DNA of 42,213 nt from a virus: positions 1 to 42,213 of the IMG/VR virus record IMGVR_UViG_3300022918_000006; one strand, given 5' to 3'. Under the pieces are notes generated by a model. It saw only the letters and a list, made by a program, of their open reading frames with translations. It was not told where the DNA came from and searched no databases. The stretch's first letter is position 1. The number at the start of each line of letters is the position of its first letter. Shown here one piece after another: positions 1 to 42,213 of the stretch. The translations under genes and the position numbers were made by a program.

Positions 1-3000
1 ATCTCAGCAACATCCTGGTTGTATTCGTCAATTTTACGCTGAGCAGCTTTGACCTGTCCTTTTGAAAGAAGTTCGTTAATAGATTTTTTACGTACAGCCG
101 AAAGGCGTTTAGCCGGGATGATAGCTTTATTATTAAGAAGTGTATCCTCATTAGTAGAGGCTGTAGTTGGCTTAAGCGGGTTAAGGTAACGATCAGCAAA
201 CGTAGTAGGGTTAGTTACTGGTTGGCCTTCATCGTCAAGCTTTGGGCTGAGGTTTTGTCTAAGTCCTGGGATACCACCAATAATTCCTTCTGCAGCACCA
301 TTAATGTCTCGTTGAAGCGGGTCTGAGGCTGATGCAGCTGCGCGGATTGCGTTAGGAATAATACCTGCGGCAGTATTAGCTACAAACTTGCCAGCGTATG
401 CGCCTGGATCTTTCACTGCATCAATTGCTGATGAGATACCTGTGAGGAATGATTGAGAGAGAACTGATTGACCTGTTCCGGCGATTGATTGGTTAATGAC
501 TTCTCCAAGATCGAGACCTGCATCTACTGCTTCGCGAGCTTTAGCCCCTGTTGCTAGTAGAGATGCAAATGGTTGAATATAGTTAAGTGAATACCATTTA
601 TCCCCTACTCGAATAGAGTTAGGCTTTTTACCTTCAGCTTCCCATTGGTCACGCTCTGCTTGAGTTGGTGGATAACCACCTGTAATGTCACCGGTTCCAC
701 CAAGTGCAAATCCTGCACCAATAATAGGAACTCCTGTTGTCCCTTCACCAATAGCTTTAGCCATTGCACGTTGATCAAACTTTTCACCCTTAAGTTTAAC
801 CTTAATAAGTTGTTTCACAATCTCTGAAGCTGTACCGATTGGGGTTGAGGTAATTACCTTTGTGGCTACCGCGGATGGTACTTTTGCAAATGGAATCAAG
901 AAGTCTGCGACTGCAGCTGCATTAGGGTGTCCCTTTGCTTTAAGGGCTTTAGAGGCTGCTGCAGCGGCGGTTCCTAGAACCGTGTCGTTGCCGAATACTG
1001 CAGCTTCAGCTTCTTTAATAGCCTTTTCTTCGAATTCAGTAGGGGGATTCTTTTCAAACTCTTTAATGAAGTCTGATTTTTCTTTACCCTTTAGCCCGTT
1101 GTTCTTAGCTTCTGATCGAGCCATAGATGATAGAGCTTTTGACTTAGCCATGTTTCTGAATGGAAGGTCGGCTGCGCCCATGATCTTATACACGCCATTT
1201 ACGTATGTACCTGTGACTTTGCCTAGAGTCGAATCACCATAGTTCGTTTGGCGAGGATTTCCAAACTTACCATCACGGTATCCAGGGTCGAGTGGGTTGA
1301 GGCCAGTTTTAAGATACTGCTTGTTTCCGAGAACCTTAGCTCCTTCAATAGCACCCTTTACGCCCGCAAGAGGGCTAGAGGCCGCAGAGGTACGCTTCTT
1401 TGTAAAGAGTGAGAGTGCAAGGTCTGCTACTGTGGCAATTGGGTCTGTAACCAAATTACGTTGGATTGCTTGAGCTGTGTTACCTACGATTGCTCCTCCT
1501 GTCGTTGTTGGAGAAGTAAGAAGGCCTGCGCGCCAGAAGTTGACGATTTGATCTGCTTTAGATGATGGAATGTTCTGAGCAATAAAGTATTGTACGTTAT
1601 CGCGAGCGATAATAGCTTCATCTGTTTTAGGTGGAGCTTCTTTTACTTTATTAATCAATTCATTCAATGTTTGCTTTTTGTCTTTAGATAGTTCTACCCC
1701 AGCCTTTTTGAATTGCTTTTGGGCGTAGTAAGAAAGCCCTTGTGGGGTTTGTCTGGCCATGATTGAGGCAGCCTGAACAGTTTGACCAGCCTTAGATAGT
1801 TGAGTAGAAAGCTTGTTATAGATGTCTGCAGCCTTATCAAGGCTTGCTACGTCTCCTCTCTTTTCGAGAGCTTGAGCGGCAGCTTGTGCGTCAAATACAG
1901 TTTGGTCTGTGATTGTTTTTTCATCTAGGCGGCCATTGACCTTTGTTGCAAAGTCATCGACACCTTCGGTATCAAGTTGCTGGAGTGATGTATCAGCGCG
2001 CTTAGCATTAGTTGTAGCATCGTAATCTGCACCAAGCTTACTCTTTGTATCTACGCCTACAAAATCAGAATCTGGAAGGGTTTTTGATACATAACGTGAA
2101 GCTTTTGTTCCGGTTTCTGCAGCTACTTGTCCTGCAGGTGTCGCTACGTTTTCAACAGCTGTTCCTACTGGATTTACTGTGTCATCCCCATATACTCCGC
2201 CGTCTTTGAAACCCTTTTTAGCCATATCTTCAGGTGTTCGAGCGGTAACATGAGTTACATTCCCATCTACATTCTTACCCGCAGATCCATTTTTAGTGCC
2301 ATCAATTGATTCTACAATTGTGTCTCGTTGGTCTTTAGGAATACGATAGAATGTTTTTTCACCTGTCTTCGGATTAACAACTTGTACAACTTCATCTGGC
2401 TGAGTAGTGAGTTTGGTTCGAGTCGCTGCGTCTTCAGCTGCTTGAGTAGCTTCGAGATTAGCCTTTTTAGATCCTTTACTTGCTTTAGAAATTTCTCCGG
2501 CTGTCTTTTTAAGAATAGATCCGGCAAGGGGAATTGCGCCACCAATGAGCGCACCAGTTCCGGCTGATTGAAGAAGATCTTGAGGGGTCGCTGCAGCTCC
2601 TTTTTCTTCTACCGCTCCGGTAACCCCATAGGCTCCACCAATACCAGATCCAACTCCGATACCCTTCGCTACTTTTCCAACCTTTTGCGCGTCAGTCAGG
2701 ACTTTAGTTGCCTTAAGTCCCTTCGCAGCCGCGCCAAGAGTTCCACCTGTTACGACATCCAGACCAATACCAGCAGTTGCTGCGGCAGCTTTGACCGGAT
2801 CGTTTTCTTGGATAATTCTTTGTTGATCCTGTTGGAAGGCGGCATCTTGAGTATCACCTATAGATGTAATCTTTTTAATAGAATCAAGAATCCTTTTTCG
2901 TTCAGCTGGATCTTTCGCTGCTTTTGCCTTTACATTAAGAGCCTCAATTGTTTTAAGGTCTTGATCTTGAGTACTTTCTTGTAGGTCTCTTTGGCCTTGA

Positions 3001-3329
3001 TTTACACCAGTTAGTTCGCCGAAGACATTAGCTGTACCCTTACCAATTCTCTCGTAATTAGCTGTTACACCCTTTGCGAGGTCTTTAGCTAGTCCGCCGA
3101 TACCTTCAAGAAAGCCGGGTTTTGCGGCTTCAGTTTGTTGTTTCTTGGTTTCAATAGCAGAAAGTTCATCGAGCCTCTTTTTGGAAGCTGCATCTTCCTG
3201 TTCCTGTTTAGTCGCGGTAGCGAAGCTGCTTCCGAAATCACCCCAGTCAGTGCCACCCTTTTTCTTTTTGCCAGAACTAGACTTAGACGAGCCGTAGTTC
3301 GAACCGAAGCCTCCCCAGTCAAAATCCAT
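1..3329 (-). CDS. Very large virion protein, N-terminal 1,109 residues (continues at 41945..42213)
   Basis: The frame is open from ATG at 3329 to the left edge and continues at the right edge, because the first 127 bases are repeated there. The joined product is 1,156 residues. The start has a GGAG ribosome site 8 nt upstream and lies 3 nt after the preceding stop. The first 45 residues are rich in Gly, Ser and Lys with repeated WG-FGS elements. Gly/Ala-rich hydrophobic stretches follow at about 180-270, and long Ala/Lys-rich helical segments make up the rest. No lysozyme or protease motif is visible. Its size and its place after the tail genes suggest an internal, possibly ejected, virion protein or a tape-measure analogue. 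The role is inferred from context, not recognised. Confidence 0.85.
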   Translation of the reverse strand, partial: MDFDWGGFGSNYGSSKSSSGKKKKGGTDWGDFGSSFATATKQEQEDAASKKRLDELSAIETKKQQTEAAKPGFLEGIGGLAKDLAKGVTANYERIGKGTANVFGELTGVNQGQRDLQESTQDQDLKTIEALNVKAKAAKDPAERKRILDSIKKITSIGDTQDAAFQQDQQRIIQENDPVKAAAATAGIGLDVVTGGTLGAAAKGLKATKVLTDAQKVGKVAKGIGVGSGIGGAYGVTGAVEEKGAAATPQDLLQSAGTGALIGGAIPLAGSILKKTAGEISKASKGSKKANLEATQAAEDAATRTKLTTQPDEVVQVVNPKTGEKTFYRIPKDQRDTIVESIDGTKNGSAGKNVDGNVTHVTARTPEDMAKKGFKDGGVYGDDTVNPVGTAVENVATPAGQVAAETGTKASRYVSKTLPDSDFVGVDTKSKLGADYDATTNAKRADTSLQQLDTEGVDDFATKVNGRLDEKTITDQTVFDAQAAAQALEKRGDVASLDKAADIYNKLSTQLSKAGQTVQAASIMARQTPQGLSYYAQKQFKKAGVELSKDKKQTLNELINKVKEAPPKTDEAIIARDNVQYFIAQNIPSSKADQIVNFWRAGLLTSPTTTGGAIVGNTAQAIQRNLVTDPIATVADLALSLFTKKRTSAASSPLAGVKGAIEGAKVLGNKQYLKTGLNPLDPGYRDGKFGNPRQTNYGDSTLGKVTGTYVNGVYKIMGAADLPFRNMAKSKALSSMARSEAKNNGLKGKEKSDFIKEFEKNPPTEFEEKAIKEAEAAVFGNDTVLGTAAAAASKALKAKGHPNAAAVADFLIPFAKVPSAVATKVITSTPIGTASEIVKQLIKVKLKGEKFDQRAMAKAIGEGTTGVPIIGAGFALGGTGDITGGYPPTQAERDQWEAEGKKPNSIRVGDKWYSLNYIQPFASLLATGAKAREAVDAGLDLGEVINQSIAGTGQSVLSQSFLTGISSAIDAVKDPGAYAGKFVANTAAGIIPNAIRAAASASDPLQRDINGAAEGIIGGIPGLRQNLSPKLDDEGQPVTNPTTFADRYLNPLKPTTASTNEDTLLNNKAIIPAKRLSAVRKKSINELLSKGQVKAAQRKIDEYNQDVAE

Positions 3330-3332
3330 TGG

Positions 3333-4022
3333 TTATTCTCCGTATGCTTGTTTACGTTGTTTATAAACGTAGTCAGTAAGCTGAGACCGTGGAATATTTG
3401 GATATGCTGATTGAAGCTGTAGCACGAGCGCTTCAGCGAATCCCTTTTTAGTTTTGCCTGTGATTGGATCTAGTGCTCCTGCGAGAGCTGATTGTGTTGC
3501 TTGTTGGAATGTTGGAGTAGTGGCAGCGTTTTGAGAAGCGCTAAATGATTGCTCTGCGCGCATCTTTTCAAGTTCTCTTTGGTATGCAAGATTTGCTTGT
3601 TCTGTTTGGAACTTACGATCTGATTCAACCTTCTGGTAGTCGTATAGGCGAGAAAGATCTTGGTCACGTTGTCCTAATGCGGTTTTTTGTTGATCAGAAG
3701 AAAGAGCAGTTGACTGATCATTGAGACCTTGGATAGTACTTTGGTTAGCTGCTCGTAGATTTGCAAGTGCTGGAAGGTATTTTTCACTTGTATAGCGCGC
3801 TTGTTGGTCTGGTGTGAATCCTGAGAATAGAGCGCCGCGGCGTGTAGCTGCTTGTGTAATGTCACCGAAAGCATTAGTTTGTGCAGCAGCAAGACCCTGT
3901 TCTTGAGCAGTGTTGTTTTGTGAGGCTTGATCAATCCGTTGTTGGATTACTTGCTGTTGAGGAGCATAGATAGGGTTAGTCTCAGCAACAAGTTGGTCGA
4001 GGGTTCTTACTGTTGGTGGCAT
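3333..4022 (-). CDS. Gln-rich helical virion protein, 229 aa
   Basis: Not recognised by family. It is 229 residues, rich in Gln, Ala and Asn, with predicted helical and coiled-coil character from about 20 to 160 and few hydrophobic residues. It sits between the small tail proteins and the 1,156-residue virion protein and ends 3 nt before that gene. That place and composition are typical of internal or ejected virion proteins of podoviruses. An extended -10 lies about 40 nt upstream, so it is probably the first gene of a transcript. The leader is A-rich with no clear ribosome site. Confidence 0.75.
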   Translation of the reverse strand: MPPTVRTLDQLVAETNPIYAPQQQVIQQRIDQASQNNTAQEQGLAAAQTNAFGDITQAATRRGALFSGFTPDQQARYTSEKYLPALANLRAANQSTIQGLNDQSTALSSDQQKTALGQRDQDLSRLYDYQKVESDRKFQTEQANLAYQRELEKMRAEQSFSASQNAATTPTFQQATQSALAGALDPITGKTKKGFAEALVLQLQSAYPNIPRSQLTDYVYKQRKQAYGE

Positions 4023-4060
4023 TTCTTTTTGTGTTTTCTGCGTAATACGCTGTTTATTAT

Positions 4061-4069
4061 ATTATACCA
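4061..4069 (-). promoter_or_regulatory. Extended -10 promoter before the 229-aa gene
   Basis: TGG followed by TATAAT on the minus strand, about 40 nt before the ATG at 4022. No TTGACA-like -35 is seen, as in the other late promoters. Confidence 0.6.
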
Positions 4070-4079
4070 TATTTCTGCC

Positions 4080-4493
4080 TTAAGAGAAAGGAGAAAGGAA
4101 GGTTGTTAGATAGGCTGTAAAAGTTTCCGCACCCGCGGCAGTTGTGAGTGGATCAGATTGAGAATTATAGATGTTGATCTGTAGTCTAACGGTTGAGGCA
4201 TTAAGACGAGAGATTGACACATATACACCATAAAAAGCTGGAAAACCTAACACAGTTCCTTGCATAAATCGGTAAAGTGCAGTTCCTAGATACTTTCTAT
4301 TTGAGTCTTTTGAAGATGAGATAATAGCGCGGAGTGCAGTGTTCTTAGTTCCGATAACTAGATCTTGTGATTGGACATATGTCGCACCAGCTCCAATAAC
4401 CACTTGGGGGAGGGTGATGGTGATTTGACCTTTATTATCATTTTTAAAGGTATCAAAGTCAGTGTTCAGTGTAAATCTATCAGATTTGCTCAT
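4080..4493 (-). CDS. Small structural protein, 137 aa
   Basis: Not recognised. The sequence alternates hydrophobic and polar residues with many Thr, Ser and Ile, as expected of a beta-rich fold. It overlaps the end of the upstream 228-residue gene by 14 nt, so the two are translationally coupled, and no ribosome site precedes its ATG. The 57 bp after its stop contain the promoter of the next gene. Its place among tail genes suggests a minor tail or fibre component. Confidence 0.65.
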   Translation of the reverse strand: MSKSDRFTLNTDFDTFKNDNKGQITITLPQVVIGAGATYVQSQDLVIGTKNTALRAIISSSKDSNRKYLGTALYRFMQGTVLGFPAFYGVYVSISRLNASTVRLQINIYNSQSDPLTTAAGAETFTAYLTTFLSPFS

Positions 4494-5166
4494 CGAGGTA
4501 TACCCTGTAATAGACGGTTGAGGCTGAGAAGGTCGAGAAATAGAAGATCAACTGTGTAGTGGTGACTTCCATTCCTGTGGTAGATCCTGGAACTGCTTCA
4601 GCTCCTGTAATCGGCGATGTAAAAGCTCCCAACTGTTGCCATGCTTGGACTTGAGGAATGTAGCCGAGGTTATGTTCAAAGATGATTCTAGTTACGTAAG
4701 ATCCTCCAGTCGAAGGTTCTGACCAACTTCCAGTCGCATAAAGCTTGGGATAGTTGTAATCAGTATTAAGTTTGAAGCTATTAATAACATTTGTAATATT
4801 AGCCTCAAAGTCTAGACTAGATTCAGGACTAAACGCATATACACGATAATACAGTGTTACTGGTGCGGCTGTATTGTTATTCATTGAGAATCTTACTTTA
4901 CCTGAGTCTGCTGAGATACCAGTTCTGTATGCTAGTGCTCCATTTACATAGATTCCAGTATTAATTTCATAAGAGGTATTCCATGTCGCATCAGTTGTCC
5001 AAAAGCCATTTACAAGTGGGGTTCCATTCATATTGTGGGGAGTATCTATGTCTGCAAAGCCAAAGGCACCTACTGTAACCTGACTTTCAAATAGGAATAC
5101 AATTTTATCAATCGGATAATCGGTTGATAAAAGCATGTTTTTTGCATTGTTGAGATCGGCTGGCAT
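4480..5166 (-). CDS. Beta-rich tail or fibre protein, 228 aa
   Basis: Not recognised by family. It is 228 residues, rich in Thr, Ser, Tyr and Asn with short strand-like segments. Two similar stretches near residues 155-225, each ending in a YYRVY element, hint at an internal repeat of a beta domain. The start has a GGAGG ribosome site 4 nt upstream and lies directly after the stop of the 129-residue gene. It overlaps the following gene by 14 nt. Its neighbours are nozzle and fibre-like genes, so a surface tail component is likely. Confidence 0.7.
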   Translation of the reverse strand: MPADLNNAKNMLLSTDYPIDKIVFLFESQVTVGAFGFADIDTPHNMNGTPLVNGFWTTDATWNTSYEINTGIYVNGALAYRTGISADSGKVRFSMNNNTAAPVTLYYRVYAFSPESSLDFEANITNVINSFKLNTDYNYPKLYATGSWSEPSTGGSYVTRIIFEHNLGYIPQVQAWQQLGAFTSPITGAEAVPGSTTGMEVTTTQLIFYFSTFSASTVYYRVYLDEQI

Positions 5167-5556
5167 TTAACCTCCGAGAAGTGTTTTAACGTTTTGACCT
5201 GGTTTTGCAACCCAGATACCAGCTCGTTTGTCGTCTGGCGCTGCGCCGATAAGCGTATTAGGGATACCAGCGTTGTACCATGTCCAAGATTCAACATCCA
5301 TTGAGAAAAGAAGCTGTGAATCAGTAGCAGTATTTACATCTACTCCCTCTTGAGAAATCTTGATGCCGAAGTCTTTACCTGCACCCCAACCATCAGGCTG
5401 ATAACCAATGATCATACGTTTATTAGCTCCATCCGAGAAAGTAATGGATTGTTGGAAAGAGTTAATAATGTCAATGACACGGTTAATAGCGGCGATCTGT
5501 TGTTGGGATGTGGCCGCTGGTGGTACGTAAGGAAGGGTATTACCATTCAAAGGCAT
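5167..5556 (-). CDS. Tail or fibre-associated protein, 129 aa
   Basis: It starts on the last base of the upstream nozzle gene (TAATG overlap) and ends one base before the 228-residue gene. The N-terminal 40 residues include a predicted helix (QQQIAAINRVIDIINSFQQS). The rest looks beta-rich and ends near GAAPDDKRAGIWVAKPGQNV. Fibre-attachment proteins often have a short helical start followed by a beta domain. The function is inferred from position between the nozzle and other tail proteins. Confidence 0.7.
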   Translation of the reverse strand: MPLNGNTLPYVPPAATSQQQIAAINRVIDIINSFQQSITFSDGANKRMIIGYQPDGWGAGKDFGIKISQEGVDVNTATDSQLLFSMDVESWTWYNAGIPNTLIGAAPDDKRAGIWVAKPGQNVKTLLGG

Positions 5557-7523
5557 TAGCGTGGGCGGCCTGACTTAACAATTGCTTCGTAGCCATATAG
5601 ACGTACTTCTGTGTATAGAACATCTTTTTCGAAGCGATACTGTGAGTTATTTGCTCGGCCTGAAAGTGGCACCTTTGGTTGAGAAACTCTTGAGCCTTTT
5701 CCGTATAGCGAAGTTGGATCATCATAAAGAGCGCCTCCGTCATATACAAGTCCCGATACGGTGAGGATTACTCGTTTATAGCTTGGGGCATTGTCGAAGT
5801 CTGCGTCTTTACCAACTTTTACTGTGAAAGTGCGATCTGGTGATGCAAAGATAGCTCGGAACGTTTTTACGCGATCCTTAGCAATACCACTTGTATACTT
5901 TTTATAGTTAGTCCAGTAGCGCCATTTGATAGGAGCGCCTAGTTGTGAGATTGAGCTTTCACCAAAGTATAGAGCTCCCATGGTTGATGAAGCTTCTACA
6001 AGTTCGTTATTTTCGAGTGACCATGAGACCGGGAATCGTGTTGACGTTTCTGTGTCAAGTAGCCATTCGCCATATCTTGTGTCATAAAGTAGCATCCTTT
6101 GGTGTGTTGAATCACCTAGATTTTTAAAATAAATACGCCATTCTTTATCAGTTACGATAGAATCAATACTTGCTACATCGACAATTTGTGTTGCTTGAGG
6201 TTGGATGGGATCGCCAATAGGTTTATCTTGTGCTCCGTCGTAATAATAAGCGCCTCCGTCTTGTGACCAGAAGTAAACAACTGTTTCACCAAGTCCAATA
6301 GCTTCTTGGCTAACGGCACCTTTTGTTCCACCAGGAGATTGGGCTAGCCCGAGAGTAGAAACATCATCTCCGAGAAGGAGGTATTTAGATTCCTTTGTAA
6401 ATAGAACGAGTTGATCTTGGAATACCAAGAATCCTGTAAGCGGATCTGGGGAAGCGGTATCTGGAACATACTGGAAATTCACTGAAGGGACGGTAAGGAG
6501 ATCAGGATAAATATTAGAGAAGTAGAGTTTTGTTGGTTCTGACTTCGAATAATACCAGGCGCGATCATGGTAAATAATCACATTGTCTGGGTTTGGAAAG
6601 TCTACCGTGTGAGTGGCTGCAGTCATTGCAGAACCATCCCAAATATGGAGAGCTTGGAAACCGGTAATATAAACCTTATCGTAAACTGTACGGAATCGAA
6701 TTTTTGTTCCCACGAGAGTGAGGCCTGAAGCAATAGCAGTGATAGCTCCTGTGGATTCATTTGTAACTCGGTAGATTGAAGTACCATGCGCGAACAAGGT
6801 TTGCTTTAGACCGGCTTTTGTTACGAAACGGTGTTGTCCAAGGATACCACCTGGGGTTGCTTGGAAGGTTTGAAAATTAATACTTCCTGTGGTGCTCATC
6901 CATGTTGATCCGTTGTCAACAGATACTCGAAGACCCGAACCGGTCGAAGTTCGTGATACTGCATAGTTTCCTGTGACGGTAGGCTCAAATCCTGTGATTA
7001 CAATCCAATAAGAGGATCCAGTAGACAGAACTGGCGCTTGGTTAAAATAGGTCTTGACATATTGATAAGAAGATGTTATAGATGAACTTTGTAGTGATCC
7101 TTGAGCAATGAGGGTTCCGAGTGCCCCCGATGAGTTGGTGTAAACACTAATAACCACTGCATCATTTGATGTAAGATTCTTAATATTAATTGATAGCCCA
7201 TCTAGGGCATTATTAGTTGAAGGGGTAAATTGTTGAGCGATCTGATTCAAATATGACACATTTTGATCACTCGCGCCTGTTGTACTTGTGTTTACCGTTC
7301 CTAGAGCCTCTCCAACAGGTTGTGTATAGAATCCTGCACCGCGGCGAGATTGTACGGCTACACGTGGGTCAGAGGACGTCTGAGGGGCTAGGAGGCGACA
7401 GTTTGTTAGATATGGTGATCTACCCTCAGTCTTACTTGAGTCGTCAATAATTTGGTCAGGTGTGATCATGTCTAGGCCACGAAGGCCATACATCTGGTCG
7501 AATGACTGTACCGCGATAGACAT
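5556..7523 (-). CDS. Tail nozzle / tail tubular protein B-like, 655 aa
   Basis: A 655-residue protein directly downstream of the adaptor-like gene, in the usual podovirus order adaptor then nozzle. Its body has propeller-like repeats with WDGS, WYYSKSEPTKLYFSN and DKVYITG elements, as in tail tubular protein B and related nozzle proteins. Residues about 90-210 look like an inserted beta-sandwich (repeated Thr/Ser strands, YWIVITGF) and may be a carbohydrate-binding or anchor-type domain. The ribosome site is a weak AGG. In such phages the protein forms the distal tail tube and may contact the cell surface. The family assignment is by pattern, not by a search. Confidence 0.75.
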   Translation of the reverse strand: MSIAVQSFDQMYGLRGLDMITPDQIIDDSSKTEGRSPYLTNCRLLAPQTSSDPRVAVQSRRGAGFYTQPVGEALGTVNTSTTGASDQNVSYLNQIAQQFTPSTNNALDGLSINIKNLTSNDAVVISVYTNSSGALGTLIAQGSLQSSSITSSYQYVKTYFNQAPVLSTGSSYWIVITGFEPTVTGNYAVSRTSTGSGLRVSVDNGSTWMSTTGSINFQTFQATPGGILGQHRFVTKAGLKQTLFAHGTSIYRVTNESTGAITAIASGLTLVGTKIRFRTVYDKVYITGFQALHIWDGSAMTAATHTVDFPNPDNVIIYHDRAWYYSKSEPTKLYFSNIYPDLLTVPSVNFQYVPDTASPDPLTGFLVFQDQLVLFTKESKYLLLGDDVSTLGLAQSPGGTKGAVSQEAIGLGETVVYFWSQDGGAYYYDGAQDKPIGDPIQPQATQIVDVASIDSIVTDKEWRIYFKNLGDSTHQRMLLYDTRYGEWLLDTETSTRFPVSWSLENNELVEASSTMGALYFGESSISQLGAPIKWRYWTNYKKYTSGIAKDRVKTFRAIFASPDRTFTVKVGKDADFDNAPSYKRVILTVSGLVYDGGALYDDPTSLYGKGSRVSQPKVPLSGRANNSQYRFEKDVLYTEVRLYGYEAIVKSGRPR

Positions 7524-7525
7524 AG

Positions 7526-8170
7526 TTACCTACCGATTACGCGCATAACGCGCTTTTTACGAGCACCTACGTTTCGAGTGTACGTGTGAATGAGATCCAC
7601 AAGTGCTTTATTGTAGTCAATTTGTTCAAATCCCTTAACGTCATAATCGTCTTCACGTTTTGCAATTCTCATGTAAGCTCCAATCTTTAGGAGTTCTTGA
7701 AATTGTTCTGGAATATCGAAGGTGGTGACGATGGTTCCATCTACTCTTGGAGAGGTACGGATGTAATTGATTGTGATTGTATAATCAATGTCTGCAGGAG
7801 TTTGGAATAGGATCTTACCGGCATACGTAGTCCAATAAACTGGTTGGTTTGCTGGAGCAGATGGATTAGTAAGGATCATTTCTTGATAATCCGCGAAATC
7901 AACATATTGTTCGGTAATGTCGTAGCCTGGGATATTGAGACCGTTAACTCGTAGTTGAACAAGGGTACGTAGATCGGACGGATAGTCAACTGAAGAAGTA
8001 CCTGCGAGAAGTGTCTGTGTAGAAGTCTTTTCTAGAAAGTTGAAGTTGTGGTTGTTTGTAATATCCCACTGTGCTTCATTTAGAGCTTGATCTAGATACG
8101 TTGTTTCGAAATCTGCATCGTCTAGGCGGCTTAGCACTAGAGAGCGCATATAATCAAGAGTTAATGCCAT
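7526..8170 (-). CDS. Head-to-tail adaptor / tail tubular protein A-like, 214 aa
   Basis: A 214-residue protein with a helical N-terminus (LDYMRSLVLSRLDDADFE), a central beta region, and a basic C-terminus ending KKRVMRVIGR. Length and order, upstream of a 655-residue nozzle protein, match the podovirus adaptor family (tail tubular protein A, gp4-like). It would sit under the portal and connect head to tail. Transcription probably starts at the extended -10 at 8196-8204, just after a terminator. The leader is A-rich (AAACAAAAAC) without a ribosome site. Confidence 0.75.
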   Translation of the reverse strand: MALTLDYMRSLVLSRLDDADFETTYLDQALNEAQWDITNNHNFNFLEKTSTQTLLAGTSSVDYPSDLRTLVQLRVNGLNIPGYDITEQYVDFADYQEMILTNPSAPANQPVYWTTYAGKILFQTPADIDYTITINYIRTSPRVDGTIVTTFDIPEQFQELLKIGAYMRIAKREDDYDVKGFEQIDYNKALVDLIHTYTRNVGARKKRVMRVIGR

Positions 8171-8195
8171 GTTTTTGTTTTATTCCTTTTTACCT

Positions 8196-8204
8196 ATTAT
8201 AACA
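8196..8204 (-). promoter_or_regulatory. Extended -10 promoter for the adaptor gene
   Basis: TGT followed by TATAAT on the minus strand, 26 nt before the ATG at 8170. There is no good -35 box, because that position falls inside the preceding terminator hairpin. Confidence 0.65.
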
Positions 8205-8205
8205 T

Positions 8206-8229
8206 AAAAAGCCCCGGTTTCCCAGGGCT
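8206..8229 (-). terminator. Terminator after the 104-aa gene
   Basis: GCCC and GGGC arms with a short loop followed by five T on the minus strand. The next gene's extended -10 begins within 2 bp of the T-run, so terminator and promoter are stacked. Confidence 0.8.
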
Positions 8230-8249
8230 GTTATCTTTATGAGAGGTCT

Positions 8250-8564
8250 CTATTCCTCTGGTTCGCCAAGTTCTTTAGCGACTTTTGAAAGGACTTCAAT
8301 TGTTGGCTTTAGTGCCTTAAGCGAAGCAATTCCTTCTTCAAAACGCTGTCGCGCGACTTCATTTGAAGCTTCGTCTTTTGCCTTTGCAAATGTTCGAGCT
8401 ACTTCAATATCGACGATGTGACGATATGCTGCTTTAGCTGTTCCATCTAGTTGAGCCGCGATAAAGGCTTGTTTATCTTTAAGTTCTGGAAGGTGCTCAT
8501 CGGTAATTCCGATGTTCAATAGTTGTTGTTCTAGATCCTTTAGGATCGTCTTTGATAGTGCCAT
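8250..8564 (-). CDS. Small helical protein of the capsid block, 104 aa
   Basis: Not recognised. The 104 residues are almost wholly helical, rich in Ala, Glu and Lys. The start overlaps the stop of the 102-residue gene by one base, so the pair is coupled. A strong terminator follows it at 8206-8229. It lies between capsid and adaptor genes, where small head-completion or assembly proteins are common. That role is an inference. Confidence 0.65.
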   Translation of the reverse strand: MALSKTILKDLEQQLLNIGITDEHLPELKDKQAFIAAQLDGTAKAAYRHIVDIEVARTFAKAKDEASNEVARQRFEEGIASLKALKPTIEVLSKVAKELGEPEE

Positions 8565-8872
8565 TAAAGTTGTGCCCTGTTTACTTTCTGTGTAGCGTGC
8601 TGAATTAGTGTGTCAAGTTTTCGTAGCTTTTGCCCGAGCGGGGTGTAGTACACCGCTGGATAATCGGGTGAACTTGATTCTTCAGCCTGTTTTTCTGCCA
8701 ATTCTTCTGTGTAAGGTTGCAACTTACCATAAAGAATAATATTCAACTGATCTACTTTATCAATTAGTCGGTTTAGTTCTTGTTCGACTTGCGATGATGA
8801 CTCTTTAGCTGTAATTAAGCTACTCGCTGTAGAGCTTGCATATTCTACATCTAGATTTTGTCCTGCTAGCAT
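8564..8872 (-). CDS. Coiled-coil protein of the capsid block, 102 aa
   Basis: Not recognised. Residues about 20-65 form a predicted coiled coil (VEQELNRLIDKVDQLNIILYG), followed by a short Pro/Tyr segment and a second helix. A GGAGG site lies 11 nt upstream of the ATG, rather far. An extended -10 (TGG then TACTAT) lies at 8902-8910, so this gene probably begins a transcript separate from the capsid gene. A head-completion or decoration role is possible from its position only. Confidence 0.65.
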   Translation of the reverse strand: MLAGQNLDVEYASSTASSLITAKESSSQVEQELNRLIDKVDQLNIILYGKLQPYTEELAEKQAEESSSPDYPAVYYTPLGQKLRKLDTLIQHATQKVNRAQL

Positions 8873-8901
8873 TTTTGGTTTTTCCTCCGTTTTACCAACT
8901 T

Positions 8902-8910
8902 ATAGTACCA
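8902..8910 (-). promoter_or_regulatory. Extended -10 promoter before the 102-aa gene
   Basis: On the minus strand TGG precedes TACTAT, an extended -10 element, 30 nt before the ATG at 8872. No TTGACA-like -35 is visible at the right distance. It restarts transcription after the capsid terminator. Confidence 0.5.
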
Positions 8911-8949
8911 TAATGTTTATGTTTATGCGAAAAAATGCCATAAAATAGC

Positions 8950-8975
8950 AAAAAAGCCCCGGAGGAGAGGGCTTT
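8950..8975 (-). terminator. Terminator after the major capsid gene
   Basis: On the minus strand GCCC pairs with GGGC around a CG-rich loop and is followed by six T. It lies 35 nt downstream of the capsid stop, so capsid transcription would end or be reduced here. Confidence 0.75.
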
Positions 8976-9009
8976 CTGCTTGTCAAGTAAGGGGAGACTA
9001 ACCCGAGGG

Positions 9010-9867
9010 TTAGCTCTTTACCAATACACCGTGGTCTACACGGATAACTTTTAGACCCCATAGGGCAGAAGTTACGTATAGGTCACCAAGGTATTCAGTC
9101 TTGCGTTGACGTTCCATCTTCACATCACGTTGAACCGCGATTGCTGTTGATTCTTTGTGGAATAGAAGGTGGTTGTTTTGGATAGGAGTACCAGCTGTAA
9201 CAACGAGGTTTTGGCTCATCATAACTTCGATACCGTAGATCTCACCGATCTTACCGTTCTTGATTGAGTTTTGGCTTCCACCTACACCGATAGCGTCGTA
9301 TCGAATGTACTTGTCGATTGAAAGCATTTCCTTTTTTCCTTGTGGGGAAACTACGAAATAACGTTCATCGGCTGGAGCTTTAGCGTCGTCAAGGAACTGG
9401 TTGGCTGTAAGAATGTTTGCATCAGTAAGTGGTGTACCGAATGTTCCCACAGTTTGTGTGAATCCGGCTGTCATTGCTACTGCAAGGGTCTTGTCCATCT
9501 TTTCAGCAAGTGCATAACCGGCCTTTTCTGTGTATTCGCTAGCGATGTCATAGGCTGATTGTGCGTCAGCGAAATCTTCAACTAGGAATGAAGTTTCCCA
9601 GTGTTGGTCAATGGTTAGTGTTTGCTTTGTTTCTGTTGGTGCTTGAAGTGTAACCTGTGTATTCGCAACCTTAGCGTTAGCTGTTAGGTTAGAAAGGTTA
9701 GGGATTTCAACTGTTTGACCTGAAGACTTAATGTCTCGGTCGTAGTGCTTTACAAGAGGCACAAGGACTAGCTTAGATTCGCGAGCTCGTAGGACTGATT
9801 TAGCCCAAATATTAGGTCGCCAAGTGGCTAGAGTTGTACCTGTCATTTGTGCTGTTCCAAGTGGCAT
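9010..9867 (-). CDS. Major capsid protein, HK97-fold type, 285 aa
   Basis: The 285-residue product follows portal and scaffold genes and precedes a strong terminator, the usual place and isolation of a major capsid gene. Features fit the HK97-like coat fold: an N-terminal arm with basic residues, a long spine-helix region (AYDIASEYTEKAGYALAEKMDKTL) near residues 105-130, and a C-terminal strand-rich domain with LYVTSALWGLKVIRVDHGVL. The leader has no ribosome site, only an A-rich stretch. The family call rests on order and pattern. Confidence 0.85.
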   Translation of the reverse strand: MPLGTAQMTGTTLATWRPNIWAKSVLRARESKLVLVPLVKHYDRDIKSSGQTVEIPNLSNLTANAKVANTQVTLQAPTETKQTLTIDQHWETSFLVEDFADAQSAYDIASEYTEKAGYALAEKMDKTLAVAMTAGFTQTVGTFGTPLTDANILTANQFLDDAKAPADERYFVVSPQGKKEMLSIDKYIRYDAIGVGGSQNSIKNGKIGEIYGIEVMMSQNLVVTAGTPIQNNHLLFHKESTAIAVQRDVKMERQRKTEYLGDLYVTSALWGLKVIRVDHGVLVKS

Positions 9868-9904
9868 GGTTTAATTTCTCTGTGTTTATTTTAATGGGTT
9901 GGCT

Positions 9905-10714
9905 TTAACCACCGAAGGGGTTGAAACCAGGATTGTCGCGGAGGAACTTATCGTACTCGGCCGGGTTCATCTTTTCGAGTTTATCGTAGACGTTCCCTGA
10001 GTCAGGTGCGGTATTAGTAGCCTTCGCTTTGGCGGTTGACGCCTGCTGCTTTTTGGCAAGATTCTTTCTCTCGTCTGTGCGTCCAGTTTTATATGAATCT
10101 TCGCTTTGTACTTCAGCTTGATTTGCCTTTGCAATTTTGTAAAGGGTTTTCCAGCCATTGGGAGTTTGGTAGTATTGAAATCCTGCGAGATCGCCTGATT
10201 CTTTAGCCGCAATCGCAATATCATACATTTCGCCTTCAAGTTCTCTAGCTCCTGGCGTTTCTTCAAAGAAGTCCGCGCGTGCTAGTTTTGCTTCAAGTCG
10301 TTGTGTGACTGGGTCTGCTGGATCGTTGGCTGCCTCATTAAACTTCTGTTTACTTTCAGCTTTTGCTTCGTGCATACTTTTTTGAGTATCTCGAAGGCGT
10401 TTAGCCAATTTAATTTCAGTTTCTGTGGTCAGCGCAATGTTTTGGCTGGTTGCCCACTTCTCCAGTTCGGGGTCTACAGATGAATCGTTTTCTTCAGAGT
10501 TGTCGTCTGATTCTTCAGTTTCTTCTGTATCGTCATCAGTTTGAGGTGATTGAGACGGAGCATCGTCTTCTGTGACTTCATCTTCGGTTTCCCAAAAGTT
10601 ATTGTCGTCTTCGTCCAATGCCTGACTTGCGTCAGTAGTATCCGCCGGTTCTTGTTGAAGGGAGTGTTCGTCTTGAACGCCTTCGTTATTTCCGGGAATG
10701 GAATCTTTTTCCAT
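9905..10714 (-). CDS. Capsid scaffolding protein, 269 aa
   Basis: Residues 1-95 are strongly acidic (runs of D and E with Ser/Thr). The middle is charged and helical, and the C-terminus from about 210 is basic then ends GFNPFGG. This acidic-helical layout just upstream of the capsid gene is characteristic of podovirus scaffolding (assembly) proteins, which fill the procapsid and then leave. The ribosome site is AGGAG 6 nt before ATG. A long hairpin (10753-10789) lies in the upstream gap and may tune its yield relative to the portal. Confidence 0.85.
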   Translation of the reverse strand: MEKDSIPGNNEGVQDEHSLQQEPADTTDASQALDEDDNNFWETEDEVTEDDAPSQSPQTDDDTEETEESDDNSEENDSSVDPELEKWATSQNIALTTETEIKLAKRLRDTQKSMHEAKAESKQKFNEAANDPADPVTQRLEAKLARADFFEETPGARELEGEMYDIAIAAKESGDLAGFQYYQTPNGWKTLYKIAKANQAEVQSEDSYKTGRTDERKNLAKKQQASTAKAKATNTAPDSGNVYDKLEKMNPAEYDKFLRDNPGFNPFGG

Positions 10715-10752
10715 TGTTTGCTCCTATTTTTTTGTTTTAACTTGCCGTGTGC

Positions 10753-10789
10753 AAGCCTCTGAGCAAACTTTCGCAGCTCTCAGGGGCTT
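10753..10789 (-). promoter_or_regulatory. Hairpin in the leader of the scaffold gene
   Basis: AAGCC and CTGAG at one side pair with CTCAG and GGCTT at the other, giving about 10 bp with one mismatch and a 15-nt loop. It has no following T-run on the minus strand, so it is more likely an RNA processing or translation element than a terminator. It lies about 40 nt before the scaffold start. Confidence 0.5.
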
Positions 10790-10800
10790 ACTAGGACAAG

Positions 10801-11088
10801 CTAGTTTGCTTGCCTTTTAATGTACTGCTGGATCTTATAGATCGTCGCGGCTTCACCGAGGAGGTGATCTTTTGTCTCCTTAGGAGTTTGAGAGGATCCC
10901 CCCGATGTCATGTAACTATTATAACACATTTCAAGGTAATCGTAAAATTCTTGAAAATCTGGGTTATCTAATAGACGGCGGTATACGCCTTTTGTTCTTA
11001 AAGCTTTCGCTTTTGCTTCGAGTTTGTTCTCATCTCTGATAACTTTAGGGTCTGAAGCGGGAGTCATTTCGTTTGGGTTAAGTGGCAT
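10801..11088 (-). CDS. Small protein between portal and scaffold, 95 aa
   Basis: Not recognised. It is helical and charged, with a MPLNPNEMTPASDPKV start and an aromatic patch (FQEFYDYLEMCYNSYM) in the middle. GGAGG lies 5 nt before ATG and the gene is 18 nt from the portal stop, so it belongs to the head operon. Small helical proteins in this place often assist head assembly. No function can be assigned from sequence. Confidence 0.7.
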   Translation of the reverse strand: MPLNPNEMTPASDPKVIRDENKLEAKAKALRTKGVYRRLLDNPDFQEFYDYLEMCYNSYMTSGGSSQTPKETKDHLLGEAATIYKIQQYIKRQAN

Positions 11089-11106
11089 TAGTTCCTCCTG
11101 TTGCTA

Positions 11107-12963
11107 CTATTGTTGTGATTGCTCTGCTGCGAAGTCTTGTTTGGCTTGTGCGACTGCGAGCTCTGTTTCTTCGTCAGCGAATTGCTGATCGGCTTCGCCG
11201 CGAGCTTGCTCTTGCATTTGTTGATCTGCTGCAGCTTGTTGTGCGGCCTGTTGTTGAAGTTGTGCTTGAGAAGGTTGGAATAGAGAGTTGATGTCTTCTT
11301 CTGAAGCATCGAGAGATTTACCGATAAGACGGATTACAGCTTCTTGGTTAGGAATATTAGGGTTATTAATCAATACTTGATAGAATTGATTATCCTTCAT
11401 TCCACGTTCTTCTTTAGCCTTTTTGATTGTGGTGTCGAGTTTTACGTGCGGCTCGTATTCACCTGAGAACTCATAAGGATCGAAGTCCTTAAAGTGAACA
11501 CCATCTTCTCCTACGATACGAACGACTGTTTCTTGGTCTACAAAGATTTGTGACATCTTAAATAGAACTGAACCGAGTTGTGCGTAACCTTCAGATTCAA
11601 GGTTAGTTACCTTTGTTTGGAAGCGAGTCATAGCTTGAGTTGAAACTTGTGCTACTTCTGTGGCAGTAGTACGAGAACCACTTGGAGCTGCACCCTGAAT
11701 AATTTCGTCAGCTGCTGTAGCGCGGCGCATTTCGTCTTTGATTTCCTGCTTCTTCATGTCGAGATCGCCTGTTTGTTGAGGTTTTTCGATTGGTTCTAGA
11801 CCATAACGAGGAATAGGGATAACAATACCTGGTGTAGATTCGATTTCACCGGCCATGTCTTCATAAGCTGGGTCAATACGCCACATAGTGTTGTTAAGGA
11901 AGTGCATATTATCGAGGTCAAGGTTTTCGACATCGTTAAGAGTTTCTTGGCGGTCAAGGATAACTTCGACGTCACCGTAGCCGTAAAATAGAGATGAGTC
12001 GATTGTATTTCTAAGAATTGCAAATGGCATGAATGGCTTAATCGCTGGGATAGTCTTGATCTGTTCGATTGGGACACCTTGTAGATCAGTTACTTCAACT
12101 GGTTGTTGCATTTCGTCTTGCTGGTATGGGGTGTCAATTTCACGAATGACTACTGTACGGTTGGCGATTTCAACGAGTTTTTCGTTGCCTTCTTCCATGT
12201 AGTACATAATAATTACTTCGATTTGACGATCATTATTGTGACCTTCATTACCACCAGCCATAAGAGATTCTTTATTAGCCTTGTCCATAGTGTCCGGAGA
12301 ACTAGTTGAACCATCTGATGCGGGATTAGTCCAATCAAGATTCTTATACTTAGGTACGAGTTCACCTGTCTCAGGATCAATAACCTTTTGTTTCTTCATT
12401 TCTTCTTTATCACCTAGGTAGCGGAATCCTGCAAAGCGAGCATTCTCAAGATTAGTTGCAGAAGAATCTACGAAGAAGTCGCGGAGTGGAACGTTGTCAA
12501 TACAAGGCATATTCTTTTCAGCATCCCACGTAACGTGAAGAAGACCGTTCCCATAGAGGATTGCATCACGAACCCATGACTGTGATTTAGTACCCATGTG
12601 GTTAGCATCCCAGTAATACGCAATAAGCTCAGAAAGAACCTTTGTGTCGGTTTCCTGTTCTTCATTTGTTGGGATGTAGCTAAACTTTGGTTGTGATCCA
12701 GCGATGTTTGCGACAAGAGATTCGACGATTGTTCGAGTTTCTGGAACAAAGGCATCAGCAATAGAGTTATAACCGATCTTTACTCGGCGGCCATTATAGA
12801 CTTTCCAACAGTCAAACCATTTATCGTGATAATTATCGCGAACATAGTTAGAAGCGGTTCTAAAGTCCTTGATGTATTTGTCAAGATTACCATTAGCTGG
12901 TTGCTTCTCTGTCTTTTCACCTTTGTATGGAGCTGGTTCTTCTTGTTTTGTTGGTTTTGGCAT
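11107..12963 (-). CDS. Portal protein, P22/podovirus type, 618 aa
   Basis: The 618-residue protein starts on the last base of the terminase gene (TAATG), the classic terminase-portal order. Features match the P22-like portal family: YNSIADAFVPETRTIVESLVANIAG-type sequence near 65-95, a central region with DRQETLNDVENLDLDNMHF, the segment RRATAADEIIQGAAPSGSRT with ATEV near 400-425, and a long Gln/Ala-rich C-terminal helical barrel. It forms the 12-fold ring at the capsid vertex through which DNA is packaged. Confidence 0.88.
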   Translation of the reverse strand: MPKPTKQEEPAPYKGEKTEKQPANGNLDKYIKDFRTASNYVRDNYHDKWFDCWKVYNGRRVKIGYNSIADAFVPETRTIVESLVANIAGSQPKFSYIPTNEEQETDTKVLSELIAYYWDANHMGTKSQSWVRDAILYGNGLLHVTWDAEKNMPCIDNVPLRDFFVDSSATNLENARFAGFRYLGDKEEMKKQKVIDPETGELVPKYKNLDWTNPASDGSTSSPDTMDKANKESLMAGGNEGHNNDRQIEVIIMYYMEEGNEKLVEIANRTVVIREIDTPYQQDEMQQPVEVTDLQGVPIEQIKTIPAIKPFMPFAILRNTIDSSLFYGYGDVEVILDRQETLNDVENLDLDNMHFLNNTMWRIDPAYEDMAGEIESTPGIVIPIPRYGLEPIEKPQQTGDLDMKKQEIKDEMRRATAADEIIQGAAPSGSRTTATEVAQVSTQAMTRFQTKVTNLESEGYAQLGSVLFKMSQIFVDQETVVRIVGEDGVHFKDFDPYEFSGEYEPHVKLDTTIKKAKEERGMKDNQFYQVLINNPNIPNQEAVIRLIGKSLDASEEDINSLFQPSQAQLQQQAAQQAAADQQMQEQARGEADQQFADEETELAVAQAKQDFAAEQSQQ

Positions 12964-14780
12964 TATAGTCTATTTTTTATTTTTGTAATTCGCTTGATCA
13001 CTCCGTAGCGAGCTTTTGGTATCTCAGTACTGATAAGTCTTTTATTTGGAAGGGAGCTCTGTGGTTTTGGAGCTTCTCTATCTAGATCTTTCCAGTCAAG
13101 CATTTGTACTGCAATAGCAGTGCTCATTACGCAGTCGTCGTGGTGGCCTTCTTGTGCGTTAGTGCGGCCGGTTTCATCACGGACATAAGTCATGTACTCA
13201 CGAATTGCAACTGTGTCTGTATCTATTATAACACCATCTCTTATGAATTTTGCAAGTTCTGCGATCATGATGAACTTAGAGCTTTTGTCTGTTCTCCAAC
13301 CCATTTTAGACGTTGTTTCATCAAACAGCTCGTCAGCTCCGCGTTCGCGCATGTACATTCTCTTATAAAGTTTGTCACGGATTCTTTGTACTGTTGAAAG
13401 ACCTTGGTTGTTTACCTCGATTGCGACTACGGCTTCGTTGTAATACCAGCCAACTTGACAAGCAACATCACCAAATGCGTCAGGGTCAATGTGGCCGCGC
13501 CATCTGGCGACGACTTGATTATTACTTCTTTTAATTACAGTAAGGACAGAGTAGTCACCTTCTTTTCCGTTCGCGGCAATTTCTTTACCTTCGGCAACGT
13601 CTCCGCCGATGACGTACTTTTCACCTTCTTGAGGGCGCTCCCATACTTTCATAGATCCAAGGTCTACTGTTTTCGCGGCGATAGTATTCTTTTGTTTACC
13701 TTCAAGTTCAATCCATTCAAATTTGGTATTAGAAGCTTTCATATCCATGCGGATAAGAGATTTTGGATCAAATACTGGGCGGCCAGTGGAAATAAAGGCT
13801 TCCATATCATTAATTGGGTATTCTTGATAGAACTTTTCAGGGTCTGATCGGAACTCTTTCATCTTTTCGCGACGCCATTGTAGTTTACGTCTAAAAGAAG
13901 ATGGTGGGTAACCTAGGTTTTTAAATAGAGTAATAAGTTCTCTTTCTTCGGCATCGTTATAAGACCAGCGTGGGGGAACATTAAGTTCGTATTCAGTCAT
14001 CTCGTGCCAGGCGAAGAAGAACGGTTTAAACGATGATTCACCCTTTTTAGCAAATTGCCATTCATCATAAAAATAACCACCCATACCGTTAGCGGTGGAT
14101 TCAAGGAAAATGAAAGTCTCGGGAAGAAGCGGCACTGTCTGAAGAAGGCCGGCTACTGTCTCTGTACCATTTTCCCAAAATGCAACCTCTGATCCGTGAA
14201 CGAAACGGTTCATTTGACCACGTCCGGTACCCGGCGTAGCAACCATTGTCCGAATCTGGGATTTTAGTCCGCCGTTTTTATTTTTTTCGTCGTCGAAAGT
14301 AAGATCATTCTTTGTGAGGTACCTTGTAATCGGTTTAAACTCTTGAGAAGTATTGTCGTAGTATCGTTGGAACATCTGATAGATAACGTTTGATGCTTCT
14401 TTGTTTTGTGCAACAATGGCAGCCGAGACGTACTTATGAGTGGCAGTCCACCAATAACACAACGCTTCGATAATTGTAGATAGTCCCATTTGACGCGCCT
14501 TAAGCACAATGTATCTTACTGGAGAACCATAGGCAAGGTCTTTCATAACCGCGTCTACGAGTTTTCTTTGAGCAAAATTAGGGCGAAGCTTAACCAGTTC
14601 GCCTGTCTTTGAGGTGATTTTTAGGTTTTTCTCACAGTAGTAATAGAAATCATTACGAATGTCGAGCCAAGTAGCTCGCATTTGTTGCTGCGGTGTCCAT
14701 TGCCTCCACTCTTTGTGTTTTGCTGGAATGATTTTTGCAAGGACGGGTGGTTCCCATGAATCTTGTTTTTGTTTTGACAT
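12963..14780 (-). CDS. terL: Terminase large subunit, 605 aa
   Basis: ATPase-nuclease motor that packages DNA through the portal. A Walker A-like motif KARQMGLST lies at residues 94-102 and the Walker B-type FIFLEST has E227. The C-terminal RNase H-like nuclease shows D394 (VIGGDVAEGK), a middle acidic residue in VAIEVNNQG, and a late D in HHDDC. The length is normal. It heads the leftward late operon. An extended -10 (TGC then TATAAT) lies at 14795-14803, leaving a leader of about 10 nt and no ribosome site. The small subunit is not adjacent but lies 4.2 kb away at 18997. Confidence 0.95.
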   Translation of the reverse strand: MSKQKQDSWEPPVLAKIIPAKHKEWRQWTPQQQMRATWLDIRNDFYYYCEKNLKITSKTGELVKLRPNFAQRKLVDAVMKDLAYGSPVRYIVLKARQMGLSTIIEALCYWWTATHKYVSAAIVAQNKEASNVIYQMFQRYYDNTSQEFKPITRYLTKNDLTFDDEKNKNGGLKSQIRTMVATPGTGRGQMNRFVHGSEVAFWENGTETVAGLLQTVPLLPETFIFLESTANGMGGYFYDEWQFAKKGESSFKPFFFAWHEMTEYELNVPPRWSYNDAEERELITLFKNLGYPPSSFRRKLQWRREKMKEFRSDPEKFYQEYPINDMEAFISTGRPVFDPKSLIRMDMKASNTKFEWIELEGKQKNTIAAKTVDLGSMKVWERPQEGEKYVIGGDVAEGKEIAANGKEGDYSVLTVIKRSNNQVVARWRGHIDPDAFGDVACQVGWYYNEAVVAIEVNNQGLSTVQRIRDKLYKRMYMRERGADELFDETTSKMGWRTDKSSKFIMIAELAKFIRDGVIIDTDTVAIREYMTYVRDETGRTNAQEGHHDDCVMSTAIAVQMLDWKDLDREAPKPQSSLPNKRLISTEIPKARYGVIKRITKIKNRL

Positions 14781-14794
14781 AATCTGTTGTTTAT

Positions 14795-14803
14795 ATTATA
14801 GCA
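14795..14803 (-). promoter_or_regulatory. Extended -10 promoter for the head operon
   Basis: TGC followed by TATAAT on the minus strand, 14 nt before the terL ATG. The predicted leader is only about 8 nt. No consensus -35 is present. Confidence 0.65.
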
Positions 14804-14863
14804 TAAACATTTTAGGTATTCTAAAAGACCCTCAGATTCCGTTACGCTACGCGTTTTGGACTC

Positions 14864-15152
14864 ATATTAAGAGAGCAGTGGGTGATTTACCAGTATAGAA
14901 ATGCGGAAACTTTTAAGGGAGATGCGCTGTGTGGGAGACTTTCTTGTTCTAGGAAGACTGCCGCGGGTGCTTCTTTTAAAAGGAAGTTCCAAAGCTCTCA
15001 CGAGGGAAGGGACTTTCGCTTCTAAGATGTTAATGTTCAATTGGAATCATTTCCACACCGACTCTTATACGATAGAGTAAAACGATCACTGCAATTATAG
15101 GAAGTTCTTAAAGCGTCTCCCAAGGTATTACAAACCCTGCTCTGCTTAGTAT
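14864..15152 (+). ncRNA. Large structured RNA candidate, about 290 nt
   Basis: This gap holds no ORF but contains nested helices. The outer helix pairs 14864-14877 with 15138-15152 (14 bp, one bulged G), continued by GGGT (14880) with ACCC (15134). A second pairs GGGAGA and CGCT (14917-14928) with AGCG and TCTCCC (15112-15121). A third pairs GTGGGAG and CTTT (14931-14942) with AAAG and CTCTCAC (14991-15001). Two pairs are G-U only if the plus strand is transcribed, which sets the strand. No promoter is obvious upstream, and a terminator hairpin lies at 15242. No known RNA class is recognised. Confidence 0.6.
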
Positions 15153-15203
15153 TCCTGACGGATTACTATAACCATAATAACATACATTACGCTTAAGATT
15201 GAC

Positions 15204-15232
15204 TTGACTTTCAAGATTTTTAATGCTACAAT
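15204..15232 (+). promoter_or_regulatory. Promoter upstream of the first rightward operon
   Basis: TTGACT, 17 bp, then TACAAT preceded by TGC. The predicted start (about 15239) is immediately followed by a terminator-like hairpin, so this promoter may give only a very short or attenuated transcript. Confidence 0.65.
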
Positions 15233-15241
15233 ATGAATTAT

Positions 15242-15277
15242 AGAGGTGCTACCTGACGGACGCCTCTTTACTTTTTA
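15242..15277 (+). terminator. Hairpin terminator fused to the next promoter
   Basis: AGAGGTG pairs with CGCCTCT (one G-U) and is followed by TTACTTTTTATT. The T-rich tail also supplies the -35 box TTTACT of the next promoter. Confidence 0.6.
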
Positions 15278-15295
15278 TTAAGCTTATGTTACAAT
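15267..15295 (+). promoter_or_regulatory. Promoter for the 237-aa gene
   Basis: TTTACT, 17-bp spacer containing AAGCTTATG, then TACAAT preceded by TGT. The predicted start is 30-35 nt before the ATG at 15335. Confidence 0.65.
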
Positions 15296-15334
15296 AGATT
15301 TAGCCTAATACTATAATGGAGACTTAAAACCCAA

Positions 15335-16048
15335 ATGGCAGAAACATACGACCCTTCTAAACTAAACATCGCAACTCGCCTTTTCAAAGATGAAGACGAA
15401 GCAGGTGTTATCATTGACGATAATACTCGTGAATGGAAAAGTGGTGAAGTAGAAATCACAGTCTACGACAAGCACGGAATTGCTGTCACAGGCAAAAGAA
15501 TTAAAGTAACTCGCCTTAAGTATCTCACTTTCCGTGAAGACTTTGACTCTCTCACAACAAAAGAAGTAATTTCTGAATACTTCCCAGATGTAAAACTAAC
15601 AGATGGAACAAAGACAGACCTTCAAATTGCCGCTGATAAAGCAGTAAAAGAATCTGAAGCCCGCTCTAAAGAAGTAGCTCGAACGGAGGCAGAACAAGAA
15701 AAAGTCCGCTTTCTTTCAGCTGAACAATCAGAATCAGCAGACGCACCGTCTGATTTCCAAAACGTCCTCCCAGTAGGATCACCTGAAACAGACCCTTCAA
15801 ACCCAGAACAAAAGATCTTCGCTCCTGAAGCAAAGAAAATTGAAGATGCTGGTAAAGAAGTAGTTAATCCAGAACAATCTGCACCTAACGTACCTGAAGA
15901 TGAATTCACTAAAACTGGTGGAAACGATCTAAAAACTACCGTTACAAACGATGTAGAACGTGATGTTGTTCCTGCAGGAGCAGATGCTAAGACTAACGAA
16001 GAAGTTCGTAAGACTGGCGATTCAGTTGCTAAAACTTCAAAAAAATAG
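15335..16048 (+). CDS. Acidic rightward-operon protein of unknown function, 237 aa
   Basis: Not recognised. Residues 1-85 appear to form a compact domain (FKDEDEAGVIIDDNTREWKS, then a beta segment and YLTFREDF). From about 95 onward the protein is low-complexity and charged, rich in Ala, Glu, Lys, Pro and Asp, and probably disordered. It is the first gene of the rightward block, preceded by two promoters and followed by a terminator, so it is likely a stand-alone, highly transcribed gene. GGAG lies 15 nt before the ATG, farther than usual. Confidence 0.75.
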   Translation: MAETYDPSKLNIATRLFKDEDEAGVIIDDNTREWKSGEVEITVYDKHGIAVTGKRIKVTRLKYLTFREDFDSLTTKEVISEYFPDVKLTDGTKTDLQIAADKAVKESEARSKEVARTEAEQEKVRFLSAEQSESADAPSDFQNVLPVGSPETDPSNPEQKIFAPEAKKIEDAGKEVVNPEQSAPNVPEDEFTKTGGNDLKTTVTNDVERDVVPAGADAKTNEEVRKTGDSVAKTSKK

Positions 16049-16091
16049 TACCATAAACTAGGTTCCGCAGAGAATCACATATGGTTGAATT

Positions 16092-16114
16092 GGACTCTTG
16101 ACGGAGTCCTTTTC
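16092..16114 (+). terminator. Terminator whose loop is a -35 box
   Basis: GGACTC and GAGTCC pair around the loop TTGACG and are followed by TTTTC. The loop is exactly the -35 hexamer of the promoter that begins here, so one element stops the 237-aa transcript and starts the next. Confidence 0.75.
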
Positions 16115-16126
16115 TTATGATACAAT
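16098..16126 (+). promoter_or_regulatory. Promoter embedded in a terminator
   Basis: TTGACG, 17 bp (the right arm and T-run of the terminator), then TACAAT preceded by TGA. It gives a leader of about 85 nt with two hairpins: GGGAA with TTCCC near 16130-16146, and AAGTCT with AGACTT near 16160-16176. Confidence 0.7.
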
Positions 16127-16208
16127 TAAAGGGAATACATGTTCCCGCGTTTATAGGTAAAGTCTGGGCGAGACTTACTGAAGCGAGTAGAATGCAGCCA
16201 ATTATAGG

Positions 16209-16226
16209 AGCTCTCTAATGAGGGCT
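16209..16226 (+). promoter_or_regulatory. Hairpin presenting a start codon
   Basis: AGCTCTC and GAGGGCT form a 7-bp stem (one G-U) around the loop TAAT. The ATG at 16218 begins in this loop and AGGAG partly lies in the left arm, so translation of the 67-aa ORF may depend on opening it. Confidence 0.5.
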
Positions 16227-16421
16227 TCTTTTGAATTAGACAATCGAGGCCTAAAGATGTGGCGTCGCCGCAAATTTACCGGATGTGACCGGTGTCCCCC
16301 ACACGGTGGTGAAAATGCTAGTTATAAGCCACACCGCAAGAAAAAAGAATTCCAACTACGGGATAAAAAGGCAAGACTTAGAACTTATAAACCAGTTCTC
16401 CATTACCCATGGAATGATTAG
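16218..16421 (+). CDS. Small basic protein with a CDRCPPH motif, 67 aa
   Basis: Not recognised as a family. It is Arg/Lys-rich with a CDRCPPHGGEN element at about residues 24-34, which could bind metal together with a later His. AGGAG lies 6 nt before the ATG, inside a hairpin. It is followed at once by the promoter region of the next operon. A small nucleic-acid-binding protein is plausible, but no function can be given. Confidence 0.6.
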   Translation: MRASFELDNRGLKMWRRRKFTGCDRCPPHGGENASYKPHRKKKEFQLRDKKARLRTYKPVLHYPWND

Positions 16422-16472
16422 TATTGACGTTTCCGTATTGACAAACTTAAGCGGGTATGATAACCTTAGTCT

Positions 16473-16589
16473 ATGAATGATCCAGACCCTAGAAATTTAG
16501 AGATCATAAAACTTCTTGAAGAAGAACGTCTTTTAAGAGAGGAAGAAATGGCCGCCGAAGGCGCTATTGTCGAGGGAGAACAAGACTAA
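16473..16589 (+). CDS. Short acidic peptide, 38 aa
   Basis: An ATG-initiated ORF of 38 residues, rich in Glu and Leu (KLLEEERLLREEEMAAEG), that ends in TAATG overlap with the glycosyltransferase gene, so it is probably translated and coupled. A TTGACA (16438-16443) and a TATGAT (16456-16461) lie just upstream. Their spacing is only 12 bp, but the predicted start lies within about 5 nt of the ATG. No ribosome site is visible. Confidence 0.6.
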   Translation: MNDPDPRNLEIIKLLEEERLLREEEMAAEGAIVEGEQD

Positions 16590-17182
16590 TGGGACTATTA
16601 GGGATTATTTTACCTAGTCGAGGCTTAATTCATTCCCGAACTATGGACGCAATTCTTGAGAATCTAAACTCGAAAGACTATGATGTCCGGTTCTATTTTA
16701 GTCACGATCAACCTATTCCGGAATGTTTCAATGTTCCTATTGAAAAAGCCCTAGCTGACGGCTGCACAGGTATCTTAATTATAGAAGAAGATGTCGTCGT
16801 TAACTTTGATACCTTAGATAAAATGTTCGAATCAGAATATGATGGTATGGATATTAGTGCCGCCGATTACTTCGTAGCCCCTAATGTTAAATCATTTGTG
16901 GAATATAATGGAGTATTGACAGGAGGACTAGGATGTGTTCTAATAAAGTCTTCAGTGATGAGAACCCTCCTTCCGTTCAGCGATCAAACTTCTTACGATA
17001 GAGACCTTAGACCTTTCCCATCCCTACCTAATGGCTATGGACACCAAGACATAGACTTCTATGTACGAGCCCATAAAGAGGGTTTTAAAGTAAAAGTATG
17101 CGGTATGGTTGAACATCTACGTGTAGAGAAGATGGGTGACAAAGAAACTAATAATGGTGTACATAAGGTGGTGAGGCTGTAA
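16589..17182 (+). CDS. Glycosyltransferase, GT-A fold, 197 aa
   Basis: The protein begins MGLLGIILPSRGLIHSRTMD, typical of small GT2-like transferases. IEEDVVV near residues 68-74 is in the place of the DXD metal-binding motif, and YGHQDIDFYVRAHKEGFKV near 150-168 matches the acceptor-side ED/D region of the fold. It would transfer a nucleotide-activated sugar. The acceptor is unknown, and could be phage DNA, a virion protein, or a host surface molecule. The gene overlaps its neighbours by one base on each side. Confidence 0.75.
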   Translation: MGLLGIILPSRGLIHSRTMDAILENLNSKDYDVRFYFSHDQPIPECFNVPIEKALADGCTGILIIEEDVVVNFDTLDKMFESEYDGMDISAADYFVAPNVKSFVEYNGVLTGGLGCVLIKSSVMRTLLPFSDQTSYDRDLRPFPSLPNGYGHQDIDFYVRAHKEGFKVKVCGMVEHLRVEKMGDKETNNGVHKVVRL

Positions 17183-17586
17183 TGGATAATCTGGAAACAA
17201 ATAACGAACTATTTGAGCTATGTAAGGAAGTGTATGAAAAGAAACCAGGTTGGATTACTGGTGATTGGTTTTTACAAGACCCAGACGGAAAGATTATCGG
17301 TAAAGCCCATCCAGCAATTCGACATATGGATAGGGAATGGAAGAATGGGTATCGAACTGATGTTCCTCTCTACACCTCCGACTACCTACTAGAGAAGTTG
17401 CCAGAAAGTATTAAGATTGAGAACTCCTTTTATGCTTGGTTGTCGATGGACAACTTAGGTGAGGACGGTTGGCAGTTCAGTTATCGAATGGGGAATGATA
17501 AGCCCTTTCACAAAACAGTTGCTGACACCCCACTCAAGAGTTTGTTGAAGCTAACACTGGCACTTCACGAGGCAGGTGAGTTATGA
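17182..17586 (+). CDS. Phage protein with LYTSDYLLEKLP motif, 134 aa
   Basis: The segment LYTSDYLLEKLP near residues 73-84 and the general layout recall a common hypothetical phage protein found near replication genes, but its function is not known to me. The last 14 residues, LLKLTLALHEAGEL, recur at the end of the next gene. The stop overlaps the start of that gene by 4 nt. Confidence 0.7.
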   Translation: MDNLETNNELFELCKEVYEKKPGWITGDWFLQDPDGKIIGKAHPAIRHMDREWKNGYRTDVPLYTSDYLLEKLPESIKIENSFYAWLSMDNLGEDGWQFSYRMGNDKPFHKTVADTPLKSLLKLTLALHEAGEL

Positions 17587-18065
17587 GTAATATAAAGAAT
17601 CACCCGCTATATAACACTTGGGCAACTATGAAGAAGCGTTGCTATAATCCCAATCATATCAGTTACAAAAATTATGGAGGTCGAGGCATTACTGTTGATG
17701 CACGATGGCTAGGTAGCGATGGGTTTGTAAATTTCGTCGATGCTATGGGTGCAAAACCAGAAGGTTATACTTTAGACCGCAAAGATAACGATAAGGGATA
17801 TAGTCCTGAAAACTGTAAGTGGTCAAGCCGTAAAGAACAACTATTAAACCGTCGTATGCGTTCGGACAATACAAGTGGTGTTGAGGGAGTTAGATGGGTC
17901 AAACGTGATAAGTATTGGTTAGCTCGAATTAAAGTCGATGGTAAAGAGCAGTACTTAGGTGGCTTCCCCACTAAAGAGCAGGCTATAGAAGCGAGAAAAC
18001 AAGCCCTTCTAAAGCTCACTCTCGCGCTGCATGAAGCAGGCGAGTTGAAAGGTAACTCACTATGA
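17583..18065 (+). CDS. HNH-AP2 homing-type endonuclease, 160 aa
   Basis: The N-terminal part (HPLYNTWATMKKRCYNPN, NYGGRGITV, then LDRKDNDKGYSPENCKW at about 60-76) is the HNH-like nuclease core of phage homing endonucleases. The segment GVEGVRWVKRDKYWLARI to GGFPTKEQAIEAR at about 100-143 is an AP2 DNA-binding domain. Residues 141-154 repeat the C-terminus of the previous gene with 11 of 14 codons changed synonymously. Insertion near the 3' end of that gene with a recoded copy is likely. It should cut DNA of related phages. Confidence 0.85.
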   Translation: MSNIKNHPLYNTWATMKKRCYNPNHISYKNYGGRGITVDARWLGSDGFVNFVDAMGAKPEGYTLDRKDNDKGYSPENCKWSSRKEQLLNRRMRSDNTSGVEGVRWVKRDKYWLARIKVDGKEQYLGGFPTKEQAIEARKQALLKLTLALHEAGELKGNSL

Positions 18066-18295
18066 CCCAAGAACTACGAGATAAACTGACAAAGATTTTA
18101 GAGACAGAGCTCGAGTATGATGAACTGTACGACTCCCTCTATCAACTAGTAGTAGAGAGCCAGATAGAGAGACTTAAGCTTTTGAAGCAAGAGTACCACG
18201 ATAATATAGTGTCTGATGACAGAATGGACATGGAAATTGACGAATCTATTGCTCAGCTTCAATCTCAACTCTCATCTATAGGGGATGCGAAATGA
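18062..18295 (+). CDS. Small acidic helical protein, 77 aa
   Basis: Not recognised. It is predicted to be entirely helical with a heptad-like centre (IERLKLLKQEYHDNI) and acidic ends. It overlaps both neighbours by 4 nt (ATGA), so it is translated within the operon. Function unknown. Confidence 0.65.
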   Translation: MTQELRDKLTKILETELEYDELYDSLYQLVVESQIERLKLLKQEYHDNIVSDDRMDMEIDESIAQLQSQLSSIGDAK

Positions 18296-18357
18296 GAATC
18301 TGTACTACCTGCGGTAAACCGGTTATTGAATTAATGTTTGGTGGGGTAATGCACTAA
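18292..18357 (+). CDS. Possible 21-aa peptide with a CxxC motif
   Basis: An ATGA-coupled ORF that begins MRICTTCGKPVIEL and ends in TAATG overlap with the next start. Both junctions fit the operon's pattern, but at this length it may only carry ribosomes across the gap. The CTTC pair could bind zinc. Confidence 0.4.
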   Translation: MRICTTCGKPVIELMFGGVMH

Positions 18358-18518
18358 TGTCTGAACTATCTTACCAAGATGACGGTAAAACATTAAAGGT
18401 ATTTATAAAACATAATCCAGAAAAAGCAAATGCTCTAAAGGTAACACCCCCTAAACTATTTGGTGATGTGTCTATAGAAGATGTAATAAAGATGTTAGAA
18501 AGTCATAGGATGAAGTAA
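18357..18518 (+). CDS. Small protein, 53 aa
   Basis: Not recognised. It starts on the last base of the previous stop and its own stop overlaps the next ATG, so it is coupled on both sides. It is mixed alpha/beta in look, with a C-terminal helix (SIEDVIKMLESH). Function unknown. Confidence 0.6.
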   Translation: MSELSYQDDGKTLKVFIKHNPEKANALKVTPPKLFGDVSIEDVIKMLESHRMK

Positions 18519-18670
18519 TGGCTAAGAAGATCAAGGATCCCTTAGTTAGGATACAGCTTAAAAGACCTATGTGTAGGTATCCTGGTTGTAAAAATAAAGG
18601 TAGACGTACAGGTAAGAGACAGTATGGCGATCACTGTGAGCTACATAAACCTGTATACTATGCTGCGTAA
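18518..18670 (+). CDS. Zinc-finger-like small protein, 50 aa
   Basis: It contains CRYPGCKNKG and later HCELH, giving a C-x4-C ... C-x2-H set that may coordinate zinc. It is strongly basic. It is the last gene of this rightward operon, followed by a terminator hairpin at 18705. Nucleic-acid binding is plausible, with no specific function known. Confidence 0.6.
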   Translation: MAKKIKDPLVRIQLKRPMCRYPGCKNKGRRTGKRQYGDHCELHKPVYYAA

Positions 18671-18996
18671 AATTTGACATATAATTTTTTGATGACATAA
18701 GAAAAGGTACCCCTAATATGGTACCTATTTTATTGGTGTACCCCCTTATGCTCCTAAGTAGTTAATATAGTGGGGGGAATGTAGTGGTACTACCACCCTT
18801 GGGGATGACCCCCGGGGTACGGTGTACGGCATGATCTTAATCTAAAACTCTCAAAACTCTTGACTAATAATCAATAACATTGTATGGCACAGTGGTATAT
18901 GGTATAGCTATGACATATAGTTGACATATGTGCTTAGGCTACGGTGTTAATGTGTTATGTTAACGTCGCACAATATACATTTTACGACGTAAGGTA
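18671..18996. other. 326-bp repeat-rich gap next to the small terminase gene
   Basis: No ORF. After the terminator it contains G/C runs (CCCCC, GGGGGG, CCCCCGGGG), a perfect inverted repeat GTGGTA-C-TACCAC near 18792-18804, then an AT-rich part with GACATATAGTT and GACATATGTG as imperfect direct repeats (18911-18932), TATAGCTAT, and an ACGTCG...CGACGT pair (18964-18989). Such a segment beside terS is a candidate packaging or replication site. Nothing in it proves this. Confidence 0.35.
18705..18733 (+). terminator. Terminator of the first rightward operon
   Basis: AGGTACC and GGTACCT pair over an 8-nt loop and are followed by ATTTTATT. It lies 35 nt after the last stop of the operon. Confidence 0.7.
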
Positions 18997-19416
18997 TTAC
19001 TCGTTAAGCATCTGTTCTACGCTGATGGTAACTTGTACACTCTCAGAGCGTTGAATAGGCTTGCCAATAGTGCGATCAAGTACTTCTTTAGCTGCCGCAA
19101 GTTGGATCTGCGGGTTGTCAGAGGTTTGCATAAGACCTCTAATAACACTCTCTGCCTCCTCTACGCTATCATTCAGGATCCTCAATACTTTATCAGTCTT
19201 CAGCAATCGACTTGCAGTACTATATGCACTATGTTCACTATAGCCAGCTAATTTAGCACTCTTTGTTCCATTACCTGTTTCTTTATAGTACTTAATGAAT
19301 TTCCGCTGTTTTAAAGGGAGATCTGACATTTTCAAAGGTTTGACAGATTGCGCTTTTTGTTTTATATTATCTTTTATGATCTCGCCTTCAATAGCTTGAT
19401 CTTCTTTGTTATTCAT
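18997..19416 (-). CDS. terS: Terminase small subunit, 139 aa
   Basis: Residues about 30-80 (LPLKQRKFIKYYKETGNGTKSAKLAGY, then a second helix with AYSTASRLLKTDKVLRIL) match the DNA-binding N-terminal domain of small terminases. The C-terminal part (QLAAAKEVLDRTIGKP) fits the oligomerisation region. It would recognise the packaging site for terL. It is the only minus-strand gene in this region and is separated from terL by 4.2 kb of opposite-strand genes. Its -10 (TACAAT, 19423-19428) is 6 nt from the ATG, so the mRNA appears leaderless. Confidence 0.85.
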   Translation of the reverse strand: MNNKEDQAIEGEIIKDNIKQKAQSVKPLKMSDLPLKQRKFIKYYKETGNGTKSAKLAGYSEHSAYSTASRLLKTDKVLRILNDSVEEAESVIRGLMQTSDNPQIQLAAAKEVLDRTIGKPIQRSESVQVTISVEQMLNE

Positions 19417-19422
19417 GCTCTT

Positions 19423-19431
19423 ATTGTAACA
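19423..19431 (-). promoter_or_regulatory. Extended -10 promoter of terS
   Basis: TGT followed by TACAAT on the minus strand. The distance to the ATG (6 nt) puts the expected transcription start at the A of the start codon. Confidence 0.65.
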
Positions 19432-19475
19432 TAAGCATTACCACTACTGTTCTAAAAGATTCTTTAAAAATAGTA

Positions 19476-19504
19476 TTGACATTTCAATTCGCTTAAGTTA
19501 CTAT
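19476..19504 (+). promoter_or_regulatory. Promoter for the 19.8-kb operon
   Basis: TTGACA, 17-bp spacer ending CGCTTAAGT, then TACTAT. The expected start is near 19511, giving a leader of about 290 nt before the first ATG. Confidence 0.75.
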
Positions 19505-19510
19505 AAGGAC

Positions 19511-19800
19511 AGATCGCAAGCAATAGCAAACGATTCGCACCAAAGGAACGCAAGTTCCAACATACAATTACAGCCTAAAGTATAGTACGCAAGCGCAACT
19601 CTTGCATGGTTCAACTAATAGAACTATACTAAAGCTGTAACATGACCTCGTATAGAGGTTGTGATGATACAGATAATAGCAGGCAACGAGGTATTGCACC
19701 TCAATAAGACCGTAGTTAAACTCTGTATCGCCATAACTTCTATACGAGCGTAAATTAACAATTAAGCGTAGTAGTGCTGGTAGTAAGAAAGGAGCAATCA
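19511..19800 (+). ncRNA. Structured leader or free RNA, about 290 nt
   Basis: Between promoter and first ORF the RNA can form: GGAAC-GCAA-GTTCC (19545-19558, a GNRA-type loop); a branched domain closed by ACAGC (19570-19574) and GCTGT (19634-19638) with AGTATAGT pairing ACTATACT and an inner GCAAG/CTTGC hairpin; and a 17-bp helix of 19647-19663 with 19732-19748 containing two G-U pairs. The last continues, after a short internal loop, into GATACAGA/TCTGTATC. It encloses GAGGT-ATTGC-ACCTC (19699-19713). The G-U pairs favour the plus strand. No known riboswitch core was recognised. Confidence 0.6.
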
Positions 19801-19802
19801 AT

Positions 19803-19997
19803 ATGAAAGAGATTAACGACATCGTTGAACTTGGTAATGGTGATAGCTACAAGATTACATCAGTAGAAGAGAAAAAAGACTTCGTATCTTATGAAGCCCA
19901 AAAGCTTACAGTTACAGGTAAAACCCACAATACTTTAAAGGCAACCTTGATGAGTAAAAGTGGTGAACCAATTAAATTAGTACGAACATATAAATAA
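19803..19997 (+). CDS. Small beta-rich protein, 64 aa
   Basis: Not recognised. It reads as a compact beta-type domain (DIVELGNGDSYKITSVEEKKDF). An AAAGGAG ribosome site precedes the ATG, 6-7 nt away. It is the first ORF after the long structured leader. Function unknown. Confidence 0.65.
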   Translation: MKEINDIVELGNGDSYKITSVEEKKDFVSYEAQKLTVTGKTHNTLKATLMSKSGEPIKLVRTYK

Positions 19998-20033
19998 GTT
20001 TACTACTAGCACCATACGCTTAAAGGAGATCAT

Positions 20034-20234
20034 ATGGATAAACAATTAGCACTCACTATCACTACATGGGTTCTTATCGTTATTTGTACATTAGTAATAG
20101 TTTCATACATACTCACCCCATCACTATTTGGTTACAATCGAATTGAATGTGCATTTACAACGCAATCAGGCGGACGTCAGTACTGTCAAGTTCTTATAGA
20201 TGGTGAAAAGCCTATTATCTATACAAGATCATAA
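20034..20234 (+). CDS. Small membrane protein, 66 aa
   Basis: One hydrophobic segment at about residues 7-31 (LTITTWVLIVICTLVIVSYIL) predicts a single membrane span with the C-terminal half outside or inside. Two Cys residues in that half (IECAF, YCQVL) could form a disulfide. AAGGAG lies 7 nt before ATG. Its role is unknown. Superinfection exclusion or envelope interaction would be typical for such a protein. Confidence 0.65.
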   Translation: MDKQLALTITTWVLIVICTLVIVSYILTPSLFGYNRIECAFTTQSGGRQYCQVLIDGEKPIIYTRS

Positions 20235-20258
20235 TACTCAAGCATTAGCACTATATGT

Positions 20259-20264
20259 TATAAT
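20259..20264 (+). promoter_or_regulatory. Extended -10 promoter for the 72-aa gene
   Basis: TGT then TATAAT, 8 nt before the ATG at 20273. The expected leader is 1-2 nt. There is no ribosome site. Confidence 0.55.
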
Positions 20265-20272
20265 GGCCTTAA

Positions 20273-20491
20273 ATGACCAGAAAAACAAATAGAATACAAT
20301 TAGGATCGCGAATACTATCAACACCGGATACACTGATTGGCAAGACATACACAGTCCCAGAGATACACACAAGACACTTTGACAATTCAGATGATTATGT
20401 TGTAGTAAAGAAAACTAGAAAAGGGGTGATCAAAGTTATCAAGCCTGAAGTTCTAGAAGAAATCAAATCAAGACTACAAGAAGATCTTTAA
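20273..20491 (+). CDS. Small protein, 72 aa, leaderless
   Basis: Not recognised. It is basic with a central acidic/aromatic patch (RHFDNSDDYVVVKKT) and a C-terminal helix (PEVLEEIKSRLQEDL). The -10 lies 8 nt upstream of ATG with no ribosome site, so translation probably starts on the 5' end of the mRNA. Function unknown. Confidence 0.6.
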   Translation: MTRKTNRIQLGSRILSTPDTLIGKTYTVPEIHTRHFDNSDDYVVVKKTRKGVIKVIKPEVLEEIKSRLQEDL

Positions 20492-20595
20492 CCGCGGGGT
20501 GATGCAGAGACAACGACTGCTACTTAAATGGTAATCGGATATGAGGTGCAATTGCACTAAACTGGAACAACTGCCCTGTCACAACCTAAGAGGTA
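20492..20595. other. Non-coding gap with a 12-bp palindrome
   Basis: No ORF. It contains GTGCAATTGCAC (20547-20558), a perfect 12-bp palindrome that could be an operator or an RNA hairpin, about 40 bp before the -35 box of the next promoter. Confidence 0.35.
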
Positions 20596-20624
20596 TTGAC
20601 AACCAGAATACTAGAGTGTATAAA
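20596..20624 (+). promoter_or_regulatory. Promoter for the 65-aa gene
   Basis: TTGACA, 17 bp, then TATAAA preceded by GTG. The start is expected about 20 nt before a GGAG ribosome site. Confidence 0.65.
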
Positions 20625-20652
20625 AGAATCAGTAATAAATAAGGAGTAAATA

Positions 20653-20850
20653 ATGTCAACAATTTTTAGTCAAATTCCTGTAGGTGTAACAGTACGACGA
20701 TTAAACAATCAACGTAATGCTAAGAATCAATCTAAGCCTTACTCATACAGTGCTAAGATTAATAACCACCCACGAACAATAGTTTATGGTAAGTCAATCA
20801 GAGATGTGGTTAAGAAACTAGGTAAAGACATAGAAGTTGCGATCCAATAA
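20653..20850 (+). CDS. Small basic protein, 65 aa
   Basis: Not recognised. It reads as a short alpha/beta protein with basic residues (VTVRRLNNQRNAKNQSKPYSY) and a C-terminal helix. AAGGAG lies 8 nt before ATG. It is co-transcribed with the 62-aa gene. Function unknown. Confidence 0.6.
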   Translation: MSTIFSQIPVGVTVRRLNNQRNAKNQSKPYSYSAKINNHPRTIVYGKSIRDVVKKLGKDIEVAIQ

Positions 20851-20879
20851 CAGTAAAGGGTGGGCATTAAGGAGACAAG

Positions 20880-21068
20880 ATGCCAGGAACTAAAGCAGGA
20901 GCGCTTAAAGCGCGAGATGCAAACCTAAAGAAAGATCCTCAGTTTTATGCAAAGATAGGTAAGACAGGTGGTGATCGTAAAGTGCCAAAAGGTTACTCTA
21001 TGAATACAACACTTGCAAGCTTATCAGGCATGAAAGGTGGAAGGATCTCACGAATAAAGAAGTCCTAA
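20880..21068 (+). CDS. Small protein with YAKIGKTGG-KVPKGYS motif, 62 aa
   Basis: A basic protein with the motif YAKIGKTGGDRKVPKGYSMN at about 22-41. A related motif, YKELGAKGGSAKVPKGFSIN, occurs in the gene at 23174, so the two are paralogues. Gly-rich repeats of this sort recall small KGG-type stress or DNA-associated proteins, but no function is known to me. AAGGAG prec edes the ATG and a terminator follows. Confidence 0.65.
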   Translation: MPGTKAGALKARDANLKKDPQFYAKIGKTGGDRKVPKGYSMNTTLASLSGMKGGRISRIKKS

Positions 21069-21070
21069 CT

Positions 21071-21107
21071 AAGAAGGAGTCAGACTGCGAGCTGACTTCT
21101 TTTATTT
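21071..21107 (+). terminator. Terminator after the 62-aa gene
   Basis: AAGAAG and GTCAG pair with CTGAC and TTCTTTT with an 8-nt loop, followed by TTTATTTT. Confidence 0.7.
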
Positions 21108-21122
21108 TGCTTTAAAATACTA

Positions 21123-21151
21123 TTGACATTCCGGTTAAGTTTTGGTACACT
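21123..21151 (+). promoter_or_regulatory. Promoter for the nuclease-helicase operon
   Basis: TTGACA, 17-bp spacer with GGTTAAGTT, then TACACT preceded by TGG. The start is about 35 nt before the TTG start codon at 21193. Confidence 0.7.
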
Positions 21152-21192
21152 AGGAAGGCAAATAAACATAATAATATAATAGGGGTTAAACT

Positions 21193-22146
21193 TTGGAAAT
21201 AGCCAATAATGGCGATGTAGAAACATTACTCTACGATAACAAAGTAAAGCTCAAGTTCGTTAATAGTACACACAGATACTATGTTCACATTCTAGATCAA
21301 TCAGGAGCGTGGCAGAAGAATACATTCCCTAGTGGAGTTACTTCTATCCTCAAGACTTTATATGATCAATCAGATCTTCTAGAATGGTATAGTTCAATGG
21401 CTTCAGGTGACATAGTGAAATACTTAGCACCTGAACAGGCAGATAAAGAATGGTTAGATAAGGCATTTATGGCTTTATACATGGGTAAAACACCCGAGTA
21501 CAATCCTAAGATGATTACTATTACACAATCATTAACTAATCTTGTCAAGCTATACGAAGTTGGTAAGAATGCACCACTCAACCGTTCTAAATATGGTAAA
21601 GATGTTGGGACACAGACCCACGAAGCGGTAGATCGCTACCATAAAACCGGTGAAGCATTTATTGATAAGACTGGTATTGAATTAAACGATACCGCGGCTC
21701 AGAAATCACTCGACATGTATGTTAAGTGGTTTGAGCAATCAGGATTAGAAGTAGTAGCCTCTGAGGTTACAGTCTACTCAATCAAACACAACTATGCAGG
21801 TACTCTGGATCGTATTTATAAGCGCCCAGATGGTCAGCTAGTAATGGGTGACTTTAAGACTTCCAACCTATCGAGAAAGGCTCCAATGGGTATTCAAACT
21901 CAATATTGGAGTCAATTAGGTGCTTATATGGTTGCTTACCGTGAAGAACATAACGTAACTTTTGCAGATGCAGTTATTGTAAACAGTCCTAAGAAGGGCA
22001 CAATCAAGATTGGTTATGCTTCAGATATGGGACTTACACCGTTACAACTAGAAAAAACATGGCTTGATGATTTACAAGCTATGAAAAATCATAAACAAAT
22101 AATAAAAGCGCAACAGACATTAAAGTCTAGAGCCACGGAGATTTAA
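21193..22146 (+). CDS. PD-(D/E)XK nuclease, RecB/Cas4-like, 317 aa
   Basis: The core AGTLDRIY with D206, then VMGDFKTS with D220 and K222, is the PD-(D/E)XK active site, and QYWSQLGAYMVAY about 25 residues later is the usual QxxxY helix of RecB-like exonucleases. Such phage enzymes process DNA ends for recombination and replication. The start is TTG after GGGG 7 nt upstream; the next gene also starts with TTG-GAA. It is the first gene of the operon that includes the helicase. Confidence 0.85.
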   Translation: MEIANNGDVETLLYDNKVKLKFVNSTHRYYVHILDQSGAWQKNTFPSGVTSILKTLYDQSDLLEWYSSMASGDIVKYLAPEQADKEWLDKAFMALYMGKTPEYNPKMITITQSLTNLVKLYEVGKNAPLNRSKYGKDVGTQTHEAVDRYHKTGEAFIDKTGIELNDTAAQKSLDMYVKWFEQSGLEVVASEVTVYSIKHNYAGTLDRIYKRPDGQLVMGDFKTSNLSRKAPMGIQTQYWSQLGAYMVAYREEHNVTFADAVIVNSPKKGTIKIGYASDMGLTPLQLEKTWLDDLQAMKNHKQIIKAQQTLKSRATEI

Positions 22147-22148
22147 CT

Positions 22149-22637
22149 TTGGAAAAGTTTTACACAGTCAGTTCTGATCCTAAACGATTAGACGGCGAAG
22201 ATCAATATCATAATGTAACAGACTCAGTCTTCTTTGAAGGTGAAACTGAGACAGTTCTTTGGAAGCATGCCCCAACTACAGAAGTAGTTAAGGGTACCAA
22301 GGTATACGGTGAAATCACCAACGAGACCTCTAAAGCAGGTAAACCATGGCGTAAGTTCAACAAGCGTCAGGTACCTGAGGATAACCAAGATGGCGAAACT
22401 TTGTCAACTACAAGTCCAGCACGCCCTGCTTATAACCAAGAAGGCGCTCGCCAAGGTATGGCTATCAATAATGGTGCTAAGTATGTCATTGAGTCAGCTG
22501 TTCGCGATAACATCACCCTCGATCCTAAAGAACTTGCCGACGAGATTCAGAAGTACGCTAAAGAGATTTATAACATTGACCTTGAAGTATCTGTTGCTAA
22601 GACAGAGGAAGAACTTCTCGAAGAATTTCTAGGCTAA
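22149..22637 (+). CDS. Protein paired with the nuclease, 162 aa, possible ssDNA-binding
   Basis: Not recognised with certainty. The first 75 residues look like a beta barrel (TVLWKHAPTTEVVKGTKVYG, KPWRKFNKRQVP). The rest is helical with an acidic tail (TEEELLEEFLG), a layout seen in phage single-strand binding proteins. It starts with TTG 3 nt after the nuclease stop, and its own stop overlaps the next ATG. An ssDNA-binding role is an inference from shape and neighbours. Confidence 0.6.
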   Translation: MEKFYTVSSDPKRLDGEDQYHNVTDSVFFEGETETVLWKHAPTTEVVKGTKVYGEITNETSKAGKPWRKFNKRQVPEDNQDGETLSTTSPARPAYNQEGARQGMAINNGAKYVIESAVRDNITLDPKELADEIQKYAKEIYNIDLEVSVAKTEEELLEEFLG

Positions 22638-23008
22638 TGTTAGAAGAAGCAGAAAAAGGCATTGAAAAGCTACTTTCTGTTATTGCTGAGACGGATGCTT
22701 TTGATGATCCAGTATCACTGTCAAACATCATGACCCGTCTTGCATACTTTAACCATGTCATCGGGAGACACCTCGCAGGCCTCCAGGCGGCATACAGACA
22801 GAAGCGTTCAGATGTCTATAACCATGAACTAGCTACTTCTGAGAAGAAGGTCGTGACTCATGCAAAGCAAAAAGCGGAAGAAGCTGGTCTTGAACTTGAG
22901 ACTCGATATGACCACTTTACAAACATTCACTCAGATACAGATAAGTTTATTACTGTATGTCAAACACACCTAAGAATTCTAGGGATGGAGGCGAGAAGTC
23001 AAATCTAA
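22637..23008 (+). CDS. Helical protein, 123 aa
   Basis: Not recognised. Helical throughout with coiled-coil tendency (MLEEAEKGIEKLLSVIAET, and a long Lys/Glu-rich helix near 60-90). It overlaps its neighbours by one base on each side. It may be an accessory factor of the recombination proteins, by position only. Confidence 0.65.
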   Translation: MLEEAEKGIEKLLSVIAETDAFDDPVSLSNIMTRLAYFNHVIGRHLAGLQAAYRQKRSDVYNHELATSEKKVVTHAKQKAEEAGLELETRYDHFTNIHSDTDKFITVCQTHLRILGMEARSQI

Positions 23009-23352
23009 TGTCAGACCCTAGTCAAAAAGCAATTGAATTCGTACAGGCTGTAGGTGCAGCTGTACTCCAGGTAAAGCCAGAAGCTAATCAATATGAGATT
23101 ATTGGTACGGTTTACCTTATCTTAAATAAAACAATAGAAACATTTAAAAATGAAGATCAACGATCAGGGTTTAATGCCCAACAACAAGAAACAGTCAGCG
23201 CAGGAACGAGCGAAGTTGGAGCTGGAACAGAATCCAAACAAGTACAAAGAACTGGGAGCCAAGGGCGGATCAGCGAAGGTACCAAAGGGATTCTCGATCA
23301 ACAAGAAGGCACTACTAAAAGCGGTGCAAAAAAGCGTCGCAGTTCGAAGTAA
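23008..23352 (+). CDS. Small protein, 114 aa, overlapping the next gene
   Basis: I chose ATG 23008 because it overlaps the previous stop (TAATG), like the other junctions here. The first 48 residues look structured (DPSQKAIEFVQAVGAAVLQV). The rest is low-complexity Gln/Gly/Ser/Lys and lies in the stretch that also encodes the 73-aa protein in another frame. The tail may therefore be an unconstrained extension. Function unknown. Confidence 0.6.
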   Translation: MSDPSQKAIEFVQAVGAAVLQVKPEANQYEIIGTVYLILNKTIETFKNEDQRSGFNAQQQETVSAGTSEVGAGTESKQVQRTGSQGRISEGTKGILDQQEGTTKSGAKKRRSSK

Positions 23353-23395
23353 CATCAAAGACATTGAAAATTTTAGGGACTCACAAGGCCTCTAA
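23174..23395 (+). CDS. Small protein with YKELGAKGG-KVPKGFS motif, 73 aa
   Basis: It overlaps the 114-aa gene for 179 bases in a different frame. It is supported by a good AGGG ribosome site 5 nt before ATG 23174 and by clear similarity to the 62-aa protein at 20880 (YKELGAKGGSAKVPKGFSIN). An ATG at 23150 is an alternative start. It is basic and probably partly helical. Function unknown. Confidence 0.65.
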   Translation: MPNNKKQSAQERAKLELEQNPNKYKELGAKGGSAKVPKGFSINKKALLKAVQKSVAVRSNIKDIENFRDSQGL

Positions 23396-23400
23396 CTAAT

Positions 23401-23421
23401 AGGAGGGGCTTTATGCCCCTC
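23401..23421 (+). terminator. Hairpin before the 72-aa gene
   Basis: AGGGGC and GCCCCT pair over TTTAT. The following sequence has few T, so termination is likely partial. Confidence 0.4.
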
Positions 23422-23461
23422 TAAGTTAAACGCGCTGTTTGTTAACTGACTATATTATACC

Positions 23462-23680
23462 ATGGATATTATAATACTTAAGCTTTTCGGCATGACTCAG
23501 TATCATGCGTTTGTAGACCCTTCTAAGACGTCTGTAGTCGTCCAACGTGAACATAATGGCAGTTGGTACAATATGACCTTTGAGGACTCTTACACGACGT
23601 CTAGAGAGTTTATTAGATCAGAACCAGGTAAGTATGAAGAACTTCGAATATTTACATTTAAAAGAATGGAAAAAGCGTGA
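23462..23680 (+). CDS. Small protein, 72 aa, apparently leaderless
   Basis: Not recognised. It is beta-rich (HAFVDPSKTSVVVQREHNGS) with basic ends. TATATT lies at 23451-23456, only 5 nt before the ATG, and no ribosome site is present, which fits a leaderless mRNA. Its stop overlaps the GTG start of the helicase gene by 4 nt, so it may help drive helicase translation. Confidence 0.6.
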   Translation: MDIIILKLFGMTQYHAFVDPSKTSVVVQREHNGSWYNMTFEDSYTTSREFIRSEPGKYEELRIFTFKRMEKA

Positions 23681-24567
23681 ACAATACAGACAAGCTACTC
23701 TCTAAATACCAGAAGAAACCATCAGGTGTCACTATCCACATCAAAGACATTGAACAAGAAATTGATGCAAGCTACAAGAAATGGGGTAAGTTTGATGGCC
23801 TCGCAATGGGTATTGACAGACTCGATCAAATAGTAGGTGGTATGCGTGCAGGAGAAGTTCTGCTTGTTGGTGGCGATCCAAATAACGGAAAGTCTGCACT
23901 CGCGGCAAATGTTGCTGTGAATGTATCTAAGCAGCACAAAGTTCTTTTCCTTACATTGGAGATGCTCGCACCAGCTATCGGTACACGTATGCGCTACATT
24001 AATAACGGATCAGTTGACGGTATGGACATGACTTTCCAATCGAAGAAATCAATTAATTTTACTGATCTTGAACCGATCTTTAAAGAAGCTGTGACAGTCC
24101 AAGGCGCTAAATTTGTAGTGATTGACTATCTACAGTACCTTGGGAGAGGCATGACAAATGAAGAAGTAGCTAAAATGTCCCAGAAGATTAAGAACCTTGC
24201 TCAGGAACACGAGATACCAGTCATGGTTGTTGTTTCACTTAGAAAAGACTCTAAGGGCGGCGGTGTTCGTCGCAAATGGACTGAGATCGAAATGGATGAT
24301 CTTATGGGTGCTGGCGCTATTGCATATGACGCTGATGTAATTATGGTTGTATCTCGCCGTGATGCAGATATGAAATTCGATAATGAAAAAGTATATGTCC
24401 GAGTTATTAAGATCCGTTCGTTCCCTCTTGATTATGACAATAACATTGCAGAGCTTAAGTGGGATAGAACTAAAATCACAGACTTTAGAACGCAAGACTT
24501 TTCCACAGGGATAACAGATGCGCCTATCGCTAATGATGATAGTTTGCTTAAGCTATTTCCTAAATAA
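23677..24567 (+). CDS. Replicative DNA helicase, DnaB/RecA-like ATPase, 296 aa
   Basis: Walker A GGDPNNGKSA has K72, the catalytic-region helix ends in TLEM, and Walker B FVVIDYLQYL has D150. VVVSLRKDSK and DVIMVVSRR fit motifs H3 and H4 of the DnaB C-terminal domain. The protein is only 296 residues and lacks the DnaB N-terminal domain, so it corresponds to a single ATPase domain such as in gp4- or DnaB-type phage helicases. It starts with GTG in a 4-nt overlap. No primase or polymerase gene accompanies it. Confidence 0.85.
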   Translation: MNNTDKLLSKYQKKPSGVTIHIKDIEQEIDASYKKWGKFDGLAMGIDRLDQIVGGMRAGEVLLVGGDPNNGKSALAANVAVNVSKQHKVLFLTLEMLAPAIGTRMRYINNGSVDGMDMTFQSKKSINFTDLEPIFKEAVTVQGAKFVVIDYLQYLGRGMTNEEVAKMSQKIKNLAQEHEIPVMVVVSLRKDSKGGGVRRKWTEIEMDDLMGAGAIAYDADVIMVVSRRDADMKFDNEKVYVRVIKIRSFPLDYDNNIAELKWDRTKITDFRTQDFSTGITDAPIANDDSLLKLFPK

Positions 24568-24570
24568 GCA

Positions 24571-24599
24571 TTGACATAATATCTCGCTTATGTTACATT
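24571..24599 (+). promoter_or_regulatory. Promoter for the H1-like protein operon
   Basis: TTGACA, 17-bp spacer ending CTCGCTTATGT, then TACATT. The start is about 20 nt before the ATG at 24628, with an AAGGAGG ribosome site. Confidence 0.75.
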
Positions 24600-24627
24600 T
24601 AAAACACTAAACATAAGGAGGAAACCA

Positions 24628-24939
24628 ATGGGAATTATCTCATGGCTCAAGAAACGTTTCAAAACAGAACAATCAAAACCACAAACTCGCGTACCGGTTA
24701 TTGACATTTCACATCCTGCACGAACAGTCGCAGTGAAGAGTACGACTGAAGAAGAGGTTGCTGCTGCTAAACGCTCTGCTGCAGCCAAGAAGTCAGCTGC
24801 CACTCGTAAGGTTAACGCTGCAGTAAAAGCTGCTTCAGATGCCGCAGAAGCAGCTAAGAAGACTGTTACAAAGACAGTAGCACCCACAGTTAAGAAAACT
24901 GTGAAGAAAGCTACAACTGCCGTTAAAAAGAGCAAGTAG
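24628..24939 (+). CDS. Histone H1-like basic protein, 103 aa
   Basis: After a 35-residue start the protein is built of Ala/Lys helical repeats (KRSAAAKKSAATRKVNAAVK, then KKTV-type units), as in bacterial H1-like and HU-tail proteins. Such domains bind and compact DNA without sequence preference. It has a strong promoter and AAGGAGG ribosome site, so it is probably abundant. It may coat phage or host DNA during infection. Composition alone supports this. Confidence 0.7.
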   Translation: MGIISWLKKRFKTEQSKPQTRVPVIDISHPARTVAVKSTTEEEVAAAKRSAAAKKSAATRKVNAAVKAASDAAEAAKKTVTKTVAPTVKKTVKKATTAVKKSK

Positions 24940-24941
24940 CT

Positions 24942-25487
24942 ATGGCTGAATTTAAAGTTGGCGACAAAGTCGTTCCAATTAATAAGAACTTTGAAGATGC
25001 TCGATGTTCTACGTATTACGATAATGTAAAACGTGCAGCATACTCTATTATCACATCTGTGACACATGGTGGGACTTACTATTTTGATACTTACGATAAT
25101 GAAGATCAGAAATTTGACTCCTGCTGTGGATGTCTCAGAGACGGTGAAATTGAATACTATAAAGAGGAGACTCAATTGAACACAACACGAAGAACATTTA
25201 GACTCATAAAAGAAACTGCAAGTACTAATAAGGGAGCATTGTTCCAAGAGCGATGTGATGACGGTACGCAACCGTATGACCTTATTACTCCAGAGTTTTC
25301 TAAGTCAGAAGATACTTCGACTCAAAAGGTAGCTATCTTAGATCGTTCATTGGTTGAAGACCAGCCTAAATGGTTTGAAGAAGTATTTGCAACACAGCCC
25401 CCATTCATGAATAAAGCCGAGATTGAAGCGTTCGATGCTTTCAAAAAGTCTCGCACTACAAAAGCTAAAACAACAAAGAAGAATTAA
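24942..25487 (+). CDS. Cys-containing protein, 181 aa
   Basis: Not recognised. Residues 1-90 look beta-rich, beginning FKVGDKVVPINKNFED. CSTYY and FDSCCGCL provide four Cys that might bind metal. The C-terminus is Lys/Thr-rich and helical. It is the second gene of the H1-like operon, 2 nt after the first. Function unknown. Confidence 0.7.
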   Translation: MAEFKVGDKVVPINKNFEDARCSTYYDNVKRAAYSIITSVTHGGTYYFDTYDNEDQKFDSCCGCLRDGEIEYYKEETQLNTTRRTFRLIKETASTNKGALFQERCDDGTQPYDLITPEFSKSEDTSTQKVAILDRSLVEDQPKWFEEVFATQPPFMNKAEIEAFDAFKKSRTTKAKTTKKN

Positions 25488-25490
25488 ACA

Positions 25491-26156
25491 ATGCGAATTA
25501 TCAGTACAGATGAACTACGACGTCTCCGACGCCTAGAAAACCGTGATCTTGATATCCAAAAAATCGAGAAGCGTTATAAAAAAGAGATTGCTAAGATCTA
25601 CGAAGAACACGAAGAAGCGATTGATGATCTCACCGATGACAACGAGCGCGAAGTACACAAGCTGCAACGTCGTGTCGATCAAGCTAATACCATCCGTGAT
25701 CGTGCAGTAGCTGATGCTACCAGTGAACACGCCGACAAACTCAAAGCTTTAAAGTCAGAACACACTAAAACAGTTGAGAATATGGATTCTGAAATCCAAA
25801 CCCTCCAATCAGATGTTACTGCACTTGAAACGAAGGTCAAAAAAGCTGGTGATCTTAAAATCAAAGAACTTGACATTGCTGAACGTGAAGCAGTCCTTAA
25901 ATCTTCTAAAGATCTTAATGACCGTAAAGCCAAAGAGAACGAAGAGTACGCTAAAGAACTACGTGACCTACGTAAAGAGATCGAGTCTGATCAGTACAAT
26001 AAGGGATTCACTGATGGTGTATCAGATACACTCCGTGAAGCTCAAGAAGGTATCAATTCAGGTGTTGACAAAGCTTACAAGCTTGCTGAAACAGCTCTCA
26101 ATAAAGATACAGTAGTTATTACAACTTCAACTCCTCCAGCTCAAAAACAAAAGTAG
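25491..26156 (+). CDS. Long coiled-coil protein, 221 aa
   Basis: Residues about 20-170 are continuous heptad-like helix (KRYKKEIAKIYEEHEEAIDD, then many Lys/Glu/Asp repeats). It should form an extended dimer or trimer. The ribosome site is weak. It follows the previous stop by 3 nt. Phage coiled-coil proteins of this kind have varied roles, and none can be chosen here. Confidence 0.7.
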   Translation: MRIISTDELRRLRRLENRDLDIQKIEKRYKKEIAKIYEEHEEAIDDLTDDNEREVHKLQRRVDQANTIRDRAVADATSEHADKLKALKSEHTKTVENMDSEIQTLQSDVTALETKVKKAGDLKIKELDIAEREAVLKSSKDLNDRKAKENEEYAKELRDLRKEIESDQYNKGFTDGVSDTLREAQEGINSGVDKAYKLAETALNKDTVVITTSTPPAQKQK

Positions 26157-26162
26157 GCTCCT

Positions 26163-26624
26163 ATGAGCTTACCTGCAGAGCACATGACCCCACGTCTTGA
26201 GTCACTGAAAGGTGATCTCAGGGCGCGGGCAGAGAAGATCATTAAAAAGAAGTTTGGTTTAGATAAAACAAAATCATCCAGCGGTTTGAAGTTATCTAGT
26301 ATACAAGACCAAGTTGCCGCGCAACTATACAGCTTTAGAAACTCCGGGGTATCATTCTCCCCCGAACTTCCTGACCCACCAGTTCTTCATATTGATAGAA
26401 TGGTGTTTGATCCTCGTAGTGAAACATTCACAGTAGAGATAACTTGCCTTAAATGTATTGTACGTACAGTTCTAAGGATTGACGCCCTGCATGTTAGGCG
26501 AGGTGCTGGTCACACCGTACTAATTAGTTGCCGTTGTGGTGGGGATAAGTTCTATATTGATGATAATGATTTTGCGAGAGCTTATGAGCGTTCAAGAGGC
26601 TTGGACATCGACTTTCGCTTCTAA
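26163..26624 (+). CDS. Zinc-binding-type protein, 153 aa
   Basis: Not recognised. The first 50 residues are helical, then a beta region contains ITCLKCIV and ISCRCGGD, giving two CxxC-like or CxC pairs that could bind one zinc. It may bind nucleic acid. A promoter -10 for the next gene lies just after its stop. Confidence 0.65.
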   Translation: MSLPAEHMTPRLESLKGDLRARAEKIIKKKFGLDKTKSSSGLKLSSIQDQVAAQLYSFRNSGVSFSPELPDPPVLHIDRMVFDPRSETFTVEITCLKCIVRTVLRIDALHVRRGAGHTVLISCRCGGDKFYIDDNDFARAYERSRGLDIDFRF

Positions 26625-26635
26625 ACAGCTTATGT

Positions 26636-26641
26636 TATAAT
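26636..26641 (+). promoter_or_regulatory. Extended -10 promoter for the NinG gene
   Basis: TGT then TATAAT, 12 nt before the ATG at 26654. The leader is about 5 nt with no ribosome site. Confidence 0.55.
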
Positions 26642-26653
26642 ACACACAAAATA

Positions 26654-27058
26654 ATGAAAACAAAAAAACGACGATCAAGTAGACTCATTGTAAAAGACAG
26701 AGTGCAGAAGTTAGCAAACCGGTATGCTCGTCTTAGAGACACGAAAGAGCTAGGGGGAGCCTTCTGTATCTCTTGCCTTACATGGTGTGAGTTTGATGAA
26801 TTAGACGGTGGACACTTTATTCCTACGACATCTGAAGCCATTCGGTTTGATGAACGTAATATTAACGCACAATGCGTCAAGTGTAACCGTTTTATGGGTG
26901 GTAACGTTCGTCACTATCTTAAGGGCATGATCCGTAAGTATGGACAAGTTGTTGTTGATGAACTTGAATCTAAAGAACGTGAAACTAAGAAATGGTCTGA
27001 AGCAGAACTCCGTGAAATTGAAATTTATTATAAAGAAAAAATAGCAAAGCTACTTTAA
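26654..27058 (+). CDS. NinG/Rap-type recombination protein, 134 aa
   Basis: Matches the phage NinG family by CISCLTWCEF (two Cys), DGGHFIP, and INAQCVKCNRFMGGN (two Cys). These coordinate zinc in an HNH-type fold. NinG (Rap) acts in recombination, promoting processing of branched DNA with the phage recombinase. Length is shorter than lambda NinG but the core is complete. Its -10 lies 12 nt upstream, so the leader is about 5 nt. Confidence 0.85.
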   Translation: MKTKKRRSSRLIVKDRVQKLANRYARLRDTKELGGAFCISCLTWCEFDELDGGHFIPTTSEAIRFDERNINAQCVKCNRFMGGNVRHYLKGMIRKYGQVVVDELESKERETKKWSEAELREIEIYYKEKIAKLL

Positions 27059-27068
27059 GGGGAATCTA

Positions 27069-27320
27069 ATGAGCAAACGCGCAACTGTTAATCAATTACT
27101 CAAAGCAGAACAAATTAATCCACAACAAGCCCAAGTCCTTCAGACACTTCGTAAATCATCACACCCTCTCTCCAATCGTATGCTTTCAGAAGTAACAGAC
27201 CTTCCAATCAACATTATCACCCCACGCTGTTTGCAGCTACGCAAGATGGGTCTAGTGACTGATAAAGGTCGTGAGTATGATAATGTAACAAATCGTACAG
27301 TATGGGTATGGACAGCTTAG
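27069..27320 (+). CDS. Winged-helix transcription factor-like protein, 83 aa
   Basis: Residues about 15-65 show a helix-turn-helix pattern (QVLQTLRKSSHPLSNRMLSE, TPRCLQLRKMGLVTDKG) followed by a wing (YDNVTNRTVWVW), as in MarR-like regulators. It is a plausible phage regulator, possibly of rightward or late transcription. AAGGGGA precedes the ATG. The stop overlaps the start region of the next small gene. Confidence 0.7.
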   Translation: MSKRATVNQLLKAEQINPQQAQVLQTLRKSSHPLSNRMLSEVTDLPINIITPRCLQLRKMGLVTDKGREYDNVTNRTVWVWTA

Positions 27321-27481
27321 TGTCTGATGACACAAAATCAATGATTGTAATGGTGGGTAGGATGATTCTTACCCCCCTTATACTTTTATGGATCACATAC
27401 AATTGGTTACTTGCAGTGTATAGGAATGAATCTATGAGTGTTGAGTTCTTTAATCCTGAGGATATTGACAAATCCGCTTAG
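27302..27481 (+). CDS. Small single-span membrane protein, up to 59 aa
   Basis: The ORF can start at ATG 27302 or 27308, or at GTG 27320, which overlaps the previous stop (TAGTG) and gives 53 aa. It contains a membrane span (VGRMILTPLILLWITYNWLL) near residues 18-37 and an acidic C-terminus. No ribosome site favours one start. Function unknown. Confidence 0.6.
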   Translation: MGMDSLVSDDTKSMIVMVGRMILTPLILLWITYNWLLAVYRNESMSVEFFNPEDIDKSA

Positions 27482-27498
27482 GGCTTTGCCCATGCGTA

Positions 27499-27527
27499 TT
27501 GACAATCTCGCTTAAGTTTGCTATACT
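27499..27527 (+). promoter_or_regulatory. Promoter for the membrane protein/transglycosylase operon
   Basis: TTGACA, 17 bp including CGCTTAAGT, then TATACT preceded by TGC. The 28-nt stretch 27496-27523 is repeated exactly at 28548-28575. A second TTGACA-CGCTTA half-copy lies just upstream at 27465-27480. Confidence 0.8.
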
Positions 27528-27572
27528 CCTTACAGTTGGGAAGAAAACCAACGTTTAAACAAAGGAAAACAT

Positions 27573-27848
27573 ATGAACAAGGGTAAACAAATTTTAACAG
27601 AAGTACATGCAAAAGAAGATAAACGTAAGAAAGAAGCAAAAGCTTTAGTAAAGCCATGGTACATTAATTTTGCTGTTTGGCTAGCTGATGCAATTGCAAT
27701 CGTTGTAGTTTTAGCATTCGCAGTTATCGGTGTTCGTTCACTTGTAAAAGATGCAATTAACCCCGAGTATGCACTTGGAATTGGTATCATTGTCGTCTTC
27801 GCACTCGCTTTCCGCGCAGTCGAAAAGCTTTACAGACACCGTTCTTAG
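27573..27848 (+). CDS. Two-span membrane protein, 91 aa
   Basis: A Lys-rich 30-residue start is followed by two hydrophobic spans at about 33-52 (FAVWLADAIAIVVVLAFAVI) and 65-82 (ALGIGIIVVFALAF). GGAAAAC precedes the ATG. It is co-transcribed with the secreted transglycosylase, so it may be a holin or envelope protein acting with it. That is an inference. Confidence 0.65.
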   Translation: MNKGKQILTEVHAKEDKRKKEAKALVKPWYINFAVWLADAIAIVVVLAFAVIGVRSLVKDAINPEYALGIGIIVVFALAFRAVEKLYRHRS

Positions 27849-27917
27849 TGATAAAATAATAAGATTAACCTTCGAAAGGATATTAGACCCACTTTCCGAA
27901 TCGTCCCAGGGTCGAAG

Positions 27918-28463
27918 ATGAAAAAAATTATACTATTTATGGGATTAGCTGTCATCAGCGCATTAGGACTACTACAAGTAGCTAAAGCAGAACCGACAAT
28001 AAACCCAGTGGTACAGGCAGAAACGGCTCTTGTAGCCCAGAAGCCTGAACCTATAAGCCCTCAACCACAAGTCGAGGCAAAAGAAGTCCCAACAACTCAG
28101 CTTACTGAACCAACTGTTCAGCAGGCTCCTCAACCTGTTGCTGTGACTCCTGCAGGAACACACGACGATTGGCTAGTAGCTGCAGGTATTACTGAGATCT
28201 ATTGGGCAAACGCGCTCATTAGTAAAGAGAACGCGACTTGGGATCCATGTAAGATGAACGGTGGTGCAGTAGACTGTACCTATACTGGTGACAGAGCTTA
28301 TGGTATTCCTCAAGCACTTCCAGGCTCTAAGATGTCCTCTGCTGGCTCCGACTGGCAAACTAACCCAATTACTCAATTAAAGTGGATGAAAAGCTATGTA
28401 GAAGGCAGGTATGGTTCTTTTGAAGCAGCTGTAGGCTTCCACCAACGGAATAACTGGTACTAA
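27918..28463 (+). CDS. Secreted lytic transglycosylase, 181 aa
   Basis: Residues 1-24 are a Sec signal peptide ending in AKA. A Pro/Gln-rich linker follows to about 80. The C-terminal domain has E104 in ISKENATWD and then AYGIPQALPGSKM and FHQRNNWY, the pattern of the transglycosylase SLT/Rpf-like family that cuts peptidoglycan. Two Cys may form a disulfide. Expression in the rightward block with a signal peptide suggests remodelling of the host wall, separate from the late endolysin. A small hairpin (GACCC with GGGTC) precedes the ATG. Confidence 0.85.
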   Translation: MKKIILFMGLAVISALGLLQVAKAEPTINPVVQAETALVAQKPEPISPQPQVEAKEVPTTQLTEPTVQQAPQPVAVTPAGTHDDWLVAAGITEIYWANALISKENATWDPCKMNGGAVDCTYTGDRAYGIPQALPGSKMSSAGSDWQTNPITQLKWMKSYVEGRYGSFEAAVGFHQRNNWY

Positions 28464-28547
28464 ATGGCCGCTTTTACACTAGCCTTTGAATATGATCTTA
28501 CTCTTACTCAGATTAAGAAACGTATCAAAGCACGAACTATTAAATAG
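28464..28547 (+). CDS. Possible 27-aa peptide
   Basis: An ATG directly after the transglycosylase stop opens a 27-residue basic frame with a helix-like end (IKKRIKARTIK), closed by TAG 3 bp before the next promoter. It could be coupled, but at this size chance is possible. Confidence 0.35.
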   Translation: MAAFTLAFEYDLTLTQIKKRIKARTIK

Positions 28548-28550
28548 GTA

Positions 28551-28579
28551 TTGACAATCTCGCTTAAGTTTGCTAGACT
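28551..28579 (+). promoter_or_regulatory. Promoter for the 28.6-kb RNA and RNA-repair genes
   Basis: TTGACA, 17 bp including CGCTTAAGT, then TAGACT preceded by TGC. It lies 3 bp after the preceding ORF and about 400 nt before the RNA ligase start. Confidence 0.8.
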
Positions 28580-28585
28580 TATGAG

Positions 28586-28980
28586 TGAGATGACCGAATA
28601 CAGGCTTGCTCCGGCACCTGAAGGTACATTGTAAGAAGGTGTTTGTTGTGCCTTAAAGACAAACGCAATGGTTGACGAAACAGCTGACTATAACATGCTG
28701 GAGATAGTCTTGAGGGTATGAATAATCCCTCTCTCAAAAGGGACAGTCAGGGGTCGCTCCTCTGGTTGTCCCGCCAAGTTATGATCCTAACCCTCTCCAT
28801 TAAGTACTGTGTTGCTTCAGTCAACTAGGGAACAAGTTAGCGGGAGGGGTTGGTATTATAACCGTACATTTATAGTTTTACCGAGCGTATGCCAGTAGAG
28901 TATGAGACGTTTGCAGGGTATGCAACTACCTAGTCCACATTGGTCGCTCTCGGCAAGATTATAAAACAAAAATAAGGGGG
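28586..28980 (+). ncRNA. Structured RNA or leader before RNA ligase, about 395 nt
   Basis: No ORF fits here. Hairpins include GACTAT/ATAGTC (28686-28709), GAGGG/CCCTC (28712-28731), and GGGACA/TGTCCC (28740-28772) with an inner CAGGGG/CCTCTG stem containing a G-U pair. AACCC and CTCC (28789-28798) pair with GGAG and GGGTT (28843-28851), and CCGAG/CTCGG closes a domain at 28881-28953. The G-U pair favours plus-strand RNA. A T-loop or known RNA class was not recognised. It may be a leader controlling the repair genes or an independent RNA. Confidence 0.55.
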
Positions 28981-28983
28981 AAT

Positions 28984-29931
28984 ATGGGTTTATTCAGAAG
29001 TTATCCTAAGATTATGTCACTTCATAAAGAGGAAGTAGAAGGAATCTTAGACACACCAGTTACAGTACAAGAAAAGGTAGACGGAGCGAATGTATCCATC
29101 TGGATGCGTGATGATGGTTCAATTGCTTATGGTTCACGCACGCGTGAACTTGGAGATGATGACTTCAATGGCTTCGGGACTTATGTTAAAGAACATGAGA
29201 AGCAGTTGCTAGATTGGTTCTCTAAGAATCCTAACTGTCGCCTTTACGGTGAATGGCTTGTTAAGCACACTATCACCTACCCCGACGAAGCTTATAAGAA
29301 GATGTATCTCTATGACATCTATTTAGAAAATGCTGAAATTAACATTGAACAAAATTACGTAAAAGACGCAGCAGAGTTCCTAGGCTTTGAATACCCTAAA
29401 TTATTCTTTGAGGATCAAATCATTACGCTTGAACAACTCACTGAGGTAGTTGGTAAATCATTTATCGGTGTAAATGGTGAAGGCGTAGTAATTAAGAATC
29501 CAACGTATAAGAATAAATGGGGTAATCATGTCTACGCAAAGAAAGTCCACGAGAAATTTAAGGAAAGTAATGCTATCGTTTTTGGTGGGAATAACAAGCA
29601 CTCTGAGTCTTACTGGGAAATGTATGTGGTTAACAAATACGCCACTCTGGGACGTCTTAATAAGATCATTCAGAAGTTCGAACCGGAACTATCAGAAAAA
29701 CTCGACTATAAGCATATACCTGAGATCACAGGACGCGCATATTATGATCTACTCACAGAAGAAATTTGGGAGATTGCAGGTAAGGTGGTATCTTTGGACT
29801 TCAAACGCCTCCGCCACCTGGCTACCCGCAAATTTACCCAGATTTTCAAGGATAAATTAGAGAACACAATAAGTATTGCCGATTTAGGTAAAGAGGAGAA
29901 AGTTGATGTCAGAACAACTAACACAAAGTGA
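28984..29931 (+). CDS. ATP-dependent RNA ligase, Rnl2-like, 315 aa
   Basis: All nucleotidyltransferase motifs are visible: motif I EKVDGAN with the nucleophile K31, RLYGEWL (motif III), GEGVVIK (motif IV) and YAKKV (motif V). It joins RNA ends and, with the kinase-phosphatase downstream, could reseal tRNAs cut in the anticodon loop. The C-terminal part (about 220-315) is helical. AAGGGGG precedes the ATG. It begins the operon that ends with peptidyl-tRNA hydrolase. Confidence 0.9.
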   Translation: MGLFRSYPKIMSLHKEEVEGILDTPVTVQEKVDGANVSIWMRDDGSIAYGSRTRELGDDDFNGFGTYVKEHEKQLLDWFSKNPNCRLYGEWLVKHTITYPDEAYKKMYLYDIYLENAEINIEQNYVKDAAEFLGFEYPKLFFEDQIITLEQLTEVVGKSFIGVNGEGVVIKNPTYKNKWGNHVYAKKVHEKFKESNAIVFGGNNKHSESYWEMYVVNKYATLGRLNKIIQKFEPELSEKLDYKHIPEITGRAYYDLLTEEIWEIAGKVVSLDFKRLRHLATRKFTQIFKDKLENTISIADLGKEEKVDVRTTNTK

Positions 29932-30181
29932 ATTCGTGAGCCGTAGGGCTACTGTAGAGAAAATGCTCCCACCTGAACTGCTTGAGGTTCGTAAAGGTAT
30001 TCTAGAGCGTTTAAACAATGAACAAGATGACCTAGATATGATTAATGATGTTCTAAATGGTTATGGGTATACTGAAGCCATTATCGAACAAACAACTGGT
30101 GTATACGATGCTAAAGACGAGACACTAGGATCTCCTGAACACCCTGAAGATAATAAATGGGACGGCCGTGGACGTGAGTAG
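29906..30181 (+). CDS. Unknown acidic protein, 91 aa
   Basis: Not recognised. I chose ATG 29906, with GAGGAG 7 nt upstream, rather than the TTG just before it. It overlaps the ligase end by 26 nt. Helical and acidic, with an FVSRRATVEKMLPPELLE start. The tight position between ligase and kinase suggests an accessory role in the same module. Confidence 0.6.
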   Translation: MSEQLTQSEFVSRRATVEKMLPPELLEVRKGILERLNNEQDDLDMINDVLNGYGYTEAIIEQTTGVYDAKDETLGSPEHPEDNKWDGRGRE

Positions 30182-30380
30182 AACTAACACTTGGGAAGGC
30201 GGGGATCCTGACGATGTATCAGGCTACCTTGTGGATTACATTCATACCTGGTTAGATAAAAAGAAGCTTCTTGACGTTAATGCTGAAATCTATGAAGAAC
30301 GCATTTACGAAATGGAAGATGATGATAAAGTAGATTTTATAATTAACTGCCTACAGGCAATAAAGGCACAAAATGCTTAA
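30168..30380 (+). CDS. Unknown acidic protein, 70 aa
   Basis: Not recognised. It starts with GTG in a 14-nt overlap with the previous gene and overlaps the kinase-phosphatase gene by 8 nt. It is very acidic and mostly helical (YEERIYEMEDDDKVDFIINC). Function unknown. Confidence 0.6.
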   Translation: MDVSRTNTWEGGDPDDVSGYLVDYIHTWLDKKKLLDVNAEIYEERIYEMEDDDKVDFIINCLQAIKAQNA

Positions 30381-31272
30381 ACTAGTAATGATGAAAGGAC
30401 TTCCCGGAAGCGGCAAGTCTACAATAGCTAAAGCAATGGTTGATGAACTTGACTATGTTCGAACCAATAAAGACGAACTACGTCTAGAACACCCTAATTG
30501 GGACGAAGTTAAGATTGTACATGAAAGAAATCGTCAAGTTCGTACAGCCTTTGATAATAAGAAATCAGTTGTTGTTGATGACACCAACTTTAACCCTGTT
30601 CATAAAAAATACTTACAGAAGTTATGTAAGGACTACGGTGTCCAATTTGAAGAAGTGTTTGTAGATACTCCACTCGAAGAATGTATTAAGCGTGATAACG
30701 CCCGAGCTAATGGTGTGGGGGAAACTGTTATCAAACGTATGTATAGACAATACCTACGTAAGATTGAGACTCCAATCAAACTAGATACAGACGAAGACGC
30801 TTGTATCATTGTTGATATTGATGGAACACTTGCTCATATGACAGAGGAAGGCCGACTCCGATTTGGAAGACAGGCTCCGTACATGTGGAAGAACGTGGGT
30901 GAAGACAAGGCGGACTTAGCTGTCCAAACAACATTAGTTGGTATCCAGTTATTTGGTAAAACGGTCGCGCAGATAATGGAAGCCATAGAGAGAAAAGGGC
31001 GTCTTAAGACAATCTTAATGTCAGGACGCGACGAAGTATGCCGCCCAGAAACTGAAAAGTGGCTTAAAGATAATGGTATCCAGTACGATGAGCTGTTTAT
31101 GCGGCCGCAGGGAGATAATCGTAAAGATAACCTTGTAAAAGAGGAGATCTATGAACGTGAGATCAATGGCAAATACGAAGTACTTCTTGTACTCGACGAT
31201 CGTGATCAAGTTGTAGAAATGTGGCGGAATAAGGGACTTAAGTGTTTCCAAGTAGCTGAAGGTGACTTCTAA
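30373..31272 (+). CDS. Polynucleotide kinase-3' phosphatase, 299 aa
   Basis: The N-terminal kinase has GLPGSGKST (residues 9-17) and VVDDTNFNP. The C-terminal HAD phosphatase has VDIDGTLAHM with D148 and D150 and MSGRDEVCRPETEKWL. This kinase-then-phosphatase order is that of T4 PseT/Pnkp, which heals the 2',3'-cyclic phosphate and 5'-OH ends left by anticodon nucleases before ligation. It lies in the same operon as the RNA ligase, as expected. Confidence 0.9.
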   Translation: MLKLVMMKGLPGSGKSTIAKAMVDELDYVRTNKDELRLEHPNWDEVKIVHERNRQVRTAFDNKKSVVVDDTNFNPVHKKYLQKLCKDYGVQFEEVFVDTPLEECIKRDNARANGVGETVIKRMYRQYLRKIETPIKLDTDEDACIIVDIDGTLAHMTEEGRLRFGRQAPYMWKNVGEDKADLAVQTTLVGIQLFGKTVAQIMEAIERKGRLKTILMSGRDEVCRPETEKWLKDNGIQYDELFMRPQGDNRKDNLVKEEIYEREINGKYEVLLVLDDRDQVVEMWRNKGLKCFQVAEGDF

Positions 31273-31475
31273 TGAAGAACCAATATGCTATCTTAAAATC
31301 AGACGGTACATATTTGTCACATTGGGGTTCGGGTGGCATACGAACCTATACCAGTGTTATTAACGCTGAAAGAGCGGTTGATAATCACTGGAAGAATGTA
31401 AAAGAAAACGGCTACTCTATCGTTGAGTTATCTCCAGTGATAGTTAAGACCATAAGCAGTATTGACAAAACATAA
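31272..31475 (+). CDS. Small protein, 67 aa
   Basis: Not recognised. It starts on the last base of the previous stop. It reads as a compact alpha/beta domain (AILKSDGTYLSHWGSGG, then INAERAVDNHWKNV). A promoter lies just after it. Function unknown. Confidence 0.6.
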   Translation: MKNQYAILKSDGTYLSHWGSGGIRTYTSVINAERAVDNHWKNVKENGYSIVELSPVIVKTISSIDKT

Positions 31476-31490
31476 GCACTATGATAAGCT
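31462..31490 (+). promoter_or_regulatory. Promoter for the nucleotidyltransferase gene
   Basis: TTGACA, 17 bp, then TAAGCT preceded by TGA. The ATG at 31500 is 9 nt after the -10, so the leader is about 2 nt. A TATGAT at shorter spacing is an alternative -10. Confidence 0.5.
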
Positions 31491-31499
31491 GAAAGCAAT

Positions 31500-32204
31500 A
31501 TGAAACAGACGGGTGAAAACGTAGACATTATAGCAAAAGTAGTTGTAGGCTCTCGTCTACATGGGCTTCATAACGAGCAATCTGACTACGACTATCGCGG
31601 TATCCACATGCACAATATGAAGGACATCCTATCGCCGTTTAAGACACTTAAGAACACTACATGGATCGAAGGTGACGAAGACAACACTTCATACGAACTA
31701 GCCGATTTCTGTAAGTCAGCTGTGCATGGCAACGCTACGGTGCTTGAGGTATTCTTCTCTGATCAAATTATTTCAACTAGTGCAATTCATCAAGAGATGA
31801 AAGACAACTGGCAGAAGTTCATGGACACAGATAAGTTTGTAATGGCTTCTAAGGGCTATGCCCAGAATCAACTTAACAAGATGCAACTATTCGAAGATGA
31901 TGGTATTAACGGTCAACGTCGAACAGGAAAATTTGTCGTAGCCTTTATGAGGGTTATCTGGCAGGCTATTGAGTTTCTTCGTACTGGTCAGTTTAAGTGT
32001 GTTATTCCAGAAGGAAACATGCGAGACTTCATGCTTATGGTTAAGAACGACTGGAAGGCTGAATACACACCGCTCGCCATGAAATGGTTCTCTAATCTAC
32101 AAGCTCGGCTTTCTGAAGAATGGGCTAAAGCAGATAAGATGAAGCCCGATATTGAATGGATCGAAGACTTTATTTACCGCGCTTATGAAGGGAAAATTGC
32201 CTAA
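31500..32204 (+). CDS. Predicted nucleotidyltransferase, 234 aa
   Basis: GSRLHGL (G17, S18) and SDYDYRG (D29, D31) are the GS...DxD core of the DNA polymerase beta-type nucleotidyltransferase fold, as in the uncharacterised YcgL/COG3541 type. Such enzymes add nucleotides to RNA or small molecules. Its position between RNA repair and peptidyl-tRNA hydrolase genes suggests a tRNA-related substrate, but this is inference. The -10 lies 9 nt from the ATG, so a leaderless mRNA is likely. Confidence 0.8.
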   Translation: MKQTGENVDIIAKVVVGSRLHGLHNEQSDYDYRGIHMHNMKDILSPFKTLKNTTWIEGDEDNTSYELADFCKSAVHGNATVLEVFFSDQIISTSAIHQEMKDNWQKFMDTDKFVMASKGYAQNQLNKMQLFEDDGINGQRRTGKFVVAFMRVIWQAIEFLRTGQFKCVIPEGNMRDFMLMVKNDWKAEYTPLAMKWFSNLQARLSEEWAKADKMKPDIEWIEDFIYRAYEGKIA

Positions 32205-32341
32205 TGGAAAATTCAAATCATAAATGGTCTAAACATACTCTTGCTCGAATGCTTAGAATGGCTGCACGGTACAGAAACAAAAAAGCTGAACATAAACGTG
32301 AACGCCAAAATAAAAGATTAGGAAGACTTCGTAATGTTTAG
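32204..32341 (+). CDS. Basic peptide, 45 aa
   Basis: Starts on the last base of the nucleotidyltransferase stop and overlaps the next gene by 8 nt. It is strongly basic and helical (TLARMLRMAARYRNKKAEHK), so RNA or DNA binding is plausible. Function unknown. Confidence 0.5.
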   Translation: MENSNHKWSKHTLARMLRMAARYRNKKAEHKRERQNKRLGRLRNV

Positions 32342-32483
32342 TGTAATTGTTCTAAAGTATCAAAAAGGCTACGTAGCCGAACTAAGATTTAAAGATAAGA
32401 GTAAAGATAAAAACATTTCATCTACAGACCACAATAAGTTATTAGATGAGGTAGTAGATTACATCCAGAAGGTCACGTTATGA
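32334..32483 (+). CDS. Small protein, 49 aa
   Basis: Not recognised. Mixed beta/alpha (FSVIVLKYQKGYVAELRF, then LLDEVVDYIQ). It overlaps both neighbours by 4-8 nt, so it is probably translated by coupling. Confidence 0.5.
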   Translation: MFSVIVLKYQKGYVAELRFKDKSKDKNISSTDHNKLLDEVVDYIQKVTL

Positions 32484-32764
32484 AAACAGTCTACAGGTTC
32501 CCGATAGAGATCTTCTACGAACCTGACGCATTTAAGTTCGTCAATGAGCTTATGGAAGGGTTTGGACTCAATGAGAAATTCGGTATGTCAGGCAATACAG
32601 GTCATACAGATCTATCACTCGAATCCAAAGTTGAAATCATATTAGACGACGAACGACTTGAAACCTGTCGTAAGATAATACAAACCGGATTTGATGAGAT
32701 ACAAAAAGATAAACCAGAACTATCAAAACTAAAAATAACAGTAAAAAAAGGATACAAACTATGA
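32480..32764 (+). CDS. Unknown protein, 94 aa
   Basis: Not recognised. Alpha/beta, with FRFPIEIFYEPDA-like start and a C-terminal Lys-rich strand (LSKLKITVKKGYKL). It overlaps the peptidyl-tRNA hydrolase start by 4 nt (ATGA). Position suggests a tRNA-related role, without direct evidence. Confidence 0.6.
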   Translation: MKTVYRFPIEIFYEPDAFKFVNELMEGFGLNEKFGMSGNTGHTDLSLESKVEIILDDERLETCRKIIQTGFDEIQKDKPELSKLKITVKKGYKL

Positions 32765-33180
32765 TTAACCCATGTATTTACATATTTGTCAATAAGGGAC
32801 TCAGGATGTCTGCTGGTAAAGTAGCAAGTCAAACTGCTCATGCTGCCGCTCAGATCTTTTCTAAACTTCCACCTGAAGATCTGCAGTTATTCTGGTCAAA
32901 AGAACCACACCGTACCATTATCGTCCTTGAAGCAAGAGATGAGAACCACATCAGGAATATTAATAACTATCTTGACAATAGGGGTATTAATTGCGACTTG
33001 GTAATTGACGAAGGTGAAAATGAAGTACCGCCACATAGCATTACAGCGCTTGTGACACCGATCCTCGATAAGAACCAGTGGACTGATAAACTTATGAGTA
33101 CGTTTGAACTTTACAGAGGGGAGCCTTCAGGTATCATGATTAGACCTCAATGGCCACAAGGTGTGATTGTAAGAGTATGA
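32761..33180 (+). CDS. Peptidyl-tRNA hydrolase, PTH2 family, 139 aa
   Basis: The pattern NKGLRMSAGKVASQTAHAA near residues 10-28, TIIVLEA, and VIDEGENEVPPHSITALVTP match the archaeal/eukaryotic-type PTH2 fold, including the conserved Lys and the acidic pair of the active site. The enzyme frees tRNA from peptidyl-tRNA. In a phage with 23 tRNA genes this would recycle its tRNA pool. It is coupled to both neighbours. Confidence 0.85.
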   Translation: MINPCIYIFVNKGLRMSAGKVASQTAHAAAQIFSKLPPEDLQLFWSKEPHRTIIVLEARDENHIRNINNYLDNRGINCDLVIDEGENEVPPHSITALVTPILDKNQWTDKLMSTFELYRGEPSGIMIRPQWPQGVIVRV

Positions 33181-33425
33181 GTCTAACACCTGAAGAAAAA
33201 AGAATCATTCAAGTTCTTAAGAAGAATCCTAAATCACATATTCACTACTGGGATAATCAAGAATGGTCTATCTACGAAAGTAAAAAAGAAGTTGAAAAAG
33301 AGATGGAGCAGGATGGCTACGAAGCTAAGATCCTTCTATCTGGTTCAGACTTCGGATCAGACTATTGTCCAGCTCTTGTAACTGCGCTACTGCACATGCA
33401 AGGTAAGACGTCTAGTTCAATCTAA
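33177..33425 (+). CDS. Small protein, 82 aa
   Basis: I chose ATG 33177, which overlaps the previous stop (ATGA), over an upstream start in the hydrolase gene. Helical and charged with an HIHYWDNQEWSIYESKKEV segment. Function unknown. Confidence 0.6.
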   Translation: MSLTPEEKRIIQVLKKNPKSHIHYWDNQEWSIYESKKEVEKEMEQDGYEAKILLSGSDFGSDYCPALVTALLHMQGKTSSSI

Positions 33426-33634
33426 TGAAGATCTGTACTGAACTAGAATTTGCAAATTGGGATATAAGACATAGTAAAGCAGAAAAACTATACGTTGTCT
33501 ATGTACATTATTACGCATCAGACTATGACTTTGAAAAAGATCACAGTAATCCCATGAAGTACAGGATGATTACTAAAACCTTTGAAAAGGTTGAGAAAGC
33601 TATAATTTGGGCGCAGGAGCAAGAAAAACTATAA
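33425..33634 (+). CDS. Small protein, 69 aa
   Basis: Not recognised. It starts on the last base of the previous stop. Aromatic and beta-rich (WDIRHSKAEKLYVVYVHYYA) with a helical C-terminus (VEKAIIWAQEQEKL). Function unknown. Confidence 0.6.
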   Translation: MKICTELEFANWDIRHSKAEKLYVVYVHYYASDYDFEKDHSNPMKYRMITKTFEKVEKAIIWAQEQEKL

Positions 33635-33648
33635 AATAGGGGATTGTT

Positions 33649-33843
33649 ATGCGTAAGAACGCAGCCGTCTTTAAACCTGAAGATCAAAACTCATATTGGT
33701 CTCAGTGTCAGGGTAAAACTAAATACACAAAAAAAGAAGCCATAACCGCAGCTAAGGCTTCTGCTAAGGCAGGCAGACAAAAGCAAATTGCTTATTATCC
33801 TTGCTCATACTGTAATGGATGGCATTTAACGCACAGCGTATGA
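33649..33843 (+). CDS. Small zinc-finger-like protein, 64 aa
   Basis: The C-terminal YPCSYCNGWHLTH gives a CxxC...HxxxH-type zinc site, and the middle is Lys/Ala-rich. This form is common among small phage proteins placed near operon ends. AGGGGA precedes the ATG. A terminator follows at once. Confidence 0.65.
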   Translation: MRKNAAVFKPEDQNSYWSQCQGKTKYTKKEAITAAKASAKAGRQKQIAYYPCSYCNGWHLTHSV

Positions 33844-33862
33844 GACCCTTCGGGGTCTTTTT
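33843..33862 (+). terminator. Terminator at the end of the rightward block
   Basis: AGACCC and GGGTCT pair around TTCG and are followed by TTTTTC on the plus strand. The opposite strand lacks a T-run, so it mainly stops rightward transcription. Confidence 0.8.
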
Positions 33863-34249
33863 CTATCCCGAACGATACCAGTTACCATTTACAAATAGGT
33901 ATTCTGCAAATCCGTTAATAAGCATAGTTGAAATACCTCCAAGAAGTCCATTTGCGGTTGTAGTTACGCTTACGACGGTAATAGGACGCGCAGAAAGGAT
34001 TCTAACGCGCTGTGAGCGTGTTGTTGGATTATCTGGTAGATTGATCGTTAATGCAAGTAGGAGGCTCCCAGAGCCTATTAGAAGGATGTCCGTTCCAACA
34101 TCAACGGTTATAGTTGATCCGGTTGTCGGATTTTCAGTTTGGACTACTGGCGAAAGCACAGACATTGTTTGAGCGATGTTCAGAGCTTCTTGAGTTGTTT
34201 TCGCGTTTGTTCGTGCTAGCGCATTAGCTAGATCTTGAGTAGTAGGCAT
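33863..34249 (-). CDS. Small beta-rich virion-type protein, 128 aa
   Basis: Not recognised by family. A helical N-terminus (TTQDLANALARTNAKTTQEA) leads to a beta domain ending LFVNGNWYRSG, a layout typical of fibre or head-fibre proteins. It is transcribed convergently to the rightward operon. An extended -10 (TGA, TATAAT) lies about 35 nt upstream. It is likely a virion surface protein placed at the end of the tRNA region. Confidence 0.65.
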   Translation of the reverse strand: MPTTQDLANALARTNAKTTQEALNIAQTMSVLSPVVQTENPTTGSTITVDVGTDILLIGSGSLLLALTINLPDNPTTRSQRVRILSARPITVVSVTTTANGLLGGISTMLINGFAEYLFVNGNWYRSG

Positions 34250-34283
34250 TAATAATCCTTATTAACCCCCGGTTGTTATATTA

Positions 34284-34292
34284 ATTATATCA
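34284..34292 (-). promoter_or_regulatory. Extended -10 promoter for the 128-aa gene
   Basis: TGA then TATAAT on the minus strand, 34 nt before the ATG, directly after the terminator at 34322. Confidence 0.6.
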
Positions 34293-34321
34293 CATATACA
34301 GTAGTTATAACTAGATAAAAT

Positions 34322-34343
34322 AAAAAAAGCCCTAGTAAGGCTT
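34322..34343 (-). terminator. Terminator of the small RNA at 34.3-34.4 kb
   Basis: On the minus strand AAGCC and GGCTT pair over the loop TTACTAG and are followed by seven T. The loop is complementary to CTAGTAA 20 nt upstream, so an alternative pairing can compete. Confidence 0.7.
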
Positions 34344-34443
34344 CACAATATAATGTTACTAGAACAATCGTCCGGGCTATAGGCCGCCCTAATAAATTGA
34401 CATTGATAGTGAGGTTATAGATAGGCGTACATTGTAACGCCTC
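34322..34443 (-). ncRNA. Small RNA with a switch-like terminator, about 120 nt
   Basis: A promoter at 34450-34479 precedes it and a terminator ends it. On the minus strand it has the hairpin GGCGT/ACGCC, then GGGC/GCCC, then CTAGTAA, which is complementary to the terminator loop TTACTAG. No ORF of note is present. It could be a stand-alone sRNA or an attenuated leader for the 128-aa gene. Confidence 0.5.
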
Positions 34444-34449
34444 GTTTTA

Positions 34450-34479
34450 AGTCTAATCTTACATAGGACTCACTGTCAA
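34450..34479 (-). promoter_or_regulatory. Promoter of the 34.3-kb small RNA
   Basis: On the minus strand TTGACA, 18 bp, then TAGACT. Confidence 0.6.
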
Positions 34480-34504
34480 TACCAACTTATAAATGTGCTT
34501 TAAT

Positions 34505-34643
34505 CGCAGGAGTCAGACTTGAACTGACATCTTTAGGCGTCATGCCCGCCGCATTAGAATTATGCGTACACCACGTGGATAGGGAGACCCCAGAGTGCGT
34601 GCTGGGCAAATGTCACTGACTCCACGTCAGTAAATCTCTCATA
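34505..34643 (-). ncRNA. Structured RNA with a T-arm-like hairpin
   Basis: Starting just after a promoter, the minus-strand RNA has ACTGAC-GTGGA-GTCAGT, CCCAG/CTGGG, CGCAT/ATGCG, GGCG/CGCC, and finally GTCAG-TTCAAGT-CTGAC, which is a perfect tRNA T-arm. GGAGTCAG can instead pair with CTGACTCC at the far end, so two folds compete. There is no matching acceptor stem or anticodon, so it is not a standard tRNA. Confidence 0.45.
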
Positions 34644-34649
34644 GTTTTG

Positions 34650-34678
34650 ATTGTAGCAAACCTTAATCGGTTTGTCAA
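34650..34678 (-). promoter_or_regulatory. Promoter at the end of the tRNA array
   Basis: On the minus strand TTGACA, 17 bp with GATTAAGGT, then TACAAT preceded by TGC. Confidence 0.7.
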
Positions 34679-34687
34679 GTATAATTT

Positions 34688-34760
34688 TGGTTCCCACGCT
34701 AGGACTCGCACCCAGATGGACGGCTTCAAAGGCCGCTATCCTACTTTAGATGACACGGGA
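34688..34760 (-). tRNA. tRNA-Gln(TTG), G18A/U55G type
   Basis: Anticodon loop CTTTGAA. Acceptor TCCCGTG pairs with CGTGGGA through two G-U pairs. The D-loop reads AAAGTA (AG instead of GG) and the T-loop TGCGAGT (G55). CCA is encoded. Confidence 0.85.
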
Positions 34761-34763
34761 TTA

Positions 34764-34819
34764 TGGTTCAGGGAGCTAAGGTTTCAGCCTTAGCGCTTAC
34801 ACTTACGTGTTATCCCCGA
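34764..34819 (-). ncRNA. 56-nt tRNA-like RNA without an anticodon arm
   Basis: Acceptor TCGGGGA pairs fully with TCCCTGA, including a G3-U70 wobble. A73 and CCA are encoded. Linker TA leads to ACAC-GTAA-GTGT (D-like), then GCTAAGG-CTGAAA-CCTTAGC directly abuts the 3' acceptor strand, as a T-arm does. The 14-bp coaxial stack is close to a tRNA acceptor-T helix. G3-U70 with A73 is the alanine identity signal also used by tmRNA. It lies 2-3 nt from its tRNA neighbours and would be processed with them. Confidence 0.6.
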
Positions 34820-34821
34820 TA

Positions 34822-34907
34822 TGGCGGAAAGTTAAGGACTTGCACCCTATGGCTTACACCATTCATCGCTTAGCAAGCGAGAGTCTTACTTTAAGACTAA
34901 ACTTTCC
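34822..34907 (-). tRNA. tRNA-Ser(GCT), G18A/U55G type
   Basis: Anticodon loop TTGCTAA. Class II variable arm ATGG/CCAT. Acceptor GGAAAGT/ACTTTCC is perfect. The D-loop has AAAGT (AG for GG) and the T-loop is TGCAAGT (G55). G73 and CCA are present. Its 5' end directly abuts the stop of the 53-aa ORF. Confidence 0.85.
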
Positions 34908-35069
34908 CTACTGGCAACCTTCACACATGGTGAGGTCTGCTGGATCTAAAGGTGCTGCATTAGGATTATTCGACTTGTAAGTTTCCTGGGCGTTAGCCAT
35001 CGCTGCATCAATCGCGGCCAGTTTTTCTTCTAATGTCATTGTTTCTGAGAGTATAGTTTGTGCGTTCAT
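34908..35069 (-). CDS. Short leaderless ORF inside the tRNA array, 53 aa
   Basis: A 53-residue ORF with a helical first half (TLEEKLAAIDAAMANAQETY) and a C-terminal MCEGCQ that could bind metal. TATAAT (35077-35082) lies 7 nt before the ATG, so the mRNA starts at or next to the start codon. Its TAG stop directly precedes tRNA-Ser, so tRNA processing would cut the message at its end. Function unknown. Confidence 0.65.
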   Translation of the reverse strand: MNAQTILSETMTLEEKLAAIDAAMANAQETYKSNNPNAAPLDPADLTMCEGCQ

Positions 35070-35076
35070 TATAACC

Positions 35077-35082
35077 ATTATA
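35077..35082 (-). promoter_or_regulatory. -10 box of the 53-aa ORF and downstream tRNAs
   Basis: TATAAT on the minus strand, 7 nt before the ATG at 35069. No TTGACA-like -35 box is seen. Confidence 0.55.
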
Positions 35083-35113
35083 CTCTCATTTTGCTTATGG
35101 TTCGTTGTAGTTT

Positions 35114-35187
35114 TGGCTGGATAAATCAGGCTCGAACTGATGATACCTCCTTAACAGGGAGACGTGTTACCACTACACTATAATCCA
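35114..35187 (-). tRNA. tRNA-Asn(GTT)
   Basis: Anticodon loop CTGTTAA. Acceptor TGGATTA/TTATCCA has one mismatch. D-loop GG and T-loop TTCGAGC are normal. G73 and CCA are encoded. Confidence 0.88.
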
Positions 35188-35190
35188 ATA

Positions 35191-35266
35191 TGGCGTCCAC
35201 GGCGAGATTCGAACTCGTAACCTCTCGCGTGACAGGCGAGTGCTCTAACCATTGAGCTACGTGGAC
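35191..35266 (-). tRNA. tRNA-Asp(GTC)
   Basis: Anticodon loop CTGTCAC, perfect acceptor GTCCACG/CGTGGAC, normal D-loop and T-loop (TTCGAAT), G73 and CCA encoded. Confidence 0.92.
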
Positions 35267-35269
35267 ATT

Positions 35270-35347
35270 TGGGGTGATCGGTGGGAATTGAACCCATCTC
35301 TCCGGCTTCACAGGCCAGCGCTTTCAACCAAGTAAGCTACGATCAAC
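35270..35347 (-). tRNA. tRNA-His(GTG)
   Basis: Anticodon loop CTGTGAA. C73 is present and a G lies before position 1, so the histidine-specific G-1:C73 pair can form. T1-C72 is mismatched. D-loop GG and T-loop TTCAATT are normal. CCA is encoded. Confidence 0.88.
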
Positions 35348-35367
35348 ATACAACAACTATAAAGATT

Positions 35368-35451
35368 TGGCGGAAGACATAGGATTCGAACCTACTAAGC
35401 TGTAACACCTCAGAGTTTTCAAGACTCTTTCCTTCCAGTCGGGTATCTTCC
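35368..35451 (-). tRNA. tRNA-Ser(TGA)
   Basis: Anticodon loop CTTGAAA, class II variable arm, acceptor GGAAGAT/GTCTTCC with one G-U, normal D-loop (CTGG) and T-loop (TTCGAAT), G73 and CCA encoded. Confidence 0.9.
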
Positions 35452-35458
35452 ATATTTA

Positions 35459-35544
35459 TGGTCTCGTAGGTGAGAGTCGAACTCACATGCCCTTACGGAC
35501 ACTAGTTTCTAAAACTAGCGCGTATACCATTCCGCCACTACGAG
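35459..35544 (-). tRNA. tRNA-Leu(TAG)
   Basis: Anticodon loop TTTAGAA, class II variable arm, perfect acceptor CTCGTAG/CTACGAG, normal D-loop GG and T-loop TTCGACT, A73 and CCA encoded. Confidence 0.92.
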
Positions 35545-35550
35545 ATAAAT

Positions 35551-35638
35551 TGGTGCCGAAGATAGGAGTTGCACCTATACGCCATATTTCAGGCAGCGGT
35601 TTTTGAGACCGCCGTGTCTACTATTCCACCACATCAGC
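35551..35638 (-). tRNA. tRNA-Leu(CAA), G18A/U55G type
   Basis: Anticodon loop CTCAAAA, class II variable arm TGCC...GGC. Acceptor has one T-T mismatch. The D-loop reads AATAGTAGA (AG for GG) and the T-loop TGCAACT (G55). A73 and CCA are encoded. Confidence 0.85.
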
Positions 35639-35641
35639 ATA

Positions 35642-35716
35642 TGGCCGCTTCACTCTGAATCGCACAGAGATCCTACGTGCTTCAAACGTATGCACTGACT
35701 ATTGTGCTATAAAGCG
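35642..35716 (-). tRNA. tRNA-Phe(GAA), G18A/U55G type
   Basis: Anticodon loop TTGAAGC. Acceptor CGCTTTA/TGAAGCG with one G-U. D-stem GCAC/GTGC encloses AATAGTCA (AG for GG). The T-loop is TGCGATT (G55). The discriminator is G73 rather than the usual A. CCA is encoded. Confidence 0.85.
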
Positions 35717-35719
35717 ATT

Positions 35720-35803
35720 TGGTCGGACATCCTGGTAACGATCCAGGCGGGTATTAACAACAGTTTTACAGACTGTCTCGCCTCCTTAACGAACTACTAT
35801 CCG
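35720..35803 (-). tRNA. tRNA-Tyr(GTA) with A54/U58 T-loop
   Basis: Anticodon loop CTGTAAA with a variable region of about 12 nt, as usual in bacterial tRNA-Tyr. The T-loop is ATCGTTA: positions 54 and 58, normally U and A, are exchanged to A and U. The last acceptor pair is mismatched and the D-arm is irregular. A73 and CCA are encoded. Confidence 0.8.
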
Positions 35804-35828
35804 ATAGTAAACAAGTTTACTTGTTATT

Positions 35829-35905
35829 TGGTCAGAGCAGCAGGACTTGAACCTGCGTTCTCTCGCGTCCAAGGCGAGCGGATTAGCCAACTTTCCCATA
35901 CTCTG
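35829..35905 (-). tRNA. tRNA-Pro(TGG)
   Basis: Anticodon loop CTTGGAC, acceptor CAGAGTA/TGCTCTG with one G-U, D-loop GG, T-loop TTCAAGT, A73 and CCA encoded. Confidence 0.9.
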
Positions 35906-35908
35906 ATT

Positions 35909-35982
35909 TGGCAGGAGCTATACGATTTGAACGTATGATAGAGGTTTTGGAGACCCCTGGTTTACCACTAGCCTAAGCTCCT
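35909..35982 (-). tRNA. tRNA-Trp(CCA)
   Basis: Anticodon loop CTCCAAA, perfect acceptor AGGAGCT/AGCTCCT, D-loop GG, T-loop TTCAAAT, G73 (usual for Trp) and CCA encoded. Confidence 0.9.
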
Positions 35983-35987
35983 ATAAA

Positions 35988-36088
35988 GAGACCGCTCGCT
36001 ACCCATCACGGTTTACGGTCGTGACTGTAGGGGTCACTTATAGCCCCACTTGATTCACCGACTACCGTGCCGAAGCCTCGTCCGTCTC
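35988..36088 (-). ncRNA. About 100-nt structured RNA between tRNAs
   Basis: On the minus strand GAGAC at the 5' end pairs with GTCTC at the 3' end, 5 nt before tRNA-Trp. Inside, CACGGT can pair with ACCGTG, and GTGGGG pairs with CCCCTAC with one G-U pair that exists only on this strand. A TATAAT overlaps the T-run just upstream. No anticodon, T-loop or CCA is present. Confidence 0.45.
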
Positions 36089-36095
36089 TAATTAT

Positions 36096-36119
36096 AAAAA
36101 ATAGCACCTATGTGGTGCC
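36096..36119 (-). terminator. Terminator of the 36.1-36.2 kb small RNA
   Basis: On the minus strand GCACC and GGTGC pair over ACATA-type loop and are followed by a run of T. Confidence 0.75.
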
Positions 36120-36225
36120 TGATCGTTTTCTATAAACTTTATTTATGAGTAGTAAACGTCTGACACCTAAAGGATCCAATCCGGTTGGAAAGAATAATTG
36201 AGATGTAGACTTAAACTAATCATAT
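36096..36225 (-). ncRNA. Small RNA between promoter and terminator, about 130 nt
   Basis: It lies between a good promoter (36230-36259) and a terminator and contains no credible ORF. TCCAA-CCGGA-TTGGA forms an internal hairpin on the minus strand. It interrupts the tRNA array between tRNA-Glu and tRNA-Trp. Its target or role cannot be read from the sequence. Confidence 0.5.
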
Positions 36226-36229
36226 TTAC

Positions 36230-36259
36230 ATTCTAGCATACTTGTTATGCTATTGTCAA
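36230..36259 (-). promoter_or_regulatory. Promoter inside the tRNA array
   Basis: On the minus strand TTGACA, 18 bp, then TAGAAT preceded by TGC. Confidence 0.7.
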
Positions 36260-36269
36260 GTTTTAAATT

Positions 36270-36344
36270 TGGTGATCTACCTGAGAGTTGAACTCAGCTT
36301 GCAGGCTTGAAAAGCCTGTGTCCTAACCGATAGACGAGTAAACC
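36270..36344 (-). tRNA. tRNA-Glu(TTC)
   Basis: Anticodon loop TTTTCAA, acceptor GGTTTAC/GTAGATC with two G-U pairs, D-loop GG, T-loop TTCAACT, A73 and CCA encoded. Confidence 0.9.
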
Positions 36345-36347
36345 TCG

Positions 36348-36421
36348 TGGTGCATCCACCAAGAATCGAACTTGGATCAGCAGGTTAAGAGCCTGATGCA
36401 CAGCCATTATGCCATGGATAC
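36348..36421 (-). tRNA. tRNA-Lys(CTT)
   Basis: Anticodon loop CTCTTAA, acceptor GTATCCA/TGGATGC with one G-U, D-loop GG, T-loop TTCGATT, A73 and CCA encoded. Confidence 0.88.
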
Positions 36422-36447
36422 TTATTTGCACAAACTTTAGTTTAACT

Positions 36448-36522
36448 TGGTGGAGCTGCACAGAATCGAACTGTGATTTCCAACGTGCAAGGTTGGAGTA
36501 ATAACCATTATACGACAGCCCC
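36448..36522 (-). tRNA. tRNA-Ala(TGC)
   Basis: Anticodon loop CTTGCAC, acceptor GGGGCTG/CAGCTCC with the G3-U70 alanine identity pair, D-loop GG, T-loop TTCGATT, A73 and CCA encoded. Confidence 0.92.
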
Positions 36523-36525
36523 ATT

Positions 36526-36596
36526 TGGTACCTCTGCAAGGAGTTGAACCTTGTCTTTTGGCTTAGAACACCTAAGTGGAATCCGTCCACAGAAGT
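36526..36596 (-). tRNA. tRNA-Arg(TCT), irregular
   Basis: A short (71-nt) tRNA. Acceptor ACTTCTG/CAGAGGT is paired, with normal T-loop TTCAACT, A73 and CCA. The best anticodon reading is loop GTTCTAA (TCT, Arg), but its stem has one A-A mismatch. A competing perfect stem CTTAG/CTAAG leaves a 5-nt loop. The D-loop is also short. The identity is therefore less sure. Confidence 0.65.
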
Positions 36597-36599
36597 ATA

Positions 36600-36675
36600 T
36601 GGTCGCTCTCCAGTGAATCGAACACTGATGTCTAGTTTGGAAAACTAGCATAATTAACCGTTATATGAGAAAGCG
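36600..36675 (-). tRNA. tRNA-Gly(TCC)
   Basis: Anticodon loop TTTCCAA, acceptor CGCTTTC/GAGAGCG with one G-U, D-loop GG, T-loop TTCGATT, A73 and CCA encoded. Confidence 0.9.
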
Positions 36676-36678
36676 ATT

Positions 36679-36753
36679 TGGAGCCAAGTCGGTGAGTCGA
36701 ACACCGATCCGATCTTTACAAGAGACCTATAATTGCCATTATACGAACTCGGC
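36679..36753 (-). tRNA. tRNA-Thr(TGT)
   Basis: Anticodon loop CTTGTAA, acceptor GCCGAGT/ACTTGGC with one G-U, D-loop GG, T-loop TTCGACT, T73 and CCA encoded. Confidence 0.9.
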
Positions 36754-36759
36754 TTAATG

Positions 36760-36835
36760 TGGTAGCTCCCCTGGGATTCGAACCCAGAACCTCTGCTTCG
36801 AAGGCAGGAATTATGTCCAGTTTCACTAAGGAACT
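36760..36835 (-). tRNA. tRNA-Arg(TCG)
   Basis: Anticodon loop CTTCGAA, acceptor AGTTCCT/GGGAGCT with two G-U pairs, D-loop GG, T-loop TTCGAAT, A73 and CCA encoded. Confidence 0.88.
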
Positions 36836-36838
36836 TTA

Positions 36839-36923
36839 TGGTTGCGAGTGTCAGATTCGAACTGACGTACCTTTCGGCAAGAGCTTATGAGACTCCCAAG
36901 AATGACCGCTTCTTAAACTCGCA
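36839..36923 (-). tRNA. CAT-anticodon tRNA with a class II variable arm
   Basis: Acceptor TGCGAGT/ACTCGCA is perfect. Anticodon stem GGAGT/GCTCT holds loop CTCATAA (CAT). The variable region is 13 nt and forms TGCC-GAAA-GGTA, a small class II arm. D-loop CGG and T-loop TTCGAAT are normal, A73 and CCA encoded. CAT normally belongs to class I tRNA-Met or tRNA-Ile2, so the amino acid cannot be told from the sequence. Confidence 0.75.
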
Positions 36924-36947
36924 TTATCGAAATGTTATTTCGTATTA

Positions 36948-37023
36948 TGGTCTTCCGCCTTGGAATCGAACCAAGTACCGCCTAGGTGTAAGCTAGGAGT
37001 GCAAGCCGGTACACCTGCAGAAG
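36948..37023 (-). tRNA. tRNA-Val(TAC)
   Basis: Anticodon loop CTTACAC, acceptor CTTCTGC/GCGGAAG with one G-U, D-loop GG, T-loop TTCGATT, A73 and CCA encoded. Confidence 0.9.
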
Positions 37024-37035
37024 TTATTTTGTTTA

Positions 37036-37109
37036 TGGTCGGACACCTTAGAGTCGCACTAAGTTCTCCTTCTTATCAGAAAGGTGTTCTACTGTTATAC
37101 TAGTGTCCG
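37036..37109 (-). tRNA. tRNA-Ile(GAT), G18A/U55G type
   Basis: Anticodon loop CTGATAA, perfect acceptor CGGACAC/GTGTCCG. The D-loop reads AACAGTA (AG for GG) and the T-loop TGCGACT (G55). One mismatch in the anticodon stem. A73 and CCA encoded. Confidence 0.85.
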
Positions 37110-37112
37110 ATA

Positions 37113-37187
37113 TGGTGGTCTGCGGAGGAGTCGAACCTCCCTAAGGCTGGTTAAAAGCCAGCTACACAACCGATATGTCAGCAAACC
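37113..37187 (-). tRNA. tRNA-Lys(TTT)
   Basis: Anticodon loop CTTTTAA, acceptor GGTTTGC/GCAGACC with one G-U, D-loop GG, T-loop TTCGACT, A73 and CCA encoded. It is the first tRNA of the array, 4 nt after the 46-aa ORF. Confidence 0.92.
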
Positions 37188-37191
37188 GTGT

Positions 37192-37332
37192 TTAGATACC
37201 TTTTGTAATGGTTTCTGGTTTGCGTTTGAAGTGTTGAGTTGTAAAAGTTCTGAATGATCCGTAGGTGTCAATAATAGGCGTGACGCCCATTCTGGCCGCG
37301 CCGTACTCTGTCTTTTCTTTTACAACTGTCAT
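37192..37332 (-). CDS. Short ORF at the head of the tRNA array, 46 aa
   Basis: A 46-residue ORF with TEYGAARMGVTPIIDTYGSF and a basic C-terminus (HFKRKPETITKGI). The -10 (37343-37348) lies 10 nt before the ATG, leaving a leader of about 3 nt and no ribosome site. Its stop lies 4 nt before tRNA-Lys, so it is co-transcribed with the tRNAs. Not recognised. Confidence 0.6.
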   Translation of the reverse strand: MTVVKEKTEYGAARMGVTPIIDTYGSFRTFTTQHFKRKPETITKGI

Positions 37333-37342
37333 AATGTTTATC

Positions 37343-37372
37343 AGTATAACATACCGCTTAAGTATTTGTCAA
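37343..37372 (-). promoter_or_regulatory. Main promoter of the tRNA array
   Basis: On the minus strand TTGACA, 18 bp including ACTTAAGCGG, then TATACT preceded by TGT. The -35 box starts right after the T-run of the upstream terminator. Confidence 0.8.
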
Positions 37373-37373
37373 T

Positions 37374-37394
37374 AGAAAAAAGCCCCTAAGGGCT
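37374..37394 (-). terminator. Terminator after the lysis genes
   Basis: On the minus strand AGCCC and GGGCT pair over TTAG and are followed by six T, directly abutting the -35 box of the tRNA promoter. Confidence 0.8.
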
Positions 37395-37452
37395 AATTTC
37401 ACGATTCGCACATAGAAGCTCTCTCCAGCTCTATAATGCTTATACTAACATA

Positions 37453-37644
37453 CTATCGTCGTGGTGTCAATACCGTCCAGCCAGTGATTGCTGCAATAGC
37501 AAAAACAAGTAGTCCGATAACAGCCGCCCAAAATGCAATGTTAAGTGCAAGAAGGCCGATCTTTACGATGACAGTAAGAATAATTGCAGCTACAATGAAG
37601 GCAATAACGCCAATCAATGCACCATTAAGTAGTCTTAAAAGCAT
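37453..37644 (-). CDS. Two-span membrane protein, holin candidate, 63 aa
   Basis: Two hydrophobic segments at about 8-28 (GALIGVIAFIVAAIILTVIV) and 33-54 with a short basic end (TPRR). Such small two-span proteins next to an endolysin are often holins or antiholins. A terminator follows it. The function is inferred. Confidence 0.7.
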   Translation of the reverse strand: MLLRLLNGALIGVIAFIVAAIILTVIVKIGLLALNIAFWAAVIGLLVFAIAAITGWTVLTPRR

Positions 37645-37660
37645 TGGTTTTCCTTTCTAA

Positions 37661-37867
37661 TTAGAATGGGAGAATTCCCTTGAGGTCGATTTCTTTATTA
37701 TCGTGAATACCCTTGTCGATTGCTCGTAGGATAAAGAGAATAGGGATACCGTAAGCGCCAGCAAGGTCTGGTTGTTGTGTGAAAAGCAGGATAAGAGCAC
37801 CTGGAATTGCAAAGACTGCAAGTCGAAGAACCTCTAGTGTTGCTTTCTTAATTGTAGTAAAGTCCAT
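37661..37867 (-). CDS. Holin-like membrane protein, 68 aa, leaderless
   Basis: I chose ATG 37867 (MDFTTIKKATLEVL) over the upstream ATG at 37969. TATAAT (37874-37879) lies only 6 nt before it, and the upstream start would lie inside the endolysin gene. One or two hydrophobic segments (LRLAVFAIPGALILLF, AYGIPILFILRAI) resemble phage holins. It follows the endolysin gene. Confidence 0.7.
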   Translation of the reverse strand: MDFTTIKKATLEVLRLAVFAIPGALILLFTQQPDLAGAYGIPILFILRAIDKGIHDNKEIDLKGILPF

Positions 37868-37873
37868 AATACT

Positions 37874-37882
37874 ATTATACCA
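37874..37882 (-). promoter_or_regulatory. Extended -10 promoter of the holin-like gene
   Basis: TGG then TATAAT on the minus strand, 6 nt before the ATG at 37867. Confidence 0.6.
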
Positions 37883-37889
37883 CTTATGG

Positions 37890-38672
37890 CTATTTTTGCC
37901 AATGGGCTTTAATGTATTGAATAAAATATTGGAAGATACGAACAATAATCTTAAATAGATTGTTCTCATTGCTTACAGGTGGAACTACTACTGGATCTTC
38001 AGGCTTTGGTTCAACTGGAGGCTCAGGTTCCACAGGTGGTTCTGGTGCAATGTATGTACCAACAAGGGTGATTTCAGGAACAGCAGGAACAATACCTTCG
38101 TTATAGCGAGCGCGAGACTGTACTATACCATCAATAGTTCGAGCTTGATCATCAACCCAGTGATACCCATCTTTTCCTTCTTGTTTGATCTTTGTCTGAC
38201 CAATAGGAAGTGTTGGGTCTTCTTCGGTAACTCTTTCAAACGCAATAGGAACTGACCAGCTTTCAATATGATAATCTTCCCATCCTACAACCTTTACAGA
38301 TCCTACGTATTCTGACCATCCTAAGTAGTTGGCTCCGCCATTAGAACGGCCGTAATCAGAGATCATAGCATCAAGACTATTATAGAAGAAAGGTTTAGGG
38401 TGATAACCTGCAAGACTCGATGAAGCTACACCGAGATCATCCAGACGAATAGCAACGTGTCCAGCTGGCTCATTGCCTAGTGATAGATACACTGGGACTG
38501 TAATACCTTCAGGCGGCCGATCATAGTGTTTACTTGGTGCGCCGTTCCATGCTGCGGTAGCTGTTGGAAATGGGTGGTCTGTTCCGAAGGCATCTTGTAC
38601 ATACTTAAGACACCAACCCCCTTGGTACCCTACGTTCATATCTGCATCTCTTAATTGAATCCAACGTCCCAT
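37890..38672 (-). CDS. Endolysin: CHAP-like amidase with G5 domain, 260 aa
   Basis: GGWCLKYVQ (C21) and AGHVAIRL (H72) fit the Cys-His pair of a CHAP-type peptidoglycan amidase/endopeptidase in residues 1-130. Residues about 150-205 (PIGQTKIKQEGKDGYHWVDD... to EITLVGT) resemble a G5 domain, a cell-wall module of monoderm bacteria. A Pro-rich linker (EPPVEPEPPVEPKPED) and a hydrophobic C-terminal segment (NNLFKIIVRIFQYFIQY) follow. There is no signal peptide, so it depends on a holin. Confidence 0.88.
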   Translation of the reverse strand: MGRWIQLRDADMNVGYQGGWCLKYVQDAFGTDHPFPTATAAWNGAPSKHYDRPPEGITVPVYLSLGNEPAGHVAIRLDDLGVASSSLAGYHPKPFFYNSLDAMISDYGRSNGGANYLGWSEYVGSVKVVGWEDYHIESWSVPIAFERVTEEDPTLPIGQTKIKQEGKDGYHWVDDQARTIDGIVQSRARYNEGIVPAVPEITLVGTYIAPEPPVEPEPPVEPKPEDPVVVPPVSNENNLFKIIVRIFQYFIQYIKAHWQK

Positions 38673-38673
38673 T

Positions 38674-39009
38674 TTATTTCTCCTCGTTATTAAATTTTCT
38701 GTTGTATAGAAGGTACCAACCTACTGCGAATGCGAAGTTTCCTACGTTTGTAGCGAGGCTCGCGAAGTTCTGAAGCGTGAAACCTGGATCTGATTCCAAG
38801 CGAGTTGTTTGGTATGCGAAAGGTACGATGGACACTGTAATGAAGATCATGACCATTGAGAAAAGAAGTTTGGCGATTGTGCCGTATCTCCCTGTATTGC
38901 GTGGATCCTTCATCTCCGCGATTTGTTTCGGAATAACACCCACAGCCAATAGAGCTACGGTTGCAAATCGTAGTAGTAGGCTGATGATGATCCAGAAATT
39001 AACGTCCAT
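38674..39009 (-). CDS. Membrane protein of the lysis region, 111 aa
   Basis: Three hydrophobic segments at about 5-25, 46-65 and 88-104 predict membrane spans. It overlaps the upstream gene by 11 nt and ends 1 nt before the endolysin. A holin role is plausible alongside the other two candidates. Confidence 0.7.
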   Translation of the reverse strand: MDVNFWIIISLLLRFATVALLAVGVIPKQIAEMKDPRNTGRYGTIAKLLFSMVMIFITVSIVPFAYQTTRLESDPGFTLQNFASLATNVGNFAFAVGWYLLYNRKFNNEEK

Positions 39010-39196
39010 TTTTGTTTACTCCCACTGCTGTTGCAATCCTGATAGTAATAGTTTCTTCCAAAGCGGCTTCAAGCTTAGTTGCCTTTCTCTCGGCAGTTTT
39101 TAGCTTTTTATCACCCTGTTCGGAGATTCGCGCAACTTCATCTGCAACCTTATGTGGAAACAGAAGCATCTTAAGTTGGTCTCTTTTTCTACCCAT
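38999..39196 (-). CDS. Small basic helical protein, 65 aa
   Basis: I chose ATG 39196, which has GAGGAG 7 nt upstream and an 8-nt overlap with the previous gene, over the upstream ATG at 39232. It is basic and helical (RKRDQLKMLLFPHKVADEVARI) with a coiled-coil C-terminus. Not recognised. Confidence 0.65.
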   Translation of the reverse strand: MGRKRDQLKMLLFPHKVADEVARISEQGDKKLKTAERKATKLEAALEETITIRIATAVGVNKNGR

Positions 39197-39431
39197 TCTC
39201 ATCTCCTCGGGGTTTCTTTTTAGAAGTGACAACTTTCTTTTCTAGTTTTGCGAGTGTATTACTAAATTTAGTAATTGTCCCAGCTAGCTTGTCGCTGTAT
39301 TTTTTTGCTTCGTCAATTCGCTCTCGGAATGACTGTAGAAGCAGCTTGATTAGATAATAATTAAGAGCAATAGAGATCGCGAGGATCGTTGTTACAACCC
39401 CGGACTCTACTAGTTTCGGCAGGAATTCCAT
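39189..39431 (-). CDS. Single-span coiled-coil membrane protein, 80 aa
   Basis: One span at about 12-31 (VVTTILAISIALNYYLIKLL) followed by a basic coiled coil. This is the layout of phage spanin-like or holin-partner proteins, but a monoderm host would not need spanins. It starts on the last base of the previous gene. Confidence 0.65.
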   Translation of the reverse strand: MEFLPKLVESGVVTTILAISIALNYYLIKLLLQSFRERIDEAKKYSDKLAGTITKFSNTLAKLEKKVVTSKKKPRGDENG

Positions 39432-39892
39432 TATTCAATTCCACAGCCTCCCAGAAGCCTTGAAGCTTTTACGAGGATCTGGTATCCTCTTGAACCTGAA
39501 TATTTAATTTCAACGTCACAGGTATCTGAATTTGTTCTGACATCTTCAACAGTTGGTTTACCCTCAGTTTCTGTAACTGGAGCTTGAACAACTTCTGTTC
39601 TGACAATCGTATTCGTGGTTTCAATTACTGTCGGTTTTTCAATAGTTTTAATCGTACTAGTACTAATTGAGTCTTTACCATGGAGTGAATCTAGATAGTC
39701 ACTCAATGATCCTTTAAAGCCTTGCTTTACTGCAAGCTGGTATGATGAATCACCCTTTTCTCCAATATAGTTATTAACACTTGGTTGAGTCTGTTGTTGC
39801 AGATAAAAGATTGTTGCAATAATTGAAATCAAAGAAAGAAGCCAAAGTAGAAAGAACTTTCTGATAAATTTCTTGTATTGCTTTTCGTTCAT
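39431..39892 (-). CDS. Membrane-anchored extended protein, 153 aa
   Basis: N-terminal span at about 12-31 (FFLLWLLSLISIIATIFYL), then a Gly/Ser-type segment GEKGDSSYQLAVKQGFKGSL seen in phage fibre-like proteins, a Thr/Val-rich extended part, and a compact C-terminal domain with two Cys. It may cross the cell envelope during lysis or be virion-associated. Not certain. Confidence 0.65.
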   Translation of the reverse strand: MNEKQYKKFIRKFFLLWLLSLISIIATIFYLQQQTQPSVNNYIGEKGDSSYQLAVKQGFKGSLSDYLDSLHGKDSISTSTIKTIEKPTVIETTNTIVRTEVVQAPVTETEGKPTVEDVRTNSDTCDVEIKYSGSRGYQILVKASRLLGGCGIE

Positions 39893-40267
39893 CTAAGTTT
39901 CAAATTCTAGGTTTACAATGTAATTCGCAGCGTTTACAACGTTGACTGTAATTCCAGTTGAGTTGAAGTTAGTAAGAGTTACTTTTAGAACCTCTGTAAG
40001 CGTCCCTGAGACGCGTTCCCAGTGAGAGATGACCCTGTCATCAAATCGCCAAGACTGTGCTCCTGTAGTGTCTGAATAGATCGCTTCACATTCTTGCCAT
40101 ACACCCGAAGTACCATCAATGGCAATACCATGACAAATGTGTGCGACATAATCATTAGTTGTGTTCTTTTTTGATACAGTGAATCTAACAACTTTTGGTT
40201 GAAAACCAAGACTAAGTGCCTTGCTTCCTGTTGTTGTCCAGACATAAGTTAAATCGTCTCTAGCCAT
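39893..40267 (-). CDS. Small beta-rich structural protein, 124 aa
   Basis: Not recognised. It is 124 residues of alternating hydrophobic/polar sequence with two Cys-containing strands, as expected for a beta-sandwich virion protein. It follows the LamG fibre gene by 9 nt, and GGAG lies before ATG, so it is probably part of the receptor-binding apparatus. Confidence 0.65.
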   Translation of the reverse strand: MARDDLTYVWTTTGSKALSLGFQPKVVRFTVSKKNTTNDYVAHICHGIAIDGTSGVWQECEAIYSDTTGAQSWRFDDRVISHWERVSGTLTEVLKVTLTNFNSTGITVNVVNAANYIVNLEFET

Positions 40268-40276
40268 TTTTTCTCC

Positions 40277-41890
40277 TTATAGTAATGCGTTGGTAGCTCT
40301 AATAATTGTTGCGGAAGTAATTCCATTCAATTCAATACTCGTCACTGCACCGCTACACTGGGTGTTAAAGTACATGATAGTCTGAGCTGTGTTGGTGCGA
40401 CTGAACGTCACATAGGCTGTAACTGAACCCATGATGATTGTTCCGCTAAATGTTGAGGTGTTACCCCCAAAGTTAACTTCAGGAGAATCGGACGAGTTAG
40501 GAGCTGCAGAGAGTGTTCCACTTACAGTGAAGTCGTTTGTAGCGTTGTGGAGCTTCTTAATGCTTCCACCGTAGTACATTTCCCAGTTTCCAATAGGAAC
40601 TGACAATTTACCACCGTTGTTATACCAGGTATTCGCGGCTGGAAGGCTCGTAACACTCGGAACGAAGCTTTGGGCTACAATAGTCCACTTTTCTTTTTGC
40701 ACTGTAAATCCATAAGGTGCTTTTACAGATGAATATGCCATCGCTGAAATACCACCAGTTGTTGGAAGGGTATTACCTTCTGGAACCTGAACGACTAGAG
40801 TTGTATTTGTAGAGAAAGATACTGACTGAACAATACCGTAGTCTGTTGTCGAGCTAATAGCGCCATTTGCTTGCATGCCGAATGGTGAATCAGCGCTTGT
40901 AGCGGTTGGCGCACCGGCTCCTGCAGATAGGTCGTTAGGTGTCGTAGTATTAAGGTCAGTTGTTACACCGTTAAATGAAATTGCTGTGGCCAGGTTCGTT
41001 TCAGAACCAGTGAGCCCTTGAGAGATGTAACCTTGAACTGTAGATTGAGTAAGCTTATTATTAAAGATTGCTACTTGAGCTACCTTTCCAGGGAATGGAA
41101 GTGTTCCGCCATTGTATGAACCAATTTCTAGGTTTCCGGCTTGAACTAGGGCAGTTGGGTTTGTTCCGCCTCTTGAGACGGTTGCAACTACGTCTACTCC
41201 ATCCATCATAATGTAAGAAGTTGTTACTGAAGCAGTAAAAGCTGACATGTCGAGTTGTGCTGTAACATGAATCCACTTATTTAGAGGGACAGCTTGAGCG
41301 CTTGTAACCTGGCTAAAGTTTCCTGCAGCGGCATTAGTTCCAACAAGAACAATTTGACCAAGTGCATTACATTGAAGATACCAACCGTTAGTACCATTGT
41401 ATCTTGAAGCAATGATTGAGTTAGAATAACTTGTAAGTTTAACCCAAGCACTAACTACGAAGTCGTCTGTAAACGTCAATTTGTTTGGAGCTGTTTTGAC
41501 CCAATATTGATTTGATCCGTTAAGGGAAGTGCTCTGTGTAGGTGAGCTAACTGTGCGAGTTGAGCGTAGGCGATAACCTGGATTAAGAGTACCTGTTAGA
41601 TCCACACCATTGAATGTAAGAGTGTAAGATCGGTTTCCGTTAGCAGCAACTGTATTCGGAGTGCTAGATAGAGTGTTCCAACCTTGAGCTAGTGCAGTTT
41701 GTGCGGCTGTTGTAAGGGCTGCATAAGGTACAGATCCTGCGGCGATCTTCGATCCATTAATTCCTGAAATATTTGAATCATCGAGGTTACCATTAACTTG
41801 AGCCAAAATCTTATTGATTGGATCGTTATAGTTTTCTACTTTGATTCTGTCTCCGTTATTAGGGAGTACAACGCCGGTGATTAGTGCCAT
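40277..41890 (-). CDS. Receptor-binding tail fibre with LamG-like domain, 537 aa
   Basis: The N-terminal 60 residues (MALITGVVLPNNGDRIKVEN...) look like a virion-attachment segment. Residues about 125-270 (SLNGSNQYWVK...FVVSAWVKL...WIHVTAQL...YIMMDGVDV...VAQVAIFNNKL) match the LamG/concanavalin-like laminin-G fold used to bind sugars or proteins. The rest is Thr/Ser/Gly-rich beta structure. Its place after the large virion protein fits a tail fibre that recognises the host. The leader is A-rich, with no ribosome site. Confidence 0.85.
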   Translation of the reverse strand: MALITGVVLPNNGDRIKVENYNDPINKILAQVNGNLDDSNISGINGSKIAAGSVPYAALTTAAQTALAQGWNTLSSTPNTVAANGNRSYTLTFNGVDLTGTLNPGYRLRSTRTVSSPTQSTSLNGSNQYWVKTAPNKLTFTDDFVVSAWVKLTSYSNSIIASRYNGTNGWYLQCNALGQIVLVGTNAAAGNFSQVTSAQAVPLNKWIHVTAQLDMSAFTASVTTSYIMMDGVDVVATVSRGGTNPTALVQAGNLEIGSYNGGTLPFPGKVAQVAIFNNKLTQSTVQGYISQGLTGSETNLATAISFNGVTTDLNTTTPNDLSAGAGAPTATSADSPFGMQANGAISSTTDYGIVQSVSFSTNTTLVVQVPEGNTLPTTGGISAMAYSSVKAPYGFTVQKEKWTIVAQSFVPSVTSLPAANTWYNNGGKLSVPIGNWEMYYGGSIKKLHNATNDFTVSGTLSAAPNSSDSPEVNFGGNTSTFSGTIIMGSVTAYVTFSRTNTAQTIMYFNTQCSGAVTSIELNGITSATIIRATNALL

Positions 41891-41926
41891 TTTGTTTGTT
41901 TTTCTGGGTTAAACCCTGTTTATACT

Positions 41927-41935
41927 ATTATAACA
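41927..41935 (-). promoter_or_regulatory. Extended -10 promoter of the fibre gene
   Basis: TGT then TATAAT on the minus strand, about 37 nt before the ATG and just after the stop of the 1,156-aa gene. No -35 box is visible. Confidence 0.65.
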
Positions 41936-41944
41936 TAATTAATG

Positions 41945-42213
41945 CTATGAAGGAAGGTCATCTCTTGAGGAGATTGCAGGTTGACCTTTCTTATTAATCC
42001 ATACATTACCAAGGAAAAGTTTCTCAATTCGGTCAAGTTGATCTTCAGTGATAGAGCCTTCGTTTTCTTTAATGTAAGGAGCAATAATCTCAGCAACATC
42101 CTGGTTGTATTCGTCAATTTTACGCTGAGCAGCTTTGACCTGTCCTTTTGAAAGAAGTTCGTTAATAGATTTTTTACGTACAGCCGAAAGGCGTTTAGCC
42201 GGGATGATAGCTT
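41945..42213 (-). CDS. C-terminal end of the 1,156-residue virion protein
   Basis: This is the 3' part of the gene that starts at 3329. Bases 42087-42213 duplicate 1-127, so only 41945-42086 is new sequence. It encodes about 46 residues with an acidic helical segment (KENEGSITEDQLDRIEKLF) and ends at TAG (41947-41945). The total coding length on the circle is 3,471 bases, a whole number of codons, which supports the circular join. The promoter of the next leftward gene (41890) overlaps the stop region. Confidence 0.85.
   Translation of the reverse strand, partial: AIIPAKRLSAVRKKSINELLSKGQVKAAQRKIDEYNQDVAEIIAPYIKENEGSITEDQLDRIEKLFLGNVWINKKGQPAISSRDDLPS

Follow-up and report, generated by a model that had tools for sequence, protein, structure and literature searches.

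A paired A18-G55 substitution at the elbow of five tRNAs in a viral tRNA array and its recurrence in other tRNAs

The contact between G18 and pseudouridine 55 is among the most constant in biology, and so little does it vary that ordinary tRNAs seldom reveal covariation between the two positions. In the usual elbow, G18 inserts between bases 57 and 58 and contacts U55, present as pseudouridine. The window analyzed here, a viral stretch of 42,213 nucleotides (IMG/VR record IMGVR_UViG_3300022918_000006), encodes a tRNA array in which a sequence-only reading had claimed a change at both sites in five named tRNAs. This locus raises the questions of whether the double change is real, whether it is peculiar to one virus, and what kind of elbow such molecules might form.

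Five A18-G55 tRNAs in the window

The array (34688..37187, minus strand) holds 23 tRNAs with encoded CCA, covering codons for all amino acids but Cys. T-loops were located by counting back from the encoded CCA, which removes alignment freedom, and D-loops were read with a scanner blind to positions 18 and 55. A18-G19 together with a UGCRA T-loop, placing G at position 55, was found in exactly 5 of the 23, all on the minus strand: tRNA-Gln(TTG) (34688..34760; D-loop AAAGUA, T-loop UGCGAGU), the class II tRNA-Ser(GCT) (34822..34907; UAAAGUA, UGCAAGU), the class II tRNA-Leu(CAA) (35551..35638; AAUAGUAGA, UGCAACU), tRNA-Phe(GAA) (35642..35716; AAUAGUCA, UGCGAUU), and tRNA-Ile(GAT) (37036..37109; AACAGUA, UGCGACU). 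The blind scanner read the tRNA-Leu(CAA) D-loop as AAUAGUAG(A). GG was present in all 18 other tRNAs and G55 in none (A18 with G55, 5/5 versus 0/18; Fisher exact p = 3.0e-5), bearing out the two-site claim. Seventeen of these have UUC, and one, tRNA-Tyr(GTA) (35720..35803, minus strand), retains GG and has the T-loop AUCGUUA, in which the 54-58 pair is A-U instead of U-A. The further claim that the U55 target of TruB is removed also held, with G at position 55 in the CCA-anchored T-loops of all five (window base 34709 in tRNA-Gln). The A18 call in tRNA-Gln(TTG), which has a short D-loop, depends on G19-C56 pairing, and the acceptor-D linker of tRNA-Ser(GCT) is one base above the usual length.

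The five are best described as variants within the tRNA family (RF00005), since all have cloverleaf stems and score over 29 bits, above the family cut-off (Gln, 45.4; Ser, 33.3; Leu, 47.5; Phe, 53.5; Ile, 46.6 bits), yet carry A18-G19/U54-G55-C56 in place of the consensus G18-G19/U54-U55-C56. They represent five isotypes with pairwise identities of at most 68% and are therefore no recent copies of one gene. ARAGORN called 20 of the 23 array tRNAs, including Leu, Phe, and Ile of the variant set, and missed tRNA-Gln(TTG), tRNA-Ser(GCT), and a weak tRNA-Arg(TCT) at 36526; standard tRNA finders can thus miss genes with such elbows.

The array adjoins RNA-repair genes on the plus strand, encoding an RNA ligase (28984..29931; PF09414, phrog_548), a polynucleotide kinase with a HAD phosphatase domain (30373..31272; PF25109, phrog_505), and the RNA-repair nucleotidyltransferase RlaP (31500..32204; PF10127). 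With peptidyl-tRNA hydrolase PTH2 (32761..33180, plus strand; PF01981) and the tRNAs, one genome combines the full phage RNA-repair and tRNA toolkit. Close relatives yielded no tRNA array, the five terminase relatives having no Rfam tRNA match; none was found in the portion of ctuNt529 scanned; and BLAST of the window array and of a second array, L035, against phage records returned single-tRNA matches only.

Recurrence in viral and bacterial tRNAs

The A18-G55 combination is no local accident of the window; the same paired swap occurs in many viral and some bacterial tRNAs. A pattern search of IMG/VR returned 58 A18/G55, 1 G18/G55, 2 A18/U55, and at least 120 G18/U55 matches, and nearly all of the 58 proved to be complete tRNAs, most of them having 6-7 acceptor pairs. 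In a second viral set of 811 distinct tRNAs with unambiguous loops, assembled without selection by pattern, positions 18-55 were G-U in 726, A-G in 82 (from 23 contigs), A-U in 2, and G-G in 1 (Fisher p = 2.7e-109). Ten apparent G18-G55 cases were mostly AGG loops, to be read as A18-G19-G20. Random mixes of 18/55 changes had been set beforehand as the outcome that would count against a two-site change, and half-changed forms were almost absent. Across 38 anticodons, the stems of viral G55 tRNAs were as well paired as those of U55 tRNAs. Other elbow pairs were swapped as well, 19-56 to A-U and U-A and 54-58 to A-U and G-G; A54-U58, seen in the window's tRNA-Tyr(GTA), was the commonest 54-58 alternative (35 cases). 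Two tRNAs of the isolated cyanophage S-CBWM1 likewise show A19-U56. Viral tRNAs thus supply a missing natural experiment, in which 18-55, 19-56, and 54-58 all vary in matched pairs.

Some loci have switched throughout. G55 was found in all or nearly all tRNAs of four arrays (L035, 25/25; L049, 14/14; L231, 27/28; L274, 26/26), certain all-G55 arrays have lost U54 as well (AGC, GGC, and CGC loops), and Verrucomicrobia arrays carry G55 nearly throughout, while the chromosomal tRNAs of sampled Verrucomicrobia are canonical and a TruB gene is present. Recurrence of the paired swap, even array-wide, suggests that the elbow can be rebuilt without its usual modified base. A18-G55 also occurs in cells: in seven of eight Patescibacteria genomes, the pattern recognized a single initiator-like tRNA, which carries G55, so the combination probably functions in an essential molecule. 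Matches in tRNA-Ile were found in Obscuribacterales and Melainabacteria genomes.

Several candidate correlates of G55 were set aside. RNA-repair context is not sufficient for the swap, as U55 is retained in the large arrays of isolated phages and one plasmid, repair genes being present in some of these (phages Mx1, 25/25; S-CRM01, 27/27; Tunturi_5, 31/32; Nostoc plasmid pNOS7524.01, 15/15). Contigs chosen by the HNH 'LNRNWQ' gene had more G55 (89/369 tRNAs), yet the gene is insufficient because most tRNA-bearing contigs carrying it are mostly or wholly canonical. Clustering of the neighbors of all-G55 arrays for a shared nuclease gave nothing beyond HNH, RtcB, and TROVE genes and the uptake gene ZnuA, and no one of these was universal. 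Host TruB loss does not account for the swap, with TruB in 15 of 18 genomes, including all five Verrucomicrobia. Isotype bias also fails; Cys and Ile are somewhat enriched among G55 tRNAs outside the window, a pattern that mismatches the window's isotype set as a whole.

A UGNRA-type elbow and its possible causes

We consider it likely that the five are working tRNAs in which two compensating substitutions have given the elbow a different kind of T-loop contact. As judged from sequence, this reading draws on the paired change, the viral covariation, intact stems, the initiator-like and array-wide occurrences, and the fit to UGNRA: all 119 viral U54-G55 loops fit this motif, and the five window tRNAs combine a UGCGA or UGCAA loop with A18 as an available outside A. 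Uptake of an outside A through contact with the loop G is common among UGNRA loops (PMC2258182), and an A intercalates into the UGAAA T-loops of FMN riboswitches (PMC3764141). By analogy with rRNA and riboswitch T-loops, U54-G55-C56-R57-A58 would form a UGNRA loop, with A18 slotting in as the outside A, pairing with G55, and completing a GNRA-like stack. The unchanged G19-C56 pair would preserve the elbow's outer face, which is read by the ribosome, and position 55 would be unmodified. The most likely benefit would be elbow folding without TruB, with escape from factors that read the T-psi-C loop, and such an elbow could be of use to backup tRNA sets that accompany RNA-repair genes. Leucylation of E. 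coli and yeast tRNA-Leu is sensitive to the 18-55 contact (PMC9976931), so tRNA-Leu(CAA) cannot be taken for granted as functional.

Decay of the five genes is very improbable: ARAGORN misses three array tRNAs, two of them G55 types, but the five encode CCA and have nearly complete stems, and their changes are paired and affect five isotypes alike. Even harder to credit is diversion from translation through weakened EF-Tu binding, proposed earlier by analogy with staphylococcal cell-wall tRNA-Gly. Escape of that tRNA-Gly from EF-Tu is attributed to altered T-stem pairs, 49-65 and 51-63 (PMC9976931), whereas the window T-stems pair normally, G19-C56 persists, and at 18-55 one contact appears exchanged for another rather than lost; both the lowered binding and the analogy proved unsupported. 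Inheritance from a host whose own tRNAs carry A18-G55 is improbable as well. Some bacteria do use the combination, as in the Patescibacteria initiators and the tRNA-Ile matches, but cellular occurrences are rare (54 stretches in ~85,000 genomes with the pattern of the viral search; 1 of 188 genomes in one class), and no cell was found with the swap in the window's five isotypes.

Two further explanations deserve more weight. Under weak selection on phage tRNAs, one elbow base may mutate and its partner follow without benefit; such neutral compensatory drift is a real possibility, though we lean against it. Swaps at 19-56 and 54-58 and the thin spread of A18-G55 in mostly canonical contigs (44/1032, about 4%) would be in keeping with drift, but clustering over 85 loci is far above that of independent events (dispersion 6.4; arrays of 26/26 and 24/25). 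Somewhat more doubtful is that the virus replaced, in attacked tRNAs, a G18/pseudouridine-55 or T-psi-C feature read by a host or rival tRNase, toxin, or modification enzyme. Array-wide G55 beside canonical chromosomal tRNAs, the additional loss of U54, the repair genes adjoining the window array, and RtcB or TROVE genes adjoining others all favor such an escape, as do the anticodon-loop changes in phage tRNAs proposed to evade anticodon nucleases (PMC10264068). An elbow-specific nuclease was found neither in the window nor in common among all-G55 loci, however, and 18 of the 23 window tRNAs keep U55. AriB of PARIS, moreover, a known defense nuclease, still cuts tRNA taken from cells deleted for truB (PMC12409363) and therefore does not need pseudouridine 55, which counts against escape. 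As a proposed cause, escape could hold alongside the UGNRA reading of the structure.

Returning to the UGNRA-type elbow, we tentatively suggest that mobile backup tRNA sets, in phages and near RNA-repair genes in Verrucomicrobia, might have been selected to replace the whole T-psi-C elbow, so as to fold without TruB or TrmA and go unnoticed by enzymes that recognize the canonical elbow, with the window five as an intermediate stage. Array-wide switching points to some pressure that acts on the elbows of mobile tRNA sets, and A18-G55 tRNAs offer a direct route to asking what pseudouridine 55 is for.

Comparison with known systems

The window tRNAs do not resemble the nonproteinogenic tRNA-Gly of staphylococci, being of the Gln, Ser, Leu, Phe, and Ile isotypes with normally paired T-stems. 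Their setting is closer to that of jumbo-phage arrays, in which tRNAs likewise appear with RNA ligase, PNK, RlaP, and PTH2 (Iyer 2021, PMC7824862); the portion of that work compared here concerns jumbo phages, with elbow sequence no topic in it, whereas the window is a 42-kb virus record. The Anabaena trn operon provides a backup set of tRNAs that stays silent until translation is stressed, and its repressor also controls rtcB (PMC10272220); the related Nostoc plasmid array, compared in its stead, is canonical at position 55 (15/15).

Phage tRNAs that evade tRNases may offer an analogy, in that they too depart from host tRNAs at an enzyme-read site (van den Berg 2023, PMC10264068). Those changes lie in the anticodon loop, and the elbow, D-loop, and pseudouridine are not mentioned in that paper, whereas A18-G55 is a paired change of the elbow and can span a whole array. 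Nonstandard tertiary pairs also occur in functional eukaryotic tRNAs, namely A54-A58 in initiator and Ala tRNAs and C54-A58 in human tRNA-Ile; these reports cover 54-58 and 15-48 and call the G18G19/U54-psi55-C56 contacts conserved in all tRNAs analyzed (PMC7566577, PMC9023262). A close structural parallel would be the UGNRA T-loops of rRNA and of TPP and FMN riboswitches (type R1 lonepair triloops), which share with the window tRNAs, at the level of sequence, a U-G-N-R-A pentaloop and an outside A that would contact the loop G. Those T-loops are known in structured non-tRNA molecules, whereas here the loop would form a tRNA elbow in which C56 also pairs with G19.

Paired changes in the window's tRNA array

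The IMG/VR virus record of 42,213 bases carries an array of 23 CCA-encoded tRNAs on the minus strand (34688–37187), delineated with ARAGORN, by reading back from the CCA, and with a scanner blind to positions 18 and 55. With the CCA, acceptor, and T-arm lengths fixed, T-loop position was found by counting from the 3' end, and UUC had become UGC in exactly 5 of the 23 tRNAs (Gln-TTG, Ser-GCT, Leu-CAA, Phe-GAA, and Ile-GAT). The D-loop reads AG in these same five and GG in the remainder, and none of the 23 is changed at 18 or 55 alone (p = 3.0e-5), which upholds the paired change claimed in the sequence-only reading. The five tRNAs are not recent duplicates of each other, and their share of the array is high versus a G55 background of about 4% in mostly canonical viral contigs (44/1032; p = 0.0025).

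Other structures lie in or beside the array, all on the minus strand. Between tRNA-Gln and tRNA-Ser, a short tRNA-like RNA (34764–34820) with a 7-bp acceptor-like stem ends in CCA and has just two inner hairpins; its fold (-22.8 kcal/mol, z = -4.2) beats 200 of 200 shuffles, and neither ARAGORN nor Rfam calls it a tRNA. A T-arm-like hairpin with a UUC loop and a CAT-bearing arm (34504–34600), lacking a convincing cloverleaf, is perhaps a tRNA remnant. Within the array, an unassigned stretch (35983–36095) has ends that pair, AGAGAC with GUCUCU, and its fold is only marginally better than shuffles (z = -1.8).

Covariation of elbow pairs across viral tRNAs

A single tRNA pattern in four 18/55 versions, scanned against IMG/VR, matched A18/G55 in 58 stretches, nearly all with complete-tRNA folds, and G18/U55 in at least 120, versus 1 for G18/G55 and 2 for A18/U55. 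The blind scanner was then run on fetched loci, and duplicates, selection-pattern matches, and ambiguous D-loops were removed. Covariation held: half-changed states were nearly empty (G-G 1, A-U 2) against 726 G-U and 82 A-G tRNAs, the latter from 23 contigs, with all counts drawn from contigs that were in part pattern-selected. The Fisher p value of 2.7e-109 overstates independence, as related sequences are counted separately; the near-empty off-diagonal cells hold regardless of kinship. Loci fetched solely for a canonical tRNA gave 644 G-U, 12 A-G, 2 A-U, and 0 G-G. A few viral tRNAs, at five loci, combine a GG D-loop with a UCC T-loop, placing G18 opposite C55.

Other elbow pairs also swap among U55 tRNAs, at 19-56 (A19-U56, 15; U19-A56, 2) and at 54-58 (A54-U58, 35; G54-G58, 9); the window tRNA-Tyr falls in the A54-U58 group, its T-loop being AUCGUUA. 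Exchange of G19-C56 for A19-U56 is a second matched elbow swap. It was seen as D-loop GA with T-loop UUUGA at six loci, including the isolated cyanophage S-CBWM1 (tRNAs at 12550 and 13493).

Switched arrays and bacterial tRNAs

Some arrays are switched completely or almost completely, with G55 in 25/25, 14/14, 26/26, and 24/25 tRNAs of four viral arrays and in 27/28, 15/16, and 11/11 of three from Verrucomicrobia; U55 is retained in arrays from isolated phages and from a Nostoc plasmid. At eight loci with switched arrays, almost every T-loop departs from the canonical form (UGC, GGC, AGC, or CGC). Genes near several of these arrays include HNH nuclease and the RNA-repair components RtcB and TROVE, none of which is common to all. 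Sampled chromosomal tRNAs of the Verrucomicrobia genomes concerned are canonical. These genomes encode TruB, so absence of the enzyme is not the reason for the swap there.

As regards function, G55 tRNAs resemble U55 tRNAs in stem pairing and number of anticodons. In the bacterial collection, the A18/G55 pattern matched 54 stretches, including initiator-type tRNAs of Patescibacteria. With a follow-up pattern, 7 of 8 Patescibacteria genomes each yielded a single initiator-like tRNA, of the A18-G55 form; these are draft assemblies from which a second initiator gene could be absent. The simple reading is that this tRNA has an essential role. By the strict pattern the swap is rare in one class of these bacteria (1/188 genomes). 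Nostocales have a separate A18-G55 family of tRNA-like genes, at 17 loci, whose members share one odd acceptor stem (TACATAC with GTGTGTT or a near variant) and differ widely in anticodon.

Proposed elbow structure, possible cause, and relation to known systems

In the usual elbow, G18 is inserted between bases 57 and 58 of the T-loop and bonds to pseudouridine 55 (PMC4810234). UGNRA is itself a recognized class of T-loop, whose G is commonly contacted by an A from outside the loop, yielding a composite GNRA loop (PMC2258182), and UGAAA T-loops of the FMN riboswitch take an intercalated A (PMC3764141). Because all five swapped window loops are UGCRA and 119/119 viral U54-G55 loops fit UGNRA, the swap would exchange one known T-loop solution for another, and a UGNRA-type T-loop is the most likely mechanism, its geometry being inferred. 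G19-C56 is kept, and with it the face that the ribosome reads. Since TruB acts on U55 (PMC7912444), its replacement by G removes the enzyme's site, as previously proposed, and the sequence thereby predicts that pseudouridine 55 is lost.

The main alternative is neutral compensation between the two positions. G55 is clustered (dispersion 6.4), which argues against this as the whole story. One reason for the swap that would fit is a backup tRNA set with an elbow that needs no modification or goes unrecognized by an elbow-directed enzyme; no such enzyme was identified.

A full-text literature search found no report of A18-G55 tRNAs, although most subscription papers lay outside its coverage and novelty is not proven. 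The form is a variant of tRNA, not a new RNA class. A survey of eukaryotic tRNAs found the canonical elbow contacts conserved in all those analyzed (PMC9023262), and phage tRNAs have been argued to achieve evasion through their anticodon loop (PMC10264068). The proposed analogy with staphylococcal tRNA-Gly of cell-wall synthesis was abandoned, as the defining features of that system are lacking. Next to the array lies a row of viral genes (28984–33180, plus strand) for RNA ligase, polynucleotide kinase-phosphatase, RlaP, and PTH2. In a distant relative, ctuNt529, annotated kinase, ligase, and nucleotidyltransferase genes adjoin one another; a scan of 38 kb of its sequence found no tRNAs, and no relative with a tRNA array was found. 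In jumbo phages, the gene set found beside the window's array is described as mending and rescuing tRNAs that host defenses have cut (PMC7824862); the RNA-repair kit is common to both, here in a 42-kb record.
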